A stretch of DNA of 64,000 nt from Shouchella patagoniensis (lineage in GTDB: Bacteria; Bacillota; Bacilli; Bacillales; Bacillaceae_D), in the NCBI RefSeq assembly GCF_002019705.1, contig NZ_KV917377.1:3845938-3909937 (forward strand), read 5' to 3'. Below the pieces are notes generated by a model, which was not told where the DNA came from, made no database searches, and worked only from the letters and a program-made list of their open reading frames with translations. A program made the position numbers and the translations under genes. This document shows, piece by piece, positions 1 through 64,000 of the stretch (position 1 is its first letter; every line of letters begins with the position of its first letter).

Positions 1-11
1 GGGCAATGAGA

Positions 12-39
12 AAGACACCTGAAAAGGTGTCTTTTTTTC
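12..39 (+). terminator. Rho-independent terminator
   Basis: AAAGACACCT and AGGTGTCTTT arms around a short GAA loop are followed by a T run. It ends transcription of a gene lying left of the window. Confidence 0.8.
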
Positions 40-129
40 GTCTATAGACAAAGCAAAAGAGACTGCTTCGGAGAAGCAGAAAAGATTAAGGGAAAGTAGC
101 TCATATAAAAAAGAGCTCTGTCCAACAGA

Positions 130-566
130 CCTCGTGAGTAGCCATCGTTGAATCAGCATCATGTGTCCCTGTGAGACGTAGGGGTTGTTTTCGTGCGACA
201 GCGTGAGTAGCCTTCGAGGAAAAAAAGGAAGAAGGAGATTTTTACGTCATTCATCAACCGCACACGACAAATTGAGTTTTCTCATAAATCTTCCCTGAAA
301 TAGAACATATCGGAGAACGCAGGGGTTGTTTTCGTAACACAACATGAGAAACTTCCATGAAAACACCCCATGTCCAACATCCCCGAAGAAAATCACCCCG
401 GAGCAAAAAACGTTGCCAGCTATAGCAGAAACAAAAAAAAGGAAGAAGGAGGTTTTTACGTTATCCCTCAACCGAACACGACAAAATGACTTTCTCAAAA
501 ATCTTCCCTGAAAATAGAACACATAGGAGTACGCAGGGTTTTGTTTTTGTAAAACCACATGAGCGA
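130..566. repeat. Diverged direct repeat of about 130 bp, two copies plus partial copies
   Basis: Copy A (about 220-348) and copy B (about 433-563) share a run of As, GGAAGAAGGAG, TTTTTACGT, CAACCG, ACACGACAAA, ATCTTCCCTGAAA, TAGAACA and ACGCAGGG followed by a T-rich stretch and a GAG. A partial copy at about 175-212 repeats the ACGTAGGGGTTGTTTTCGT and GTGAGTAGCC parts, and another GTGAGTAGCC lies near 135. A minus-strand frame (247-558) runs through both copies, but it has no ribosome site and looks like repeat-driven openness. The stretch 40-600 is therefore probably non-coding. Confidence 0.6.
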
Positions 567-601
567 ACCCTTAGTAACTTTAAGAAAAACGTTGCGAGAC
601 A

Positions 602-648
602 ATAAAAAACACACCTATCTAAGAGAACTTACGTTGATAGGTGTGTTG
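602..648 (-). terminator. Terminator of the collagen-like gene
   Basis: ACACACCTATC (609-619) pairs with GATAGGTGTGT (636-646), and on the minus strand the stem runs into a T-rich stretch. It lies just after the stop of the collagen-like gene. Confidence 0.8.
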
Positions 649-656
649 CAAATTTA

Positions 657-2358
<1,702 letters not shown>

Positions 2359-2389
2359 TAATGGCAAGCAATAAATGGGTGAGTGATAC

Positions 2390-2416
2390 AAAAAACCCCT
2401 TCTAGTGGGAAGGGGC
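2390..2416 (-). terminator. Terminator of putB
   Basis: CCCCTTC and GAAGGGG arms followed by TTTTTT on the minus strand lie just beyond the putB stop. Confidence 0.75.
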
Positions 2417-2429
2417 GGGGATGGTTGAG

Positions 2430-3347
2430 TTATTTTTTAAAGAATCCTCGTAACGCAAACACAATATTCTGTGGGCGTTCAGCAAGACGGCGCATGAAGT
2501 AACCAAACCAATCCGTACCAAATGGGACATAGAGACGAACTTTATAACCTTCAGAAACCAATTCTTTTTGTAATGCTTCACGAAAACCATAAAGCATTTG
2601 GAATTCAAATTGATCACGTGAGATTTGGTTTGTGTCTGCATATCGTTTAACTTTTTCAATAATGGTATGGTCATGAGTAGCAATTGCCGTATAGCTGCCA
2701 CTATCTAGATGCTTATAGATAATCGTTAAATAGTTTTCATCAACTTTGCTTTTTTCTTGGAAAGCGACTGTTTCTGATTCTTTATATGCTCCTTTAACAA
2801 GGCGAAGAGGCACTCCTTTAAGTGAGAGAACATCAGCTTCTGAACGATGTAAGTAGGCTTGAATGACGGTACCAACATTATCATACTCTTCACGTAAGAT
2901 TGCTAAGATGCGCAATGTTTGTTCGCAATGAGAATAATCTTCCATATCAATCCGAATAAAAATATTAAAACTACGAGCTGTTTGGCAAATACGTTTCATA
3001 TTTTCAATGCAAAATGCTTCATCAATATCCAGACCGAGCTGGGTCATTTTTAATGAAAGATTGCATTCTACTTGCGTTTCGTTAATTGCACGCAATACAT
3101 TAAGACAAGCCTCAGTTGATTCAATTGCTTCTTCACGTTCTGTTACAAATTCACCTAAGTGATCAAGCGTACACGCTAATCCCTTGCTGTTTAAAATCTT
3201 CACATTCGCCATCGCGTCTTCGAGTGTCGCTCCTGCTACAACTTGTGATGCTCCAAACTTTAGGCCCCATTTTTTAGCTGCCTTATTAAGTGGTTTGCTT
3301 TTAGCAAGCTGCATAAAAAACGATCGAAGTGGCTGGTCAAGGACCAT
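2430..3347 (-). CDS. putB: Proline dehydrogenase (FAD-dependent)
   Basis: This enzyme oxidises L-proline to 1-pyrroline-5-carboxylate and passes electrons through FAD to the respiratory chain. The 305 residues match the length of the monofunctional Bacillus enzyme and form a single TIM-barrel domain. The C-terminal substrate-binding motif FMRRLAERPQN is present. The ATG is preceded by AGGAGGAATGAC. A sigma-54 promoter lies about 47 bp upstream, and the divergent neighbour is a sigma-54 activator. The next pathway enzyme, RocA, is encoded beyond that regulator. Confidence 0.93.
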   Translation of the reverse strand: MVLDQPLRSFFMQLAKSKPLNKAAKKWGLKFGASQVVAGATLEDAMANVKILNSKGLACTLDHLGEFVTEREEAIESTEACLNVLRAINETQVECNLSLKMTQLGLDIDEAFCIENMKRICQTARSFNIFIRIDMEDYSHCEQTLRILAILREEYDNVGTVIQAYLHRSEADVLSLKGVPLRLVKGAYKESETVAFQEKSKVDENYLTIIYKHLDSGSYTAIATHDHTIIEKVKRYADTNQISRDQFEFQMLYGFREALQKELVSEGYKVRLYVPFGTDWFGYFMRRLAERPQNIVFALRGFFKK

Positions 3348-3393
3348 ATGTCATTCCTCCTAAGATGATCTGTTTCTACTATAGTAATAACTA

Positions 3394-3409
3394 TGCAAAA
3401 ATGGTGCCA
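3394..3409 (-). promoter_or_regulatory. Sigma-54 (-24/-12) promoter of putB
   Basis: On the minus strand the sequence is TGGCACCATTTTTGCA. This has both the TGGCAC (-24) and TTGCA (-12) elements at the canonical spacing, 36 bp beyond the putB ribosome site. Confidence 0.88.
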
Positions 3410-3450
3410 AGTGATTAAGCGTTTTCATTCTAGTTTTTTAATGAGAATTC

Positions 3451-3486
3451 GTCTAATATAGAAAGTAATAGAAGACATAATTGTCT
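3451..3486. promoter_or_regulatory. Candidate activator-binding (UAS) region for putB
   Basis: GTCTAATATAGA (3451-3462) and AGACATAATTGTCT (3473-3486) are small inverted repeats sharing the TGTCT/AGACA half-site. They lie 42-92 bp upstream of the putB -24/-12 promoter, where enhancer sites of sigma-54 activators usually sit. The same half-sites form the palindrome at 5061-5074. Assignment to the neighbouring activator is inference. Confidence 0.35.
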
Positions 3487-3520
3487 AATGAGTTATACAT
3501 GATTGATTAGGAGGTTTGTT

Positions 3521-5050
3521 ATGCAAAAGATATTAAAAGATGTTGCAAAGCCTTTTGGTCACGAACCAAAAAATGATGCGCTGAAATTGCCTGAAACGTT
3601 GCCGTTTATACACTTACCATCATTTCATAAAGATCAAGGAGATATTTATACAACCAATGAACGAAATGAAGTAGTTGGAATGATTTATAAGGAAGAACTA
3701 TTGGGGCTCGTATTAGATGAATTAAAGCGGCTTCACTCTTTTCAAGAAACATTAATGAGAGCCATGGATGATGCTGTGACAATCGTTGATGAAGCCAGTG
3801 CAGTATTAGCTGTTAACCATCGTTCAGAAGAATTGTATGGCTTAAATAATGTTGAGATAAAAGGAAAGCCTTTACATCATTTCTTTGATGAAGAAGCGCT
3901 TGTACTTTGGTCCGTCATGAAAGATAAACAGCCAGTGATTAATCAGTACAATCAACCAAAGCCGGGTTTACATGTGATTGTAAATACAGTTCCTGTGTTC
4001 CAAGGGGTTGAATGCATTGGGGGGATTTCGATTGAACGAGATATTACTGATGTTGTTAAATTAAATGAAGAACTTACGACGACCACTGCGACACTTCGCG
4101 ATCTGAAAATGGACAACGAAACCCCTTTTCATAAGATCATTGGGAATAGCAAGCCGATCAAACGGGCGATTGAGTTGGCAGTTAAAGTAGCAAAAACGGA
4201 AGCAAACTTGCTTATTACGGGCGAAAGTGGTGTTGGGAAAGAATTGTTTGCCGAAGGTGTACATCAAGCAAGTAGACGAAAAGAAGAACCTTTTGTTGCA
4301 ATTAACTGTGGTGCAATCCCTGCGGCTTTGTTTGAAAGTGAGTTATTTGGTTATGTTCAAGGTGCGTTTACTGGTGCTGTAAAAGGTGGTAAAAAAGGAA
4401 AACTGGATGCTGCAAAAGGAGGAACGTTGTTTCTTGATGAAGTAGGGGAAATGCCACTTGAACTACAAGTAAAGCTTTTGCGTGTGTTGCAAGAACGAGT
4501 CTATTACCGAGTTGGAGATCATAAACCAATTCCACTTGAAGTTCATCTTATTGCAGCAACAAACCGTGATTTGGAAGAAATGATTCGAGCAGGAACATTT
4601 CGTGAAGACCTTTATTACAGATTACATGTTATATCACTTTATGTTCCTCCTTTACGTGAACGAATGGAAGATTTACCGGAGTTAATTCAACGCTTTGGAC
4701 ATGAATTCGCGCTAAGGTATGAAAAACCAGTGCCAAAGTTTGATCCAGAAGTGATGTATATGCTTGGGAATCATCGTTGGGAAGGGAACATACGGCAACT
4801 ACGAAACCTAGTAGAACGAGTTGTCATTCTATCTAACGAAGCGGACGATATGATTCGTTGGTATCATTTACCTGAATCATTTCAACGCCAAGGAAAACAT
4901 GTTTCATCAATTCCAAGCGAATCCACTGATCAACGTAGTGAAATTAAAGATGCATTACAAAAAACATATGGGAATAAGTCGGCAGCTGCAAAAATGCTCG
5001 GTATTTCTCGTGCAACTCTGTACAACAAGTTAAAACAATACGGTTTATAG
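3521..5050 (+). CDS. Sigma-54-dependent activator, PAS-AAA-Fis (RocR type)
   Basis: This 509-residue activator is expected to switch on proline or arginine catabolism together with sigma-54 (SigL). A PAS sensor spans about residues 75-185. The AAA+ domain has Walker A GESGVGKE, the sigma-54 contact loop GAFTGA and Walker B GGTLFLDEV. The C-terminus is a Fis-type helix-turn-helix ending in SRATLYNKLKQYGL. ATG 3521 is chosen because AGGAGG (3509-3514) lies inside the longer TTG-started frame. The gene is divergent from putB and convergent with rocA, both of which carry -24/-12 promoters, so both are the likely targets. It differs from the PucR-type PutR that controls proline use in B. subtilis. 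Confidence 0.88.
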   Translation: MQKILKDVAKPFGHEPKNDALKLPETLPFIHLPSFHKDQGDIYTTNERNEVVGMIYKEELLGLVLDELKRLHSFQETLMRAMDDAVTIVDEASAVLAVNHRSEELYGLNNVEIKGKPLHHFFDEEALVLWSVMKDKQPVINQYNQPKPGLHVIVNTVPVFQGVECIGGISIERDITDVVKLNEELTTTTATLRDLKMDNETPFHKIIGNSKPIKRAIELAVKVAKTEANLLITGESGVGKELFAEGVHQASRRKEEPFVAINCGAIPAALFESELFGYVQGAFTGAVKGGKKGKLDAAKGGTLFLDEVGEMPLELQVKLLRVLQERVYYRVGDHKPIPLEVHLIAATNRDLEEMIRAGTFREDLYYRLHVISLYVPPLRERMEDLPELIQRFGHEFALRYEKPVPKFDPEVMYMLGNHRWEGNIRQLRNLVERVVILSNEADDMIRWYHLPESFQRQGKHVSSIPSESTDQRSEIKDALQKTYGNKSAAAKMLGISRATLYNKLKQYGL

Positions 5051-5053
5051 TTG

Positions 5054-5081
5054 ACACATTTGTCTAAATAGACAGATGTGT
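5054..5081. promoter_or_regulatory. 28-bp near-perfect palindrome between regulator and rocA ends
   Basis: Arms ACACATTTGTCTA and TAGACAGATGTGT differ from perfect symmetry at one position, with core TGTCTAAATAGACA (5061-5074). It is not followed by a T run, and a separate terminator lies just downstream. It may be an enhancer site for the sigma-54 activator or simply a 3' hairpin. Confidence 0.4.
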
Positions 5082-5088
5082 TTAAACA

Positions 5089-5121
5089 AAAAGACACGAT
5101 CTTGTCTAGATCGTGTCTTTT
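5089..5121. terminator. Bidirectional terminator between the sigma-54 activator and rocA
   Basis: AAAAGACACGATC pairs with GATCGTGTCTTTT, giving A/T tracts on both sides, so it can serve both convergent genes. Confidence 0.85.
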
Positions 5122-5135
5122 CATGTGATATCGAC

Positions 5136-6686
5136 TTAATACATCTCTGAAATGGTTTTTGCTTGCATATGCAGTGCAAGATAATCCGGGCCACCGGCTT
5201 TTGAATCCGTTCCAGACATTTTGAATCCTCCAAATGGATGGTAGCCAACAATCGCTCCAGTACAATTACGGTTGAAATAAAGATTGCCAACATGGAAATC
5301 ATATTTCGCCTGTTCGATTTTTTCACGGTTATTTGTAATAACTGCACCAGTTAAACCATATTCCGTGTTATTTGCAATCTCCAGTGCTTCGTCATAGCTG
5401 GACGCTTTGCTGATTGCTAAAACAGGTCCAAAAATTTCTTCTTGCATCACGCGCGCTTTTGGATCAACATCTGCAAAAATGGTTGGATGAATGAAATAAC
5501 CAGTACTGTCATCACTCTTTCCTCCAGCAACAAGTTTGCCTTCTTCTTTGCCTACCTCAATGTAGCCTGTAATCTTGTCAAATGCCGCTTGATCAATGAC
5601 TGGTCCCATATAATTATTGTTTGGTTCAGCAGGGTTACCAACTGTTAATGCATTTGTTTTTTCAATGACTTTTTCTAATACTTCATCATAAACATCGGCA
5701 TGAATAACGGCACGTGACCCAGCGGAACATTTTTGGCCTGAGAAACCAAATGCAGAAACAACAATTGCTTCCACAGCTGTATCGATATCAGCCTCATTAT
5801 CAACAACAACTGTGTCTTTACCACCCATTTCTACAATGACACGTTTGAGGTGATTTTGTTCTTTTTGAACGATTGCTGCGCGCTCATATAGACGGACACC
5901 TACGTCACGTGAGCCGGTAAATGTAATTAATGCTGTTTTTGGATGCTCAACAAGGTAATCGCCAACTTCACTACCGCTTCCTGGAACGAAGTTGATTACT
6001 CCTTTTGGTACACCAGCTTCTTCTAATACTTCAACAAATTTTGCCGCGATAACTGGAGTTGTACTAGCCGGTTTAAGTAATACTGTATTACCTGTAACAA
6101 GAGGGGCAACTGTTGTTCCAGCCATAATTGCAAAGGCGAAGTTCCAAGGAGAAATAACCACAGTTACGCCAGTTGGTGTATACATGTAGTTATTTAATTC
6201 ACCTTCACGGCTATTGACTGGTTTCCCTTCAGCAAGTTCGATCATTTGACGAGCATAGTATTCCATAAAGTCAATGCCTTCCGCCGTGTCACCATCAGCT
6301 TCTTTCCAAGGTTTTCCGCCTTCTTTTACAAGCAATGCTGAAAATTCATGTTTGCGACGACGAACAAGGGCTGCAGCGCGTACAAGAATATTCGCTCTTT
6401 CTGCTGGTGTCACTTTTCGCCACGTTTTAAACGCTTCGCTTGCAGCTTCGATTGCTTGTTCTGCATGGTCTTTTGTTGCTTTTCCAGTTGTTCCAATGAT
6501 TTCTTCTTTGTTTGATGGATTATAAGAAGTGATCTTCTGTTCGGTTTCAATTCGCTCACCATTAATAAGTAGAGGGTAGTGGCCGCCGAGTTCGGATTCA
6601 ACTTTTTTAATAGCGTCAAGTAACGCCTGTTTGTTTTCTTCGACTGTAAAATCTGTAAATGGTTCATGTTTGTAAGTTGGTAACAT
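5136..6686 (-). CDS. rocA: 1-pyrroline-5-carboxylate dehydrogenase
   Basis: This NAD-dependent enzyme converts glutamate semialdehyde/P5C to glutamate, the second step of proline and arginine degradation. It has 516 residues, the usual RocA length. The catalytic motifs are [10 protein letters not shown] (general base Glu) and [10 protein letters not shown] (nucleophilic Cys). The N-terminus, [14 protein letters not shown], is typical of the Bacillus enzyme. The start is preceded by GGAGGATTTTTT. It has its own sigma-54-type promoter and forms a split regulon with putB. Confidence 0.94.
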
Positions 6687-6723
6687 AAAAAATCCTCCTT
6701 CAAAATCAGTTCAGTAAATTAAA

Positions 6724-6739
6724 TGCAAGATGTATGCCA
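6724..6739 (-). promoter_or_regulatory. Sigma-54 (-24/-12) promoter of rocA
   Basis: The minus strand reads TGGCATACATCTTGCA, with the -24 (TGGCAT, one deviation from TGGCAC) and -12 (TTGCA) elements correctly spaced, about 38 bp upstream of the rocA start. DNA immediately beyond it is a mobile-element remnant. Confidence 0.75.
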
Positions 6740-7258
6740 AGTTTACGGGGAAAGGATCGGCAAGGAACCATTGATATGGGCAATGGACGGCACTTTAAAG
6801 GGGTCGACAAACACAGCGAAGAGCACCAAGGCTTTCATTTTGATATTTGCAACCCGGATAAGCTCATTTTGTTTGAATCCCCTATCGATGCGTTAAGTTA
6901 CTACAGCGTCAAACAAAATAGCATTCAAAATGCCCGTTTAATGAGTATGAACGGTTTGAAGCCTGCGACGATGAGTCACGTGGGTAAGCATATGCTTGAT
7001 CAAGGGTACAAAGTCAAAAATGTGGTGTTGGCAGTCGACAACGATAAGGCAGGGCGTGCGTTTGTTGACCAATTAAAAACGAGGATGCGTCCAAATGATG
7101 CGCTGGTCAAAGACGAGAAAGCCAAAGATCACTTTTTTCAAACCGATTTGTCGAAGACAAAAGATTGGAATGAGGATTTTAAACAAATGACCAAGCAAGG
7201 CGACCAAAAAGAGAAAGCAGGGAAAACGAAGGACAAAGAGCCGGAAAGGGAAAGGTAA
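6734..7258 (+). pseudogene. 5'-truncated toprim (DUF3991-type) mobilisation/primase-like protein
   Basis: The 174 residues contain toprim signatures, the acidic FESPIDALSYY segment and VLAVDNDKAGRAF, as found in plasmid and integrative-element proteins with DUF3991 plus toprim domains. The catalytic N-terminal part is missing and there is no ribosome site. The open frame starts inside the rocA promoter. The Lys/Glu-rich tail (KEKAGKTKDKEPERER) ends at a stop. It is best read as the tail of a larger protein left by a deletion. Confidence 0.65.
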
Positions 7259-7411
7259 AGGAGGCGGCAGTCAAATTGAAGGAAATATAAAATTGGAAGG
7301 AAAAGTTGATGAGATAAGTGGGGGAAAGAACTCAATGCAGTTTATAGTAACAACTTCTTTGTGGTTAAATTCTAAGCTTTTTATCAAACGAATACCTTTA
7401 ATTGAAGATAT

Positions 7412-8450
7412 TTATACAATTCCGTACATACATAACAGTAGACGCTTTTGAATGTCTGCCCGATCCAGCCGTTCGTATTTGGCTAAGCTTTGAAAAACAC
7501 CGGTAAAGTTCATCCGTAAATCAGTCTCTTTAAATATGTCAATCAGTTCTAACAGCCACCAACGCTTCGCAATTACTTGTTTGAGCTGAGAGAGCCGTTC
7601 CGGCTCTTTTTGGGGTTCTATTGGTGAAACAGATATCCAGTCATTACGATGGTTGGTAATAGAAACTTTCGGGTTCTTGGGGATTGTTCGATTGAATTGA
7701 TCTAATTTATTGTGCAACTTTTGTTGTAACTCGGAGATGATCGGCTCAACATCCATAGAAAGACCTAAGGCCTCATAATATTCCTGTCGCTTTTCCTCAA
7801 AGTCGAGGGGTAAATCTTCATCAGGGTTCCGATATCTATCAGCGCCTACGACCCAAATTTCTTTGCATCGAAGTTTATCTCTTAAGGATTGCAAGACGGT
7901 TATTTCATAATTAATGCGATTGACCCTCGGATTTCCTTTCGTGTCTTTTTCAAGAACGACCTTTATGAACTTCTGTGGAATTACTTCATTAATTGGGACA
8001 TCGTCGTTAATAGGAAAATACTTTTGTCGCGTGCCTATGTACTTTTTAACCAGATTTAACGCTTCAATCACAGGCTGATGTTTTAGGTTGTTAGAACGGA
8101 ACTCTAAAATACTCAATAACTCTGAAATCGCGGTTCGATAAGAAAGGCTATAGGATCTTTTCATTTTGTAATACACTTTCTCCCTATAAACATTCTTATT
8201 ATACTTGAGTTCTTTTAGTAAATTTTGTGCAGTTTCTTCGTCCATGACAGAGAACAATACGTCCCTCACGACATGCTCTTGATTTTCCAACATGTTTTCA
8301 AACAACGAGATTAGAAGATTGTTTTTCCTCGAACACGTTTGATCTCTCTTAACAATTCTCGATCAACTTTCTTTTCTGCGTGCCCGTTAATATTATGCGT
8401 TATGGTCATCAACAGTTCGACAAGAGCATCCGTAATCTCACGGCATCGGG
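7412..8450 (-). pseudogene. Tn3-family transposase remnant
   Basis: The frame 7412-8305 encodes a central-to-late part of a Tn3-family transposase, recognisable by CKEIWVVGADRYRNPDEDLP, LEFRSNN, ETDLRMNFT and the KRLLLCMYG tail. Upstream sequence to about 8450 continues the homology in another frame (REITDALVELL, HAEKKVDRELL, RVRGKT), so a frameshift lies near 8330. The N-terminal half and the catalytic C-terminal part are absent. No Tn3 terminal inverted repeat was recognised, so the element cannot move by itself. Confidence 0.8.
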
Positions 8451-8481
8451 ACCAAAAGAAAGCAGATAACAAGGTATAGCG

Positions 8482-8606
8482 AACCGCTTTGTCTGATCAC
8501 GGTTGCTACGCACAACCAAATCCGATCCACACGCCGGGCACGTTCGTGGCTCTGATTCCACTTGAGGGTAAACCTCGGCAGCCGTCACTTCACCAGGCGC
8601 TACTTA
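8482..8606 (-). pseudogene. Fragment with a topoisomerase-type C4 zinc-finger half
   Basis: A minus-strand frame reads VAPGEVTAAEVYPQVESEP then RTCPACGSDLVVRSNR. This resembles the first half of the C4 zinc finger at the end of type IA topoisomerases and some NERD-domain proteins. The second Cys pair is missing and stops flank it. It looks like debris of an accessory gene. Confidence 0.35.
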
Positions 8607-8609
8607 GAT

Positions 8610-9397
8610 TTAAGGGTACGTATACTTCCTCCCCATGGATTTGTCTATGAATGATTGGGTTGAAAGAATCTTTGTTTGAGCTCTCCACGTCTCTTTTGTG
8701 TTTGGTTCGTACACCCACACCTAATATACTTGTTATTGGGTTCTCCGATTTGTTCATACCATGCAACGCTCCTCTTTCTTATTACTTTTATATTATGGAT
8801 CAAAGTATTGGTGATAATGTGTCCTAATGCTTCTGAATGCTCTAGGTAAGGGTGGTGAGCAGTGCCTCACTCGCGTATGATATGAACGGGCCAACATGAG
8901 GTAGCCCCATGAAAATATGAATTTACAACGCGAAGAAATTCAAATACTAAAAGCTAAAATTGTTCACTTGAGACCGAGAAATTTGATCTTTGAATGATAA
9001 TAAACGTGGGGGTTGACAATGGATCAAGGTTGTCCTTCGGGTTCCCGCTTAATATACCCATTGCCATCCTCCTAAGTAAGTTTATTTACGCGCCACCTTT
9101 CTGTTTGCACATTTATCAGGGTGCCCAGCGTATTAAGTAATATGTAAAGCCTATGCACTCCTGCATCGACTCGTTCGGCTGTTTTTTATTGAAAGGAATA
9201 AGACGGACAGCTTAATGCTGATGGAACATTTTTTGCGAATAAGGATGAGCGCCTTCCATCTTCTTTTTTGCGCCCTCATATATCCGCTTCAGCGGGGATG
9301 GTCCACGCATGCAGTCGGTTATTTTGCATAAAACAATCTTTCCTTAGAAAAACTAACGAAAATAAGTTGGAAACTAGCTAAGGAGAGTGACGACTAC
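8610..9397. other. Degenerate intergenic DNA in the decayed segment
   Basis: No convincing gene, RNA or repeat was seen. A short plus-strand frame from about 8918 (MNLQREEIQILKAKIVHLR) resembles a coiled-coil stretch but has no ribosome site. Local GC varies, consistent with old gene remnants. Confidence 0.4.
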
Positions 9398-9904
9398 GTG
9401 GATGAAGAAAAAAGGTCAATGAAAACAGCAAGAATGAACAGCTAGAGCCGTTTCGAAGTGCCGATAACCAGGACAAAGAAGATGACCACGAATCAAGGAC
9501 TGAAGCTCTCGGAGGGTGAGTTCCGCTAAGAGCGGGAGAGCAAGGTCCGACGCTTATGGAGGACTTTCATTTTCGGGAAAGGGATCGATTTTACCCATGA
9601 TCCACTCCTACAAACGCGCCTATTCTCTTATACGGACACGCAGTTGCTTCGTCTTGGTGGGCCAAACTTTCATGAGATTCCCAGAAAAACGATTAACAAA
9701 GGACAAGTTGCCAACCATAACAGCTCGCTTGCAAACAATTCACCATACACGGTCAGTGAGGCAGACACGAATGAATTTGACACGCAATTGGTCGCGACGA
9801 TTGTTGCTCATCGGTTTTGGGATAATAAATCGTTTAAGAAAAGTTTTCGAAGCAATTTTTTACACGAGTACCCTCTGATATTGAAATTTTGGAGGGTATG
9901 TTAA
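9398..9904 (+). pseudogene. Broken catalase gene (KatX/KatE type)
   Basis: Several frames together spell parts of a monofunctional haem catalase: an N-terminal piece (ENSKNEQLEPF, then KKMTTNQGLKLSEGEF), [12 protein letters not shown] in another frame, then [34 protein letters not shown] and [20 protein letters not shown]. Two joins, EDFHFREK to GIDFTHD and FHEIP to KTINKGQ, skip large parts of the normal protein, including the catalytic His region. There are also several frameshifts and two in-frame stops. A GTG with AGGAGAG upstream marks the old start at about 9398. The 3' part after about 9790 is not recognisable. No active enzyme can be made. Confidence 0.75.
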
Positions 9905-9979
9905 ATAGAAAACGTAAAAAGGGAGCGTTATTGATGGAGCTAGGCTGAGAATGGGTGATGAAATCATGATATAAGTCAA

Positions 9980-10010
9980 AAAGCATCCCATAGTCTTTAC
10001 AAGGGATACT
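9980..10010. other. Hairpin upstream of the glycosyltransferase gene
   Basis: AAGCATCCC and GGGATACTT form an imperfect stem about 40 bp before the glycosyltransferase start. There is no T run; it could be a 5' leader hairpin. The function is unknown. Confidence 0.25.
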
Positions 10011-10045
10011 TCAAGTTACGTCGGTTATGAAAGTGAGGATATAGG

Positions 10046-11164
10046 ATGAGAAATCAGCCATTGATTTTTTCTGCATCAATTGGTAATGGCCACAATCAGG
10101 CCGCTAAAGCTCTACAACATGAATTTAATAATCAAGGACTTCATCCTGAAATTGTTGATACGTTCCACACAATTAGTCCAAGTCTTCATAACCTGATGCT
10201 TAGCAGCTATATTCGCTTGCTAAAGCTAAGTCCTTTAATATGGAGAAAACTTTATTTTTATGCAGAAGAACATCCATTGTTTTTATTATTAGATCGCTTT
10301 GGTACATTTTTTGTTGAACAATTATATTCAATAATCAATAAGCAGGACTGTTCGTTTATCATTTCAACTCATCCTTTCGTGACGGCTTTTTTGACAAGGG
10401 TCAAACAGATCAAGCAATTAGATATCCCTTTATATACGGTTATTACGGACTTCGTCTTACATCCTGCATATATAAGGCAAGAAATTGATTGCTATTTTAC
10501 AGCATCGTCTCAGATTGAAGAATTTGCTATTTTGCATAATGTTCCTTCCCAGCTTTTTTATTCAACGGGTATTCCCATTTCAAACAATGACTGTTTACAG
10601 ATATCAAAATGGAAGGCCCGCTATGATTTAGGACTTGCTCAGGATAAGAAGACATTGTTAATTGCAGGGGGCGGTAGTGGTTTAATAAATTATGTTCGTG
10701 TCATAAGGGCATTAGAACATTTACCACATCCCATTCAGATCGTATGTATGGTAGGACATAATCATAGAGCAAAGCAAAGTATTTTACGGCAGAACAGTAA
10801 ACATACTGTAAAAATCATCGATTTTACAGATAAATTTTTATTATATTTAAAAGCAAGTGACGGCATACTCTCTAAAGCAGGAGGACTAACCATGGCGGAA
10901 GCTCTTGCTTGCGAAACACCAATTATTATTTATAATCCTATTCCAGGTCATGAGGAACAGAATGCAAATTATTTAATAAATGCAGGTGCTGCGGTAAAAG
11001 TAAATCGATGTATTCAATTACCCGGTGTACTGGAGAGAGTGTTGTATCAAAAATTTTATTATACGAAGATGCAATATCATGCACGCATGGTAAAGAAACC
11101 AAATGCGGCCAACCATATTGTTGAGAGAATTCTTATGTTGTTTGAACAACAAGAGAGTCGATGA
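10046..11164 (+). CDS. GT28 glycosyltransferase, MGDG-synthase/UgtP-like
   Basis: The 372 residues begin with MRNQPLIFSASIGNGHNQAA, matching the N-terminal acceptor-binding GNGH motif of monogalactosyl/glucosyl diacylglycerol synthases. The middle part has THPFVTAFL, and the nucleotide-sugar half has LIAGGGSG and SKAGGLTMAEAL, as in UgtP and MurG. UgtP is about 380 residues and adds glucose to diacylglycerol in the membrane. The sugar and acceptor here are not determined. A GTGAGGATATAGG site precedes the ATG. The gene stands alone in the decayed segment but looks intact. Confidence 0.8.
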   Translation: MRNQPLIFSASIGNGHNQAAKALQHEFNNQGLHPEIVDTFHTISPSLHNLMLSSYIRLLKLSPLIWRKLYFYAEEHPLFLLLDRFGTFFVEQLYSIINKQDCSFIISTHPFVTAFLTRVKQIKQLDIPLYTVITDFVLHPAYIRQEIDCYFTASSQIEEFAILHNVPSQLFYSTGIPISNNDCLQISKWKARYDLGLAQDKKTLLIAGGGSGLINYVRVIRALEHLPHPIQIVCMVGHNHRAKQSILRQNSKHTVKIIDFTDKFLLYLKASDGILSKAGGLTMAEALACETPIIIYNPIPGHEEQNANYLINAGAAVKVNRCIQLPGVLERVLYQKFYYTKMQYHARMVKKPNAANHIVERILMLFEQQESR

Positions 11165-11429
11165 TACGTATTGCAGACAATGGCAAATACTACTATCCAA
11201 TAGTACGAATAACAGAGGGCAGTATTATTTAACCTGTTAATAGATCTAGAACTTATCTTGGCTCAAAATATTCATGTTTCAACTGCATAAATCTTATACA
11301 AATTTACATCTATCATGCCGTCACCACAGAATGTAAACACTCTATGCACTCTGTCCTCGTTTAACTTTTTCGCTTCTTTCTTCCTTAATTCTATCCTATA
11401 AAAAGACTATAAAGGGAGTTACGAAAAAT

Positions 11430-12104
11430 ATGGACATACTTTCAACAGCAGTCGAGCTATTAATAGGTTTCGTTGCATTACTCATCATGACAAAACTGTT
11501 GGGTAAAACGACCCTCTCTCAAATAACTCCCTTTGATTTCATTTCGGCTCTCATTCTCGGTGAACTTGTTGGGAATGCCATTTATGATAAAGAGGTCAAA
11601 CTAGGCTCAATTCTTTTTGCAATTGCATTATGGGGGGGCATGATTTTCTTAATTGAATTGTGTACACAAAAGTTCCGTGGAACAAGGGAGTTCCTTGAAG
11701 GAAAACCTTCCATTATCATTCGTAACGGTCATCTTGATAGACAAGAATTGAAAAAGAACAAACTCGATATTAATCAGTTACAACATTTACTACGGCGGGA
11801 AAAAGTGTTTTCAATAAGAGAAGTCGCCTATGCAATACTTGAAACAGACGGCACGTTAAGCGTTATAGAGAAAGCGAAATATGTAACACCGACAATTACG
11901 GATTTGAAAATGCCACAACAACCTGTTTACCTACCCGTTACATTTATCAGTGATGGAAAAGTGGATTGGGAAAACCTAAAACATTCAGGGTTTAATGAGG
12001 AGTGGTTGTCAAAAAAGCTCCGTCATCATCATATCGATCATTATAAAGATGTGTTTTATTTTGAATGGAAAAAAGACGAGGGCGTGTATCTTGAAAAAAT
12101 GTAA
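11430..12104 (+). CDS. DUF421 membrane protein (YetF family)
   Basis: The 224 residues follow the YetF/YrbG/YkjA family plan: hydrophobic segments in about residues 5-80, including TPFDFISALILGELVGNAIYD, then a soluble part with GKPSIIIRNGHLDRQELKKN and REVAYAILETDGTLSVIEK. The family's biochemical role is poorly known; several members are spore-associated in B. subtilis. The ribosome site is AAAGGGAG. The 265 bp before it showed nothing recognisable. Confidence 0.85.
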   Translation: MDILSTAVELLIGFVALLIMTKLLGKTTLSQITPFDFISALILGELVGNAIYDKEVKLGSILFAIALWGGMIFLIELCTQKFRGTREFLEGKPSIIIRNGHLDRQELKKNKLDINQLQHLLRREKVFSIREVAYAILETDGTLSVIEKAKYVTPTITDLKMPQQPVYLPVTFISDGKVDWENLKHSGFNEEWLSKKLRHHHIDHYKDVFYFEWKKDEGVYLEKM

Positions 12105-12205
12105 AATTCTCTCCGTCCTTATTCTATTAGTTATATTGGAAATGACTTACTAACATGATTTATGGAGCTTATGCCAAATTAAAGAGGAGGAGGGATGATT
12201 ACAAA

Positions 12206-12415
12206 ATGCAAAAACAACAAATTTGGTTACCTTTATTAGCTTCCGCAGGCATCGGTGTAGCTGCTTATTATAGCATGACCAAAGGGCAAGGTATTAGTAA
12301 AACTGCGCAGCAATTTGTGCCACTTGTTGCAGGAATGGGTGCACAAGGACAACAAGGACAACAAAACGACCAACAACAGAACGGCCAGTTAATGTCCGCT
12401 ATCCAACAACAGTAA
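12206..12415 (+). CDS. Small membrane-anchored Gln-rich protein
   Basis: The 69-residue product has one hydrophobic segment (WLPLLASAGIGVAAYYSM) followed by a Gln/Asn-rich tail (GQQGQQNDQQQNGQ). ATG 12206 is chosen because the strong GAGGAGGAGGG site (about 12185-12194) lies upstream of it and inside the longer frame. A GC-rich hairpin (12434-12470) and a good terminator follow. The function is not recognised; such proteins are common among sporulation and envelope genes of Bacillaceae. Confidence 0.6.
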   Translation: MQKQQIWLPLLASAGIGVAAYYSMTKGQGISKTAQQFVPLVAGMGAQGQQGQQNDQQQNGQLMSAIQQQ

Positions 12416-12525
12416 AGAAAATAATGTTTAGTGGAAGAGGGTGGGGGGCTCAATGCTTGCCTCCCTCTTCGTTGCTCTCCCTCCCTAGATCAGTGAATTC
12501 ATGAATTGTTTGAGTAAAGATAAAT

Positions 12526-12557
12526 AAACCTGTCAGCAACGCTGGCAGGTTTATTTT
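12526..12557. terminator. Terminator, bidirectional
   Basis: AAACCTGTCAGC and GCTGGCAGGTTT (one G-T pair) enclose AAC and are flanked by A- and T-rich tracts. Confidence 0.8.
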
Positions 12558-12610
12558 GCTGGAATAAGGGAGAGCCTAGACGGTAACTTATCGTAAAGGA
12601 AGACGAGGGA

Positions 12611-12960
12611 ATGCGGTTGAATGGATTGTTACTCATAGGAGCAGGGTTGGTTGGTATTACTCCTTATCCTACTGATGTTTGTACGAATCACCGTGAGTAA
12701 AACGTACAAACATCAAAATAAAGAGGATTTTCTATTGGCACGCATCTCTGCATGGGGGATTCCTATCTATACGCTCGAAACCCCTGTGGTGGAGTGGAAT
12801 GAAGAAGATGGTTCAATCACCGTGAAAGAACGGACTCGTGCGATGGGCGCCAAGCAATCGAAGACAAAAAAGTGGACACTCATAAATGTGCTTGACGTTT
12901 GGCGCGATACTCAAGCATTAATTAAACAAGTCGTTCAACTAAAAAAGAAAGTCGATTGTT
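12611..12960 (+). pseudogene. Truncated DUF2953 (YtfI-like) protein gene
   Basis: The frame from ATG 12611 (MRLNGLLLIGAGLV) shifts near 12650 into LLLILLMFVRITVSKTYKHQ and continues through ARISAWGIPIYTLETPVVEW to LINVLDVWRDTQALIKQVV. This resembles the N-terminal membrane anchor and first domain of DUF2953 proteins such as B. subtilis YtfI, a sporulation gene. Homology stops near 12950, where the truncated YafY-type gene begins on the other strand. The C-terminal half is lost. Confidence 0.55.
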
Positions 12961-13249
12961 TCTTGTTCTTGTTCTGTGGAAAAAGAGGAGAGTTAAGGGA
13001 ACGCTTTGCCTGGAAGGATACCGCTTCTTCTACTGTAAAATTAACAGGTGGTAGGAAATAGCCTTCTACTAAAGAATAGCCAAATCCTGTGGCTCCTATA
13101 ATTGGCACCCCAGCTTCGCTCAATGCTTGTACATCTCTATAAATAGTTCTCACGCTGGTTTCTAACTTTTTTGCTAGGTCTTCAGCTTTAACGACGTTGG
13201 TTCGTTGTAATTCTAATATAATGGCTAATTGACGTTCTGTTTTATTCAT
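12935..13249 (-). pseudogene. Truncated YafY/DeoR-type regulator, HTH part only
   Basis: The 104-residue frame starts MNKTERQLAIILELQRTNVV, with a winged HTH containing VRTIYRDVQALSEAGVPI and the linker GYSLVEGYFLPPVNFT. Family members have about 300 residues with a ligand-sensing WYL domain. Here the sequence diverges after about residue 80 and ends in FPQNKNKKQSTFFFS, which is read from the antisense of the DUF2953 fragment. Both genes were cut at the same junction. The HTH piece might still be translated, but its function is doubtful. Confidence 0.7.
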
Positions 13250-13867
13250 AAAGCTACCAACACTCTTTCTTTAATCGTTACCATTATGACCAAAGGTAAA
13301 TGAATCTAACCTTCGATCCTAAAACGATTCATATACATTAATTACAGAAAATACGCTCTCTTATATAAGAAGTAGCGTCTTTTTAGTCAGAATTATAAAG
13401 ATTCGCTTCTACTATTCGAGATAATCATTGAAAGGTATCTCTCTCATCTTGATTAATCCCTTTGAACAATTCTCCATTTAATAAATGTAAAAGCTTTACT
13501 ATATGATAATAATAAGTCCCCAGAGTGTAGAAAGTTTGTGGAACTTGGATTTATAATACGCAATTCAATTTTAGATTGGATTCAACAAAGATTGGTGAAG
13601 TTCTCCAAGGGTAGAGCCCTAGCCGAAATGGCGGCGAATACACGGTGACACCACCTCCCGCCAGGTTTCCCGTTCCGGTTCTGCCTGAAATTCCAAATGA
13701 GCATAGCCCTGGACTAAAAGATTTACATTCATAAAAAGAAAGCCTGCACAATTTGTAGGCTTTTTACATGCTTGCGTTTCTTTTAATCTAAAAAACAGTA
13801 TTTGATGCATAAATAGGTACATGGTAGAGCAGTCTAAGGTGGACAAAAACAAAAAGGAGGAACAAAT
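13250..13867. other. Intergenic stretch with a GC-rich patch and terminator
   Basis: Nothing convincing is encoded. A 37-codon minus frame (13619-13732), containing LVQGYAHLEFQAEPERETW, coincides with a patch richer in G+C than its surroundings. It may be the tail of a lost gene; it has no ribosome site. Confidence 0.35.
13738..13767. terminator. Terminator-like hairpin
   Basis: AGCCTGCA and TGTAGGCT arms have A-rich and T-rich flanks and lie between the GC-rich patch and the coat gene. Confidence 0.65.
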
Positions 13868-14497
13868 ATGGAATTTCAACAACCGCAAAGTCAACAAAAT
13901 AGTCAAACGAGTAATGTGCCACCCGTAATGAATCATGGTGGTCATGAAATCTTTGATGTTCACGAAGTATTATCAGGTTCATTAAATATCTTAAATACCT
14001 ACACATTGTTAAGTCCCCATGTAGAGGATCCAGAACTACGAGATATTTTAGATCGTCAAAAACAATTTATGACTGAGGAATATAACTTGACTCAAGAGTG
14101 TTTCAAAACAGGGCAAGATCCTTCCAAAGCTACACAGAGCTACAAGATGCAACAAGGCAACGATTTTATATATGGTATGAAACCAGGAAGCGCCCCTAAA
14201 AAGCCGTTGCAAACCCCTGATGAACTTAATGATGAAAACATCGCTCTTAACATGTTGAATTCTATAAAAGGGATGGCCCCAGTTAAAACAAATGCGGCAA
14301 TGGAGGTTACAAACCCTGTAGTTCGCCGTGTTCTTGCCGACTCCCTTCCTAACTGTATAGAAATGGCTTATGAGATATCACTTTACCAAAATAAGCATGG
14401 ATTTTATCAAGTACCACAACTTCCTCAGCAAGATATGCAGCAGATTCAAAATGGCTACGCACCTGCTCCCGTTCAAAACACTCCACCCCCACAATAA
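13868..14497 (+). CDS. CotF-family spore coat protein
   Basis: The 209 residues have a Gln/Pro-rich N-terminus, a helical core (EIFDVHEVLSGSLNILNTYT, then DILDRQKQFMTEEYNLTQEC) and a second half with NAAMEVTNPVVRRVLADSLP followed by EISLYQNKHGFYQVP, all typical of CotF-like coat proteins. The tail is Gln/Pro-rich. AAAAAGGAGG precedes the ATG. It is probably made in the mother cell late in sporulation; a sigma-K promoter was not verified. Confidence 0.85.
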   Translation: MEFQQPQSQQNSQTSNVPPVMNHGGHEIFDVHEVLSGSLNILNTYTLLSPHVEDPELRDILDRQKQFMTEEYNLTQECFKTGQDPSKATQSYKMQQGNDFIYGMKPGSAPKKPLQTPDELNDENIALNMLNSIKGMAPVKTNAAMEVTNPVVRRVLADSLPNCIEMAYEISLYQNKHGFYQVPQLPQQDMQQIQNGYAPAPVQNTPPPQ

Positions 14498-14751
14498 AAA
14501 TAAGATGAAGTAGGTTTCAATGAAGCATATAAAAGCTTTACTACTTAAAGGATTCATCACAATTATTAGTTATTATTTAAGTGGTCGTGATAAAAGGACC
14601 CTTATTTCATTTTTTCTCAAAGGGTTTTAGAGACTATCTAATAACACCCAAGTCACTAGAAAAAATGAGTATTAAAGATTACGCAGACAAGCACGGCGTT
14701 ACTAAAACTGCTTTTTCGGCTTAGTACAGGAATCTTCTTCTTACCTCCTTC
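14498..14751 (+). other. Short gene-start remnants
   Basis: A frame from ATG 14520 begins MKHIKALLLKGFITIISYYL, reminiscent of the start of small DUF2512 (YndM-like) membrane proteins, then runs into unrelated sequence and a stop. A second fragment at about 14667 reads MSIKDYADKHGVTKTAFSA before a stop. Neither is a complete gene. Confidence 0.3.
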
Positions 14752-15003
14752 ATGTTATTCTGCATTTGTTTTTTTTTGGCTTATTTGCTTCAGGCACACT
14801 CCATTTTTATAAGATGCATTGCGACGACTTTAAATGGAGCTAAAAAACTGCTAGAACCGCATTTTGAAGATAAAAAATGGTATAAGCCAATTTCTAAACT
14901 AAGTATGATGCCTGCTGTGAGCTTTCAAATAGAGCTTGCGAGTTCTCTCTTTACAGAAGTTGTTGAAGCTGCACGAGACAGTTTAGTAATCGGAATCAAG
15001 TAA
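14752..15003 (+). CDS. Hypothetical 83-residue frame, probably a gene tail
   Basis: The product has a hydrophobic start (FCICFFLAYLLQAHSIFI) and a soluble end (KLSMMPAVSFQIELASSL, TEVVEAARDSLVIGIK). The family was not recognised and the start has no good ribosome site. The stop lies just before a clear terminator, which suggests the genuine 3' end of a decayed gene. Confidence 0.25.
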   Translation: MLFCICFFLAYLLQAHSIFIRCIATTLNGAKKLLEPHFEDKKWYKPISKLSMMPAVSFQIELASSLFTEVVEAARDSLVIGIK

Positions 15004-15007
15004 ATTT

Positions 15008-15042
15008 AAAAATCTATCTTTTGAAATGAAGATAGATTTTTT
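15008..15042 (+). terminator. Rho-independent terminator
   Basis: AAAATCTATCTT pairs with AAGATAGATTTT, followed by Ts. Confidence 0.75.
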
Positions 15043-15157
15043 ACATGTCAGATAGTGCAAAATAACACTCAATATATGTGCAAAATAAAATCAAAAATGA
15101 CAATCAGTAGATACAAAGGTGTCATAACTTAGTTTCATATATAAGGAGTGTTTTTAC

Positions 15158-15736
15158 GTGAAATATGGCTATTGTCGTGTCTCAACCGTAGGTCAGTCTT
15201 TATAGTCGCAAGAAAAGTCTGTAATTTTAGCGGGCGCTGAAATTGTTTTTAGAGATACATACACAGGAACCAAAGTGGTCAGGCCTCAGTTCCAAACATT
15301 GCTGAAAAATTTAAAAGGAGGGGACTCGTTAATAATTACGAAGTTAGATCGATTTGCTAGATCCACACTAGAAGATACAAAAATAATTAAAGGTTTATTT
15401 GAAAAAGGAATTACAGTTAACATCTTAAACATGGGTGTGGTTGAAAACACGCCGAATGGCCGCTTAATCTTTAATATATTCTTGAGCTTTGAGGAATTTG
15501 AACGGGATATGATTTTTGAAAGAACTCAAGAAGGAAAAATGATTGCAAAGCAGCGCGAAGACTTTCGAGAGGGGCCTCCAAGGAAATACGGAAAAAAACA
15601 GATTGAGCATGCACTTTGTTTAAAAGAGACTCACTCTTACAAAGAAGTAGAAGAGATAACAGGGATCTCCAAAAGTACGTTAATTAGAGCTAAAAAGCAA
15701 ATAACAAATGAACATAGTTTCCCCTCAATGAGTTAA
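15158..15736 (+). pseudogene. Serine recombinase (resolvase/invertase) with an internal amber stop
   Basis: A GTG start with AAGGAG 11 bp upstream opens a resolvase of about 192 codons: KYGYCRVSTVGQSL, stop, SQEK..., then the family motifs [25 protein letters not shown] and [16 protein letters not shown] and a C-terminal HTH ([19 protein letters not shown]). Codon 16 is TAG (15203-15205) where relatives have a sense codon in QSLESQ. The catalytic Ser (RVS) lies before the stop, so products restarted downstream, such as at GTG 15275, lack it. Everything else is intact, so the mutation is probably recent. Confidence 0.8.
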
Positions 15737-15909
15737 TACCTAGGTGAATATTTACTACTGGTACCGATTTTATTTGGATAAAATATTCGGGAAAAGGCTA
15801 GTAACTGTTGAACACAACCTTTCGATATATTTCCCTCTATTTTTATCCTCTTTAATTTTGAGTTCATTTCTCTACTCAACTAATTCTTACATTACTATAT
15901 GACTCATTT

Positions 15910-16160
15910 CTAATCATCTTTGTCTGATTTTTTGATGTCTCGTTGTAACTTAAATAACATTTCTTGAATATGACCCAGTCTTTCATTTGTAATTGAATAG
16001 ATCTGGAATAATATAATTACAAATATCCATATGATTAAAGTAACAGGTATGGCAAACAATATGTGTCAATCATGGCACTTCCGTAATTTATAAAGTTATA
16101 CCCAATAATCAAATTAAAAATTAGAATTACAACACAAACAATAGTGAGTAGAGCAATCAT
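15910..16160 (-). pseudogene. Frameshifted small membrane protein
   Basis: From ATG 16160 the frame reads MIALLTIVCVVILIFNLIIG then YNFINYGSAMID. Near 16068 the coherent sequence moves to another frame, HILFAIPVTLIIWIFVIILF, ending ITNERLGHIQEMLFKLQRDI and a Lys/Asp tail. Joined, it would be about 80 residues with two membrane helices and a short coiled coil, somewhat like holin-type or accessory membrane proteins. The family is not recognised. Confidence 0.5.
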
Positions 16161-16182
16161 TGATTCTACCAACCTTTCATCA

Positions 16183-16407
16183 TCATTTACCAGGATAGTG
16201 TTTCAGCGGCTTCGCTAATATTACCGCTAGTTGTACTATATGTATTTCTTTATCTCTCAAAAACTTATCCATCTCTGATTCATCAATTTCGTACTTGAAC
16301 TCATTTAGTGATGACGCTTTCATATTAGCTTGGGTATCATCAGACAAGAAAAGTAGTGCAGAAGCGGTTACAACAGCAGCGGATACAGTAATCTTTTTCA
16401 TTTTCAT
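16183..16407 (-). CDS. Small secreted protein, unknown
   Basis: The 74 residues start with a signal peptide (MKMKKITVSAAVVTASALLF) followed by LSDDTQANMKASSLNEF and an acidic helix. An AAAGGGG ribosome site precedes the ATG. It lies 22 bp upstream of the frameshifted membrane-protein gene and was probably cotranscribed with it. No family was recognised; it could be a shortened secreted factor. Confidence 0.5.
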   Translation of the reverse strand: MKMKKITVSAAVVTASALLFLSDDTQANMKASSLNEFKYEIDESEMDKFLRDKEIHIVQLAVILAKPLKHYPGK

Positions 16408-16441
16408 AGCCCCTTTCTAGATTGAGAAGATTACTAATAAA

Positions 16442-16453
16442 AGAGTATACTCT
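16442..16453. promoter_or_regulatory. 12-bp perfect palindrome before the reductase-like gene
   Basis: AGAGTATACTCT lies between the divergent genes at 16407 and 16474, in a possible promoter or operator position. Confidence 0.3.
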
Positions 16454-16473
16454 AGATGAAGAGGAGGATGTTT

Positions 16474-17160
16474 ATGAACGTTACAGTTATTGGAACTGGA
16501 AGGATGGGTTCAGTTATTGCCAAGCGTCTTCCTTTAGAACATAACCGACTTTTAATTAACAATGGAAAATCTGAGGGCAAAGAATTGGCTGAACGCATAG
16601 GAGCTGCTTACACAACCGACCTAGGAAAACTAGAAGAGAGCGACGTCATCATCCTGTGTGTCCCGGCAGCTACTACATCAATAATTGCTAAACAAGCAGC
16701 TTCTTTTGCCAAAGATGGAGCGATCCTCATTAATTGTTCAACGAAAGCTTTTTTTGAAGAACAGTTAAAGCAGAATTACTTAAATCTTTATTTTGTGGAA
16801 GCTAAAATTATTGGTCACGCAGGATCTTTAGAGCAAGGGAAGTCTGCTATTGTCGTTGTCGATACGGATAAAAGAGAGGTGTTTCATATGATTGCTGATT
16901 TATTTTATGGAATGGGTTCCGTCCGAATGGGTGATGCAAAAAGTGTACCTGTTTTATCTACAATGGCAGCTGAAGCAGGCTTAAGAACGGCGGTTGCATT
17001 ACGCAAACAATTAACGATGTATGGATTGCCAGAGGAAATGGAAAACATTCTTATTGAAAGTGTGTGTGCAGGAACGATGAGTGCATATGTCCGAAATGAC
17101 TTAGGACATTTTGGTCAAGAACTTGCTGAGAAACTGGAAAGCGAGACAGGTGGGAATTGA
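16474..17160 (+). CDS. NAD(P)-binding, pyrroline-5-carboxylate-reductase-like protein
   Basis: The 228-residue product opens directly with a Rossmann fold, MNVTVIGTGRMGSVIAKRL, and continues with VIILCVPAATTS. The later part (STMAAEAGLRTAVALRKQLT, CAGTMSAYV) resembles the C-terminal helical domain of the P5CR/6-phosphogluconate-dehydrogenase superfamily. ATG 16474 is chosen because GAGGAGG (16461-16467) fits it, not the ATG at 16456. It is shorter than true ProC, and the substrate is uncertain. It runs into the next gene with one base between stop and start, so the two form an operon. Confidence 0.65.
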   Translation: MNVTVIGTGRMGSVIAKRLPLEHNRLLINNGKSEGKELAERIGAAYTTDLGKLEESDVIILCVPAATTSIIAKQAASFAKDGAILINCSTKAFFEEQLKQNYLNLYFVEAKIIGHAGSLEQGKSAIVVVDTDKREVFHMIADLFYGMGSVRMGDAKSVPVLSTMAAEAGLRTAVALRKQLTMYGLPEEMENILIESVCAGTMSAYVRNDLGHFGQELAEKLESETGGN

Positions 17161-17161
17161 G

Positions 17162-18229
17162 ATGAGAGAGGTATACAGTGACATCATTCAATTTAGAGGC
17201 TCTCATGAAGAGTTTGGCTACAAGCAAGGAGTGCTTTTAAAAAATTCATTTACAGTACTTAATCGAGAAAACCAATGGAAGGTGCGGAAGAAAAGGTTTT
17301 TAATTGATATAGATGAAGCAAAGAAAGAAATTACAGCGATTTCTCAACCAATATGGCATGAGCTTATTGGTTTACGGGAAGCTCTTGAATGGTCGATGGA
17401 ACGTGTTCTTGCAGAATTTGGTGGATACCGTGTTCCTTATAATCGATCTGGCTGCTCTATCGCAACGGGAACAAATTATTTGATCCGTAACTATGATTAT
17501 CATCCAAAGACGTATGAAGGTCGTTATACATTGTTTCAACCAAACGATGGAGGTTATGCGGTGATGGCACCGAGCCAGCGCATTACTGGAAGAATGGATG
17601 GAATGAATGAAGCTGGTCTTGCCATGGGCTACAACTTTATGAATCGAAAAAACCCTGGCCCAGGATTTATTTGCTGTATGATAGGACGATTTATTTTAGA
17701 GACGTGTGCGACAGTAGAGGAAGCTGTTCAATTACTACAAACAATTCCTCATCGCCATTCGTTTAGTTACATTGTTTATGATAGAAGTGGAAAGACGATG
17801 ATTGTTGAAGCGACACCGAGGGAGACGCATGTCCGATCTGCAATCCGTTGTACAAATCACTTCGAACAATTAGCTAAAGAAAATCGCCATCATTTAGTTG
17901 ATTCAAAGCGAAGGTTAGAAGTGCTTGAGGAAAGTCAAAGAAAGGAGTTATCTGCAAAAGAAGCTTATTCCTTATTTAATGGGCAGCATCGTGGTCTTTT
18001 CTCCGATTTGTATTCGAGTTGGGCCGGAACAATTCACACTTCAATGTATTTTCCTGATGAGTTGAAATCATGGTTTGCAATTGGTCCAGACAAGAAGCCA
18101 TTTGTTATTGATTTTGGAGAATGGCTTGAGGGCAAAGATGTAAGTGAAGAGCGTATTACGGGGGGAATCGACACGGACGTACCCTTTTTACATATGGACT
18201 TCCCCGCAGACTGGTCTAGAACCAAATAG
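17162..18229 (+). CDS. C45-family (acyl-CoA:6-APA acyltransferase-like) Ntn hydrolase
   Basis: The 355-residue protein has the autocatalytic Ntn site near residue 97 in NRSGCSIATGTNYLIRNYD, where Cys should become the N-terminal nucleophile. It also has DGMNEAGLAMGYNFMNRK and YIVYDRSGKTMIVEATP, as in the AAT/choloylglycine-hydrolase superfamily. Members cleave or form amide bonds on small acylated molecules or peptides. The substrate is unknown. It is translationally coupled to the preceding Rossmann-fold gene (stop 17160, ATG 17162). Confidence 0.75.
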   Translation: MREVYSDIIQFRGSHEEFGYKQGVLLKNSFTVLNRENQWKVRKKRFLIDIDEAKKEITAISQPIWHELIGLREALEWSMERVLAEFGGYRVPYNRSGCSIATGTNYLIRNYDYHPKTYEGRYTLFQPNDGGYAVMAPSQRITGRMDGMNEAGLAMGYNFMNRKNPGPGFICCMIGRFILETCATVEEAVQLLQTIPHRHSFSYIVYDRSGKTMIVEATPRETHVRSAIRCTNHFEQLAKENRHHLVDSKRRLEVLEESQRKELSAKEAYSLFNGQHRGLFSDLYSSWAGTIHTSMYFPDELKSWFAIGPDKKPFVIDFGEWLEGKDVSEERITGGIDTDVPFLHMDFPADWSRTK

Positions 18230-18292
18230 CAATGTGCTTTAGCTAAGTCGTTTCTGGGTATATTACCTTAAAGAGAAGAAAGGGGCGTGTCT

Positions 18293-18397
18293 ATGATTCG
18301 TAAAGTAGCAGCGCGAGTCCTCACAGTAGTTGCAATTTATGGCGTGAAGAAAGTGATTAATCGTTTTGTTTTAAAAAGTAAATCAGCAAAATCGTAG
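18293..18397 (+). CDS. 34-residue basic small protein
   Basis: ATG 18293 follows AGAAAGGGG and encodes MIRKVAARVLTVVAIYGVKK ending in Ser-Lys-rich residues. It is amphipathic and positively charged, with no known family. The good ribosome site and position before a terminator make it a plausible small gene. Confidence 0.45.
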   Translation: MIRKVAARVLTVVAIYGVKKVINRFVLKSKSAKS

Positions 18398-18461
18398 TTG
18401 CAGGTGTGATAGCAATATCGGTAATAGCGATAAATTATAGCAGACTTGCTTTAATTTAAAC

Positions 18462-18496
18462 AAAATCCCATTGAAGATTTCCTTCAATGGGATTTT
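18462..18496. terminator. Bidirectional terminator
   Basis: AAAATCCCATTGAAG pairs with CTTCAATGGGATTTT. It serves the operon on the left and the AtoE gene on the right. Confidence 0.85.
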
Positions 18497-18616
18497 AACG
18501 ATAAGATGAATGGATAAAGGGGAGAGCGTTTAGCGCTTAGCGATAGAATATTTGGTAACCGTCCTCGTCCGTGCATTTCAATTGCTAAGTGCATGTTTTC
18601 CTTATGTAGATGTTCA

Positions 18617-19945
18617 TCAAAAAAAGAATAGACCGATCGTAATTGGAATGAAGGACCATATTAATAAGATCAAGCAAAAGCCCATAATATCTCGAACTTT
18701 TAAACCGGCAATGGAGAGAACTGGCAAAGCCCAAAATGGTTGAATCATATTTGTCCATGCATCGCCCCAAGCGACGGCCATAGCTACGCGAGCGGTATCC
18801 GCACCTAATTCAAGAGCTGCGGGAACCATAATGGGTCCTTGAACAGCCCATTGACCACCACCAGAAGGGATAAAGAAATTAATAATGCCAGCACTAATAA
18901 ATGTTAAAAAAGGTAACGTTGCTTCAGTTGAGATATTGACGAACCACATAGCAATTTGCTCCGAAAGTCCAGAGGCAACCATCATCCCCATAATTCCTGC
19001 ATAAAATGGGAATTGAATAATAATTCCGCCTGCATTTTTCACCCCTTGTGTAACGGAATCAAGAAAACGTTTAGGTGTCCGATGAAATAAAATTCCCAAA
19101 AATAAAAATGTGAAATTTACAATATTTATGTTTAAATCTAATCCATTGGCTATGAAGTGAAAAAAGATAAAAACCAGTCCTGCTCCACCAATGATCCAAG
19201 ATAAGATTTGGCTGTTTTCGAGACGCTCAGCGGGTGTTAAAAGATTGTCAGAAGCAGCTGCGAGCTCTATTTTTTTATCAGCTTCTAAAAAAGTAGGATC
19301 AATCAACGTTTTGTCTTTAATTGATTTTAAGGAGAAATAATTAATAACTGGTAATGTTGCAATTAACGTAATCACAATAAAAAGATTATAAGGTGTTAAT
19401 AACGTTTGTGTAACTGAAATTAAGCCTAACGAATCAATTAAAAAATGATTATTGGAGGCTATTGTTAAGGGAATAGACGCGGATAACCCTCCGTGCCAAA
19501 GAAGAAAACCACTATAAGCAGAAGCAATTAAAAGACGATAATCAACCGTAGGCACTCTTTTCACAACGTGTTTGGCAAATAAAGCACCAATTACTAGACC
19601 GAACCCATAGTTAATTAAACAAGCAAAAGATGCGACAAGTGTAACAAGAACAATTGCTTGCCCTGGCGTATTAGCAAGGGTGGCTAGACGTTTCAGTAAT
19701 TTAGTTATCACGCTAGAGCTTGCGAAAATATAACCAGTTACTACAATCAGAGCCATCTGCATTGTAAATGATAATAAATCCCAAAAGCCTGATCCCCAAT
19801 AATTGACCATATCAACAGGAGAGCTGTTTGTTGCAAATACTCCTATTATAAAAACAAGGATTGTTAAAAGAATCGCAAAAATAAATGCATCAGGTAAATA
19901 ACGTTGAACAATGCGATCAAAAAAACGTGTCATAGCTCCAAACAT
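18617..19945 (-). CDS. Short-chain fatty acid transporter, AtoE family
   Basis: The 442 residues have about ten hydrophobic helices and the family signatures RYLPDAFIFAILLTILVF, LLWHGGLSASIPLT and NFFIPSGGGQWAVQGP. AtoE-type carriers import short-chain fatty acids such as butyrate or acetoacetate. The ribosome site is AAAAAGGTGG. A cre-like sequence lies about 85 bp upstream, so carbon catabolite control is possible. No fatty-acid degradation gene lies next to it. Confidence 0.88.
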   Translation of the reverse strand: MFGAMTRFFDRIVQRYLPDAFIFAILLTILVFIIGVFATNSSPVDMVNYWGSGFWDLLSFTMQMALIVVTGYIFASSSVITKLLKRLATLANTPGQAIVLVTLVASFACLINYGFGLVIGALFAKHVVKRVPTVDYRLLIASAYSGFLLWHGGLSASIPLTIASNNHFLIDSLGLISVTQTLLTPYNLFIVITLIATLPVINYFSLKSIKDKTLIDPTFLEADKKIELAAASDNLLTPAERLENSQILSWIIGGAGLVFIFFHFIANGLDLNINIVNFTFLFLGILFHRTPKRFLDSVTQGVKNAGGIIIQFPFYAGIMGMMVASGLSEQIAMWFVNISTEATLPFLTFISAGIINFFIPSGGGQWAVQGPIMVPAALELGADTARVAMAVAWGDAWTNMIQPFWALPVLSIAGLKVRDIMGFCLILLIWSFIPITIGLFFF

Positions 19946-20026
19946 AACAAAACCACCTTTTTCAAATCTTTATTGTAATAAAGTTAACAATTGTAAGAGA
20001 GATGAAAGTCTCGTAAGCAAATTGTA

Positions 20027-20040
20027 TGTATGCGCTTTCT
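20027..20040 (-). promoter_or_regulatory. cre-like CcpA site upstream of the AtoE gene
   Basis: The minus strand reads AGAAAGCGCATACA, one mismatch from the TGNAANCGNWNNCA consensus. The rest of 19946-20254 is an AT-rich divergent promoter region with nothing else recognised. Confidence 0.4.
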
Positions 20041-20254
20041 TTGGCGTGTATTTTACCTTATATCAGAGTTAATGGAGAAGTCAATAATAGAGTTTTTCTA
20101 TTCACTCAATAACAAAAATGACTTCAATAAAATGGGCTTCTATTTTTTTGTTAACAATTAGGCATCCTAAAAAAATCTTTTCAAGAAATTATCCCAATTG
20201 AAACAATGGCCTTACACTGATAGCGTAAAGTAGAGAGAAAAAGGAGGCTATGTC

Positions 20255-21925
20255 ATGAAAAAGCAGGCAATATTGGTATTGGTTGCCCTAGGGATATTAT
20301 CAATTTACGCCGAAGAAGCGGGCGCCAAAGAGAAAACGGTTCGTATTTTACATACAAATGATTCTCATGGTAGGGCATTTGAAGGTGAGTTTGACGGCAT
20401 GGGCTTTGCTAAGTTAAAAACAATGATCGAAGAGAATCAGGGAGAACACTCCCTTTTGCTTGATGCTGGCGATACATTTCACGGCACAACATTTGCCACT
20501 TTGGATCAAGGTGAATCCATACTGAAAACATATAATCAGATTGGCTATGATGCACTTGTGCCTGGAAATCATGATTTTAATTATGGACTTGACCGCTTGC
20601 AAGAGCTTGCGGAGATGGCGAATTTCCCAGTTATTGGAGCGAATGTGCTTGATGCGTCTGGTGACCCATTATTTGAGCCTTACATTTTACGCGAAGTGAA
20701 TGGTGTGACACTTGGTATTTTTGGTTTATCAACTCCAGAAACTGCTTATAAAACCCATCCAGACAATGTGAAAGAGGTTGTATTTGATGACCCATCTGTT
20801 ACAGCAGCGAGAATGGTGAAGGAGCTAGAGGAAGAAGATGTGGATGTCATTATTGGTTTATCACATTTAGGAATTGATGAATCGAGTGTGGACACAAGTG
20901 AAAAAGTAGCTGCTGAAGTCCAAGGTATTGATGTGATAATTGATGGACATAGCCATTCGATTTTGACGCATGGTGTTGAGGCAGGCAACGAGACGTTAAT
21001 TGCAAGTGCTGGAGAATATGTGCAAAATCTTGGCATCGTTGAATTAACATTTGAAGAGGATGAATTGGTAGAGAAAAAAGCATGGTTAATGAATCAAGAA
21101 GATGCTGGTGAGCCAGATGAAGAAGTGGAATCACTCTTAACCGATATGGAGGCAAATCAACAAGAACTGTTGGCAGAAGTTGTGGGCAAGACTGCAATTA
21201 AACTAAACGGTGAGCGTGAGCATGTACGGGTTGAAGAAACGAATCTTGGCAATCTCATTGCTGATGTACTGCGAGAAGCAACTGACGCTGATATTGCCTT
21301 GACAAATGGCGGTGGGATTCGCGCATCGATTGCGCCAGGTCAGATTACAAAAGGAGACCTTGTTTCTGTTTCACCGTTTGGTAACTTCGGAGTTACGAAA
21401 GAAGTGACTGGAGCTCAGTTGATTGAGTTGCTAGAGAATGGTGTAAAGGCATACCCTGAACCAAGTGGTGGTTTCCCGCAAATTAGTGGATTTACTTTTG
21501 CATTTAATCCAGATGCTCCATCTGGTAGTCGTGTCCATTCAGTTGAAATTGCTGGTGAGCCAATAACTGAAGATACAACGTATGTGTTGGCTACAAATGA
21601 CTTTCTAGCAGCAGGCGGTGATGAATATAATCAATTGGCTGAAGCCCCTTTAGTAAATGAGTTTAATGCGATTGATGAGCTGCTAATGAATTATTTACAG
21701 AGCGCAGGTGAGATCGCGCCTGAAGTGACGGGTAGAATGATTGTAGACGAGGGAATAGAACCAGGGGGAAATAGCGAATCAGCGCTGTATATCATTCAAC
21801 CAGGAGATACATTATTTGAAATTGGACTCAACCACAATCTTCTTTGGACAACATTGATGGAATTAAACCCACATCTTTACGATAGCGATCTTATTTACGC
21901 AGGTGCAACAATTAAAATTCAGTAA
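20255..21925 (+). CDS. Secreted 5'-nucleotidase/2',3'-cyclic phosphodiesterase with LysM
   Basis: The 556-residue protein has a signal peptide (residues 1-23). A calcineurin-like domain follows with RILHTNDSHGRAF, DAGDTFHG, PGNHDFNYG and IDGHSHS metal motifs. The 5'-nucleotidase C-terminal domain contains EETNLGNLIADVLREA, TNGGGIRASI and DFLAAGGDEYNQL. A LysM at about 510-556 (YIIQPGDTLFEIGLNH, ending AGATIKIQ) should hold it on peptidoglycan. It releases phosphate and nucleosides from extracellular nucleotides. The large excess of Asp/Glu fits a protein working in alkaline or salty medium. The serpin gene follows 60 bp later. Confidence 0.9.
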   Translation: MKKQAILVLVALGILSIYAEEAGAKEKTVRILHTNDSHGRAFEGEFDGMGFAKLKTMIEENQGEHSLLLDAGDTFHGTTFATLDQGESILKTYNQIGYDALVPGNHDFNYGLDRLQELAEMANFPVIGANVLDASGDPLFEPYILREVNGVTLGIFGLSTPETAYKTHPDNVKEVVFDDPSVTAARMVKELEEEDVDVIIGLSHLGIDESSVDTSEKVAAEVQGIDVIIDGHSHSILTHGVEAGNETLIASAGEYVQNLGIVELTFEEDELVEKKAWLMNQEDAGEPDEEVESLLTDMEANQQELLAEVVGKTAIKLNGEREHVRVEETNLGNLIADVLREATDADIALTNGGGIRASIAPGQITKGDLVSVSPFGNFGVTKEVTGAQLIELLENGVKAYPEPSGGFPQISGFTFAFNPDAPSGSRVHSVEIAGEPITEDTTYVLATNDFLAAGGDEYNQLAEAPLVNEFNAIDELLMNYLQSAGEIAPEVTGRMIVDEGIEPGGNSESALYIIQPGDTLFEIGLNHNLLWTTLMELNPHLYDSDLIYAGATIKIQ

Positions 21926-21984
21926 GGATAGAGGAGCCTTGCGAGAATCGTCGAATAGGATTGTAATGAAAGGAGTGAGGAGGA

Positions 21985-23193
21985 GTGAAACGTTCTCGAA
22001 AACTCATGATGTTTAGTATAAGCTTTTTGATGCTAGTTGGGTGTGGAAGAGAAGATGAGACAGGTGGAAATAAAAGCATCATTCAACATAATAATCAAGA
22101 AGTAGGGCAAATTAGCATCGCTCAAAATACATTTGCCAATACACTACTAAGTGAAGTATGGAAAGAGAACAAGGGCGAGAATATGCTAGTCTCACCATAC
22201 AGTGTTTATCATGCTCTCTCGATGCTCTATACTGGGGCGGATGCTCAAACGAAAGAAGATCTAGTAGAATTGTTAGAGCTTCAACCAAATGATGCAATTG
22301 GCCCTGCACTAAAACAACAACTAGATCACCTCCATAATACTGATATCGAACTTCAAGTTGCGAACTCAGTCTGGTATGGCAATGGAGCGATCTTATTTGA
22401 TGATTATATTGCAGACATGGAAACAATGTTTGATGCAGATGTAAGCGATGAACTTACAGTGGATGGAATCAATTCTTGGGTGAATGAAAAAACCAAAGGG
22501 CGTATTCCAACAGTCGTCGAAAAGATTAAAGAGGATACAATTGCTTATCTAATCAATACCGTTTTTTTTGATGCCAAATGGGGTGAACCGTTTACAGAAA
22601 CGCCAAACCAGCCGTTTTATTTAACAGAGAACAAGTCAATTGAAGTTCCATTTATGGCGTTAGAAACAACGATGCCTTATGTGAAAACAGAGGAAGTAGA
22701 AGTTGTAAAAATCGCATATGAAGACCCGCGTTTCTCGATGCTTGTGGCTCTACCAAATGAGTCAGTTACTGATCTTGGCGAATCGATTAAGCATTTAAGT
22801 GAACTGTCTTTTAATGAAAAAGCTGTTGAAGTCAAGCTCCCGTTATTTACATTTGAACAAAAACATAACTTAGAACAAATCCTTTCAGCGATGGGGATGG
22901 CTTCGTTGTTTGAAAATGCATCACTTAATCAAATGTTTGAAGCGATTCCAGGTGCTTATACGTATATTGATGAGGTCATTCAAAAGGCAATGATTGAAGT
23001 AGATACGGAAGGGACAGTTGCAGCTGCTGTAACTGCGGTTGGAATAACGCTTGAAAGCTCAATTGAAATGGATCATCATACAAGATTCGTAGCAGACCGT
23101 CCTTTTCTATATGCCATTCTTGATGAAGAGACAAACATCGTGTTATTTGCGGGTGTGATGATGGATCCATCTGAACAAGGGGATTTTGAGTAA
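21985..23193 (+). CDS. Serpin-family protease inhibitor, lipoprotein
   Basis: The 402 residues start with a lipoprotein signal (FLMLVGCGRED; lipidated Cys near residue 20), so the inhibitor sits on the outer face of the membrane. The serpin fold is shown by NMLVSPYSVYHALSMLYTGA, NSWVNEKTKGRIP, LINTVFFDAKWGEPF and the end RPFLYAILDEETNIVLFAGV. The reactive-loop hinge TEGTVAAAVTAV has the Gly, Thr and small residues needed for an inhibitory serpin. Counting 17 residues from the hinge puts Glu (in ITLESS) at P1, suggesting a Glu-specific protease as target; this is inference. GTG start with GAGGAGG before it. Confidence 0.9.
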   Translation: MKRSRKLMMFSISFLMLVGCGREDETGGNKSIIQHNNQEVGQISIAQNTFANTLLSEVWKENKGENMLVSPYSVYHALSMLYTGADAQTKEDLVELLELQPNDAIGPALKQQLDHLHNTDIELQVANSVWYGNGAILFDDYIADMETMFDADVSDELTVDGINSWVNEKTKGRIPTVVEKIKEDTIAYLINTVFFDAKWGEPFTETPNQPFYLTENKSIEVPFMALETTMPYVKTEEVEVVKIAYEDPRFSMLVALPNESVTDLGESIKHLSELSFNEKAVEVKLPLFTFEQKHNLEQILSAMGMASLFENASLNQMFEAIPGAYTYIDEVIQKAMIEVDTEGTVAAAVTAVGITLESSIEMDHHTRFVADRPFLYAILDEETNIVLFAGVMMDPSEQGDFE

Positions 23194-23217
23194 GACAGCA
23201 AAAGCTGTCTTTTTTTA
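23192..23217 (+). terminator. Terminator of the serpin gene
   Basis: AAGACAGC, AAAA, GCTGTCTT and then a T run lie directly after the serpin stop. Confidence 0.9.
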
Positions 23218-23223
23218 CGTTTT

Positions 23224-23245
23224 TATGTATAGTAGACTATACATA
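23224..23245. promoter_or_regulatory. 22-bp palindromic operator candidate
   Basis: TATGTATAGT and ACTATACATA are perfect arms around AG, about 43 bp before the XRE-type regulator gene. A related half-site (TAGTATACA) follows. It is the likely autoregulatory operator. Confidence 0.55.
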
Positions 23246-23287
23246 AAGTAAAGTTTAGTATACAATAAAATTGGAAGAAGGTGGATT

Positions 23288-23491
23288 ATGACAATTGAGA
23301 ACCGAGTAAGAGAGTTAAGGGCTGTAAAAAGAATAACGCAAGGAGACCTAGCGGAAAAGGTTGGAGTAACAAGGCAGACAATTGTCGCATTAGAAAAGGG
23401 AAGTTATTCACCTTCTTTGTTGCTTGCTTTACAAATTGCAAAGGTTTTTGATACGACGGTTGAAGCGGTTTTTTATTTAGAAGAGGAGTGA
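23288..23491 (+). CDS. XRE-family regulator (YozG-like)
   Basis: The 67-residue single-domain helix-turn-helix protein contains ITQGDLAEKVGVTRQTIVAL and EKGSYSPSLLLALQIAK, typical of short Cro-like regulators paired with membrane proteins. The ribosome site is GAAGAAGGTGG. It is followed four bases later by the membrane-protein gene, so they form an operon, probably under its own control through the palindrome upstream. Confidence 0.88.
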   Translation: MTIENRVRELRAVKRITQGDLAEKVGVTRQTIVALEKGSYSPSLLLALQIAKVFDTTVEAVFYLEEE

Positions 23492-23495
23492 TCTT

Positions 23496-23957
23496 ATGCG
23501 GTTTTGGATTGGAGTTTCATTTTCCTTTGTAGCGCTTAGTCTATTTACGTGGCAGCTAATTGAGTATTACCGAGCATCTTTAACATTGTCTGGATCAGAA
23601 GGGACATTCTTCTTTCTTAATTTAACACCGGGTTTTCTTTTATTCATTTTGATGATTCCTTATGGTTTTTACCTTCGCTATATGACAAAAAAGAATAAAG
23701 TCCCGCTTAAGGAATTGATGCTTATTCCACCTGAATTTAAAGAACGTGATGAGCGTGAAAAGGAAATTACGGCAAAAGCATGCCGTGCTTCTTATATGAG
23801 TATGTTCTACATCTATCCCGTTTTGGCAGCATTTCTGATTGTGTATCCCCTTATTCAAAATGTACTTCCATATTTGCCAATCGTTCTCGTAATGGTTGGT
23901 CCATTGTTGCAAATCTTTGTTTACTTGTTTACATGGCGTAAGGCTAATACAATATAA
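23496..23957 (+). CDS. Four-helix membrane protein paired with the XRE regulator
   Basis: The 153 residues have hydrophobic segments at about 4-24, 42-62, 95-118 and 122-145. Between helices 2 and 3 lies the charged LIPPEFKERDEREKEITAKA, which resembles the ERDEREKEI motif of DUF2178-like proteins encoded next to XRE regulators. The function is unknown. AGAGGAGTG in the end of the preceding gene is the ribosome site. Confidence 0.7.
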   Translation: MRFWIGVSFSFVALSLFTWQLIEYYRASLTLSGSEGTFFFLNLTPGFLLFILMIPYGFYLRYMTKKNKVPLKELMLIPPEFKERDEREKEITAKACRASYMSMFYIYPVLAAFLIVYPLIQNVLPYLPIVLVMVGPLLQIFVYLFTWRKANTI

Positions 23958-24141
23958 CTGAAGCATATTACAAAGAGTGTACGAACAATTAGAACCTGTA
24001 TTTTATAGAGCGATAAGTCACGATGCTAATCGTTCTCAGGTTTATGCTGTGTGCTTCAAAAAAATCAAGTTACATGTGGTTTTACTGCATAAAACGTTAA
24101 GCCTTAGAGAAAAAACATTTTTATTAAGTAGAGGTGAAAGC

Positions 24142-24687
24142 ATGAATAAACAAACGGTTTTATTAATAATTGACATGATTAATCCATTTGATTTTAAAGG
24201 TGCTGAACAACTCTATCCGCTTGCATACAAGTGTGCGGAACAGGTAGCGAAGTTAAAAAAGCATATGCAAGATAAAGGTTATCCAGTTATCTATGTAAAT
24301 GACAACTATGGGGATTGGAAATCAGAGTTTACACAAGTATATAACCATATTGTTAACGCTGGTTTGCCAGGGGCGCCAATTGCTGAAATCTTAGCACCAA
24401 GTGAAGAGGAGTATTCCGTTTTAAAGCCTCAATTCTCTGGTTTTTTTGCAACACCTCTTGATATGTTATTGAAGAGGATGGACGCCAAGACGTTAATAAT
24501 AACTGGAGTAGTCGGGAATATGTGTATTGAATTCACTGCGAATGATGCCTATATGCTAGGTTATGATTTGCATATCCCAAAAGACGGATTTGCTTCAATT
24601 ACAGAGGAGGAATACGACCGCTCACTTGATCACTTCAAGACGATTTTAAAAGCCGATGTTACCCCAATTTCTACCATAATAAATTGA
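24142..24687 (+). CDS. Isochorismatase-family cysteine hydrolase
   Basis: The 181-residue protein has the family's triad: Asp in LLIIDMINPFDF, Lys in SVLKPQFSGF and nucleophilic Cys in VVGNMCIEFTANDAYMLGYD. These enzymes hydrolyse small amides or vinyl ethers such as nicotinamide. ATG 24142 is chosen because AGAGGTGAAAG precedes it and the upstream extension is not conserved-looking. The gene is single, followed by the htpG promoter. Confidence 0.85.
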   Translation: MNKQTVLLIIDMINPFDFKGAEQLYPLAYKCAEQVAKLKKHMQDKGYPVIYVNDNYGDWKSEFTQVYNHIVNAGLPGAPIAEILAPSEEEYSVLKPQFSGFFATPLDMLLKRMDAKTLIITGVVGNMCIEFTANDAYMLGYDLHIPKDGFASITEEEYDRSLDHFKTILKADVTPISTIIN

Positions 24688-24696
24688 GGAAAGCTA

Positions 24697-24724
24697 TTGA
24701 CGTCACGAACGAATCCGGTAAAAT
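24697..24724 (+). promoter_or_regulatory. SigA-type promoter of htpG
   Basis: TTGACG and TAAAAT with a 16-bp spacer lie just upstream of the CIRCE element. Confidence 0.65.
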
Positions 24725-24732
24725 AAGACATG

Positions 24733-24759
24733 TTAGCACTCAATGTGGTTGAGTGCTAA
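24733..24759. promoter_or_regulatory. CIRCE element (HrcA operator)
   Basis: TTAGCACTC, nine bases, GAGTGCTAA is a perfect match to the CIRCE inverted repeat. It overlaps the expected transcription start of htpG, so HrcA should repress htpG until heat stress. Confidence 0.95.
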
Positions 24760-24791
24760 AAGTAGTTGATAAGAACGAGGGAGTGTTTGCA

Positions 24792-26669
24792 ATGGAAAAG
24801 AAACAATTTCAGGCAGAATCAAAACGATTGCTCGAAATGATGGTTAACTCAATCTATTCTCAAAAAGAAATATTCCTACGTGAATTGATTTCAAATTCAA
24901 GTGATGCGATTGATAAGATGTATTATCGTTCACTAACTGATGAGTCACTTGATTTTGAGCAAGGAAGCTATGCGGTTTTTGTAGAAGCTGATAAAGAAAA
25001 ACGGACGTTAACACTTAAAGATACAGGTATTGGTATGACAAAAGAAGAGTTAGAATCAAATCTAGGTACAATTGCCAAGAGTGGTTCACTCGCTTTTAAG
25101 AAAGAAAATGAGATCAAAGATGGCCATGATATTATTGGTCAGTTTGGTGTAGGTTTTTATGCAGCATTTATGGTTGCAGATAAAGTCACTGTTCTTAGCC
25201 GTTCAGTTGATAGTGATCAAGCATACTTATGGGAATCTGATGGGACAGATGGCTATACAATTGAGCCAGCAGAGAAAGCAGAAGTTGGTACAGAAATTAC
25301 GCTTCATATAAAAGAGAACACGGAAGATGAATCGTATGATGAATATATGGAAGAGTATCGTTTACAGCAAATTATTAAAAAGTACTCTGACTTTATTCGC
25401 TACCCGATTAAGATGAATGTGACAGTTAGCAAACCAAAAGAGGATAATGAAGAAGAGTACACAGAATTTGAAGAAGAGCAAACAATTAATAGCATGGTGC
25501 CAATCTGGCGCAAAAACAAGAGTGAACTGACGGATGAAGATTATGAGCAGTTTTACCAAGACAAGCGTTACGGTTTTGATAAGCCTCTTGAGCACATTCA
25601 TGTTGCGGTTGATGGAGCTGTTCGCTATAATGCGATTCTGTTTATCCCTGAAAATACGCCATTTGATTATTATTCAAAGGAATATGAAAAGGGTCTTGAA
25701 CTTTATGCTAATGGCGTTTTGATTATGGAAAAAAGTGCCGAACTCCTGCCAGACTATTTTAGTTTTGTAAAAGGGATGGTTGATTCCGAAGATCTGTCTT
25801 TAAACATCTCACGTGAAATGTTACAGCATGATCGCCAATTACAATTAATCGCTAAAAATATCAAATCAAAGATTAAAAGTCAGCTAAAGACGATGTTGAA
25901 AAAAGATCCGGATAAGTATGAAACATTTTACAAAGCATTTGGTCGTCAATTGAAATTTGGCGTATATAATGACTTTGGCGCCAACAAAGATGATTTACAA
26001 GACTTGCTTATGTTCTATTCATCTACAGAAAAGAAGCTTGTCTCACTTGCTGACTACGTTTCTCGCATGAAAGAAGGACAAACACAAATTTATTATGCAA
26101 CTGGAGAGTCAACAGAGCGAATTGCGAAATTGCCGCAAACGGAGATGGTGGCTGATAAAGGTTACGAAATTCTCTATTTCACAGAAGATGTCGATGAGTT
26201 CGCTATAAAAATGCTCCGTGCTTATGATGAAAAAGAATTTGTCTCTGTTTCTAGTGCAGACTTGAAAATGGAAGAAGACGAAAAAGAAGACAGCACGGAA
26301 TCGGACACTGAAAACGATGAGTTGTTTGAAAAAATGAAAGAAATTCTTTCTGGTAAGGTCAAAGATGTGCGCGTGTCAAAACGATTAAAAACACATCCAG
26401 TTTTCTTAGCGGCAGATGGAGAGATTACGCTAGAAATGGAAAAAGTTCTGCAAGCAATGCCAGACAACCAAAATGTAAAAGCAGAAAAAGTACTTGAATT
26501 AAATAGCAACCATGAGGTTTTTCAGTCGTTGAAAAAAGCGAATGAAGAAGATTCAGATAAGCTAGCTCTGTACACGAACCTATTGTACAGTCAAGCATTG
26601 CTAATTGAAGGATTGCCATTAGAAGATCCAGTTGAGTTTACAAAAGATATGTGTAAAGTAATGGTATAA
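24792..26669 (+). CDS. htpG: Molecular chaperone HtpG (Hsp90)
   Basis: The 625-residue chaperone has the standard length. The N-terminal GHKL ATPase contains [31 protein letters not shown] and [13 protein letters not shown]. The middle domain has [16 protein letters not shown], and the C-terminal dimerisation domain follows an acidic stretch ([14 protein letters not shown]). ATG 24792 is chosen over the upstream frame because GAGGGAG precedes it and [10 protein letters not shown] is the usual start. It acts in the cytoplasm in protein folding under stress. Its CIRCE control differs from B. subtilis, where htpG is not an HrcA target. Confidence 0.97.
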
Positions 26670-26679
26670 AAAGAGATAG

Positions 26680-26709
26680 GACAGGGGAATAAAGCCCCTG
26701 TCTTTTTTT
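26680..26709 (+). terminator. Terminator of htpG
   Basis: GACAGGGG and CCCCTGTC arms are followed by seven Ts. Confidence 0.9.
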
Positions 26710-26892
26710 ATGTAGAAGAAAAAAACGTTGGAAAAATTTTATTTGTATAATTTTTTAGTATGCCTTGCAATTTTGAAATACGATGTTTACCATAGTATAG
26801 CGTGTGGTAATTATAATAGATTTCCTTAATGAATTGTCAGATCTTTTACACAATGATTGATAATGAAAATGGTACAGAAAGAAGGGTGAGAA

Positions 26893-28425
26893 ATGGCAGA
26901 AAACGTTAAAAAAGGCGGGCTTTTTCAACGCTTTCTAGATATGATTGAAAGAGTTGGTAATAAGCTACCGCATCCAGTTAATTTATTTGCGCTATTAGCA
27001 GTTATGGTCCTTATTGCTTCAGCCATCGTTGCCAGTTTGGGTGTATCTGTTGAAGATCCAGCAAATCCTGGTGAAACAGTAGAAGTTCAAAATTTATTAA
27101 ATGGCGAGGGAATTGCCTATATCTTTTCAAGCATGGTAGATAATTTCATAGGATTTGCACCTTTAGGTGTTGTGTTGGCAACGATGCTTGGTATCGGAGT
27201 ATGTGAACGAAGCGGTTTAATTGGCGCTGGTTTGAGAGGGTTTGTTCTGTCAATTCCGAACCGTTTAATTACAGCAGGTCTTGTTTTTGCAGCTATCATG
27301 TCCAGTGTAGCATCGGATGCTGGTTATGTTGTGTTACCTCCATTAGGAGCAGTTATTTATGCAGCATTAGGACGTCATCCAATGGCCGGTCTAGCGACAG
27401 CATTTGCAGGGGTTTCAGGTGGATTTAGTGCGAACTTAATGCTTTCTGCAACAGATCCCATGCTTGGTGAAATGACGATGCAAGCAGCAGCGACAATAGA
27501 TCCAGCCTATGCGGACCAAATGAATAATGCAATGAACTGGTGGTTCATTATTGCTTCAACGTTCTTAGTCACATTTGTGATCACGTTAGTGTCTGAGAAA
27601 ATTGTTGAGCCGCGTCTAGGAAAGTATAAAGGAGAGTATACTGGCGACCTCGATAAACTAAAGCCTATTGAGAAAAAAGGTTTAATTTATGCAATGATTT
27701 CATTTGCGATATCAGCAGGTTTAATGAGTTTGCTTGTATTCCCAGAATGGGGGCCAATGCGTGGGACAGGCGATAGTCCAATTGTTGTTTCACCATTTAT
27801 GGATTCTCTTGTTGTTATTATTCTATTACTGTTTTTAATTCCTGGTCTAGTTTATGGGGTAGTGACGAAAGCGATTAAAAATGATAAAGATGTCGCCAAT
27901 CAAATGTCCGACACGATGGCCTCAATGGGGATGTTTATTGTACTTGCCTTTACTGCTGGTCAGTTTGTTGCATACTTTAATGAATCCAATTTAGGTTTGG
28001 TCATGGGGATTTATGGAGGGGAACTACTAACCTCCTTAAATATGGACAGCGTTATGGTGATTATTGGATTTTTAATCATAACAGCATTTATTAATTTGTT
28101 TGTAGGTAGTGCTTCGGCTAAGTGGGCGATGATGGCACCTGTGTTTGTGCCAATCATGATGCAAATCGGTTATTCTCCGGAGTTAGCTCAAGCGGTTTAC
28201 CGTGTAGCTGATTCTTCTACAAACATTATAACTCCATTGATGACTTACTTTGCAATCGTTATTGCCTTTGCGCAGAAATACGATAAAAATATGGGCGTTG
28301 GCACATTAATTTCGGTTATGTTGCCATTCTCTATTTGGTTATTAATTACATGGGCAGTATTTATTATTGTTTGGATCTTTACAGGACTTCCATTAGGTCC
28401 AAATGCCCCTGTTCTATATCCATAA
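26893..28425 (+). CDS. AbgT-family transporter
   Basis: The 510-residue membrane protein follows the AbgT/MtrF plan with about 11-13 helices. It has GNKLPHPVNLFALLAVMVL near the N-terminus, MLGIGVCERSGLIGAGLRGF, GVSGGFSANLM and NLFVGSASAKWAMMAPVFVP. Relatives take up p-aminobenzoyl-glutamate or export antifolates such as sulfonamides. The role here is not decided by sequence. The ribosome site is GAAGGGTGAG, and the gene is monocistronic between two terminators. Confidence 0.9.
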   Translation: MAENVKKGGLFQRFLDMIERVGNKLPHPVNLFALLAVMVLIASAIVASLGVSVEDPANPGETVEVQNLLNGEGIAYIFSSMVDNFIGFAPLGVVLATMLGIGVCERSGLIGAGLRGFVLSIPNRLITAGLVFAAIMSSVASDAGYVVLPPLGAVIYAALGRHPMAGLATAFAGVSGGFSANLMLSATDPMLGEMTMQAAATIDPAYADQMNNAMNWWFIIASTFLVTFVITLVSEKIVEPRLGKYKGEYTGDLDKLKPIEKKGLIYAMISFAISAGLMSLLVFPEWGPMRGTGDSPIVVSPFMDSLVVIILLLFLIPGLVYGVVTKAIKNDKDVANQMSDTMASMGMFIVLAFTAGQFVAYFNESNLGLVMGIYGGELLTSLNMDSVMVIIGFLIITAFINLFVGSASAKWAMMAPVFVPIMMQIGYSPELAQAVYRVADSSTNIITPLMTYFAIVIAFAQKYDKNMGVGTLISVMLPFSIWLLITWAVFIIVWIFTGLPLGPNAPVLYP

Positions 28426-28429
28426 GTGT

Positions 28430-28468
28430 AAAAACACCATATCCGCTTAGCGGATATGGTGTTTTTCG
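28430..28468 (+). terminator. Terminator of the AbgT gene
   Basis: AAAAACACCATATCCGCT and AGCGGATATGGTGTTTTT form an almost perfect long stem. Confidence 0.9.
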
Positions 28469-28555
28469 TTTATTAGTACTTATTTTTACAAAAGGGTTCA
28501 TAACGTTTATCTCGAATAAATTTAATAAGGTAACGGGGAAAGGAGAGAAAAAAAG

Positions 28556-29755
28556 ATGAGCTCAATTCCGATGGACTTATTTTCAAAACAATTTCATCAA
28601 AGTCCCTATACGTATTATAAAGAGATTCGACCGCACCATCCATTTGCTAAAGTGAAGATTCACAATGGGGTCCAAGAATCTTGGATGGCTTTTTCTTATG
28701 AAGCGGCAGAGGCGGTACTGAAAGACGAACGTTTTATTAAAGATATGAAGAAGGTATTTTCAGAGGAAGTGACTGAAGAAAATTTGACCCCGATTGCGCA
28801 AAGCATGTTATTTGTGGATCCCCCTGATCACAAGCGGTTGCGGAGCCTTGTGCAGAGAGGGTTTACCCCGAAAATGATCGGAAGACTTAAGGGAAGAATA
28901 GAGGAAATTGCGCGAGAACAAGCGCTATTCATGCAAGGCAAAGAAAGTGTCGATTTTATTGAAGCCTATGCATTCCCTATCCCGATTATCGTTATTTGTG
29001 AACTTCTTGGCATTCCGTCTGAAGATCGTCATGACTTTCAGCGGTGGTCCAATATTATGGTTGAGATTAGTGACGAGCCAACCTTTAATGAGGATTTTCA
29101 AGCAGCAATGTTAGAGTTTCATCAGTATTTAGAAAAACTAATTGGGGCAAAACGCGAGCAACCTCAAGACGATTTACTGTCTGAGTTGATTCTAGCGGAG
29201 GAGGGAAAAGATCGTTTAACCGTACGAGAGCTTTATGGTGTCATTATGTTATTGATTGTGGCTGGACATGAAACAACCGTTAATTTAATTGCAAATGGCG
29301 TGCTCGCCCTATTAACACACCCTGATCAATTAAAGAAACTAAAAGAAGAGCCTGCACTTACTGCGCAGGCGGTAGAAGAACTATTACGCTACAATGGTCC
29401 AGTAGAATTTAGTACGGACAGGTGGGCGAGGGAATCGTTTGAGTTTATGGGCCAACAAGTAAATAAAGGAGATCATGTACTTGTTTCTTTGGCTTCAGCG
29501 GACAATGATTCAACTGTTTTTAAAGATCCAGAAAAACTGGATATTACCCGTGAAAAAAGCCCTCATCTCGCTTTTGGGAAAGGCATTCACTTCTGTCTTG
29601 GAGCACCGCTTGCAAGGTTAGAAGGGGAGATAGCGATTCGAGTGTTGCTCGAAAATTATCCAAACCTTTCGCTCGATGCAGAATTATCGGAGCTAGAATG
29701 GCGCCAAAGTTTAATCATTCGGGGATTGAAGAAATTACCATTAAAACTTGTTTAA
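28556..29755 (+). CDS. Cytochrome P450 (CYP107-like)
   Basis: The 399-residue soluble bacterial P450 has the I-helix oxygen-binding motif AGHETT, the K-helix ExxR in EELLR, and the haem-binding loop FGKGIHFCLGAPLAR with the axial Cys. It is likely a monooxygenase of a fatty-acid-like or secondary-metabolite substrate; no redox partner is encoded nearby. The ribosome site is AAAGGAGAG. The single gene is followed by about 160 bp with no convincing frame and a strong terminator. Confidence 0.93.
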   Translation: MSSIPMDLFSKQFHQSPYTYYKEIRPHHPFAKVKIHNGVQESWMAFSYEAAEAVLKDERFIKDMKKVFSEEVTEENLTPIAQSMLFVDPPDHKRLRSLVQRGFTPKMIGRLKGRIEEIAREQALFMQGKESVDFIEAYAFPIPIIVICELLGIPSEDRHDFQRWSNIMVEISDEPTFNEDFQAAMLEFHQYLEKLIGAKREQPQDDLLSELILAEEGKDRLTVRELYGVIMLLIVAGHETTVNLIANGVLALLTHPDQLKKLKEEPALTAQAVEELLRYNGPVEFSTDRWARESFEFMGQQVNKGDHVLVSLASADNDSTVFKDPEKLDITREKSPHLAFGKGIHFCLGAPLARLEGEIAIRVLLENYPNLSLDAELSELEWRQSLIIRGLKKLPLKLV

Positions 29756-29915
29756 ATAGTGCACATTCTCGATCCACTTATTACGATAATAGAGATGGTT
29801 ATTCAGGTACAATTCCATTAGTTCGTACCGAAAGACTGAACGTGGCAATGTCGTATATGGTGTTTATAGAGGTACTGTTAGGTGTTCTGCTTCTGTATGC
29901 CCGATTTAATGAATG

Positions 29916-29955
29916 AAAAAAGGAAAGACAATCTTAAGATTGTCTTTCCTTTTTT
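29916..29955. terminator. Bidirectional terminator between the P450 gene and gbsB
   Basis: AAAAAAGGAAAGACAATCTT and its exact complement form a 40-bp perfect palindrome with A and T tracts at both ends. Confidence 0.92.
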
Positions 29956-29979
29956 GTTAGATAGTAGCCAAATCACGTG

Positions 29980-31188
29980 TTAGATCGTTGAGGGAACAAG
30001 GTTGAAGCAACGGTTGTAGATCCACTCGTAATCCGCTTGTGTTAGGTCACGAGGATTACCAATTGTTTGTGGGTCTTTTAATGCTTCTTTTGACCAACGC
30101 TCTACTTGTTTTGGATCAACGCCTTGTTGTTCAAGAGTTGGTACTTCAAGTTCTTCAACAAGGTCGTACATATATTTGACAGCTGCTTTAGCTGCTTCAT
30201 TTGTCGTCATGTTCGCTGTATCAATTCCGAATGCTTGAGCGATGCGAGCAAAGCGTCCAGGTGCGCCCATCCAGTTAAACTCCATAACAGGACCCATCAT
30301 TGCTGCTACACATTGACCGTGAGCAACGGGAACCATACCACCTAGCGATTGGCTCATCGCATGTGCAGCACCAGCCGATTCGCTTCCGTAAGATAGTCCA
30401 GCTAGCATGGCTGCTTGAGCCATTCCGTAACGAGCTTCTAAATCATCACCATCCGAGTATGCACGGCGGATGTACGTTGCTGCATATTCAATCGCAAGCA
30501 AAGCAACTGCATCTGTTACAGGTTGTGCGTATTTCATTGTGTAACATTCAACTGCGTGTGCAATTGCATCGATACCAGTCATTGCAGTTACGTGAGGAGG
30601 CATTGATGTGTGAAGCTCTGGATCAATAATTGTTAGGTGAGCAGCGATTAACGGGCCTCCAGTGTTAAATTTGTATTCGCGCTCTTCATCTGTAATCACC
30701 GCCCATTGTGTTACTTCGGAACCTGTCCCTGCTGTTGTTGGGATTGTTGCAAGTGTTGGAATACGATTTTCTAGTGGCTTCTTGCCATCAGCAGCTTCAT
30801 AATCAAGCACTGTACCTTCATGTGTCACTTCAACACCAATCGCTTTCGCTGTATCCATGGAAGAACCACCACCAACGGCAACTAGGCCGTCACAATCATT
30901 CTCAAGATAAAATGCAGATCCGCGAGCAATTAAACGCGTAGGAGGGTTTGGTTCCACTTCATTAAATAAAACAACTTCAACTCCTGCATTTTTTAAGCTT
31001 TCTTCGACAGGCTTTGTCACACCAGCTTTATAAATTCCAGGATCAGTAACAAGAAGAACTTTCTTTGATCCAAATGCTTTCATTTCGCCCCCAAGATTTT
31101 TAATAGCACCAATACCATGTTTGATTGCTGTTGGTACCTCAAATGAATGGTAGCCTAACATCGATTCTATTTTCATGTGCATGCTCAT
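29980..31188 (-). CDS. gbsB: Choline dehydrogenase, iron-dependent type III alcohol dehydrogenase
   Basis: This enzyme oxidises choline to betaine aldehyde in the synthesis of the osmoprotectant glycine betaine. It has 402 residues, as in GbsB. The NAD-binding motif is GGGSSMDTAKAI, and metal-ligand regions are GIDAIAHAVECY and GGMVPVAHGQCVA. It lies 75 bp after gbsA on the same strand and is cotranscribed with it. Control by choline through GbsR is expected. Confidence 0.93.
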   Translation of the reverse strand: MSMHMKIESMLGYHSFEVPTAIKHGIGAIKNLGGEMKAFGSKKVLLVTDPGIYKAGVTKPVEESLKNAGVEVVLFNEVEPNPPTRLIARGSAFYLENDCDGLVAVGGGSSMDTAKAIGVEVTHEGTVLDYEAADGKKPLENRIPTLATIPTTAGTGSEVTQWAVITDEEREYKFNTGGPLIAAHLTIIDPELHTSMPPHVTAMTGIDAIAHAVECYTMKYAQPVTDAVALLAIEYAATYIRRAYSDGDDLEARYGMAQAAMLAGLSYGSESAGAAHAMSQSLGGMVPVAHGQCVAAMMGPVMEFNWMGAPGRFARIAQAFGIDTANMTTNEAAKAAVKYMYDLVEELEVPTLEQQGVDPKQVERWSKEALKDPQTIGNPRDLTQADYEWIYNRCFNLVPSTI

Positions 31189-31263
31189 CGAAATCTCTCC
31201 CTTTAAGTAAGTTTGATTTATTTATCTATTCACGGAGCGTGTTTCCACGTTTGAAACTGATTT

Positions 31264-32733
31264 TTATTTAAACCATCCAACGGGTTGCGGATTTTTGTTA
31301 CGGAAAATATGTTTTACTTCCGTGTATTCTTCAAGCCCGATCTTACCAAGTTCGCGACCAAAGCCAGACTGTTTGTATCCGCCCCACGGGGCTTGTGCAA
31401 AATAAGGGTGGAAATCATTAATCCAAACAGTTCCCATGCGTAATTTTCCTGCGACCATTTCTGCTTTATCAATATCAGTTGAGAATACGGCTCCAGCAAG
31501 ACCATAGATTGTATCGTTTGCTTTTGTAATAGCTTCCTCTGCAGTTGTGAAAGTTTCAACTGTTAAGACTGGACCAAACACTTCTTCTTGAACGATACGC
31601 ATATCGTTGTTACAGTTCGTAAAGATGGTTGGTTCTAAGAAGAAGCCAGCTTTTAATTCGTCTTGTTCTGGACGCTTTCCACCAACAGCAAGAGTCGCGC
31701 CTTCATCTACTCCAATTTCAATATAACGCTCGACTTTTGCACGGTGTTCTGCAGAAATGAGTGGACCGGATTCGGTTGTTTCGTCGAATCCATTGCCAAG
31801 CTTAATGCGAGCAGCACGTTCAATAAGTTTTTCAACGAAAGCATCATGAATCGATTCTTCAACAAGTAGTCTAGATCCAGCAGAGCACACTTGACCGGCA
31901 TGGAAAAAGACAGCGTTTAATGCTTGGTCGACGGCTGTTTCAAAATCTGCGTCAGCAAAAACGATGTTTGGATTTTTACCACCAAGCTCAAGCGCAATTT
32001 TTTTCACGTTCCCACTTGCGGCTTGCATGATTTTTTTCCCTGTTTCAATTCCACCAGTAAAGGAGACTAGGTCCACGTCAGTGCTTTCGGATAGAAGAGC
32101 ACCTACTTCAGAGCCTGTTCCAAGGACAAGGTTAACGACCCCTGCCGGGAAGTCCGCTTCTTCGAAAAACTCAAATACTTTTGCTGTTGTAAGTGGTGTA
32201 ATTTCACTTGGTTTAATAACAAGCGTGTTTCCGGCAACAAGTGCTGGAGCGAGTTTCCATGCTGCTTGTAAAAGTGGATAGTTCCATGGTGTAATTTGTG
32301 AACAAACACCAATTGGTTCACGCACAACTTTGCTAGTTGAATCTGGAAGAGGGCTTTCAATTACTTCTCCACCGTCTTTGTCAGCAAGTCCAGCAAAGTA
32401 GTAGAAAACGTTAGCGATATCATCCATGTCGCCAAGACTCTCTTCAAGTGTTTTCCCAGTGTCCAATGTTTCTAAGCGAGCTAATTCCTCACGATTCTCT
32501 TTTATTTTTTGACCGACTAAGCGGACCATCTCTCCCCGCTCACTTGCTGGGGTGCTTGCCCAAGAACCTTCATCAAACGCCTTTCTAGCCGCGGCAATCG
32601 CTTTCTCTGAATCAGCGCTTGTACCTTCCGAGGCAGTTGCAATAACGTCTTGATTAAACGGATTGATAATATCCCGTTTTTTATTTGCGGTTGCTTCTGT
32701 CCATTGTCCGTCGATATACATTTGAATGTGCAA
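31264..32733 (-). CDS. gbsA: Betaine aldehyde dehydrogenase
   Basis: This enzyme oxidises betaine aldehyde to glycine betaine. It is nearly collinear with B. subtilis GbsA, with KIALELGGKNPNIVFADAD (catalytic Glu), FFHAGQVCSAGSRLLVE (catalytic Cys) and the end LGKIGLEEYTEVKHIFR. The frame is open from ATG 32751, but AAAGGTGG is inside that extension. The TTG at 32733 is seven bases after it and gives 489 residues; ATG 32721 is the other option. The upstream region carries a SigA promoter and an inverted repeat that may bind GbsR. Confidence 0.95.
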   Translation of the reverse strand: MHIQMYIDGQWTEATANKKRDIINPFNQDVIATASEGTSADSEKAIAAARKAFDEGSWASTPASERGEMVRLVGQKIKENREELARLETLDTGKTLEESLGDMDDIANVFYYFAGLADKDGGEVIESPLPDSTSKVVREPIGVCSQITPWNYPLLQAAWKLAPALVAGNTLVIKPSEITPLTTAKVFEFFEEADFPAGVVNLVLGTGSEVGALLSESTDVDLVSFTGGIETGKKIMQAASGNVKKIALELGGKNPNIVFADADFETAVDQALNAVFFHAGQVCSAGSRLLVEESIHDAFVEKLIERAARIKLGNGFDETTESGPLISAEHRAKVERYIEIGVDEGATLAVGGKRPEQDELKAGFFLEPTIFTNCNNDMRIVQEEVFGPVLTVETFTTAEEAITKANDTIYGLAGAVFSTDIDKAEMVAGKLRMGTVWINDFHPYFAQAPWGGYKQSGFGRELGKIGLEEYTEVKHIFRNKNPQPVGWFK

Positions 32734-32754
32734 AGGATAGCCACCTTTCATTTT

Positions 32755-32772
32755 GTTTAAAATATATTAAAC
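32755..32772 (-). promoter_or_regulatory. Predicted GbsR operator upstream of gbsAB
   Basis: The minus strand reads GTTTAATATATTTTAAAC, an inverted repeat GTTTAA-N6-TTAAAC. It lies 17 bp downstream of the -10 region, a roadblock position. The same motif recurs before the binding-protein gene (33550-33567). Confidence 0.6.
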
Positions 32773-32788
32773 GATTAATACAAAACCC

Positions 32789-32817
32789 AATTTAACATTG
32801 AATGAAGATCTTGTCAA
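32789..32817 (-). promoter_or_regulatory. SigA-type promoter of gbsAB
   Basis: TTGACA (32812-32817) and TAAATT (32789-32794) on the minus strand have a 17-bp spacer. The -35 lies in the T run of the gbsR terminator. Confidence 0.65.
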
Positions 32818-32850
32818 AAAAAGAGTCTTCCCTTTTTCAGGAAGACTCAG
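32812..32850 (-). terminator. Terminator of gbsR
   Basis: GAGTCTTCC and GGAAGACTC arms are followed by TTTTTTT on the minus strand; the stem overlaps the gbsR stop. Confidence 0.85.
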
Positions 32851-33404
32851 TTGTCTCGTTTGTATCGTTCAATGATGTCTTGTGCCAAATTTCCAGTTTT
32901 AAATTGAGTCACAAGGAGATCAAGAAATTCATAATATTGCAAGGAGGCTTTAATTTTTGCTAGTGTATATTCAGCTTCTTCACGAATTTCTTCAGGAGTA
33001 TCTTCGTTCTGAACGAGTGCTTCATATTGTGGGACCGCTTGTTCAATTGCCTTCATATTCACATTTCGTTCTCTTTCCCATCTGCGTGTAAAGAAAGAAG
33101 TAAAGAATTTAAAAAAGTCTCGTTCGGCTTCGTAAAGATCTTTCCGTTCTCCTTTACGATAAACACGGTGAATAATGTTTTCTTCCATTAGTTTGCGTAC
33201 ACCAATACTCATGCTACCTTTACTCATCCCAAGCTCATCGCGAAGTTCATTAAGGTTCATCGGTTGTTCATTTAAATAGAGCGTCGCGTATAATTGTCCA
33301 ATTGAACGATTAACTCCGTATATATCCATTGTATCTGCAATGCTATCTTTTATGATTGAATGGATACGGTCAATTTCTTCACGTGCATGTTGTTCATTTT
33401 CCAT
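32847..33404 (-). CDS. gbsR: Choline-responsive repressor GbsR
   Basis: The 185-residue MarR-like winged-helix protein has IHSIIKDSIADTMDIYGVNR, the HTH NELRDELGMSKGSMSIGVRK and RWERERNVNMKAIEQAVPQY, matching GbsR. In B. subtilis it represses gbsAB and the opuB choline transporter as a roadblock and is released by choline. ATG 33404 is chosen because AGAGGTG is correctly spaced and lies inside the longer frame. It is upstream of gbsAB and divergent from the binding-protein gene. Confidence 0.92.
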   Translation of the reverse strand: MENEQHAREEIDRIHSIIKDSIADTMDIYGVNRSIGQLYATLYLNEQPMNLNELRDELGMSKGSMSIGVRKLMEENIIHRVYRKGERKDLYEAERDFFKFFTSFFTRRWERERNVNMKAIEQAVPQYEALVQNEDTPEEIREEAEYTLAKIKASLQYYEFLDLLVTQFKTGNLAQDIIERYKRDN

Positions 33405-33509
33405 TGAAGCACCTCTTTTTTTTACATAGTACAAATTGTAGCGCTAGTATAGCTGCTTGTATATTATAACGCAAGACAGACTCACATTATTTTTTGAAAG
33501 CGTTTATCA

Positions 33510-33537
33510 TTGACAGATGAAGTAGCTATGTTAGTAT
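33510..33537 (+). promoter_or_regulatory. SigA-type promoter of the binding-protein gene
   Basis: TTGACA (33510-33515) and TAGTAT (33532-33537) lie immediately upstream of the predicted GbsR operator. Confidence 0.6.
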
Positions 33538-33549
33538 TATGTCTAAATT

Positions 33550-33567
33550 GTTTAATTCATTCTAAAC
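33550..33567 (+). promoter_or_regulatory. Predicted GbsR operator upstream of the binding-protein gene
   Basis: GTTTAATTCATTCTAAAC, that is GTTTAA-N6-CTAAAC, starts 12 bp after the -10 element. It differs by one base in its arms from the site upstream of gbsA. Confidence 0.6.
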
Positions 33568-33599
33568 AAATTTTACAAAATTATAAGGGGAGATGCAAG

Positions 33600-34457
33600 G
33601 TGAAAAAGAGATTATGGTCAATTATTGCGATTGCTCCACTCGTATTAGCTGCATGCGGGGATGGAGACGCTGTTGAAGGAAGCGATTCAAAAGAAATCGA
33701 ACTAACTTATGTGGCGTGGGATTCCGAACTTGCATCCAATCATGTCATCAGAGAAGTATTTGAACAAGCAGGTTATGATGTGACGTTAACGGTTGTTGAA
33801 CAAGGCGTCATGTGGCAAAGCGTAGCCGATGGGAACGTTGATGGCCATGTTGCCGGATGGTTACCAGAAGATATGAAAGCTGATTACGAACGGTATCAAG
33901 ATCAAGTTGTTGATTTAGGAGCAAACTTAGAAGGAGCACAAACTGGACTTGCTGTTCCTACATATATGGATATTGAAAGCATAGAAGACTTGTCAACCGA
34001 TGTGGTTGGTGAAATTACAGGAATTGATGCTGGTGCCGGAGTGACAATAGCTACTGAAAAAGCAATTGAAGAATATAATTTAGATTTAGAACTTACTTTA
34101 AGTACAGACGCATTTATGACGCAACAACTTCGAGAAAAATATGAAGTTGGTGAACCTATTGTTGTTACAGGGTGGGAACCACATTGGAAATTTAACTCTT
34201 TTGAACTTCGTTTTCTTGAAGATCCTTTAGGTGTATTTGAAGCGAACGGAGAAATCCGAACGCTTGTACGTGAAGGATTAGAAGAGGAAGATCCAGATGC
34301 ATTCCGGATTCTGGACCAATTTTATTGGACTGCTGATGATATGAATGAAGTCATGACCTATATTGCTGAAGAAGGTATGGAAGCGGAAGAAGCAGCTGAA
34401 TTATGGGTAGAAGATAACCAAGATAAAGTGGATGAATGGCTTGAAGGAATCGAATGA
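33600..34457 (+). CDS. Glycine betaine/choline-type ABC binding lipoprotein (OpuAC-like)
   Basis: The 285-residue lipoprotein (lipobox LVLAACGDG) belongs to the OpuAC/ProX substrate-binding family. It has LTYVAWDSELASNHVIREVF, the Trp-containing ligand segments VEQGVMWQSVADGNVDGHVA and VVTGWEPHWKF, and an acidic C-terminus. GTG 33600 follows AAGGGGAG. No ATPase or permease gene adjoins it, so it must deliver ligand to a transporter encoded elsewhere. The gbs genes and the shared operator point to choline or betaine as ligand; this is inference. Confidence 0.88.
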   Translation: MKKRLWSIIAIAPLVLAACGDGDAVEGSDSKEIELTYVAWDSELASNHVIREVFEQAGYDVTLTVVEQGVMWQSVADGNVDGHVAGWLPEDMKADYERYQDQVVDLGANLEGAQTGLAVPTYMDIESIEDLSTDVVGEITGIDAGAGVTIATEKAIEEYNLDLELTLSTDAFMTQQLREKYEVGEPIVVTGWEPHWKFNSFELRFLEDPLGVFEANGEIRTLVREGLEEEDPDAFRILDQFYWTADDMNEVMTYIAEEGMEAEEAAELWVEDNQDKVDEWLEGIE

Positions 34458-34464
34458 ACACATA

Positions 34465-34507
34465 CAAAAAAGCGGGTCGTTGCATAAGCAGCTCCCTGCT
34501 TTTTTTG
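34465..34507 (+). terminator. Terminator of the binding-protein gene
   Basis: AAAAAAGCGGG and CCCTGCTTTTTTT form a stem with one bulge followed by a T run. Confidence 0.75.
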
Positions 34508-34693
34508 TGGATGAGGATGGTTGTTTTAACAAATAAATGGCTTGTTCGTGGTTGATTAGCTTGTCTTTTTTAAAGTCAAAAGTGATAGAAGAGTGTTTTT
34601 GTGATTTTTTTGAAATAGCGTTTTGTTTAGCTGTATCGTTTTTTACTGAGTAACGTCTATTTTGAGGATATAGATGGGTGTTTACTTCTTTAA

Positions 34694-35119
34694 CAGCAGT
34701 CAGTGATCATGATTGGCCTTGCTTTTATTCTCGGGGCTCGTTTTGATGGTGGGATGATTGGTCTATTCGTTTTAATTGTATGTGCAGTGTTTGTTGGCTT
34801 AGCTTTTGGGGCATTATCCCTCGCTCTTGCCCTTGTTGTGCGAAATGAACAAGCGCTAACCTCTATTGTCGGGTTTATGCAAATGCCACTATTATTTTTA
34901 TCGAGCTTGTTTATGCCGTTAGATCTTGTACCATATTGGGTGGGCGCGTTCGCTAAAGCGAATCCAGTAAATTGGGCAATTGAAGGAGCGAGAGAAGCAT
35001 TAACGTCTGACGCTAATTGGATAGACATTTGGATTTGTCTAGGCATACTAGCTAGTTTTACATTCCTTTCTATATTGATTGCGATGCAGGCATTTAAAAA
35101 CTACCAAAGAAAAAGATAG
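34694..35119 (+). pseudogene. 3' half of an ABC-2 type permease gene
   Basis: The frame encodes about 140 residues with QQSVIMIGLAFILGARFDGG, LALALVVRNEQALTSIVGFM and PLLFLSSLFMPLDLVPYW followed by FAKANPVNWAIEGAREAL, the C-terminal half of DrrB/YhgE-like ABC exporter permeases. An in-frame TAA (34691-34693) precedes it, and there is no ribosome site or ATPase partner. Normal length is about 250 residues, so the first half is missing. A start at GTG 34703 is unlikely to yield a working transporter. Confidence 0.75.
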
Positions 35120-35175
35120 ATTTTATTCTTAATATTCGTTATAATAAACCCCTGTCATTTTTAGGGTGGTGAAAT

Positions 35176-35592
35176 ATGAAACGTGTCGATGTTGTCTATA
35201 CGGTCATTTTAAATGAACAAGAAGAGGTTTTGATAGTTCATAATCGGAAACATGATAACTGGTCTTTGCCAGGAGGTGCCGTTGAAAAGGGAGAAACGCT
35301 TGAGCAGGCTGCAATACGTGAAGCAAGAGAAGAAACTGGTTTAAAAGTGGAACTTGGAAAACTAATTGCCGTGAACGAAGCATTTATGACAAAAATAGAA
35401 GAACATGTCTTGTTTTTTACTTTCCTTGCTGAAAAAGTTGAAGGTACAATTGCGATTGAGGATAAAGAGTGGATTAATGAAGCAAGATGGGTTGACTTTA
35501 AAACTGCTAATAAACTGATGCCTTATTATCAAGGGAATCTTGAAGATCGAATAAAGGTGCATATAGAATATATTTATCAGGGAAGACAATAA
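35176..35592 (+). CDS. NUDIX hydrolase
   Basis: The 138-residue protein contains the complete Nudix box, [20 protein letters not shown] followed by ETGLKVEL, binding Mg2+ for hydrolysis of a nucleoside diphosphate derivative. The substrate cannot be inferred; small Nudix proteins include 8-oxo-dGTP cleaners. AGGGTGG precedes the ATG. The gene is single, with a short terminator-like hairpin after it. Confidence 0.9.
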
Positions 35593-35621
35593 CGTATGTG
35601 CAGCTGCCACATGCGTTTTTT
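35591..35621 (+). terminator. Terminator of the NUDIX gene
   Basis: AACGTATGTG and CACATGCGTT arms, with one mismatch, are followed by Ts. Confidence 0.7.
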
Positions 35622-35739
35622 GAAGTTTGGTAATTAGTAAGAAAGAGGAACAGATATAGAGGAAATTTGAGCGCCAAAGTCTTACATTAAAAAATTCTCT
35701 TGCTATCTGATAAAAAATTCGATATATTGTAAAGGCTTA

Positions 35740-35764
35740 CATAAGGTCATCTGATGACCTTATG
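35740..35764. promoter_or_regulatory. 25-bp perfect palindrome, LutR-type operator of the lactate operon
   Basis: Arms CATAAGGTCAT and ATGACCTTATG surround CTG. It ends just before a TATAAT -10 box (35766-35771) and 32 bp before the permease start. The core TCATCTGATGA suits a FadR-subfamily GntR dimer, and such a regulator (lutR) is encoded at the end of the cluster. Confidence 0.75.
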
Positions 35765-35795
35765 ATATAATGGACTTGTTTAAGGAGGAAATGTC

Positions 35796-37583
35796 TTGGG
35801 TACAGGTTGGTTTTCTATCATTGCACTTACGCCAATATTATCTGTTCTCTTGTTTTTAGTTATTCTAAAATGGCCAGCCAAACGAGCAATGCCAATTGCA
35901 TTTATAATTACAGTTATCGTTGCATATTTCGTTTGGCAAGTCCCTGTTAATCAAATTGTCGCGTCAAGTATGAAAGGGATTGTTACCGCTTTAGAAGTAT
36001 TATTTATCGTATTTGGTGCAGTGCTGATGTTAAACACATTACGTGAGAGCGGTGCAATTCATACGATTCGGCAAGGATTTACGAATATATCACCAGATCG
36101 GCGGATTCAAGCCATCATTATCTGTTGGCTTTTTGGATCATTCATCGAGGGGGCATCTGGTTGGGGAACGCCAGCTGCGATTCTAGCTCCTTTGCTTGTA
36201 GCTGTTGGTTTTCCGGCGATGGCCTCTGTCATGGTTGCACTTATTATTCAATCAACGCCTGTTTCCTTTGGTGCGGTAGGGACACCAATATTAATTGGTG
36301 TTGGATCGGGTTTAGCGGGTTCAGAAAATGTGATGGAAACAGCTGCAACACTTGGAATGACAACAGATGTTTACATAAGATCAATTGGTGCACAAGTAGC
36401 AATAGTACACGGAATAGTTGGGCTATTCATTCCGTTAATAATGGTTATGATGTTAACGCTCTTCTTTGGAGAGAAACGATCGATTCGAGCGGGTCTTAAG
36501 GTATGGAAATTTGCTTTGTTTGCAGGTATTGCATTCACTGTCCCTTATGTAGCTGTTGCCAATTTACTCGGACCAGAGTTTCCATCCTTATTCGGTGGAT
36601 TAATTGGTCTTGCAATCGTGGTTCCAGCTGCTAAAAAGGGTTGGTTTATGCCAAAACAAACGTGGGATTTTGTTGATTCATCAAAATGGGATCCAGAATG
36701 GATGGGGATGCTCTCAGCTGACAAGCTTGTTACTCCAACTATCTCTCCATTAAAAGCGTGGTTCCCATATATTTTAATTGGTTTTTTGCTCGTTATTACA
36801 AGAATGAACGCGCTGCCATTTGGAGATGTGCTTAAACAAGCTGCTCTCCAGTTTGAAAACGTCTTTGGCACGCCAATTGAAATTGTTAGTACGCCATTGT
36901 TTTTACCTGGATTTACAATGGTTGCTGTGTCAGTCATTAGCTATTTTATTTATCGAATGAACCGACGTTCATACGGAACAGCTGTTAAAAACTCTACTAA
37001 AATGATTATAAGTGCGGCACCAGCTTTATTGTTTGCAGTCCCGATGGTGCAAGTTTTTATTAATTCCGGAGTGAACGCGAGTGGCTATGAAAGCATGCCG
37101 CTCTTATTAGCAGATACCGTTTCAAGTTTAACAGGAGAACATTGGCCGATTGTTGCACCTACAATCGGGGCGCTTGGTGCGTTTGTTGCTGGAAGCAATA
37201 CGATCAGTAATATGATGTTTTCTTTATTTCAATTCGGAACAGCGGAGAATGTTGGCATCAATCCTGCAACAATCGTTGCTTTGCAGGCGGTTGGAGGAGC
37301 AGCAGGCAATATTATTTGCGTCCACAACGTTGTTGCAGCTTCAGCGGCAGCAGGAATTGTTGGGAAAGAGGGCGTACTCATTCGTAAAGTGATGATTCCA
37401 CTTATTTATTATTTAGTGTTTGCAGGTGGAATAGGGTATGTTGCGATTCACGGATTTGGTTTTAATATTGGAACATTGTTTATAGTGGCTGTATTACTTG
37501 TTCTTATCATCCTTATAGTGAAATATGGTAGAAACGACAAGCTGCCTTCGTACAAAGAAAAGAAAAAGAGTTCAAACATGTAG
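35796..37583 (+). CDS. lutP: L-lactate permease
   Basis: The 595-residue LctP-family protein has about 14 hydrophobic helices, with [59 protein letters not shown] and [20 protein letters not shown] as family signatures. It imports L-lactate with protons or sodium. The start is TTG 35796, seven bases after AAGGAGG; the ATG at 35791 is in another frame. It heads the lut operon and is probably repressed by LutR at the palindrome just upstream. Confidence 0.93.
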
Positions 37584-37595
37584 GAGAGGATGTTT

Positions 37596-38315
37596 ATGAA
37601 AGTCTCGTTATTTGTGACATGTCTCGCTGACGTCTTTTATCCAGGGGTTGGCCAAGATACGGTTGAAGTATTAGAGCGACTTGGTTGTGAAGTCGATTTT
37701 CCTGAAGCGCAAACGTGCTGTGGTCAACCTGCCTTTAACAGCGGCTACCACGAAGATACAAAAAAAGCAGCCAAGCATACGATTAAAACGTTTGCGCATT
37801 CAGATTATGTTGTGCTTCCTTCTGGTTCTTGTGCAGCGATGTTACATGAGTATGTAGAGTTATTTCATGGTGAACCAGAATGGCAAAAACGTGCACAGGA
37901 ACTTTCAAAGAAAACCTATGAATTCACACAGTTCCTTGTCAATGTTTTAAAAGTGGAAAAAGTGGACGCATCCTATCACGGGAAAGCAACCTATCATACG
38001 TCTTGTCATATGACGAGGTTGTTAAGAGAAACAGAAGCCCCATTTAAATTGCTTGAGCAAGTAGATGGACTAGAATTAGAAGAACTTCCAAATAGAGAAA
38101 CGTGCTGTGGATTTGGTGGAACATTCGCTGTAAAAATGCCAACAATTTCTGAACAAATGGTTGAAGAAAAAGCAAGAAACGTAGACAGGACTGGAGCAGA
38201 AGTACTAATTGGCGCAGACTGTGGTTGTCTTATGAATATTGGTGGTCGGCTTGAGCGAAATGGTCAGATGGTTCAAGTAAAACATATCGCACAAATTTTA
38301 AATAGCAAGGAGTGA
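37596..38315 (+). CDS. lutA: L-lactate utilisation protein LutA (Fe-S, CCG domains)
   Basis: The 239-residue protein has two CCG Cys-rich motifs, [20 protein letters not shown] and [16 protein letters not shown], and ends [18 protein letters not shown], as in B. subtilis LutA. LutABC together oxidise L-lactate to pyruvate. ATG 37596 fits GGAGAGG better than ATG 37590. Its stop overlaps the ribosome site of lutB. Confidence 0.95.
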
Positions 38316-38320
38316 CGAGC

Positions 38321-39751
38321 ATGGGCATTAAAGTTGGTGATCCTGCCTTTTCCAAGCGAATCGAAAAGGGTTTAAAAGATGGATTTATGCGTCAAGCAGT
38401 TAGTTCTGCTCAAGAGCGATTAAAGACATCTAAGACAAAAGCAGAGGTTGAGCTTGGCGATTGGGAAGAATGGCGTGACCTATCAGAAGAAATAAGAATG
38501 CATACGCTTGAGAATATCGATTTTTATTTGCATCAGTTAAGCGAGAATGTGAGCAAGAATGGTGGACATGTTTTCTTTGCTCAAACAGCTGAAGAAGCAA
38601 ATGAATATATTAAAAAAGTGGCCAAAGAGAAAAACGCGAAAAAAGTTGTGAAATCAAAATCAATGGTGACCGAGGAAATTAGCATGAACGAAGCTCTTGA
38701 AGAAATTGGTTGTGAAGTTGTCGAGACGGATCTTGGCGAATACATTTTGCAAATTGATGATCATGACCCACCATCTCATATTGTTGCACCGGCCTTGCAC
38801 AAAAACAAAGAGCAAATTCGTGATACGTTTAAAGTGAAAAAAGGGTATACAAAATCAGAGAATCCGCAAGAGCTAACGTTGTTTGCACGGGAGCAACTTC
38901 GCAAAGAGTTTTTGTCTGCCGATCTCGGTATCACCGGCTGTAACTTTGCGGTTGCCGAGTCAGGTAGCATTTCGCTTGTGACAAACGAAGGGAATGCGAG
39001 ACTAGCAACAGCCCTACCAAAAACGCAAATCACTGTCATGGGGATGGAACGCGTCGTCCCAACTTGGGAAGAGCTTGATATTCTAGTAAGCATGCTTTGC
39101 CGTAGTGCTGTAGGACAAAAGTTAACGAGTTATGTCACAGGGTTAACTGGGGCACGTGAAGAAGGCGATGTAGATGGACCTGAAGACTTTCACCTCGTTA
39201 TTGTGGATAATGGACGTTCTAAAATTTTAGGAACAGAATTTCAAGCCGCGCTTCACTGTATTCGTTGTGCAGCATGTATAAACGTTTGCCCAATTTACCG
39301 TCATGTGGGGGGACACTCTTATGGATCGATTTATCCAGGGCCAATTGGAGCGGTGTTAACGCCGCTTCTAGAAGGATATGATGACCATAAAGATTTGCCG
39401 TATGCATCAAGTTTATGCGCCGCTTGTACAGATGCATGCCCCGTCAAAATACCTCTTCATGAGATGTTAATCAAACATCGTCGTGTCATTGCAGAGGAAA
39501 AACGAACGCCAAAAACAGAAGTGTTAGCGATGAAGGGGTTTGGTATGGGGGTTAGCTCACCTGTTTTATACAAGACAGGTACAAAAATGGCACGGCTGGT
39601 CATGTTCCCATTTGTAAAAGATGGAGCAATTATAAAAGGTCCCGGTCCGTTAAAAGGGTGGACTGATGTGCGAAATATGCCAGCCCCGGCGAAAAAGCGA
39701 TTCCGTGATTGGTATGCATCCCGGAAAAAGGAGGAGCAGCAGGATGATTGA
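38321..39751 (+). CDS. lutB: L-lactate utilisation iron-sulfur protein LutB
   Basis: The 476-residue protein has an LUD domain ([40 protein letters not shown]) and a ferredoxin-like part with two 4Fe-4S motifs, [12 protein letters not shown] and [13 protein letters not shown]. It is the electron-transferring subunit of the LutABC lactate oxidase. ATG 38321 follows AAGGAG. The last eight bases overlap the start of lutC. Confidence 0.95.
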
Positions 39752-40433
39752 AAAGCGTGAGCCTTTTTTAGATCACTTAGCAAAACAACTGGGACGCGAT
39801 CGGAAAACAGAAGGTGTGGTTCGACCAAGTTATAAACATGCTCCGCAATTGCGGGTCATGGAAAATTATTCTCAAGACGAGTTAGTCGGGGTATTAAAAG
39901 ATCAATGTCTGGCAATTCATACTGACTTCAAGCAAACAATAATGAGTAGATTGGAAGAAACCATTGATATTGTTTTGAAAGAATATGCTGCCCATTCTGT
40001 TATTACGTGGGATGATCCCCGGTTTAATGAGTTTGGATTAAGCAATTTCCTAAAAAGAGAACAAGTTGATTTATGGGAAACACACCCTGAGAATCAATCA
40101 ATTGAACTGGCTGAAAAAGCGGATGTCGGTATAACGTTTACAGATTGCACATTGGCAGAGTCTGGTACGGTGACACTATTAAGCGGTAATGGCAAAGGAC
40201 GATCTGTTAGTTTGTTGCCCCGTTATTACATTGCGATTATTCCGAAGAGCTCTCTCGTACCAAGAATAACGCAAGCAACAACAAGAATTCATGAATTGGC
40301 ACAAGCGGGACGCTTGCCATCTTGTATTAACTTTATTTCAGGACCGAGCAATAGTGCAGATATTGAAATGAGTTTAGTAGTTGGTGTGCATGGGCCTCTA
40401 AGAGCTTGCTATATTTTAGTTGACGATAAGTAA
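39744..40433 (+). CDS. lutC: L-lactate utilisation protein LutC
   Basis: The 229-residue LUD-domain protein contains [38 protein letters not shown] and [23 protein letters not shown] 39744 overlaps the lutB stop, with AAAGGAGGAG upstream, showing translational coupling. It completes the LutABC oxidase. Confidence 0.94.
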
Positions 40434-40437
40434 GTTG

Positions 40438-40466
40438 AGGCTGGTGCGCTAAGCACCAGCCTTTAG
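40438..40466 (+). terminator. Terminator of the lut operon
   Basis: AGGCTGGTGC and GCACCAGCCT arms are followed by a short T run that is weak, so some read-through into lutR is possible. Confidence 0.7.
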
Positions 40467-40516
40467 ACGTCTGTATGCTATACTGGGGGTAGTAGATTTA
40501 AATGAGGTGTCAAACG

Positions 40517-41242
40517 ATGGCATTTAAACAAGTAAAAACAAAAAAGATTTCTGAAGTTATTCGGGATCAACTTGAAGAGTTGATCCGAAATGGTGATATA
40601 CAACCTGGCGAAAAGCTTGATTCTGTGGAGAAACTTTCTGCAAGTTTTGAAGTGAGTCGTTCTGCGGTGCGAGAAGCACTTAGTGCATTGCGAGCAGTAG
40701 GGCTTGTGACGATTCGCCAAGGTGAGGGGACATTTGTTAATAAATATGATTTTTCCAGCATGGTAGATCCAGTAGACATACATCAAATTCTTTCTAACAA
40801 GGAAAAGCAAGAGTTGTTTCAAGTTCGGAAAATCATTGAAGTAGGAGCGGCTAGCCTTGCAGCTGATAACCGTACAGATGATCATCTTACAGTAATGAAG
40901 GACGCCCTTGATCAGATGGAAATCGCTGAAGCCGGGAAAGATCTTGGAGAAAAAGCAGATGTCAGGTTTCATCTGGCGTTGGCAGAGGCTACTGGAAATC
41001 AGTTACTAATCGAAATGATGCAGAAACTTTCAGATACGCTGGCACTTACAATGTATGAAAGTCGAAAAATTAGTCTGTATGCAGAAAAACAAACATTAAC
41101 ACGACTTCATCAAGAGCATGAACAAATCTATCATGCGATTGAGGCGCAAGATCCTGATGCAGCAAATGGTGCGATGATGGACCATCTTATAAATGTAGAA
41201 GAGGCATTGATGGAATATGAACAGCGCAAGCATGGTGAATAA
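40517..41242 (+). CDS. lutR: GntR-family repressor of lactate utilisation
   Basis: The 241-residue FadR-subfamily protein has the winged HTH (GEKLDSVEKLSASFEVSRSA, then VREALSALRAVGLVTIRQGE) and an FCD ligand domain whose metal-binding His residues are in ADVRFHLALAEATGN and LHQEHEQIYHAIE. It probably senses L-lactate and binds the palindrome before lutP. ATG 40517 is used because GAGGTG lies in the longer frame. Confidence 0.9.
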   Translation: MAFKQVKTKKISEVIRDQLEELIRNGDIQPGEKLDSVEKLSASFEVSRSAVREALSALRAVGLVTIRQGEGTFVNKYDFSSMVDPVDIHQILSNKEKQELFQVRKIIEVGAASLAADNRTDDHLTVMKDALDQMEIAEAGKDLGEKADVRFHLALAEATGNQLLIEMMQKLSDTLALTMYESRKISLYAEKQTLTRLHQEHEQIYHAIEAQDPDAANGAMMDHLINVEEALMEYEQRKHGE

Positions 41243-41247
41243 AAAGA

Positions 41248-41279
41248 AAAAACGCTCTGGCTAACGCTGGAGCGTTTTA
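41248..41279. terminator. Bidirectional terminator after lutR
   Basis: AAAACGCTC and GAGCGTTTT arms with A and T tracts are shared by lutR and the convergent hydrolase gene. Confidence 0.8.
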
Positions 41280-41903
41280 CTTGTTATGAGCTGCTAAAAA
41301 GTGATCAATCTTATTTAAAATACCCATTAAAATGGCAAGGTTATCGTTTGCTTGTGAAGTTGATAACTCCAGTGCATGGTTCGCATCAGGAATAAGGTTC
41401 ATCTGGATTTGAGATTCATTTAGTGTTTGAAAACGGTCTGCAACGTAACAAATATCGGCGGAACCAATAAAGCTAATCCCAGGTGCTGAACGTGCGGTCA
41501 TACTTAAGTAGACAGGATCTTCTTGCAGCAATGGTGTTAACCAGATGGAGATCGCGTTTTGAAAATCACTCTGTTGAAGCAGGCTATCCATTGCATATGT
41601 ACCAAGAGATTTGCCAATCAAACAGTAGTCTGTATAAGGGTTCGTTTGTAAGAACGTAGCTAACACTTGAGGTACATCTTCATACAATGAAGATACCACT
41701 TCATCAAAAGATACTGTTGGCTCATATTGATATTGAATTTTCAGAATATCATAACCGTGCGAAAAAGCGAGTTGCGCTGGATAGTGAAGTAAGGAACCAA
41801 GTACGGTGTAACCGAGGCCAGGTAAGATGATAGCTAACTTTTCAGAGGGCTCTTCATGTTTTATGATTGTGCATGTTATTCCAGCAATGTTTTGAATGTC
41901 CAT
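41277..41903 (-). CDS. Alpha/beta hydrolase
   Basis: The 208-residue protein has LAIILPGLGY near the N-terminus, the nucleophile elbow GKSLGT, a possible catalytic Asp in FIGSADICY and His in IPDANHALEL, so the triad appears complete. There is no signal peptide, so it is cytoplasmic. The substrate is unknown. AAGGGAGGAAT precedes the ATG. Confidence 0.8.
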   Translation of the reverse strand: MDIQNIAGITCTIIKHEEPSEKLAIILPGLGYTVLGSLLHYPAQLAFSHGYDILKIQYQYEPTVSFDEVVSSLYEDVPQVLATFLQTNPYTDYCLIGKSLGTYAMDSLLQQSDFQNAISIWLTPLLQEDPVYLSMTARSAPGISFIGSADICYVADRFQTLNESQIQMNLIPDANHALELSTSQANDNLAILMGILNKIDHFLAAHNK

Positions 41904-41969
41904 TCTATTCCTCCCTTATGATAGAATCGTATCATAGCCTAGTTTGTTTAGATAGAGAGAGGGAATAAA

Positions 41970-42258
41970 ATGGAGTGGAAAATAAAAGCGTTTCAACAGT
42001 TGTCTCCAGATGAGCTCTATGCAATTATTCAAGCGCGTATAGACGTCTTTGTTGTTGAACAAGCGTGTATGTATCAAGATTTAGATGGTTATGATCAAGA
42101 ATCGTTTCATTTGTATTTGCAAGACGCAGGTGAGCTCCTCGCTTATGCCCGTCTGATCCCAAGTGGAACAATTTATAAAGAGTCATCTAGGTTTTAAAGA
42201 AGTGTCAGATGTTTTTCTTGAGGATGGAATTGATCATATTTATATGGTGTACAGTTAA
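41970..42258 (+). pseudogene. elaA: ElaA-type GNAT acetyltransferase with internal deletion
   Basis: The first 73 codons match ElaA: FQQLSPDELYAIIQARIDVF, VVEQACMYQDLDGYD and LLAYARLIPSGTIY. The sequence then jumps, in another frame, to the C-terminal LGFKEVSDVFLEDGIDHIYM and stops at 42256-42258. About half of the protein, including the acetyl-CoA-binding loop, has been removed between. The truncated frame ends at 42197. Confidence 0.8.
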
Positions 42259-42295
42259 AAGCGGGCCCAGATTTGATCTGGCCCGCTTTTGTTTT
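42257..42295. terminator. Bidirectional terminator
   Basis: AAAAGCGGGCC and GGCCCGCTTTT arms with an extended inner stem (CAGAT/ATCTG) are followed by T-rich sequence. Confidence 0.85.
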
Positions 42296-42378
42296 ATTTT
42301 TTATTGAGTGGTAATGACGAATCCTTAGCCCATTCTGTCATTGAGCCATCATATACGGCCACAGTGCGTCTGCATTTC
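42294..42378 (-). pseudogene. C-terminal scrap of a thiosulfate sulfurtransferase (rhodanese)
   Basis: A minus frame reads VAVYDGSMTEWAKDSSLPLN followed by Lys-Lys and a stop. This is the typical end of SseA-type sulfurtransferases (YDGSxxEW). No other part of the gene is present; it is cut near the terminator of the lipase gene. Confidence 0.55.
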
Positions 42379-42391
42379 TCGCGTATGGTTT

Positions 42392-42422
42392 GAAAAAGCG
42401 CACATCAGATGATGGGTGCGCC
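42392..42422 (-). terminator. Terminator of the secreted lipase gene
   Basis: GCGCAC and GTGCGC arms are followed by TTTTTC on the minus strand, 12 bp after the stop codon. Confidence 0.75.
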
Positions 42423-42433
42423 CGCTACCGTTA

Positions 42434-43894
42434 TTACTCAAACACATTGCCGTTTTTATCAATGTACTGGTGCGTAATGATTGTTCGCTCGAATGCTTCC
42501 CCTGCCATCGTTTTTCCTTCAATATCAACCGTTATGGTTTGGGAAGTATTTGGCTCCGCTGGAAGTGAAAACAATTTTGCGGACGTAACTGGTTGATCAG
42601 AGCTAACCTCACGATCGTTTACATAAACGGTATAGGATGTGTTATTTAAATCAATTGCTTTTGCATCAAAATTGGATGCAATGGTCCCTGCTACCGTTTG
42701 AATGGCAGAAGTAACCCCTCCTTCAAGAGCAGCTACTGCTAAGTAGGAAGCCCCGTCTTTATGTTTCATTTGAATGGTCCATTCTCCCGATTCTGGCGAA
42801 TTGACTTCAAAATGATGTGCAACTGCTCCATTAAACAAACTGTTTTCATGTTCTGCTTGAACGGTTTTAACAGCATGTGATTGCCCACTCGGTGCAATGA
42901 GTTCAGCACTTGTTAATTCTTCACTTGCAAGGATAGAGACGGCTATAGAATTTACCCCTTCCTCAATGAAAAAGGGTTGGTCGCCAGCACCTAAAAACTC
43001 TCCTCCTCGAACGATTGTTCCAGTTTCAGCTATTGAACGTTCTGTTGCAACGTCCGTTTTTGCATTAGCCAATTGATTGCGTAAATGAGGAAAAACGAGA
43101 TGCCCTTGATTAATTGCAAAATGATCCAAAGATAAAGATGCAAATTCAGGTGCATATGAAAGCCTTGAACTATCTACCGTTACTGACCCATCATTTGCAC
43201 CGTAAGCATTTAAATAAATGCCACCAAACCAAAGGGCGGAGCCAAAGGACCCAATTGATTTCCCTGATAGTGTTGAGGTTGGGACAGTTTGTTGGGTTAC
43301 AAGCGGGTCAGTAATCGAGCGGAAATGAGCCATTGTTCCTGTTTGAAGCGAATCTGTCCCTTCTGAACGCATGCCGATAATGGCCGCTAACCAGCCAGCC
43401 CAATTACTATAGGCTAAGTTCGCTAACTGACTACCATGGTGAGGAGTGCCAAGTGTAATGACCTTTGAAACGTAACGTTCTGCATTGTTATGGTAAAGTG
43501 CTGTTTGTGTATCAACCCCTCCTTTGCTATGACCAACAACAATGATTTTTTCACCAAAGTGGGCATGCATCTCAGCAAGTTTTTCGGCAAGCATAGCACC
43601 GTTATCCCAGTTTGACTTATCAGGGTAAAGATTAATAAAAGCAGTAGGATGACCTGCATCTCTTGCTTGTTGAAACATATCATTTGGTTCAAACCAGGTG
43701 GAGGCAGAACCTGTTAAACCATGAACAAATAAGATAGGTTGCCCCGTTTTTGGTGCAGGGTCTTCGCCGACATACCATGTCCCTGAAGGTGCATTAGGAT
43801 CTGGTTTCCCTTTTGATATTGCATCGGCGAATTGAACAGGAAGCATTAGAGAGATGACAAGCACTAGAGCAGTAAGAGATTTCATTAGTTTCAT
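42434..43894 (-). CDS. Secreted alpha/beta-hydrolase lipase/esterase
   Basis: The 486-residue protein has a signal peptide ending near FADA (residue 25). The catalytic domain has ILFVHGLTGSASTWFEPNDM (oxyanion loop), the nucleophile elbow VVGHSKGG and TLGTPHHGSQLANLAYSNWA. A likely Asp and His lie in ANDGSVTVDSSRL and FAINQGHLVF. The last 200 residues form a beta-rich accessory domain. It probably acts on lipids or esters outside the cell. The start has GGGGTG upstream. Confidence 0.85.
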   Translation of the reverse strand: MKLMKSLTALVLVISLMLPVQFADAISKGKPDPNAPSGTWYVGEDPAPKTGQPILFVHGLTGSASTWFEPNDMFQQARDAGHPTAFINLYPDKSNWDNGAMLAEKLAEMHAHFGEKIIVVGHSKGGVDTQTALYHNNAERYVSKVITLGTPHHGSQLANLAYSNWAGWLAAIIGMRSEGTDSLQTGTMAHFRSITDPLVTQQTVPTSTLSGKSIGSFGSALWFGGIYLNAYGANDGSVTVDSSRLSYAPEFASLSLDHFAINQGHLVFPHLRNQLANAKTDVATERSIAETGTIVRGGEFLGAGDQPFFIEEGVNSIAVSILASEELTSAELIAPSGQSHAVKTVQAEHENSLFNGAVAHHFEVNSPESGEWTIQMKHKDGASYLAVAALEGGVTSAIQTVAGTIASNFDAKAIDLNNTSYTVYVNDREVSSDQPVTSAKLFSLPAEPNTSQTITVDIEGKTMAGEAFERTIITHQYIDKNGNVFE

Positions 43895-44038
43895 TTGCTC
43901 ACCCCTTTTTCGATTTAATTAAGCCTATGCCTTGAATCACGTAGATTTGTACGATTTTCTAACAAGATTTTTTAAAGCGAAAGCGGAGCAACTGTGCTAT
44001 AATTTTTTGTTAGAATCGTTAGAAAGGTTTGATCACGC

Positions 44039-44710
44039 ATGATGGATAAGCATCCGATATTAATAGTTGTATCCGTAGAGCAGGAAAAAACAGCTGTGCT
44101 AAGCGGGTTGGGAAATTCTCCTTACGTTGATGTACATATATGCGGTGTGGGCATGGCAAAAGCGGCTGCAAAAACAGCCAAACTACTCGCCCAAAAACCA
44201 TATAGAGGTGTGATTAATATGGGGATTGCTGGGGGGTTTTCAGGAGAAGCGCAGATTGGATCAATTGTTGTCGCAGAATCAATTATTGCCCCAGAAATTG
44301 GTGCAGAATCTCCTGAAGGTTTTATTCCAGTTGATGATTTAGGTTTTGGTTCACAGACAATGAGTCCATTTGTTGATACTCACTTACTTGGGAAACTGGC
44401 TTCAAAAGCAGAAGTGAGGGCTGGAAGGGTACTGACTGTCTTGACAGCAACCGGAACGGCTGAAACAATGAAACGGCGAATGGCTACCTATGGAGCAGTT
44501 GCAGAAGCAATGGAAGGTTATGGTGTTGCATCTGCGACTGAAGAATTTGGCATTCCTTTTACAGAGATTAGATCTATTTCAAATATGGTCGGTGTTCGTG
44601 ACAAAGCAAGCTGGGACTTTCCCGCGGCCTTTGCAGGGTTAAAAAAAGTAGCTGAATGTTTAAGGGAGGTAGAAGAAAGTGAACATAGCCTTTTCACCAT
44701 GTCCGAATGA
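44039..44710 (+). CDS. mqnB: Futalosine hydrolase
   Basis: The 223-residue nucleoside-phosphorylase-fold enzyme splits futalosine into dehypoxanthinyl-futalosine and hypoxanthine in the alternative menaquinone pathway. Motifs are INMGIAGGFSG, TVLTATGTAETMKRR, EAMEGYGVASA and SISNMVGVRDKASWDFPAAF. It overlaps the start of mqnD by 32 bp, so the two genes are coupled. Confidence 0.92.
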   Translation: MMDKHPILIVVSVEQEKTAVLSGLGNSPYVDVHICGVGMAKAAAKTAKLLAQKPYRGVINMGIAGGFSGEAQIGSIVVAESIIAPEIGAESPEGFIPVDDLGFGSQTMSPFVDTHLLGKLASKAEVRAGRVLTVLTATGTAETMKRRMATYGAVAEAMEGYGVASATEEFGIPFTEIRSISNMVGVRDKASWDFPAAFAGLKKVAECLREVEESEHSLFTMSE

Positions 44711-45509
44711 CACATTTGTATTTTATGCATGGGTTCATGGGAAAATTGAGGGCGCACCCTCACTTAAGGTAACGTATGCAGATATTGATAAAACAAACTA
44801 TTGGGCAGTCGATCAAACAGGTCCTGAAGTAATGAAAGTTTCTTATGCCGCTTTACCTTATGTGTTGGACCAGTATCGCTTAGTTCCAAGTGGTGGAGCT
44901 CTTGGTAGAGGTTGTGGTCCTCTTGTACTTACAAAAGAAAAACAAGAGATTCAATCACTTGAAGGGAAGACAGTTGCTGTTCCGAGTGATCGCTCAACCG
45001 CTTATTTGTTGTTCCGTCTTTGGACAGAACAAAAACTCGCCCAAAATAAAGTGACCATTCAAGTCATGTCGTTTGAAGACATTATGCCTGCTGTTCAAGC
45101 TGGAGAAGTTGATGCAGGTCTAGTTATTCATGAAGCGCGATTTACGTATCAAACCTACGACTTGCATTTGTTACAAGATTTAGGTGAATGGTGGGAAAAA
45201 GATACTGGGTTCCCCATTCCATTAGGTGCCATCATTGCAAAGAGAGACTTGGATGCAACAACAATCACAAAATGGGCGTCAGAGTCAGTGAAATACGCAT
45301 GGGCGCACCCTGAAGAGACGAAGGAATACGTGATGGAGCATGCCCAAGAGTTGTCTGAATCAGTGGCAAATGCTCACATTGATTTATATGTAAATGAATT
45401 TTCTGCAAGTCTGGGAGAAGATGGATACCAAGCGATTGAGAATTTATTAGGAAGGGCGATGGGCCAGGGATTGGTCCCAGAGTTTGATCTTTCTAAAATC
45501 CGGAATTAA
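44679..45509 (+). CDS. mqnD: 1,4-dihydroxy-6-naphthoate synthase
   Basis: The 276-residue periplasmic-binding-protein-fold enzyme converts cyclic dehypoxanthinyl-futalosine to 1,4-dihydroxy-6-naphthoate. It has the diagnostic N-terminus NIAFSPCPNDTFVFYAWVHG, VMKVSYAALPYVLDQY, and GEVDAGLVIHEARFTY with the catalytic His. The start is GTG 44679 after GGGAGG. mqnA and mqnC are not in this window. Confidence 0.94.
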   Translation: MNIAFSPCPNDTFVFYAWVHGKIEGAPSLKVTYADIDKTNYWAVDQTGPEVMKVSYAALPYVLDQYRLVPSGGALGRGCGPLVLTKEKQEIQSLEGKTVAVPSDRSTAYLLFRLWTEQKLAQNKVTIQVMSFEDIMPAVQAGEVDAGLVIHEARFTYQTYDLHLLQDLGEWWEKDTGFPIPLGAIIAKRDLDATTITKWASESVKYAWAHPEETKEYVMEHAQELSESVANAHIDLYVNEFSASLGEDGYQAIENLLGRAMGQGLVPEFDLSKIRN

Positions 45510-45581
45510 TGAATGTGGCCTTCGATTCGTAAGGCCTTTTCTTGCATCATAGAAATGAAAGACGGAGCGGGGAGGATACAT

Positions 45582-46154
45582 ATGGAATATAGACAGTTAG
45601 CTTTAGCGATGCTTCGAACTGGACTGCTTGGTTTTGGTGGTGGCCCATCGGTTATGCCTCTTTTTAAACATGAGGCAGTAAATACGTACAAATGGATGAA
45701 CGAAGATGATTTTGGGGAAACATTAGCGATAGCAAACACATTGCCAGGTCCAATTGCTACAAAAATGGCGGGATACTTAGGGTATCAAAGGAAAGGGTGG
45801 CTTGGTGCGACATGGGCCATACTCTGGCACATTTTGCCGACGAGCTTGGCAATGGTTTTATTATTTTCTGTTGTGGACGCGATTAGTGGCTCGGCTGTTA
45901 TTGCTGGTATGATTGGTGCTGTCACCCCAGTTATCGCTGTCTTGCTCGGGCAAATGGCTTATGACTTTGGAAAAAAAGCGATTAAAGGTTTTGGTTGGGT
46001 ATTTGGATTGGTTACTTTTGCAATTGCTTTTCTTCTTCTACAAACGTTAGATGTACACCCTGGTTTTGTCATTATTGCGTTTATCATTTATGGTTTATTT
46101 CATTATCGTATTGTGGATAAGTGGCGTAGGAAGAAGGAAGGTGAGTCGGCATGA
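45582..46154 (+). CDS. Chromate transporter subunit 1 (short-chain CHR)
   Basis: The 190-residue half-length CHR protein has RTGLLGFGGGPSVMPLFKHE, LAIANTLPGPIATKMAGYLG and four to five helices. Short-chain CHR proteins work as a pair of adjacent halves, as ywrB-ywrA in B. subtilis, and export chromate. ATG 45582 follows GGGGAGG. The stop overlaps the next start. Confidence 0.88.
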   Translation: MEYRQLALAMLRTGLLGFGGGPSVMPLFKHEAVNTYKWMNEDDFGETLAIANTLPGPIATKMAGYLGYQRKGWLGATWAILWHILPTSLAMVLLFSVVDAISGSAVIAGMIGAVTPVIAVLLGQMAYDFGKKAIKGFGWVFGLVTFAIAFLLLQTLDVHPGFVIIAFIIYGLFHYRIVDKWRRKKEGESA

Positions 46155-46693
46155 TTGTTTACTTTTATTTGTTTTTTGCTTTCTTTCTTGCGAATTTACT
46201 TGGTTATGGTGGCGGACCTGCCTCGATCCCGCTTATGTTTGAGGAAGTGGTCAATCGTTTTAATTGGATCTCAAGTGAAGAGTTTTATAATGTATTAGCA
46301 CTTGGGAACGCGCTACCAGGACCAATTGCGACAAAAATCGCTGCATATGTTGGTTTTAGTGTAGTAGGTTGGGGAGGCGCACTCATTGCATTGGCTGCAA
46401 CAGTTGTGCCTTCAGCAGTAGCAATGATCCTATTGATGAAAGTGTTGCAAAAATATAGACAGTCGAAAGTGGTTAAAGGAATTTCACTAGCGGTTCAACC
46501 GGTTATTTGTATGTTAATGCTAATCTTAACGGTCACCATTTTTGATGATGCGATTACGTCAATTGGTTGGATACAATCGCTTCTCATTGCAGCAATTGCT
46601 TTTGTTTTACTCGTAAAAGTAAAACTTCATCCAGCACTTGTCATCTTGCTTGCTTTTGCATATGGGGGGATTGTCATTCCGCTTATAAGTTAG
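46151..46693 (+). CDS. Chromate transporter subunit 2 (short-chain CHR)
   Basis: The 180-residue partner of the preceding gene has ANLLGYGGGPASIPLMFEEV, LGNALPGPIATKIAAYVGF and a C-terminal hydrophobic half. The ATG overlaps the upstream stop codon, so the two halves are made together. Opposite membrane orientation of the two halves is expected from the family. Confidence 0.88.
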   Translation: MIVYFYLFFAFFLANLLGYGGGPASIPLMFEEVVNRFNWISSEEFYNVLALGNALPGPIATKIAAYVGFSVVGWGGALIALAATVVPSAVAMILLMKVLQKYRQSKVVKGISLAVQPVICMLMLILTVTIFDDAITSIGWIQSLLIAAIAFVLLVKVKLHPALVILLAFAYGGIVIPLIS

Positions 46694-46695
46694 AG

Positions 46696-46724
46696 AAAGA
46701 CTGCCATCAGGCAGTCTTTTTTTA
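46696..46724 (+). terminator. Terminator of the chromate transporter operon
   Basis: AAAGACTGCC, ATCA, GGCAGTCTTT followed by Ts. Confidence 0.9.
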
Positions 46725-46741
46725 GTAGCGAAGATAAACGT

Positions 46742-47335
46742 TTATTGTTTAAGGTTTGAAGTGGACCGATAAGGAAGGGTATGATCTGTTTCAAATCGTG
46801 TGTAGATGCACGTATCGGCAAAGCCAGGTGAGCCAATTCGTCGCTCATTCTCTTTTAATATAGCTTCAAGCTGAAAGCCTAACTTTTCTGGGATTGCTCT
46901 ACTTTTTAAGTTGTCTGGATCGCAGCGAATTTCAAGCCTGTGTACATGAAGTGTAGAAAAAGCATAATTAACGACTGATTGGACTGCTTCGGTCATATAA
47001 CCTTTATTTACATATCTTGTATCAAGCCAATAACCAACTTCCATTCGAGGCACTTCCCATTTAATGCCGTGCAACCCTACTGAACCTATAAAAGCTTTCG
47101 ATTGCTTTTCAAACAAATGGAAACGTAAGTCTTTTAAATCAAGAAAATCCGCATAAGCTTGACGAACACCAGATTCAGCTTGATCGACATTTTGAAAAGC
47201 CGATACCCAAGAAATCCAAGGAGATAATTCTTTCTGCGAAACTCTAAGAGAATTAAATAAAAGTGGACCGTCACCGGCAATAGGTGGTCTCATATACAGT
47301 CGTTCAGTCGTCAGTACTGGTAGGGACTGATCCAT
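46742..47335 (-). CDS. GNAT acetyltransferase (RimJ/RimL type)
   Basis: The 197-residue protein starts LTTERLYMRPPIAGDGPLLF and has the acetyl-CoA site in VGYWLDTRYVNKGYMTEAVQ, then RLEIRCDPDNLKSRAIPEKL. RimJ/RimL-like enzymes acetylate protein N-termini or small amines; the substrate here is unknown. It is a single gene on the minus strand. Confidence 0.87.
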   Translation of the reverse strand: MDQSLPVLTTERLYMRPPIAGDGPLLFNSLRVSQKELSPWISWVSAFQNVDQAESGVRQAYADFLDLKDLRFHLFEKQSKAFIGSVGLHGIKWEVPRMEVGYWLDTRYVNKGYMTEAVQSVVNYAFSTLHVHRLEIRCDPDNLKSRAIPEKLGFQLEAILKENERRIGSPGFADTCIYTRFETDHTLPYRSTSNLKQ

Positions 47336-47528
47336 AGCGAAGCCTCCAGTTTTAAAAACGAGTATCCTTTAGTTTATGTGGAAGAAGGCATGGCTTATGA
47401 GCGGATCATACATTATGAGTATTTTTCTAAAGATAAAATAGAGAAAAGCATGGTTAAGTGATGACGGGCTGGAAAAAAAGGTTTTTCTATCATATGCTTA
47501 GATGAATGATAAATGAGGCAGGTGTGAT

Positions 47529-49307
47529 ATGAAAAAAGAGAAACAATTGCTAAGCCTCATGCAGTCGATCCGGGTATTGAGCTCAGCACGGGAATTGCCT
47601 GATGTGTTGCATCAGTTGATTCAAGAAGCACTTCAGGTTATTGATGGTTCTACTTCAGGAGTTTTGTTTTTGTATGATGAACAACAGGACGCTTTGTATG
47701 CGGAAAGCGCGATTGGTTTTAATATGAAAGCGTTAGGAAAAGTGCGACTAAAGCCAGGAGAAGGAATGAGTGGCAAGACGTTTGAATTAAAAAAAGGGAG
47801 TATTTATTCTAATCTTGTAGATACAAAGGTAGGTATGGCTAATTTAAGTAGCCACTCAGCTAAATATTACGGAGAATCGTTAGCTGAATGGATTTATCCC
47901 AAAAGTGCGATTTCAGTGCCGCTCCATGCTTCAGCTGGAACATGTATTGGCGTTTTAACCGTAGATATATTTGAACAGAATCGTCAGTTTGAAGAGGAAG
48001 ATTTAGAACTTCTAGAGATGTTTGCCAGACAGGCGTCCATTGCCATTGAGAATGCAAGACTCTATTCACAAAACAAGAGAACGCAAGAGATTCACAAGGC
48101 GCTGTCACGCGTATCGTTATCAAACGGTGGTTTAGACGAAATTACAGCGGCTTTAGCTCGTTTGATTTCAAAAGATGTACTTGTTGTTAATGAATTTTCA
48201 GAAGAGTTATCGAGCTATACTTATCATCGCCATCATTTGGTCTTAACGAATCACTTATCAGACAAATTGAACTCTATTTTTTCTATAGGAAAGTCTGGTG
48301 TGCAAAAGTGGAATAGCAAAGAGGTGCATGCTGAATTCTACAGTTTTCCAATTCAGATTGAGTCTGTCACTATTGGCATGTTAGTCATTGCTGGTGAAAA
48401 AGACGCACTGCTCGATCCCCTTGATCAAATTGCGATTGAACAAGCGCTCCCTATTTTTGCAATGGAATTGAACCAGCGAGAGAAAAAAGATGTTGATGAT
48501 TTTGTATACGCGGGTAGCTTGCTAGAAATGGCGATTCATTCTTCTAATAAGGAAGTGCCATATCAAGAATTAATGATGCATATACCAGCGGGAACGAATC
48601 AAAATTATGTAGTCGCAAAAGTACAAATGGACCATTGCGTTGTTCCAGTCCCCTCTTTAAACCGTATGAAGCAACAGTTGCTAAGAAAAGTCTACTATGA
48701 GATGTCTAAACTCTCTGAGACAGTCATTGTGTATGAGAGACATTTTGACTTAACATTTCTGTTCCCATTATCAACTGATTTATCGATTGAACAGGTCAAA
48801 CCATTTTTACATGAATTGCTGAACTATGCAGATGCAACATGGAATCTTAGCGGTTGCGTTGGGATTGGTAGTAAGATGAACAAATTATCCGAGATCCAAG
48901 AGTCTCATGCTGAAGCCGTTCAAGCAATTACCTTTTTGCAACGAATGTCCGTTCAAGAACGAATCATTGATTACGAAGAGTTAGGTCCTTATCGATTGTT
49001 TTTGAAAATGGAAGAGACCGATTTGCGTCAGTATGTAATTGACACGATTGGTGTACTGATTAATCATGACCAACAGGGGCGCGGTGAATTAGTAAAGACA
49101 ATGAAGGTATATATGGAACAGGGACAACATTTAAATGAATCTGCACACGCTCTCTACGTTCACGTCAATACCGTAAAATATCGATTAAAAAAAATTTATC
49201 AGCTTCTTAAAGTGTCCTCATTATCTGTATCACATGCCTTTGAAATTGAATTGGCGATTAAAATAGCAGATTATTTAGAAAGGTACTCAATTAGCGACAA
49301 CAGATAA
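47529..49307 (+). CDS. GAF-domain PucR/CdaR-family transcription regulator
   Basis: The 592-residue protein has an N-terminal GAF domain (about 20-175; VIDGSTSGVLFLYDEQQDAL, LLEMFARQASIAIENARLYS), a central GGDEF-like CdaR region and a C-terminal PucR-type HTH (ESAHALYVHVNTVKYRLKKI). Such regulators usually activate adjacent catabolic genes on sensing a ligand. The following transporter and amidohydrolase genes are the likely targets. Confidence 0.83.
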   Translation: MKKEKQLLSLMQSIRVLSSARELPDVLHQLIQEALQVIDGSTSGVLFLYDEQQDALYAESAIGFNMKALGKVRLKPGEGMSGKTFELKKGSIYSNLVDTKVGMANLSSHSAKYYGESLAEWIYPKSAISVPLHASAGTCIGVLTVDIFEQNRQFEEEDLELLEMFARQASIAIENARLYSQNKRTQEIHKALSRVSLSNGGLDEITAALARLISKDVLVVNEFSEELSSYTYHRHHLVLTNHLSDKLNSIFSIGKSGVQKWNSKEVHAEFYSFPIQIESVTIGMLVIAGEKDALLDPLDQIAIEQALPIFAMELNQREKKDVDDFVYAGSLLEMAIHSSNKEVPYQELMMHIPAGTNQNYVVAKVQMDHCVVPVPSLNRMKQQLLRKVYYEMSKLSETVIVYERHFDLTFLFPLSTDLSIEQVKPFLHELLNYADATWNLSGCVGIGSKMNKLSEIQESHAEAVQAITFLQRMSVQERIIDYEELGPYRLFLKMEETDLRQYVIDTIGVLINHDQQGRGELVKTMKVYMEQGQHLNESAHALYVHVNTVKYRLKKIYQLLKVSSLSVSHAFEIELAIKIADYLERYSISDNR

Positions 49308-49438
49308 AAACAACTCGAGAATCTTGTCGAATAGAACTATAGAATTGTCTGATCATTTCATTTATAGTCGTATCTAAGTATTTGTTCAGATTAGTCCGTT
49401 AATGGACAATACAGTTAGTCGACGAAGGGGGAAGCCAG

Positions 49439-50605
49439 TTGGAACCTATTTTTCTTGCTCTTATTTTTATTGCCATTATTGCTGTTGGGGAAGTCATTTC
49501 AATTGGATCGCGTGCAAGAATTCCAACATTGCTTGTCGTTGTCGCAACGGTATTTATCTTGTTGCAAACTGGAATATTGCCAGAATCCTATATTGCTGCC
49601 TCCACTTTTGTAGCAGTAGGTGGCGTGTTGGTCCCGGTTTTAATCGTCCATCTAGGAACGATGATTCCTTTTAAGACGATGATGCAACAATACCAAGCTG
49701 TAATCATTACATTGATAGGACTTGCCTTTTCAGTAACAGCTGTCATTGTTCTTGTCACTTTGTTTTTTGATTATGAAACAGCGGTCGCCGGAGCGGGCCC
49801 AATTACAGGTGGAATTATTGCTTATATTATTACTGCTGAAGGACTACGAGAAGCCGGATTAACAGCTATTGTAGCTGTTCCGGTAACAGTGTTCACGATT
49901 CAAAACTTCTTTGGCATGCCGCTTTCATCCATTTTTCTTTCTCGATATGCAAAGAAAATTTGTGCAGGTGAAACAGCAGCGACTTTAGTTGACGCAACAA
50001 CGAAAGAGGTTGAAATTGAATCGAATCAGAAACGACATTTACTACCTAAGGCTTTTATGGAAAGCAACTTTATCTTGTTATTCTTGTTATTTGCTGGTGG
50101 GGCCATTGCCGTTTTTCTAGATGGATTAACTGGTATTAATGCGAGCTTGTGGGCTCTTGCCATTGGAGTGACGGGTGCAGCATTACGCATCTACCCAGAG
50201 CGATCAATGGAGAAAGCGAATAGTTCAGGTATTACAATGATTGCACTCATTTTTGTTGTAATAAATTCTTTAATTGGTGTGACCTGGGGTCAAATAGTTG
50301 CTTCTCTTTTACCAGTTATGGTGATTATGGTAGTTGGTATCACCGGTTTAATGGTCGGAGCGATCATTGGAGCGAAGGTATTTAAATGGGATTTAAACAA
50401 GTCAATTCCCGTTGTACTAACGGCGTTGTATGGATTCCCAGGAGATTATTTGATTGTTGAAGAAATTAGTCGGAGTGTCGGACAAACAGAAGCGGAACAA
50501 AAGAGGATAAAAGACGAGCTTCTAGCACCGATGCTTATTGGTGGATTTACTTCCGTAACGGTTGGATCAGTTGCAATGGCAAGCATATTAATTTCTACAC
50601 TTTAA
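49439..50605 (+). CDS. Multi-helix membrane protein, putative transporter
   Basis: The 388-residue protein has about ten to eleven hydrophobic helices, starting MEPIFLALIFIAIIAVGEVI. It carries Gly-rich segments such as GAGPITGGIIAYIITAEGLR and ALYGFPGDYLIVEEISRSVG, distantly like GltS-type carriers. The specific family was not recognised. The start is TTG 49439 after AAGGGGGAAG. It precedes the amidohydrolase by 14 bp before that gene's ribosome site and probably imports its substrate. Confidence 0.65.
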   Translation: MEPIFLALIFIAIIAVGEVISIGSRARIPTLLVVVATVFILLQTGILPESYIAASTFVAVGGVLVPVLIVHLGTMIPFKTMMQQYQAVIITLIGLAFSVTAVIVLVTLFFDYETAVAGAGPITGGIIAYIITAEGLREAGLTAIVAVPVTVFTIQNFFGMPLSSIFLSRYAKKICAGETAATLVDATTKEVEIESNQKRHLLPKAFMESNFILLFLLFAGGAIAVFLDGLTGINASLWALAIGVTGAALRIYPERSMEKANSSGITMIALIFVVINSLIGVTWGQIVASLLPVMVIMVVGITGLMVGAIIGAKVFKWDLNKSIPVVLTALYGFPGDYLIVEEISRSVGQTEAEQKRIKDELLAPMLIGGFTSVTVGSVAMASILISTL

Positions 50606-50628
50606 CAAAAGAAAAGGGGATGAAATCG

Positions 50629-51885
50629 ATGGCAGTAACAGCAATAACAAATGTATCGATGATTGATGGCACAGGACAAGAGGTTGTTGAGGAAGCAATC
50701 GTCCTCATTGAAGGAAACCACATTAAGGCGGTAGGTTCCGCGCAAACGATTACGGTTCCTGCTAATGCACGTGTAGTAGATGGGGGGGGACAATACCTTT
50801 TGCCTGGATTGATAGATACTCATGTTCATATGGCATTAGAAATTAAAAATGTGCAAGAATCGTTGTTGACCCCGTTCTCTTATCACTTCTATGAAGCGGC
50901 ACAAAGACTTCATACAACCCTTCAAACAGGTATTACGTCTGTGCGTGATGCCGGATTTGCAGATGTTGGTATTAAGAAAGCAGTAGAAGATGGGTTAATT
51001 ACAGGGCCGCGAATGCAAGTTAGTATTAATCCACTCACGATTACAGGTGGACATGGTGATAGTTGGAATATTTCTGGAATCAATACAACCGCTCCCATTT
51101 ATCCTGGGATGCCTGATGGAATCTGTGATGGACGGGAAGAAGTTCGAAAAACCGTACGAGAAATGTTGCGGGCTGGAGCAGATGTGGTGAAAGTTCATGC
51201 AACAGGGGGAGTGTCGAGTCCAACAGATCACCCAGAGTTCACACAATTCTCTCAAGAAGAGCTTGAGGTGATGGTTGAAGAAGCGACATTTCGTAAAGGT
51301 GTTAAGGTGATGGCCCATGCACAAGGGGCAGAAGGAATTAAAAATGCGGTTAGAGCAGGGATTCATTCAATCGAACACGGTATTTTTATTGATGATGAAG
51401 CGCTTGAGCTCATGCTTGAGAAAGGAACTTATCTTGTTCCGACATTACTAGCGCCCCTTGCTGTTCTTGAAGCGAGTGAGACATCAAATACGATGGCGCC
51501 TTATGCAATTGAAAAATCAAAAGAAGTGATTGATATTCATAAGCGAAGTATTGAAAAAGCGTATAAAGCTGGTGTGAAAATTGCAATGGGAACCGATGCA
51601 GGCGTTTTTCCACATGGGATTAACTTACGAGAATTAGGCCTCCTCTGTGAAATTGGAATGACACCAATGGAAGCAATCATAGCGTCTACAAAAACAGCAG
51701 CAGAATGTATGGGCTGGGAGGATAAGGTTGGTACAATTGAAGAAGGTAAATTAGCTGACCTCATTTTGGTTAAAAGCAATCCACTTGAGAACATTCACGT
51801 ATTAGAAGATAGTGAAAACATCGTTTACGTTATGAAGGATGGAACCGTATATAAAGATCAAGCAAAAATAGCAGTCAACTCATAA
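50629..51885 (+). CDS. Amidohydrolase, imidazolonepropionase/prolidase-like
   Basis: The 418-residue TIM-barrel metal hydrolase has the ligand set of the superfamily: DTHVHMALE, the carboxylated Lys in VVKVHATGGVSSP, AHAQGAEGI, SIEHGIFI and GTDAGVFPHG. Close sequence types include enzymes cleaving N-acyl or Xaa-Pro/Arg dipeptides. ATG 50629 is chosen because AAAGGGG lies at a normal distance only from it. It forms an operon with the putative transporter. Confidence 0.85.
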   Translation: MAVTAITNVSMIDGTGQEVVEEAIVLIEGNHIKAVGSAQTITVPANARVVDGGGQYLLPGLIDTHVHMALEIKNVQESLLTPFSYHFYEAAQRLHTTLQTGITSVRDAGFADVGIKKAVEDGLITGPRMQVSINPLTITGGHGDSWNISGINTTAPIYPGMPDGICDGREEVRKTVREMLRAGADVVKVHATGGVSSPTDHPEFTQFSQEELEVMVEEATFRKGVKVMAHAQGAEGIKNAVRAGIHSIEHGIFIDDEALELMLEKGTYLVPTLLAPLAVLEASETSNTMAPYAIEKSKEVIDIHKRSIEKAYKAGVKIAMGTDAGVFPHGINLRELGLLCEIGMTPMEAIIASTKTAAECMGWEDKVGTIEEGKLADLILVKSNPLENIHVLEDSENIVYVMKDGTVYKDQAKIAVNS

Positions 51886-51892
51886 AACGAAC

Positions 51893-51927
51893 AGATGCCT
51901 TTTATTTAAACTGGAAGGCATCTTTCC
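51893..51927 (+). terminator. Terminator of the amidohydrolase operon
   Basis: AGATGCCTT and AAGGCATCT arms are followed by a T-rich stretch. Confidence 0.75.
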
Positions 51928-51986
51928 ATTTTTTACGCTCATTATTGGTATTTCAGATATAGCGAACCCGCAATAGGAAATGCAGG

Positions 51987-52008
51987 TCTGTTTGTCCGAA
52001 CAAACAGA
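51987..52008. other. 22-bp inverted repeat between terminators
   Basis: TCTGTTTGT and ACAAACAGA are perfect arms around CCGA. There is no T run; it may be a third hairpin of the convergent 3' region or a protein-binding site. Confidence 0.4.
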
Positions 52009-52021
52009 TCTTCCAATTAAC

Positions 52022-52062
52022 AAGAAAGCCCCAGAGACGATATATCTCTGGGGCTTTCTTTT
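52022..52062. terminator. Bidirectional terminator
   Basis: AAGAAAGCCCCAGAGA and TCTCTGGGGCTTTCTT form a 16-bp perfect stem ending the MerR-family gene. Confidence 0.9.
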
Positions 52063-52816
52063 AATTGAATGTAGCTCGGATCGCATCACGTAAAAAAGCA
52101 GCTCCGTCAGATACGATGTTATTGTAATAGCTGGAAAAACGATCGTCTGCGATATACATGTCTGCAAGACCACAATGGGCTTCTTTTGAATAATGGCTCC
52201 AGCTATACATTAGCCATTCCTTGTGTGCATTAGCAAGCTTGACAGAAGCGCAAGAATGAGGATCTTTTGTCCCAACCGCTTCTTGTAACAAAGAGAAAAC
52301 CTCCTGTTCTTTTGCTTGCATAGCTGCGTAGTCCGCTTGGGACATACTCCGCCATTTGGCTTGTGAAGCAATAATCGCCTGGTCACCATAAGCAGCGCGA
52401 ATCTCTTTTCCATAAGCATCTTCATTATCGCTAATCGCTTTCTCTTTAAACGCTTTAAACTTTTCTTCATCACTCATGGTTAAAACCCCTTTCTCTGATT
52501 GGATCGTCCTTTCAACTGTCTCAATGATCTGGTCAAGCCAGTCGCGTTTTTTAATGAGGTTCTCGCGGTGCTTTTGAAGCTCCGTTTCTGCATGGAAGGA
52601 ATCAGCGGTTATGAGCGTCATAATGGTCTCTAGATCAACTTCAAGCTCGCGGTAGAATAAAATTTGTTGCAGTAATTTGACTTGTGTTTGCCCATAAATA
52701 CGGTAGCCAGATGAATTGATTCGTTCGGGTTTTAATAAACCAATTTCATCATAATAACGCAACGTCCTACTACTAACGCCAGCGAGCTCTGCTAATTTTT
52801 TTACCGTATATTCCAT
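52061..52816 (-). CDS. MerR-family regulator with TipAS domain (Mta-like)
   Basis: The 251-residue protein has a MerR HTH (VKKLAELAGVSSRTLRYYDE, INSSGYRIYG), a long dimerisation helix, and a C-terminal TipAS antibiotic-recognition domain with YAAMQAKEQEVFSLLQEA and KEWLMYSWSHY. Mta and TipA proteins activate multidrug exporters and their own gene when bound to drugs. Its promoter has the 19-bp spacer typical of MerR-activated promoters. Confidence 0.9.
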   Translation of the reverse strand: MEYTVKKLAELAGVSSRTLRYYDEIGLLKPERINSSGYRIYGQTQVKLLQQILFYRELEVDLETIMTLITADSFHAETELQKHRENLIKKRDWLDQIIETVERTIQSEKGVLTMSDEEKFKAFKEKAISDNEDAYGKEIRAAYGDQAIIASQAKWRSMSQADYAAMQAKEQEVFSLLQEAVGTKDPHSCASVKLANAHKEWLMYSWSHYSKEAHCGLADMYIADDRFSSYYNNIVSDGAAFLRDAIRATFN

Positions 52817-52837
52817 TAATGATTCCTCCTCAAAACT

Positions 52838-52868
52838 AGATTAAGGGTTAACGTGGCGTAAAGGTCAA
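52838..52868 (-). promoter_or_regulatory. MerR-type promoter with 19-bp spacer
   Basis: TTGACC (52863-52868) and TAATCT (52838-52843) on the minus strand are 19 bp apart, and CCTTTACG/CGTTAACCC in the spacer are imperfect inverted repeats. Autoregulation by the Mta-like protein is expected. Confidence 0.7.
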
Positions 52869-53009
52869 GGTGTAAGTTTAATTATAACTAATAATTAAAG
52901 TAAGTTCTTAGCCTGTAAAACAGGGTAAGTGGAAATGCAACCCAGTTAATGATAAAAATTGTGTGATTGGACAAACTACCCTGTATTCAATACATACGAG
53001 GTGAAAATT

Positions 53010-54110
53010 ATGGCATCTATTTTATCCGTCGCTTCATATGATCCACCAAATGAGCTTCCGCAAGATCAAACGATGGAGTTTGCGCGAGAATTGTTTTCTG
53101 ATAGTTATCAAGACATTGAGCGCTTATTAAAAGTATTTGCAAATGGTGACATTGAAAAGCGGAATTTTGCTGTTCCTCTTGAATGGTTTAAAAATGATCA
53201 TTCGCTCGGAGAACGCAATGATCAATATATTGAGAGCGCAACCGCATACTCTGTTGAAGCAATCAAGAAATGTTTAGCAAACCCGTCGTTTTTAACAAGG
53301 ACGATAGATCCATCAGAAGTGGATGCCATTATATGTGTATCGAGTACAGGGATGGCGACACCATCTCTTGATGCGCGTATTATGAATAAGCTTCCGTTCC
53401 GAGCTGAAACAAAGCGAGTACCTATATGGGGACTTGGTTGTGCTGGAGGGGCGGCAGGTTTGAGTCGTGCACACGACTACTGTTTGGCTTATCCAAAATC
53501 ATCAGTACTTGTTGTATGTGTAGAATTATGTGGTCTGACTTTTCAAAAACAAGATCAGTCAAAAAGTAATCTGATTGGAACTTCTTTATTTGCTGACGGG
53601 GTAGCATGTGCGCTTGTTTCAGGAGCAAATTCCCCGTTAATTGAGGCGAGTGCTCATGCATACCATCCTGTGATTCGATCCACTGTATCTACACTAATGA
53701 ATGATTCGGAGGATGTCATGGGTTGGGATGTGAAAGACAATGGTCTAAATGTCGTTTTCTCAAGAAGCATTCCAACAATTGTTGCCAATTGGCTCAAGCC
53801 AAATGTTGATAAATTTATGGCGGATGAGGGAATGGAACTTTCAGAGATTGATGAATTTATTGCCCATCCTGGTGGAAAGAAAGTGTTAGAGGCGTATGAG
53901 AAAGCTCTAGGACTTTCAAGTGATAAAACAGATTTATCAAGACAAGTGTTAAAAGAACATGGAAATATGTCTTCACCTACCGTGTTATATGTTTTAGAAA
54001 AATGTATGGAACATCCTCATGAACATGGAGACAAAGGGTTAGTGGCAGCTCTCGGACCTGGTTTTTGTTCGGAAATGCTTTTAGTTGAATGGGCCGGTGG
54101 TGTGCATTGA
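53010..54110 (+). CDS. bpsA: Type III polyketide synthase (alkylpyrone synthase)
   Basis: The 366-residue chalcone-synthase-like enzyme condenses fatty acyl-CoA with malonyl units to alkylpyrones or alkylresorcinols. The catalytic triad is visible: Cys in IWGLGCAGGAAGLSRAHDY, His in IDEFIAHPGGKKVLEAY and Asn in LKEHGNMSSPTVLYVLE. ATG 53010 follows GAGGTG and is preferred over the longer GTG frame. The methyltransferase gene ypbQ overlaps its end, as in B. subtilis. Confidence 0.94.
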   Translation: MASILSVASYDPPNELPQDQTMEFARELFSDSYQDIERLLKVFANGDIEKRNFAVPLEWFKNDHSLGERNDQYIESATAYSVEAIKKCLANPSFLTRTIDPSEVDAIICVSSTGMATPSLDARIMNKLPFRAETKRVPIWGLGCAGGAAGLSRAHDYCLAYPKSSVLVVCVELCGLTFQKQDQSKSNLIGTSLFADGVACALVSGANSPLIEASAHAYHPVIRSTVSTLMNDSEDVMGWDVKDNGLNVVFSRSIPTIVANWLKPNVDKFMADEGMELSEIDEFIAHPGGKKVLEAYEKALGLSSDKTDLSRQVLKEHGNMSSPTVLYVLEKCMEHPHEHGDKGLVAALGPGFCSEMLLVEWAGGVH

Positions 54111-54661
54111 ACTGGGTATACGGCATCGTTGCCGTAATTATCGTACAACGGTTAATTGAAGTTGGTGTAGCAAAAAGAAACGAACGTTGGATGAAGGGGA
54201 ACGGTGGAGTTGAGGTGGGGAAGAGTCATTACCCATGGATGGTAGCCATGCATGTAGCGTTTTTTATTAGTCTATTTGTAGAAGTGACTTTAACAGGTGT
54301 GGTATTTACCGTATACAGCTTTATTCCACTTCTCTTTGTATTAATGGCTCAAATTGTTCGCATTTGGGTGCTCTTATCACTTGGTCGATATTGGAATACA
54401 AAAATTATTGTACTCCCTGAAGCACCAGTTGTGGAGAAAGGTCCATATCGTTTCGTGCGTCACCCAAATTATATGGTTGTTATTACAGAAATTGCGTTTA
54501 TTCCATTGTTGTTCCAAGCATATTGGACAGCGCTTGTTTTTAGCGTCTTAAATGCATGGATGCTCGTTGTTCGAATTCGAACGGAAGAAGAAGCACTGTA
54601 TGGAGAGACAAAAGACTATAGTGAACGATTTAAAGGGAAGAAACGATTTTGGTTTGTGTGA
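54107..54661 (+). CDS. ypbQ: Isoprenylcysteine-carboxyl-methyltransferase-like enzyme (YpbQ/BpsB)
   Basis: The 184-residue membrane protein has the ICMT-family motif GPYRFVRHPNYMVVITEIAF and RIRTEEEALYGETKDYSERF. The B. subtilis partner of BpsA O-methylates the alkylpyrones. TTG 54107 overlapping the bpsA stop is chosen; ATG 54089 is an alternative inside bpsA. The two genes form a coupled operon. Confidence 0.88.
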   Translation: MNWVYGIVAVIIVQRLIEVGVAKRNERWMKGNGGVEVGKSHYPWMVAMHVAFFISLFVEVTLTGVVFTVYSFIPLLFVLMAQIVRIWVLLSLGRYWNTKIIVLPEAPVVEKGPYRFVRHPNYMVVITEIAFIPLLFQAYWTALVFSVLNAWMLVVRIRTEEEALYGETKDYSERFKGKKRFWFV

Positions 54662-54666
54662 AATCG

Positions 54667-54705
54667 AAAGGGAGGAGAGCATCCTTATTGCTTTCCTCCC
54701 TTTAT
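54667..54705. terminator. Bidirectional terminator between ypbQ and the peptide gene
   Basis: GAAAGGGAGGAGAGC and GCTTTCCTCCCTTT arms with one mismatch end the two convergent units. Confidence 0.85.
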
Positions 54706-54708
54706 AAA

Positions 54709-54831
54709 TTATGTTTGCTCCGGTTTATTATTTTTAATGATTTCGTTATCTGTTAGATCTTCAAAAGATGGGAGACTGAAAGCTATTATAATGGCTGTAG
54801 CAATTACTGTTAACTTCCTTTTAATTTTCAT
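54709..54831 (-). CDS. Small exported peptide precursor, AimP/Phr-like
   Basis: A 40-codon gene starts 14 bp after the stop of the AimR-like receptor on the same strand. Its AAAGGGG ribosome site begins inside the receptor's stop codon. The product has a basic start (MKIKRKLTV), a hydrophobic core (IATAIIIAFSLP) and a polar tail (SFEDLTDNEIIKNNKPEQT). This is the plan of Phr, PapR and AimP pheromone precursors, whose C-terminal five to eight residues become the signal. The final residues KNNKPEQT would be the candidate. Known phage arbitrium peptides mostly end in Gly-Ala or Gly-Gly, so this one is atypical. Confidence 0.75.
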   Translation of the reverse strand: MKIKRKLTVIATAIIIAFSLPSFEDLTDNEIIKNNKPEQT

Positions 54832-54845
54832 AATAAATGTCCCCT

Positions 54846-55952
54846 TTAGATTAATTTTTTAATTTCTTTTTCAACAAACATGATCATATTTGTATATCCT
54901 TGAGCATTAAATTGTCTTATCGTATCAAATAACAAAGGAATGTTACTTAATGCTTTTGCCTTGTAAAATTGTGCATGTGCAGATAATTTTCCAGACGCTT
55001 CAATGCTCCTTATAACATCCAATGCTTTTTGATTTTGACCACGTACAATATACTGATGTGCTTGTTCATGATCCACTACACCTTCTAAATCAAATGTTTC
55101 ACCTAACATGTTTTTAGCAAAAGGAAAATAATTAGACTTAAGTTTATATACATAATCATTGTGATTGGCTTTTTGAGCATGAAAGATAGCTTTTTCATGT
55201 GCTTCCAAACTTCTTTTTTTGTCTTGAACAATATAAATATGACCTAGCCCATGATATGTTGTAGCTAAAAGAGCATCTGGTATTGATTCTATAACACTTG
55301 CTGCTAAGTAATAACTCTCTGCACTCTCATAATCCCCGGCACCAAAAAGGCTAGCATTCCCTCCTAACAGTGTAACTCGGGAAGCGAGTGCACTCTTGAA
55401 AAAACCACTTTCCATCTTCGAAAATTGAGTTCTAAATTGATCAATTAGAGGGGTAATATTTTTAATACCACCAATTCTGTCAAAATAGTTTAGCTGCGAA
55501 ATATCAATTTTCATACGAAGCTGTTCGTTGTAAACTATGTTATTTAATCCTCTTAAATGAATAATGCAGTTTTCTAGGTGTAAGTTTGTTCCCGATGAAG
55601 AGAGGAAGACTTCATAAACTTTTGTCCACTCTTCTAAAAGATCATCCCGCTTATGAGTATGCAATAGTTTTTTGAGTGTATCTGTTTGACTAAAAAGGTG
55701 AGCATACTCAAATGCATCCTGCACATGTCGGAGCTTTTTTACGTTAACGGCATACGTATTCATGAATGGAACATAGTCGTTAGGCAGTGCTTTTTTAATA
55801 GCTGTAAGTACTTGTTCAAATGAAAGATCAGGATGATTACGGGCAAGTTTAATCATAAACTCGTCTGTGATTTCTTCTTTCTTTAGGACACGGTTCAAAA
55901 TTGCGGTTGATGCCTCTACTCCAAGTTGAATTTTCAATCCCTCCTTTTCCAT
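54846..55952 (-). CDS. AimR-like (RRNPP) peptide-responsive regulator
   Basis: The 368-residue protein has a short N-terminal HTH-like part (VEASTAILNRVLKKEEITDE, LARNHPDLSFEQVLTAIKKA) and a TPR-like helical remainder. The segment YVPFMNTYAVNVKKLRHVQDAFEYA resembles the MKxYC...ALEYA hallmark of phage AimR receptors; Rap proteins lack such a DNA-binding part. In SPbeta-group phages AimR activates aimX until bound by the AimP peptide. No phage gene adjoins this copy. The annotated ATG lacks a good ribosome site, while AAAGGAGGG lies just inside the gene, so the start could be the TTG at codon 6 or nearby. Confidence 0.72.
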   Translation of the reverse strand: MEKEGLKIQLGVEASTAILNRVLKKEEITDEFMIKLARNHPDLSFEQVLTAIKKALPNDYVPFMNTYAVNVKKLRHVQDAFEYAHLFSQTDTLKKLLHTHKRDDLLEEWTKVYEVFLSSSGTNLHLENCIIHLRGLNNIVYNEQLRMKIDISQLNYFDRIGGIKNITPLIDQFRTQFSKMESGFFKSALASRVTLLGGNASLFGAGDYESAESYYLAASVIESIPDALLATTYHGLGHIYIVQDKKRSLEAHEKAIFHAQKANHNDYVYKLKSNYFPFAKNMLGETFDLEGVVDHEQAHQYIVRGQNQKALDVIRSIEASGKLSAHAQFYKAKALSNIPLLFDTIRQFNAQGYTNMIMFVEKEIKKLI

Positions 55953-56010
55953 TTATTTGCTTTCTATTCTTATCGTAATGGACAAAGTTACAATAATCAA
56001 CAAATATTTC

Positions 56011-56027
56011 GGAAAATTCTATTTTCC
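56011..56027. promoter_or_regulatory. 17-bp inverted repeat upstream of the AimR-like gene
   Basis: GGAAAAT, TCT, ATTTTCC is a perfect repeat 59-75 bp before the receptor gene, in the divergent region toward the exporter leader. It is a candidate operator of the receptor; this is inference. Confidence 0.35.
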
Positions 56028-56143
56028 CAATAAGCAAATTGTTTAAATGAGTGAAATCTTGTCATGATCCGTCTCTTTTTTAAGTTTCTTTTAGTTGTTT
56101 AGATAAGAAGAATAAGCATTTTTTAAAGGAAACAAAAAACTCC

Positions 56144-56173
56144 TTGCTTTTATAAAGAAAATTCAGGTAAAAT
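56144..56173 (+). promoter_or_regulatory. SigA-type promoter of the bmrCD leader
   Basis: TTGCTT and TAAAAT with an 18-bp spacer lie about 40 bp before the leader-peptide gene. Confidence 0.5.
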
Positions 56174-56212
56174 GAATACAGCTTTTTACTTTCAGAGAAG
56201 GAGATGAGACAA

Positions 56213-56305
56213 ATGAAACACGTCATGATGGCAGCTGTACGGCTAAAACATAACTGTATACATGAAAAGTCTCGTCTGAATGTGGGCCGGTTGTTGGCTG
56301 TTTAA
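56213..56305 (+). CDS. Leader peptide upstream of the exporter genes (BmrB-like)
   Basis: A strong GAGAAGGAGATG ribosome site precedes this 30-codon frame, MKHVMMAAVRLKHNCIHEKS then RLNVGRLLAV. It ends about 50 bp before an intrinsic terminator, which in turn precedes the ABC genes. In B. subtilis, translation of the small bmrB frame controls read-through into bmrCD when ribosome-targeting antibiotics stall it. The arrangement here is equivalent, though the peptide sequence was not matched to BmrB. Confidence 0.6.
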   Translation: MKHVMMAAVRLKHNCIHEKSRLNVGRLLAV

Positions 56306-56337
56306 AATCTCTATGGGGCTTGTGAATTCAAACGCCC

Positions 56338-56397
56338 TTTGCACATACGTATATATAGACGTTGCGGCATTGCCGCGACGTCTTTTTTATGTGCAAA
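56338..56397 (+). terminator. Attenuator terminator in the bmrCD leader
   Basis: AGACGTTGCGGCA and TGCCGCGACGTCT (56357-56383) form a stem followed by TTTTTT. An outer stem, TTTGCACATA (56338-56347) with TATGTGCAAA (56388-56397), encloses it. Upstream GGGC/GCCC (56316-56319, 56334-56337) could form a competing hairpin. Confidence 0.75.
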
Positions 56398-56430
56398 AGT
56401 AAAAGCACAACTATAAAGGAGGAAGAAGAT

Positions 56431-56496
56431 GTGAATACCCATTCAAATGTATTTATCCCACTGATGCTTGACTTAGGAGAGCTAGAAGGTGGGTAG
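56431..56496 (+). CDS. Second short frame in the bmrCD leader
   Basis: GTG 56431 follows a strong AAAGGAGGAAGAAG site and gives MNTHSNVFIPLMLDLGELEG plus Gly, 21 residues. It lies after the attenuator and 40 bp before bmrC. It may couple translation or be a remnant. The family was not recognised. Confidence 0.45.
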   Translation: MNTHSNVFIPLMLDLGELEGG

Positions 56497-56536
56497 CTTA
56501 GTGTCGGACTTAAACAAGAGAGAGAAGTGACCACAG

Positions 56537-58285
56537 ATGTTTCGAGTATTAAAACAATTAAGTTGGTTTTTTAAAGAACAGAAAAAAAGGTATCTTATAG
56601 CGGTTTCTTTATTAATTTTTGTGAGTGTAATTGATTTAATGCCTGCTCTCATTATCGGTAGAGCAGTTGATGCGTTTCAACGAGGTGCACTCTCTACATC
56701 AGTAGCAGGGTCGCTTATTGGTCTGATGGTTGTGGTCATCCTAGCAAGCTATTTTATTAGCTATATCTGGATGCGCCAGTTGTTTGGCGGGGCTTTTGTA
56801 CTTGAACGAAAATTGAGATCGACGTTTATGAAGCATTTGTTTCAAATGGACCCGCCTTTTTTTGAAAAGCGCAAAACGGGAGATTTGCTTGCGCGTGGAA
56901 CAAATGATATGAAAGCAATCTCTATGACCGCTGGTTTTGGAATTTTAACTTTAATTGATTCTGTTGTATTTATGGCGATTATTTTAGTCGCGATGACATG
57001 GTTAATCGATTGGAAACTAACACTCGCCGCAGTTGCGCCACTTCCAATCATTGCCCTTGTCGTGACGATTCTTGGAAAAATGATTCATACCCGTTTTTCG
57101 AAGGCTCAAGAAGCTTTTGGTGATTTAAACAACCGGGTTCTTGAATCGGTTGCGGGTATGCGAGTGATTAGAGCGTTTCGGAGTGAGCGTCGTGATGAGG
57201 CTTTATTTGAAGAAAAAAGCTATGACGTTTATAAGCGCTACATTCAAGTTGCACGAGTGGAATCGTTTTTTGATCCTGTTGTAAATATTGTTGTGGGCTT
57301 AAGTTATGTCATTGGACTTGGTTATGGCGCGTATCTTGTTTTTAATCAACAATTGACACTTGGTCAGATTGTGACCTTTAACTTGTATTTAGGAATGCTC
57401 ATATGGCCGATGTTTGCGATCGGGGAGTTAGTTAATATTATGCAGCGTGGGGGGGCTTCATATGACCGCGTGCATGAGACATTGTCTGTTGAAAAAGCAG
57501 TCCCTGTGCCTACTAAAGCAGGTAATGGTGCTGCACAACTGCCTATTCGTATGACAGGGTTAACGTTCGCTTACCCAGGCGCGACTGGTGACCAACTTAA
57601 GGATCTATCTCTTGAGGTCGAAGCAGGTCAAACGGTGGGTATTATCGGTAAAACAGGGAGTGGAAAATCGACGCTTGTCAAGCAACTATTAAAATACTAC
57701 CCTGCCGGAACGAAAGATCTATTCTATGATGGTGTTTCGGCTGATGAGTTAACACAAGTAGAGATGAGAGAATTAGTTGGTTACGTTCCTCAAGACCATG
57801 TTTTATTCTCAAAGTCTGTACGTGAAAACATTCTCTTCGCGGCAAAGGACGCAACGGAAGACCAGCTTAATCAGGCAATTAGAGCCTCAGCATTTGAACA
57901 AGACTTGAGTTTCTTGCCAGAAGGGCTAGATACACTTGTTGGCGAAAACGGCGTTTCTTTGTCTGGTGGACAGAAGCAGCGAATTTCAATTGCGCGAGCG
58001 CTCGTATTAGAGCCTGAAGTACTTATTTTGGATGACTCTTTATCAGCAGTTGATGCCAAGACAGAAGCGAAGATTGTTAGCAATATTCAGAAGGAACGAG
58101 CAGGAAAAACAACGTTTATTACAACCCATCGAATGTCTGCTGTAGAACATGCTGATCAAATTCTTGTTTTAGGTGATGGAGAAGTGGTTGAACGAGGAAC
58201 GCATAGTGAACTAATGGAACGAAACGGTTGGTATGCACAACAAGTGAGAAATCAATCGCTTGTAGGGAAAGGGGTGACGTCATGA
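56537..58285 (+). CDS. bmrC: ABC multidrug exporter half-transporter, BmrC (YheI)-like
   Basis: The 582-residue protein has a six-helix type IV exporter membrane domain, then an ATPase with Walker A GIIGKTGSGKST, signature LSGGQKQRISIARAL and Walker B VLILDDSLSAVD. The residue after Walker B is Asp, not Glu, so this half carries the degenerate catalytic site known for BmrC. With BmrD it forms a heterodimer that exports drugs. The gene overlaps bmrD by four bases. Confidence 0.9.
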   Translation: MFRVLKQLSWFFKEQKKRYLIAVSLLIFVSVIDLMPALIIGRAVDAFQRGALSTSVAGSLIGLMVVVILASYFISYIWMRQLFGGAFVLERKLRSTFMKHLFQMDPPFFEKRKTGDLLARGTNDMKAISMTAGFGILTLIDSVVFMAIILVAMTWLIDWKLTLAAVAPLPIIALVVTILGKMIHTRFSKAQEAFGDLNNRVLESVAGMRVIRAFRSERRDEALFEEKSYDVYKRYIQVARVESFFDPVVNIVVGLSYVIGLGYGAYLVFNQQLTLGQIVTFNLYLGMLIWPMFAIGELVNIMQRGGASYDRVHETLSVEKAVPVPTKAGNGAAQLPIRMTGLTFAYPGATGDQLKDLSLEVEAGQTVGIIGKTGSGKSTLVKQLLKYYPAGTKDLFYDGVSADELTQVEMRELVGYVPQDHVLFSKSVRENILFAAKDATEDQLNQAIRASAFEQDLSFLPEGLDTLVGENGVSLSGGQKQRISIARALVLEPEVLILDDSLSAVDAKTEAKIVSNIQKERAGKTTFITTHRMSAVEHADQILVLGDGEVVERGTHSELMERNGWYAQQVRNQSLVGKGVTS

Positions 58286-60279
58286 GCACAGAAAAACGCC
58301 TTGCACGTTACGCTCTAACAAGTAAAGGAACAATTTTGATTGCGTTACTCATGTTAACTGTTGCCGTAGCGGCAGAGCTAACGGGCCCATTTATCGCTAA
58401 AACGGTAATTGATCGCCATATATCGGGAATTGAACAGCCATGGTATGAAACGGAAGTGTATAACGATTCAGTAGAATACAATGGTCAATCGTATACGCGT
58501 GAAGCCAATCTACCAGAAGGAGCAGTAACGGGTGAGCAAGTACAAATTATGCAAATTGGGACGTCGTTTTATTTTCTTGAAGAACCTCTGCCATTAGAAG
58601 GCACACGTACGTATGAAAATGGGGTGCTTTCGATTGAAACAAATAAAGACGTTTTTCAAGCAGAAGCAGAGCCTCTTGCGACCAATGAAGTACTTGCTTT
58701 TTATACACCAGAAATTCGTCCAATTATAAATTGGCTTTTGCTTTATGTAGGAATCGTTATCGTAGCTTCTTTCTTTCGCTACGGTCAAGGATTTTATTTG
58801 AAAAAAGCCGCACATCGTATTATTCAACGAATGCGTGTCGATGTATTTAATCAACTTTCACGTGTCCCAGTTCGGTTCTTTGATCATCAACCAGCAGGTA
58901 AGATTGTTGCCCGAATTACGAATGATACTGAAGCGGTCCGTGAGCTCTACATGACGGTGCTTGCAAGCTTTTTCTCAAGCGGTATCTACATTATTGGTAT
59001 TTATATCGCGTTATTCTTGCTTGATGTAAGGCTCGCTACTATTACGCTTGTCCTCTTGCCAATTTTGTTTATCTGGTTTAAGCTCTACCGCAAATTTGCT
59101 GCTGGTTATAACCGGATGATAAGGGCAAAAAATGCGGAAATTAATGCTTCCATGAATGAGAATGTCCAAGGAATGAGCATCATTCAGGCATTTAGGCAAG
59201 AAGAAACAAACCAAGAGGCGTTTGAGAAGTTAAATGATGAACATTACCAGTACCAAGCTCGATTGCTACGGTTAAATTCACTTACATCTCATAATTTAAC
59301 GTTCGTTTTAAAGAATGCCATTTTTGTGGCATTGATTTGGTGGATTAGTGGAGGAACTGCAGGGTTGATTACGCTTGGCGTCCTTTATGCATTTGTTGAT
59401 TATGTTAACAGATTGTTTGAACCTGTTAATCAAATCATTAATCAGCTCGCAAATCTAGAACAAGCAAGAGCAGCAGGAACACGTGTGTTTGAGTTAATGG
59501 ATGAAACGGGTCGTGACGTTGATGATGATACAACACCTCGTCCTTTAGGCGAAGTGCAGTTTAATCAAGTGAGCTTTTCGTATAAGGATGGCGAAAATGT
59601 GCTGAATGACTTATCATTCCACGCAAAGCCTGGAGATACCATTGCCTTAGTTGGTCATACTGGATCAGGAAAAAGTTCAATTATGAATCTTTTATTCCGT
59701 TTCTATGACCCCCAAAAAGGAGATATTTGCATTGATGGTACGGATACGAAAACGATTTCTCCTCAAGCATTGCGTGCTCATATGGGCATTGTTTTGCAAG
59801 AACCCTATTTGTTTTCAGGAACAATTGCTTCGAACATTGCTTACGGTCGACCTGATGCGACACGTGCAGAAGTTGAAGAAGCGATCCGGCTTGTTGGTGG
59901 TGAAGAAGTCTTTCGGAAATTTAAGCATGGGCTAGATGAAGAAGTGACAGAGAGAGGGAGCACGCTTTCAAGCGGTCAGCGGCAACTAATTAGTTTCGCT
60001 CGAGCTCTAATTGCAAACCCAGCTATTCTTGTATTAGATGAAGCGACTTCAAGCATTGATACAGAGACGGAACTTTTAATCCAACAAGGAATGAATACGT
60101 TAAAGCAAAATCGAACAACATTTATCATTGCCCACCGTTTATCAACGATTAAAGACGCAGACCAAATCATTGTGCTCGACCGTGGCTCGATTTTAGAAAA
60201 AGGCAATCATGACGAATTGCTTGCCGCTGACGGAACGTATGCACAAATGTATTATACGCAGCAAGGTCAAGTGGGGTAG
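58282..60279 (+). CDS. bmrD: ABC multidrug exporter half-transporter, BmrD (YheH)-like
   Basis: The 665-residue partner of BmrC has, between helices 1 and 2, a large extracellular insert (about residues 45-140), as in YheH. The ATPase has GHTGSGKSS, LSSGQRQLISFARAL and Walker B ILVLDEATSSID with the catalytic Glu. ATG 58282 overlaps the bmrC stop (ATGA). It provides the active catalytic site of the heterodimer. Confidence 0.92.
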   Translation: MSTEKRLARYALTSKGTILIALLMLTVAVAAELTGPFIAKTVIDRHISGIEQPWYETEVYNDSVEYNGQSYTREANLPEGAVTGEQVQIMQIGTSFYFLEEPLPLEGTRTYENGVLSIETNKDVFQAEAEPLATNEVLAFYTPEIRPIINWLLLYVGIVIVASFFRYGQGFYLKKAAHRIIQRMRVDVFNQLSRVPVRFFDHQPAGKIVARITNDTEAVRELYMTVLASFFSSGIYIIGIYIALFLLDVRLATITLVLLPILFIWFKLYRKFAAGYNRMIRAKNAEINASMNENVQGMSIIQAFRQEETNQEAFEKLNDEHYQYQARLLRLNSLTSHNLTFVLKNAIFVALIWWISGGTAGLITLGVLYAFVDYVNRLFEPVNQIINQLANLEQARAAGTRVFELMDETGRDVDDDTTPRPLGEVQFNQVSFSYKDGENVLNDLSFHAKPGDTIALVGHTGSGKSSIMNLLFRFYDPQKGDICIDGTDTKTISPQALRAHMGIVLQEPYLFSGTIASNIAYGRPDATRAEVEEAIRLVGGEEVFRKFKHGLDEEVTERGSTLSSGQRQLISFARALIANPAILVLDEATSSIDTETELLIQQGMNTLKQNRTTFIIAHRLSTIKDADQIIVLDRGSILEKGNHDELLAADGTYAQMYYTQQGQVG

Positions 60280-60308
60280 AGAAGTAAGTGTCCACTTATT
60301 CAATGAGA

Positions 60309-60338
60309 AAAGAGACAGCTTTATAGGCTGTCTTTTCT
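60309..60338 (+). terminator. Terminator of the bmrCD operon
   Basis: AGACAGC and GCTGTCT arms are followed by a T-rich run. Confidence 0.8.
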
Positions 60339-60540
60339 TTATTTCGTAGATGTTCATTTATTAGAAAATTTCGCTTTTAATAAATATAAAGCGCTCTCTC
60401 ATCTTCCATTGCTCACATGATATAGTATGAAGAAACGAAAAACATAAACGTAGGGAATTAGTTGATGTTTTTGTGTACGAATTAGTGAAGGAATTTCAAT
60501 TCAATATAGGTAGCATCAAATCTCAGGATAGGTGAAGGAA

Positions 60541-62130
60541 ATGGGGAAAAAGCGTTCTTTAGAAAAGAAATTTATGATTTACATAACATGCTTAATTACG
60601 TTAATTATGCTTCTGGTCACAGCTGTTTATTTGTATTTAGAGCGAGAGCAAGCTCGGCAATTAATAGGGGAACAAGCATTAACGACTGCCCTTGCTATCT
60701 CAGAAATACCTGATGTGAAAAAGGCATTAACACAAGGAGGGAATGTAGCTGAAGTACGATTGCTTACAGAACGCATTCGTGAAAGTTCGGGGGCCGAATA
60801 CATTGTAATTGGTGATGCAGAAGGTGTGCGATTAACCCATCCTGATCCACTAGAAATTGGTCGTCCGATGGTCGGGGGCGATAATGATGAAGCACTTTTA
60901 TATGGAAATAGTTATATTTCGTTAGCAGATGGATCGCTTGGTACGTCGGTTAGAGGGAAAACACCTGTCTTTAATGAAGAAGATGAAGTGGTTGGTGTTG
61001 TTTCTGTTGGGTTTATGATTGATTATATTAATTCAATTTTTCAACAAGGTTTTTTCGCGTTTTTAATTTGGCTTTCATTGATTTTTCTACTTGGATTGAT
61101 CGGGAGTAGAGTTCTGGCTAGAAGCATCCGTAACGATACTTTTGGATTAGAGCCATATCAAATTGCTAGACTTTACAAAGAGAGGCAGGCTGTTTTGGAG
61201 TCCGTTAAGGAAGGCTTAATTGCAACGGATCAACACGGGATGGTGACATTGGTAAACCAGTCGGCGAAAGAAATGCTGTTCCTAGATGATGAAGTGATTG
61301 GTAAACCAGTTGAAGTGGCTTTACCTAAGTCAGAAATGGCTGATGTGTTAAAAGATCAAGAACGCACAGGTCCACATGAAGCTATTTTCCAAGATAAACG
61401 ACTCATTATTCATTACCAAACCATTGAAGAAGGTGGTGTCTATGGCGGTAAGGTGGCTAGTTTCCAAAATCGCTCTGAATTAAATGAGCTTATTAATGCA
61501 TTATCTGAAATGCAGCAGTATTCGCAGGATTTACGAGCTCAGACACACGAGTATACGAACAAATTGTATGCTATTTCTGGTTGGCTTCAGTTAGGATACA
61601 CACAAAAAGCAATTGAGTTTATTCATCAAGAGACCGGGTCGCAAAATCGAGATGGCAAAGTGCTATTCGATCAAATCAAAGATCCGACAATTCAAGCGGT
61701 GTTAGTAGGGAAACGGTCAAAAGCATCAGAGAAAAAAATTGATTTTCATGTAGACCTTGAGAGCAGTGTCACATCGATTTGGTCTCAATCAGCGACAGGA
61801 CCACTTGTCACAATCATTGGTAATATTATTGATAATGCATTTGAAGCGGTAATAGCTGTTTCAAAACCATATGTTTCTCTGTTTATGACTGATGTGGGAA
61901 ATGAGCTAATTATAGAAATTGCAGATAATGGACATGGAATTGATGAGCGTATTGCAGATCGTATATTTGAACAAGGCTTTTCAACAAAAGCAGATGATAA
62001 ACGAGGATTTGGACTTGCGCTCACTATAGCAGCTTTAAAAGAATTAAATGGTTCACTCGAAATTGAAGGAAATATACCTCAGGGTACGATTGTTAGCTTG
62101 TATATCCCAAAGAATCAGGAGGTCGTGTGA
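60541..62130 (+). CDS. CitA/DcuS-type sensor histidine kinase
   Basis: The 529-residue membrane kinase has two helices (about 15-35 and 170-195) flanking an extracellular sensor domain (VIGDAEGVRLTHPDPLEIGR), a cytoplasmic PAS domain (about 215-320), the phosphoacceptor His in LRAQTHEYTNKLYAISGWLQ, and ATPase boxes NIIDNAFEA and DNGHGIDERI, FGLALT. This family senses citrate, malate or C4-dicarboxylates. It forms an operon with the response-regulator gene (stop and start one base apart). Confidence 0.92.
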   Translation: MGKKRSLEKKFMIYITCLITLIMLLVTAVYLYLEREQARQLIGEQALTTALAISEIPDVKKALTQGGNVAEVRLLTERIRESSGAEYIVIGDAEGVRLTHPDPLEIGRPMVGGDNDEALLYGNSYISLADGSLGTSVRGKTPVFNEEDEVVGVVSVGFMIDYINSIFQQGFFAFLIWLSLIFLLGLIGSRVLARSIRNDTFGLEPYQIARLYKERQAVLESVKEGLIATDQHGMVTLVNQSAKEMLFLDDEVIGKPVEVALPKSEMADVLKDQERTGPHEAIFQDKRLIIHYQTIEEGGVYGGKVASFQNRSELNELINALSEMQQYSQDLRAQTHEYTNKLYAISGWLQLGYTQKAIEFIHQETGSQNRDGKVLFDQIKDPTIQAVLVGKRSKASEKKIDFHVDLESSVTSIWSQSATGPLVTIIGNIIDNAFEAVIAVSKPYVSLFMTDVGNELIIEIADNGHGIDERIADRIFEQGFSTKADDKRGFGLALTIAALKELNGSLEIEGNIPQGTIVSLYIPKNQEVV

Positions 62131-62131
62131 A

Positions 62132-62803
62132 ATGAACGTTATGATTGCTGAAGATGATTATCGCGTCGCAGAAATTCATGAACAATTTTTGAAAAAGATA
62201 AATAACATTCAAGTCGTCGCTAAAGCGCAAACGGCAAAGGAAACGGTTGCCTTAGCAAAAAAGCATCAGCCAGATCTTCTGTTACTTGACGTTTATTTAC
62301 CAGACCAGTTAGGAACGGACACGTTGATTGAGCTCCAACAAAGTTGTCCTACAATGCAAGTAATCTTAATTACTGCAGCCACAGAAAAAGAGATTTTTAG
62401 GAGCGCTCTACAACATGGGGTTGCGGATTTTCTTGTGAAACCAATTGCGTTTGAGCGTCTACAATCTGCAGTTAGTAAAGTAGAAAAACTAAGCGCGTGG
62501 TTAAAAGAAAAGGAACCAATTGATCAATCAGTGGCGGACCAATTTTTCCAAAAATCGAACAAGCGTCTTAGTGAGGATGCGAATTTGCCTAAAGGAATTG
62601 ACCAGCTCACGTTACAAAAAGTACGGACACTGCTTAATGAGCAAGTGGAAGGTATAACTGCCGAAGCGATGGGGAGAATGTTTGGTGCTTCTCGAACGAC
62701 TTCTAGAAGATACTTGGAATATTTAATTTCGATTGGCGAAGCAAAGGCGGAACTTGAATATGGAATCGTAGGTAGACCGGAACGGAAATATTGGGTTGTT
62801 TAA
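62132..62803 (+). CDS. CitB-family response regulator
   Basis: The 223-residue regulator has a receiver domain (MIAEDDYRVAEIHEQFL, phosphoacceptor Asp in LLLLDVYLPDQLGTD, Lys in FLVKPIAFERL) and a CitT/DctR-type DNA-binding C-terminus (GITAEAMGRMFGASRTTSRR, GIVGRPERKYWV). ATG 62132 follows AGGAGG in the end of the kinase gene. Its target is probably a carboxylate transporter, which is not adjacent. Confidence 0.92.
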   Translation: MNVMIAEDDYRVAEIHEQFLKKINNIQVVAKAQTAKETVALAKKHQPDLLLLDVYLPDQLGTDTLIELQQSCPTMQVILITAATEKEIFRSALQHGVADFLVKPIAFERLQSAVSKVEKLSAWLKEKEPIDQSVADQFFQKSNKRLSEDANLPKGIDQLTLQKVRTLLNEQVEGITAEAMGRMFGASRTTSRRYLEYLISIGEAKAELEYGIVGRPERKYWVV

Positions 62804-62849
62804 TAACCTTCTTATTAATCAAACCCGCAAACGATAAAGCTAGGAATGG

Positions 62850-62875
62850 AGAGCCAAGTACTTGGCTCTTTTTGT
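62850..62875 (+). terminator. Terminator of the two-component operon
   Basis: AGAGCCAAG and CTTGGCTCT arms are followed by Ts. Confidence 0.85.
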
Positions 62876-62944
62876 TTTGCAAAGCCCATTATCTTGTGAA
62901 CTTTATGAACAAAATAAACAAATAAGTCAAAATGAACGTTAAGT

Positions 62945-62958
62945 TGTAAGCGATTACA
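62945..62958. promoter_or_regulatory. cre site (CcpA), now orphaned
   Basis: TGTAAGCGATTACA fits TGNAANCGNWNNCA at every defined position. It precedes only a truncated lipoprotein start, so it is left over from a catabolic gene. Confidence 0.6.
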
Positions 62959-63013
62959 TCCGTTGGAGTTTCAAAGTAAGATAAGAAGAATGATGTGAAG
63001 GGAGTGTATATGT

Positions 63014-63124
63014 GTGAAACAAACGTGGATTCTCGCTCTTGGTCTCTTTATCGTCCTGGCGGGATGTTCGATGCCGGAGGGCATTTCGAGTCCCGCGATA
63101 ATCTCCATACTGCTCTTGACCTGA
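63014..63124 (+). pseudogene. Truncated lipoprotein gene start
   Basis: GTG 63014, with GGGAG upstream, begins a clear lipoprotein signal, MKQTWILALGLFIVLAGCSM, followed by about 16 residues and a stop. From about 63085 the DNA is the antisense of a YkvI-like gene start. The original product is unknown. Confidence 0.55.
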
Positions 63125-63187
63125 CGCAAATCCAGCACCTACAAGAACTCCAATAAAGGCACTTGCTATTTTTATTATGTTTCTCAT
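63110..63187 (-). pseudogene. Truncated YkvI-like membrane protein gene start
   Basis: The frame from ATG 63187 reads MRNIIKIASAFIGVLVGAGF then ASGQEQ, the hallmark first helix (VGAGFASGQE) of YkvI-family membrane proteins. The remaining 300 or so residues are missing. The frame continues by chance to 62954 through the lipoprotein gene. Confidence 0.65.
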
Positions 63188-63326
63188 CGCGTATCTCGTT
63201 TTTTAAACAGTTTGTTAATATCTTTCCCTGTTTACATCGTTTTAAACGGTTTGGGGTATCTCTATGGTAAAATAGCTGTGAGAGATCGTTGAATGAGGAT
63301 TTTGGTTAGAGAAAGCAGGGATATGA

Positions 63327-63533
63327 GTGAAACCAAGAAAACAAACGTTTGAAGTTGGTGACCATGAAGAGATTGGCGACTGTCTAGCACGGATGGACCG
63401 GGAAGGATACAGACCTACGAGAAGAATGGAAAAGCCGGTCTTTGAGCAACAAGGGAAAAAAGAACCAGTGTGGTTAAAACAGCGAATTGTGTTTGAAGGG
63501 GTATTAAAGGAAGATACGAATCAACAAGTGTGA
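63327..63533 (+). CDS. yebG: NETI-motif protein (YebG family)
   Basis: The 68-residue protein matches the small Bacillaceae YebG/NETI family: FEVGDHEEIGDCLARMDREG then YRPTRRMEKPVFEQ. The usual NETI tetrapeptide is HEEI here. The function is unknown. GTG start with CAGGGA upstream and a strong terminator just after. Confidence 0.82.
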   Translation: MKPRKQTFEVGDHEEIGDCLARMDREGYRPTRRMEKPVFEQQGKKEPVWLKQRIVFEGVLKEDTNQQV

Positions 63534-63569
63534 AAAGGCGAAGCAAGCGAGATGCTTCGCCTTTTTTTC
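63534..63569 (+). terminator. Terminator of the NETI-motif gene
   Basis: AGGCGAAGCA and TGCTTCGCCT arms are followed by a long T run. Confidence 0.9.
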
Positions 63570-63721
63570 TATTAAGTATTGCTTTAACGTTGTGATTTGA
63601 TAAATAAAGATTGTTATATATGCTCACAGTTAAGTAGTCTTGGTTATCATGTTCGTTTATGCTGAATGACAACAAACTAAATAAATGGAATCTTATAAAT
63701 ATAAAAACTGGAGGGTGTGAA

Positions 63722-64000
63722 TTGTCGTACAAACAGTTTCTTATGGTGATAAGCCTCACCCTATTTGCAAGTGGTTGTGCTGTTTCAGATCAAGAAGTCA
63801 CATTAGGGACAAGTGAGGAAGACACACTCATTATTGGAATTGAATCAGAGGCAGATGTCCTCGATCCTCATGCTGGTAATGGGTGGGTTACAATGCGAAT
63901 TAACCATCAAATGTATGAGACGTTAGTGGCGCAAGACTTAACGAAATCATCGGAAGCAGCCCCAATACCTGAACTAATACCTGGACTTGCTGAATCATGG
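63722..64000 (+). CDS. Oligopeptide/nickel-type ABC binding lipoprotein, 5' part
   Basis: The frame runs off the right edge. TTG 63722 follows TGGAGGGTG and encodes a lipoprotein signal (MVISLTLFASGCAVSDQ), then TLIIGIESEADVLDPHAGNG and MYETLVAQD, the N-terminus of family 5 (OppA/DppA/NikA) solute-binding proteins. The ligand cannot be judged from 93 residues. Permease and ATPase genes may follow outside the window. Confidence 0.85.
   Translation, partial: MSYKQFLMVISLTLFASGCAVSDQEVTLGTSEEDTLIIGIESEADVLDPHAGNGWVTMRINHQMYETLVAQDLTKSSEAAPIPELIPGLAESW

Follow-up and report, generated by a model that had tools for sequence, protein, structure and literature searches.

A chromosomal AimR-family receptor of Shouchella with a candidate peptide gene and a helix-turn-helix that seems to be lost

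Main finding

In the chromosome of Shouchella patagoniensis, a receptor gene of AimR descent is directly followed by a 40-codon gene, and we give slightly better than even chances to the reading that the two form a host-owned peptide quorum-sensing pair whose receptor acts through a partner protein, as Rap does. The computed basis for this consists of the family and fold of the receptor, the conserved place of the pair, purifying selection acting on both receptor and peptide tail, and an N-terminus with no recognisable helix-turn-helix (HTH). Positions are those of the window, i.e. the whole stretch of 64,000 nucleotides that was analysed. The features are as follows:

54667-54703, minus strand: hairpin, probably a terminator, between the propeptide gene and the convergent bpsB (folding against shuffles)
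54709-54831, minus strand: putative propeptide gene, 40 codons, signal-peptide-like start, end NNKPEQT (frame, orthologues, peptide scan)
54712-54753, minus strand: last 14 propeptide codons, the constrained part, likely with the mature signal (substitution counts)
54841-54847, minus strand: ribosome site AAAGGGG of the propeptide gene (read in the sequence, aligned in orthologues)
54846-55952 from ATG (368 aa) or 54846-55931 from AUU (361 aa), minus strand: receptor P0001, a TPR protein of the AimR family (profiles, AF2, fold)
55938-55946, minus strand: Shine-Dalgarno sequence AAGGAGGGA of the receptor (alignment of six orthologues)
55972-56000, minus strand: possible receptor promoter, TTGATT and TACGAT at a spacing of 17 (block conserved in six orthologues)
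56011-56027, minus strand: 17-bp palindrome GGAAAATAGAATTTTCC, upstream of the possible promoter (operator and genome scan)

Family and fold of the receptor

A sequence-only reading of this DNA had proposed an AimR-type receptor, and both profiles and fold confirmed it. P0001 scored 99 bits against NCBIfam NF038310 and 62.7 bits against Pfam PF22871, above the curated cut-offs of 70 and 26.7, and 104.5 bits against phrog_1728 of PHROGs. It carries the FM..YA...AFEYA segment, its AF2 model has a pLDDT of 90, and AimR accounts for every one of its 15 PDB fold matches with E<=0.001, the best included. P0001 is thus an AimR-family receptor. The proposed HMM check against other families also went in its favour, as P0001 was not Rap by HMM or by fold; membership of Rap, NprR or PlcR was supported neither by profile searches nor by fold comparison, RapH_N was absent among its Pfam matches up to E 10, and the eight places with RapH_N in the window genome (G000) all lie away from the receptor. 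Weak phmmer matches to a clostridial toxin (E 0.01 to 0.07) were taken as chance, because the 45-member receptor profile does not list them.

In the peptide groove, which was compared with the clade 2 anchors in a single alignment with gaps nearby, N202 and E300 were kept (N199 and E296 in P0001), and Q299 and R228 were changed, to H295 and D226, respectively. The residues reading the AimP arginine were not kept; E296 was invariant in all 45 aligned sequences. The dN/dS of the receptor was 0.09 between the window and its closest orthologue (336 codons), and 0.09, 0.12 and 0.18 in three further close pairs.

Start of the receptor gene

The ATG start, from which the earlier count of 368 residues was taken, was not upheld by the orthologues. 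No shared ATG, GTG or TTG fits all six of them, and all six have AAGGAGG with an in-frame ATT 7-8 nt after it. In G008, the 95% identical orthologue, the ATG of the window is out of frame and meets a stop after five codons, and between the upstream stop and codon 26 the receptor frame is free of ATG, GTG and TTG. Codons 1-26 are probably translated, because the window and G008 differ there by seven synonymous changes and one amino-acid change. As read from the alignment, translation of the receptor probably begins at the conserved AUU (55929-55931), not at the ATG at 55952. AUU starts are rare in bacterial genes, infC and pcnB being examples, and such a start would make receptor translation weak or IF3-controlled.

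The N-terminal domain and DNA binding

The protein had been described as HTH plus TPR, of which the TPR part was confirmed and the HTH part was not. No HTH family was found among the Pfam, NCBIfam and PHROGs matches of P0001 up to E 10, and its model has two N-terminal helices, against three in an HTH-bearing paralogue of the same genome modelled by the same method; the missing one is helix 2 of the canonical HTH, in a model whose residues 1-20 have a low pLDDT (only 35-57). With the AUU start, only 37 residues would precede the first shared TPR helix. The canonical HTH of P0001 seems, judging from the model, to have been lost. The full-length AimR profiles align on P0001 from profile positions 17 (NF038310) and 22 (phrog_1728), so its N-terminal region is still recognised in part, and since fold alignments with some AimR chains also reach residues 7-12, part of the old domain may remain. 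An HTH profile built without SPbeta AimR and its close relative gave 1.2 bits for P0001 and 0.7 bits for SPbeta AimR; as a true DNA binder was missed too, this test alone is not decisive, and a degenerate DNA-binding fold in P0001 could escape a sequence test. The profile-profile comparison of HTH-bearing and HTH-less N-termini was weak (probability 2%, 3% identity).

Upstream of the receptor, the possible promoter was under the threshold of the promoter scan. The palindrome GGAAAATAGAATTTTCC was the sole site genome-wide at one mismatch or less and was present in two of the six orthologues; it could be an operator. The operator scan, which took exact 6-bp arms and spacers of 23-27, found no AimR-type operator with a 25-bp spacer upstream of the receptor in any of the six orthologues; the sole upstream arm pair has a 23-bp spacer and lies near the start site, in G000 and G008. 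Within the last 260 aligned bases, these two genomes had no AimR arm pairs, and the other four had only A/T-rich pairs with spacers of 24 or 26 bp, at the receptor end and the peptide start. No arbitrium aimX locus with its operator (6-bp arms, 25-bp spacer) was found after the peptide gene. There is indeed no room for aimX, as had been noticed, with the hairpin and a convergent ypbQ/bpsB-like gene directly behind the propeptide gene. The hairpin (-20.7 kcal/mol, z -4.94) was matched by none of 200 shuffles; in L060 and L061, the corresponding hairpins stood out less from shuffles (z about -2).

These results bear on a reading that we regard as possible and well short of probable, namely that the pair is host-owned and the receptor binds DNA by a degenerate N-terminal domain, controlling its own promoter, e.g. 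at the palindrome. Divergent HTHs do escape profiles, as that of SPbeta AimR did, the AimR profiles align into the N-terminal region of P0001, and a genome-unique palindrome stands just upstream of a possible promoter whose block is conserved in all six orthologues. However, helix 2 is missing in the model of P0001 and present in that of the paralogue, the AUU start would leave only those 37 residues, the palindrome is absent in four of the six orthologues, and the upstream region has no operator with a 25-bp spacer.

The propeptide gene

The 40-codon gene begins 14 bp behind the receptor gene in the window, and the N-terminus of its product has a basic and a hydrophobic stretch. Counted over five close peptide pairs, the tail of 14 codons has 12 synonymous changes and no amino-acid change, and the remaining codons have nine of each kind (Fisher p 0.004). 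Two of the five pairs belong to the orthologue group of the window (tail 4 and 0, rest 3 and 3), and the fifth is HTH-bearing, with both copies within one genome; L060 vs L062 and L060 vs L063 were left uncounted, as they share history with counted pairs. This pattern speaks for translation and puts the constraint at the C-terminal end, and the frame looks like a true propeptide gene, as far as sequence can tell. The peptides of the six orthologues end in NNKPEQT (two) or TQAKPGQLL (four), with KP(E/G)Q common to all. Other peptide rows have GP or GG within the last 18 residues (25 of 31) or, in two more, DPG (by eye), and the peptide end of the window pair is an exception among the peptides of the genus.

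The new peptide precursor of the sequence-only reading was thus recovered with its frame, signal-peptide-like start and NNKPEQT tail, and its end is, as had been stated, unlike the known xxxxGA/GG types, the orthologue ends carrying KP(E/G)Q. The "own AAAGGGG site" applies to two of the six orthologues, and another ribosome site takes its place in the remaining four.

Orthologues and survey of the genus

The receptor has a direct orthologue in five further genomes (G008, 95%; G001, G006, G010 and G011, 57-58%), and in six of the 13 genomes of the genus the pair is flanked by a bpsB-like and a bmrC-like gene. The small gene, whose presence beside orthologues had been suggested as a check, adjoins the receptor in all six, at 14-16 nt, with a convergent bpsB-like gene behind. 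This conserved chromosomal place agrees with the earlier proposal of a host-owned pair, and it differs from the phage or mobile-element carriage of arbitrium.

At least one relative of P0001 was found in each of the 13 genomes (E<=1e-5). Besides P0001, the window genome (4.6 Mb) codes for two relatives, with identities of 37% and 27%; one more match, at E 0.09, was dismissed as chance. Profile extraction from the fetched regions gave 51 frames, 50 of at least 300 aa; a 250-aa fragment of G004 was left uncounted. We scanned behind them for genes of 30-65 codons with a ribosome site, a basic and then hydrophobic start and a polar tail, starting -40 to +100 nt from the receptor stop. Such secreted-peptide-like genes followed 37 of the 50 AimR-type genes, compared with one of 221 controls (the remaining genes of these loci with 200 codons or more); the Fisher value of 2e-33 overstates the evidence, because the rows are related. 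Of the 13 receptor rows with no such gene, nine are HTH-less (out of 38) and four HTH-bearing (out of 12). The window pair has the layout of an RRNPPA pair, a TPR receptor adjoining a small propeptide gene, with a product that is presumably secreted. In the peptides of L041, L045, L048, L050 and L073, the end motif occurs in two or three copies.

The single control match (L042:6806-7891) codes for 361 aa and, as the tail PKHDFE is repeated in the peptide gene behind it, may be another receptor pair. Behind the receptor of L066:4232-5359 there are two tandem propeptide-like genes, whose ends, GNPPVNVGS and GGPPVHVGT, are related. In the window genome itself, L041:4828-5952 is an HTH-bearing AimR-type gene by FtsK-like and repressor genes, and the peptide gene downstream of it has the end motif GP(I/T)NPVD twice. 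Ten proteins neighbouring other chromosomal pairs (three with no Pfam match) revealed no common target; PhoP/PhoR-like and methyltransferase genes are among these neighbours.

The eight RapH_N places of the window genome fall into seven loci, four of them with Phr-like frames that passed the filter. A signal common to the propeptide and the Rap-Phr pairs of the genome was rejected, as no Phr-like frame in the seven loci ends like NNKPEQT. We consider it improbable that the small gene codes for a secreted or membrane peptide with another job, e.g. antimicrobial or regulatory, and that the receptor listens to other peptides. Such a reading would draw on secretion and receptor binding of the peptide being predictions from its sequence, and on the different ends of the Phr-like peptides encoded beside Rap genes of the same genome, among which no second source of the same signal was seen. 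Against it stand the 37 of 50 AimR-type genes followed by such a gene, the concentration of constraint in the last 14 codons, and the repeated end motif of the five loci named above, as in some pheromone genes.

Neighbourhood and origin

On one side of the pair and convergent with it, all six orthologues have MerR/TipA-like, type III polyketide synthase (bpsA) and ICMT (bpsB/ypbQ) genes, and on the other side bmrC/bmrD-like ABC genes; the gene names follow B. subtilis. A transporter gene lies between the receptor and bmrC in four of the six (two MFS by scan, two by similarity), so the divergent arrangement is not conserved. The earlier suggestion that the receptor controls the bmrCD leader or its own promoter is therefore not favoured, given this transporter and the apparently missing HTH, and bmrCD control as a conserved role was rejected on account of the intervening gene. 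Receptor-free arrangements occur in G012 (bpsA-bpsB-bmrC-bmrD) and G004 (bpsA and bmrC-bmrD). Ahead of the bmrC-like gene, 56204-56383 contains a 33-codon frame and then a terminator-like hairpin (12 pairs, 56357-56383), from a scan whose sites were overall no more numerous than in shuffles; this stretch looks like a bmrB-type attenuator. In G008, the bpsA-like gene (L059:7214-8364) is split into two frames, by mutation or draft-assembly error.

No phage structural, packaging or lysis family was found among ten neighbours (PHROGs, E<=1e-5), in line with the earlier remark that no phage gene is within reach; their PHROGs matches were an ABC transporter, a kinase, a transposase and several of unknown function. 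P0001 had no match in either the phage or the plasmid collection, and an origin from either by close relatives was set aside; the HTH-bearing paralogue L041 matched 14 phage records at E<=1e-3. It is very unlikely that the pair is what a lost prophage or integrative element has left behind in decay. In favour of this, phages and mobile elements often carry members of the family, and the paralogue at 1.42 Mb adjoins FtsK-like and repressor genes. Decay is already contradicted, however, by selection (dN/dS 0.09, a constrained peptide tail) and by frames intact in six orthologues, with the pair in the same place in lineages of 57% receptor identity; the family as such may have a remote phage origin.

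Phylogeny and Rap background

In a maximum-likelihood, midpoint-rooted tree of 60 rows, P0001 and its orthologues belong to a clade of 29 rows (100/100) that also takes in the 37% identical second copy from the window genome and 15 copies from G004, the latter as a branch of their own (98/96). This clade is nested in a 38-row group (98/97) with no canonical HTH. The HTH-bearing rows of the genus group apart in 11 of 12 cases (100/99), with L046 outside them; the places of some reference sequences are unsure, because their branches are very long. Among six HTH-bearing loci whose neighbours were scanned, FtsK-like genes occur in L041 and L048, a repressor in L041 and a transposase in L046, and L043, L049 and L056 have only phage families of unknown function. 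In another genus of the family (g5), AimR-type receptors of about 330 aa (L082, L084, L085, L087 and L088) start after the HTH region, which suggests from sequence a second HTH loss; L082 and L088, the two of these rows examined for peptides, have peptide genes with duplicated ends, PEGSDRVKS and VPSDNIRIN.

RapH_N was found in 11 of the 13 genomes, each with 5 to 11 places, some of them fragmented, but not in G004 or G007; a full Rap protein search likewise gave 0 matches in these two and 8, 8 and 11 in three control genomes. G004 (2.6 Mb, 99% complete) has 16 AimR-type matches, 15 of them full frames, 11 with a peptide gene by the filter; the loci are L033-L035, L037, L039, L071-L075, L077 and L078. 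Spo0A is present in all 13 genomes, G004 included. Replacement of Rap is not general, because G007, also Rap-less, has a single AimR relative, and the AimR expansion in G004, seen in a single genome, correlates with the lack of Rap but does not prove that Rap was replaced. Only tentatively would we see in this lineage of viral-type receptors a second, Rap-like class of host proteins for quorum sensing, which through loss of helix 2 would have turned, as a parallel to Rap, from transcription factors into switches that bind proteins, spread genus-wide and replaced all Rap-Phr pairs in G004.

Proposed mechanism

In the favoured reading, a host-owned pair with a partner-binding receptor, the 40-aa propeptide would be exported by the general secretion route and then cut, and a short C-terminal piece around KPEQT would re-enter through an oligopeptide permease. 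The imported peptide would occupy the TPR groove and alter the shape of the receptor, which would hold or release a partner protein, as Rap proteins do. The receptor is most likely no longer a transcription factor, because its HTH appears to be lost.

Comparison with known systems

Chromosomal Alkalihalobacilli systems that belong within AimR have been published before, in a single legend: that of Extended Data Fig. 10 in PMC12700828, which places them, as candidate RRNPP subfamily 21, on a branch inside AimR in a sequence tree. The window pair resembles subfamily 21, to the extent of that legend, in being one of several chromosomal pairs that branch within AimR; on HTH loss, peptides, gene place or Rap-less expansion in subfamily 21, the accessible portion of that paper holds nothing. 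An RRNPP detector with 34 clusters is described in the available part of PMC10075063. Searches of the open-licence PMC literature for AimR with Shouchella and for RRNPP with clausii found nothing.

With the AimR-AimP systems of SPbeta-like phages (L101, L103), the window pair shares the receptor family, the fold, the direct order of receptor and small peptide gene, and, as far as one gapped alignment shows, two peptide-anchoring residues. Unlike them, it is chromosomal and syntenic, not phage-borne, and has no aimX site, no recognisable HTH, no conserved readers of the AimP arginine and no RGA/GA at the peptide end. P0001 can hardly be a lysis-lysogeny receptor, for which the NF038310 equivalog is named.

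The chromosomal AimR eavesdroppers of PMC9765709 are likewise AimR relatives outside prophages. That paper, in the portion drawn on here, gives a propeptide candidate for only 11% of those AimR genes that lie on neither a prophage, a phage-plasmid nor a plasmid, whereas 29 of the 38 HTH-less relatives in this genus have a propeptide gene by our filter. The question raised there, about the role of AimR relatives outside prophages, would be answered in part if the HTH loss is true: many relatives in this genus have a peptide gene of their own and need not eavesdrop on phages. The matter can be tested within the genus, with its 50 receptor genes, 37 of them with a peptide gene, and its two Rap-less genomes.

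In its probable design, the pair also resembles Rap-Phr (clan B of RRNPPA), which combines a chromosomal receptor lacking an HTH with a small secreted peptide, in several copies per genome. HTH loss founded Rap and subfamily 17 according to the part of PMC12700828 consulted, and Rap are the only HTH-less members in the corresponding text of PMC9765709. If the HTH of P0001 was truly lost, the receptors of this lineage would have independently repeated the step proposed to have founded Rap, which one survey (PMC9765709) had called unique to it.
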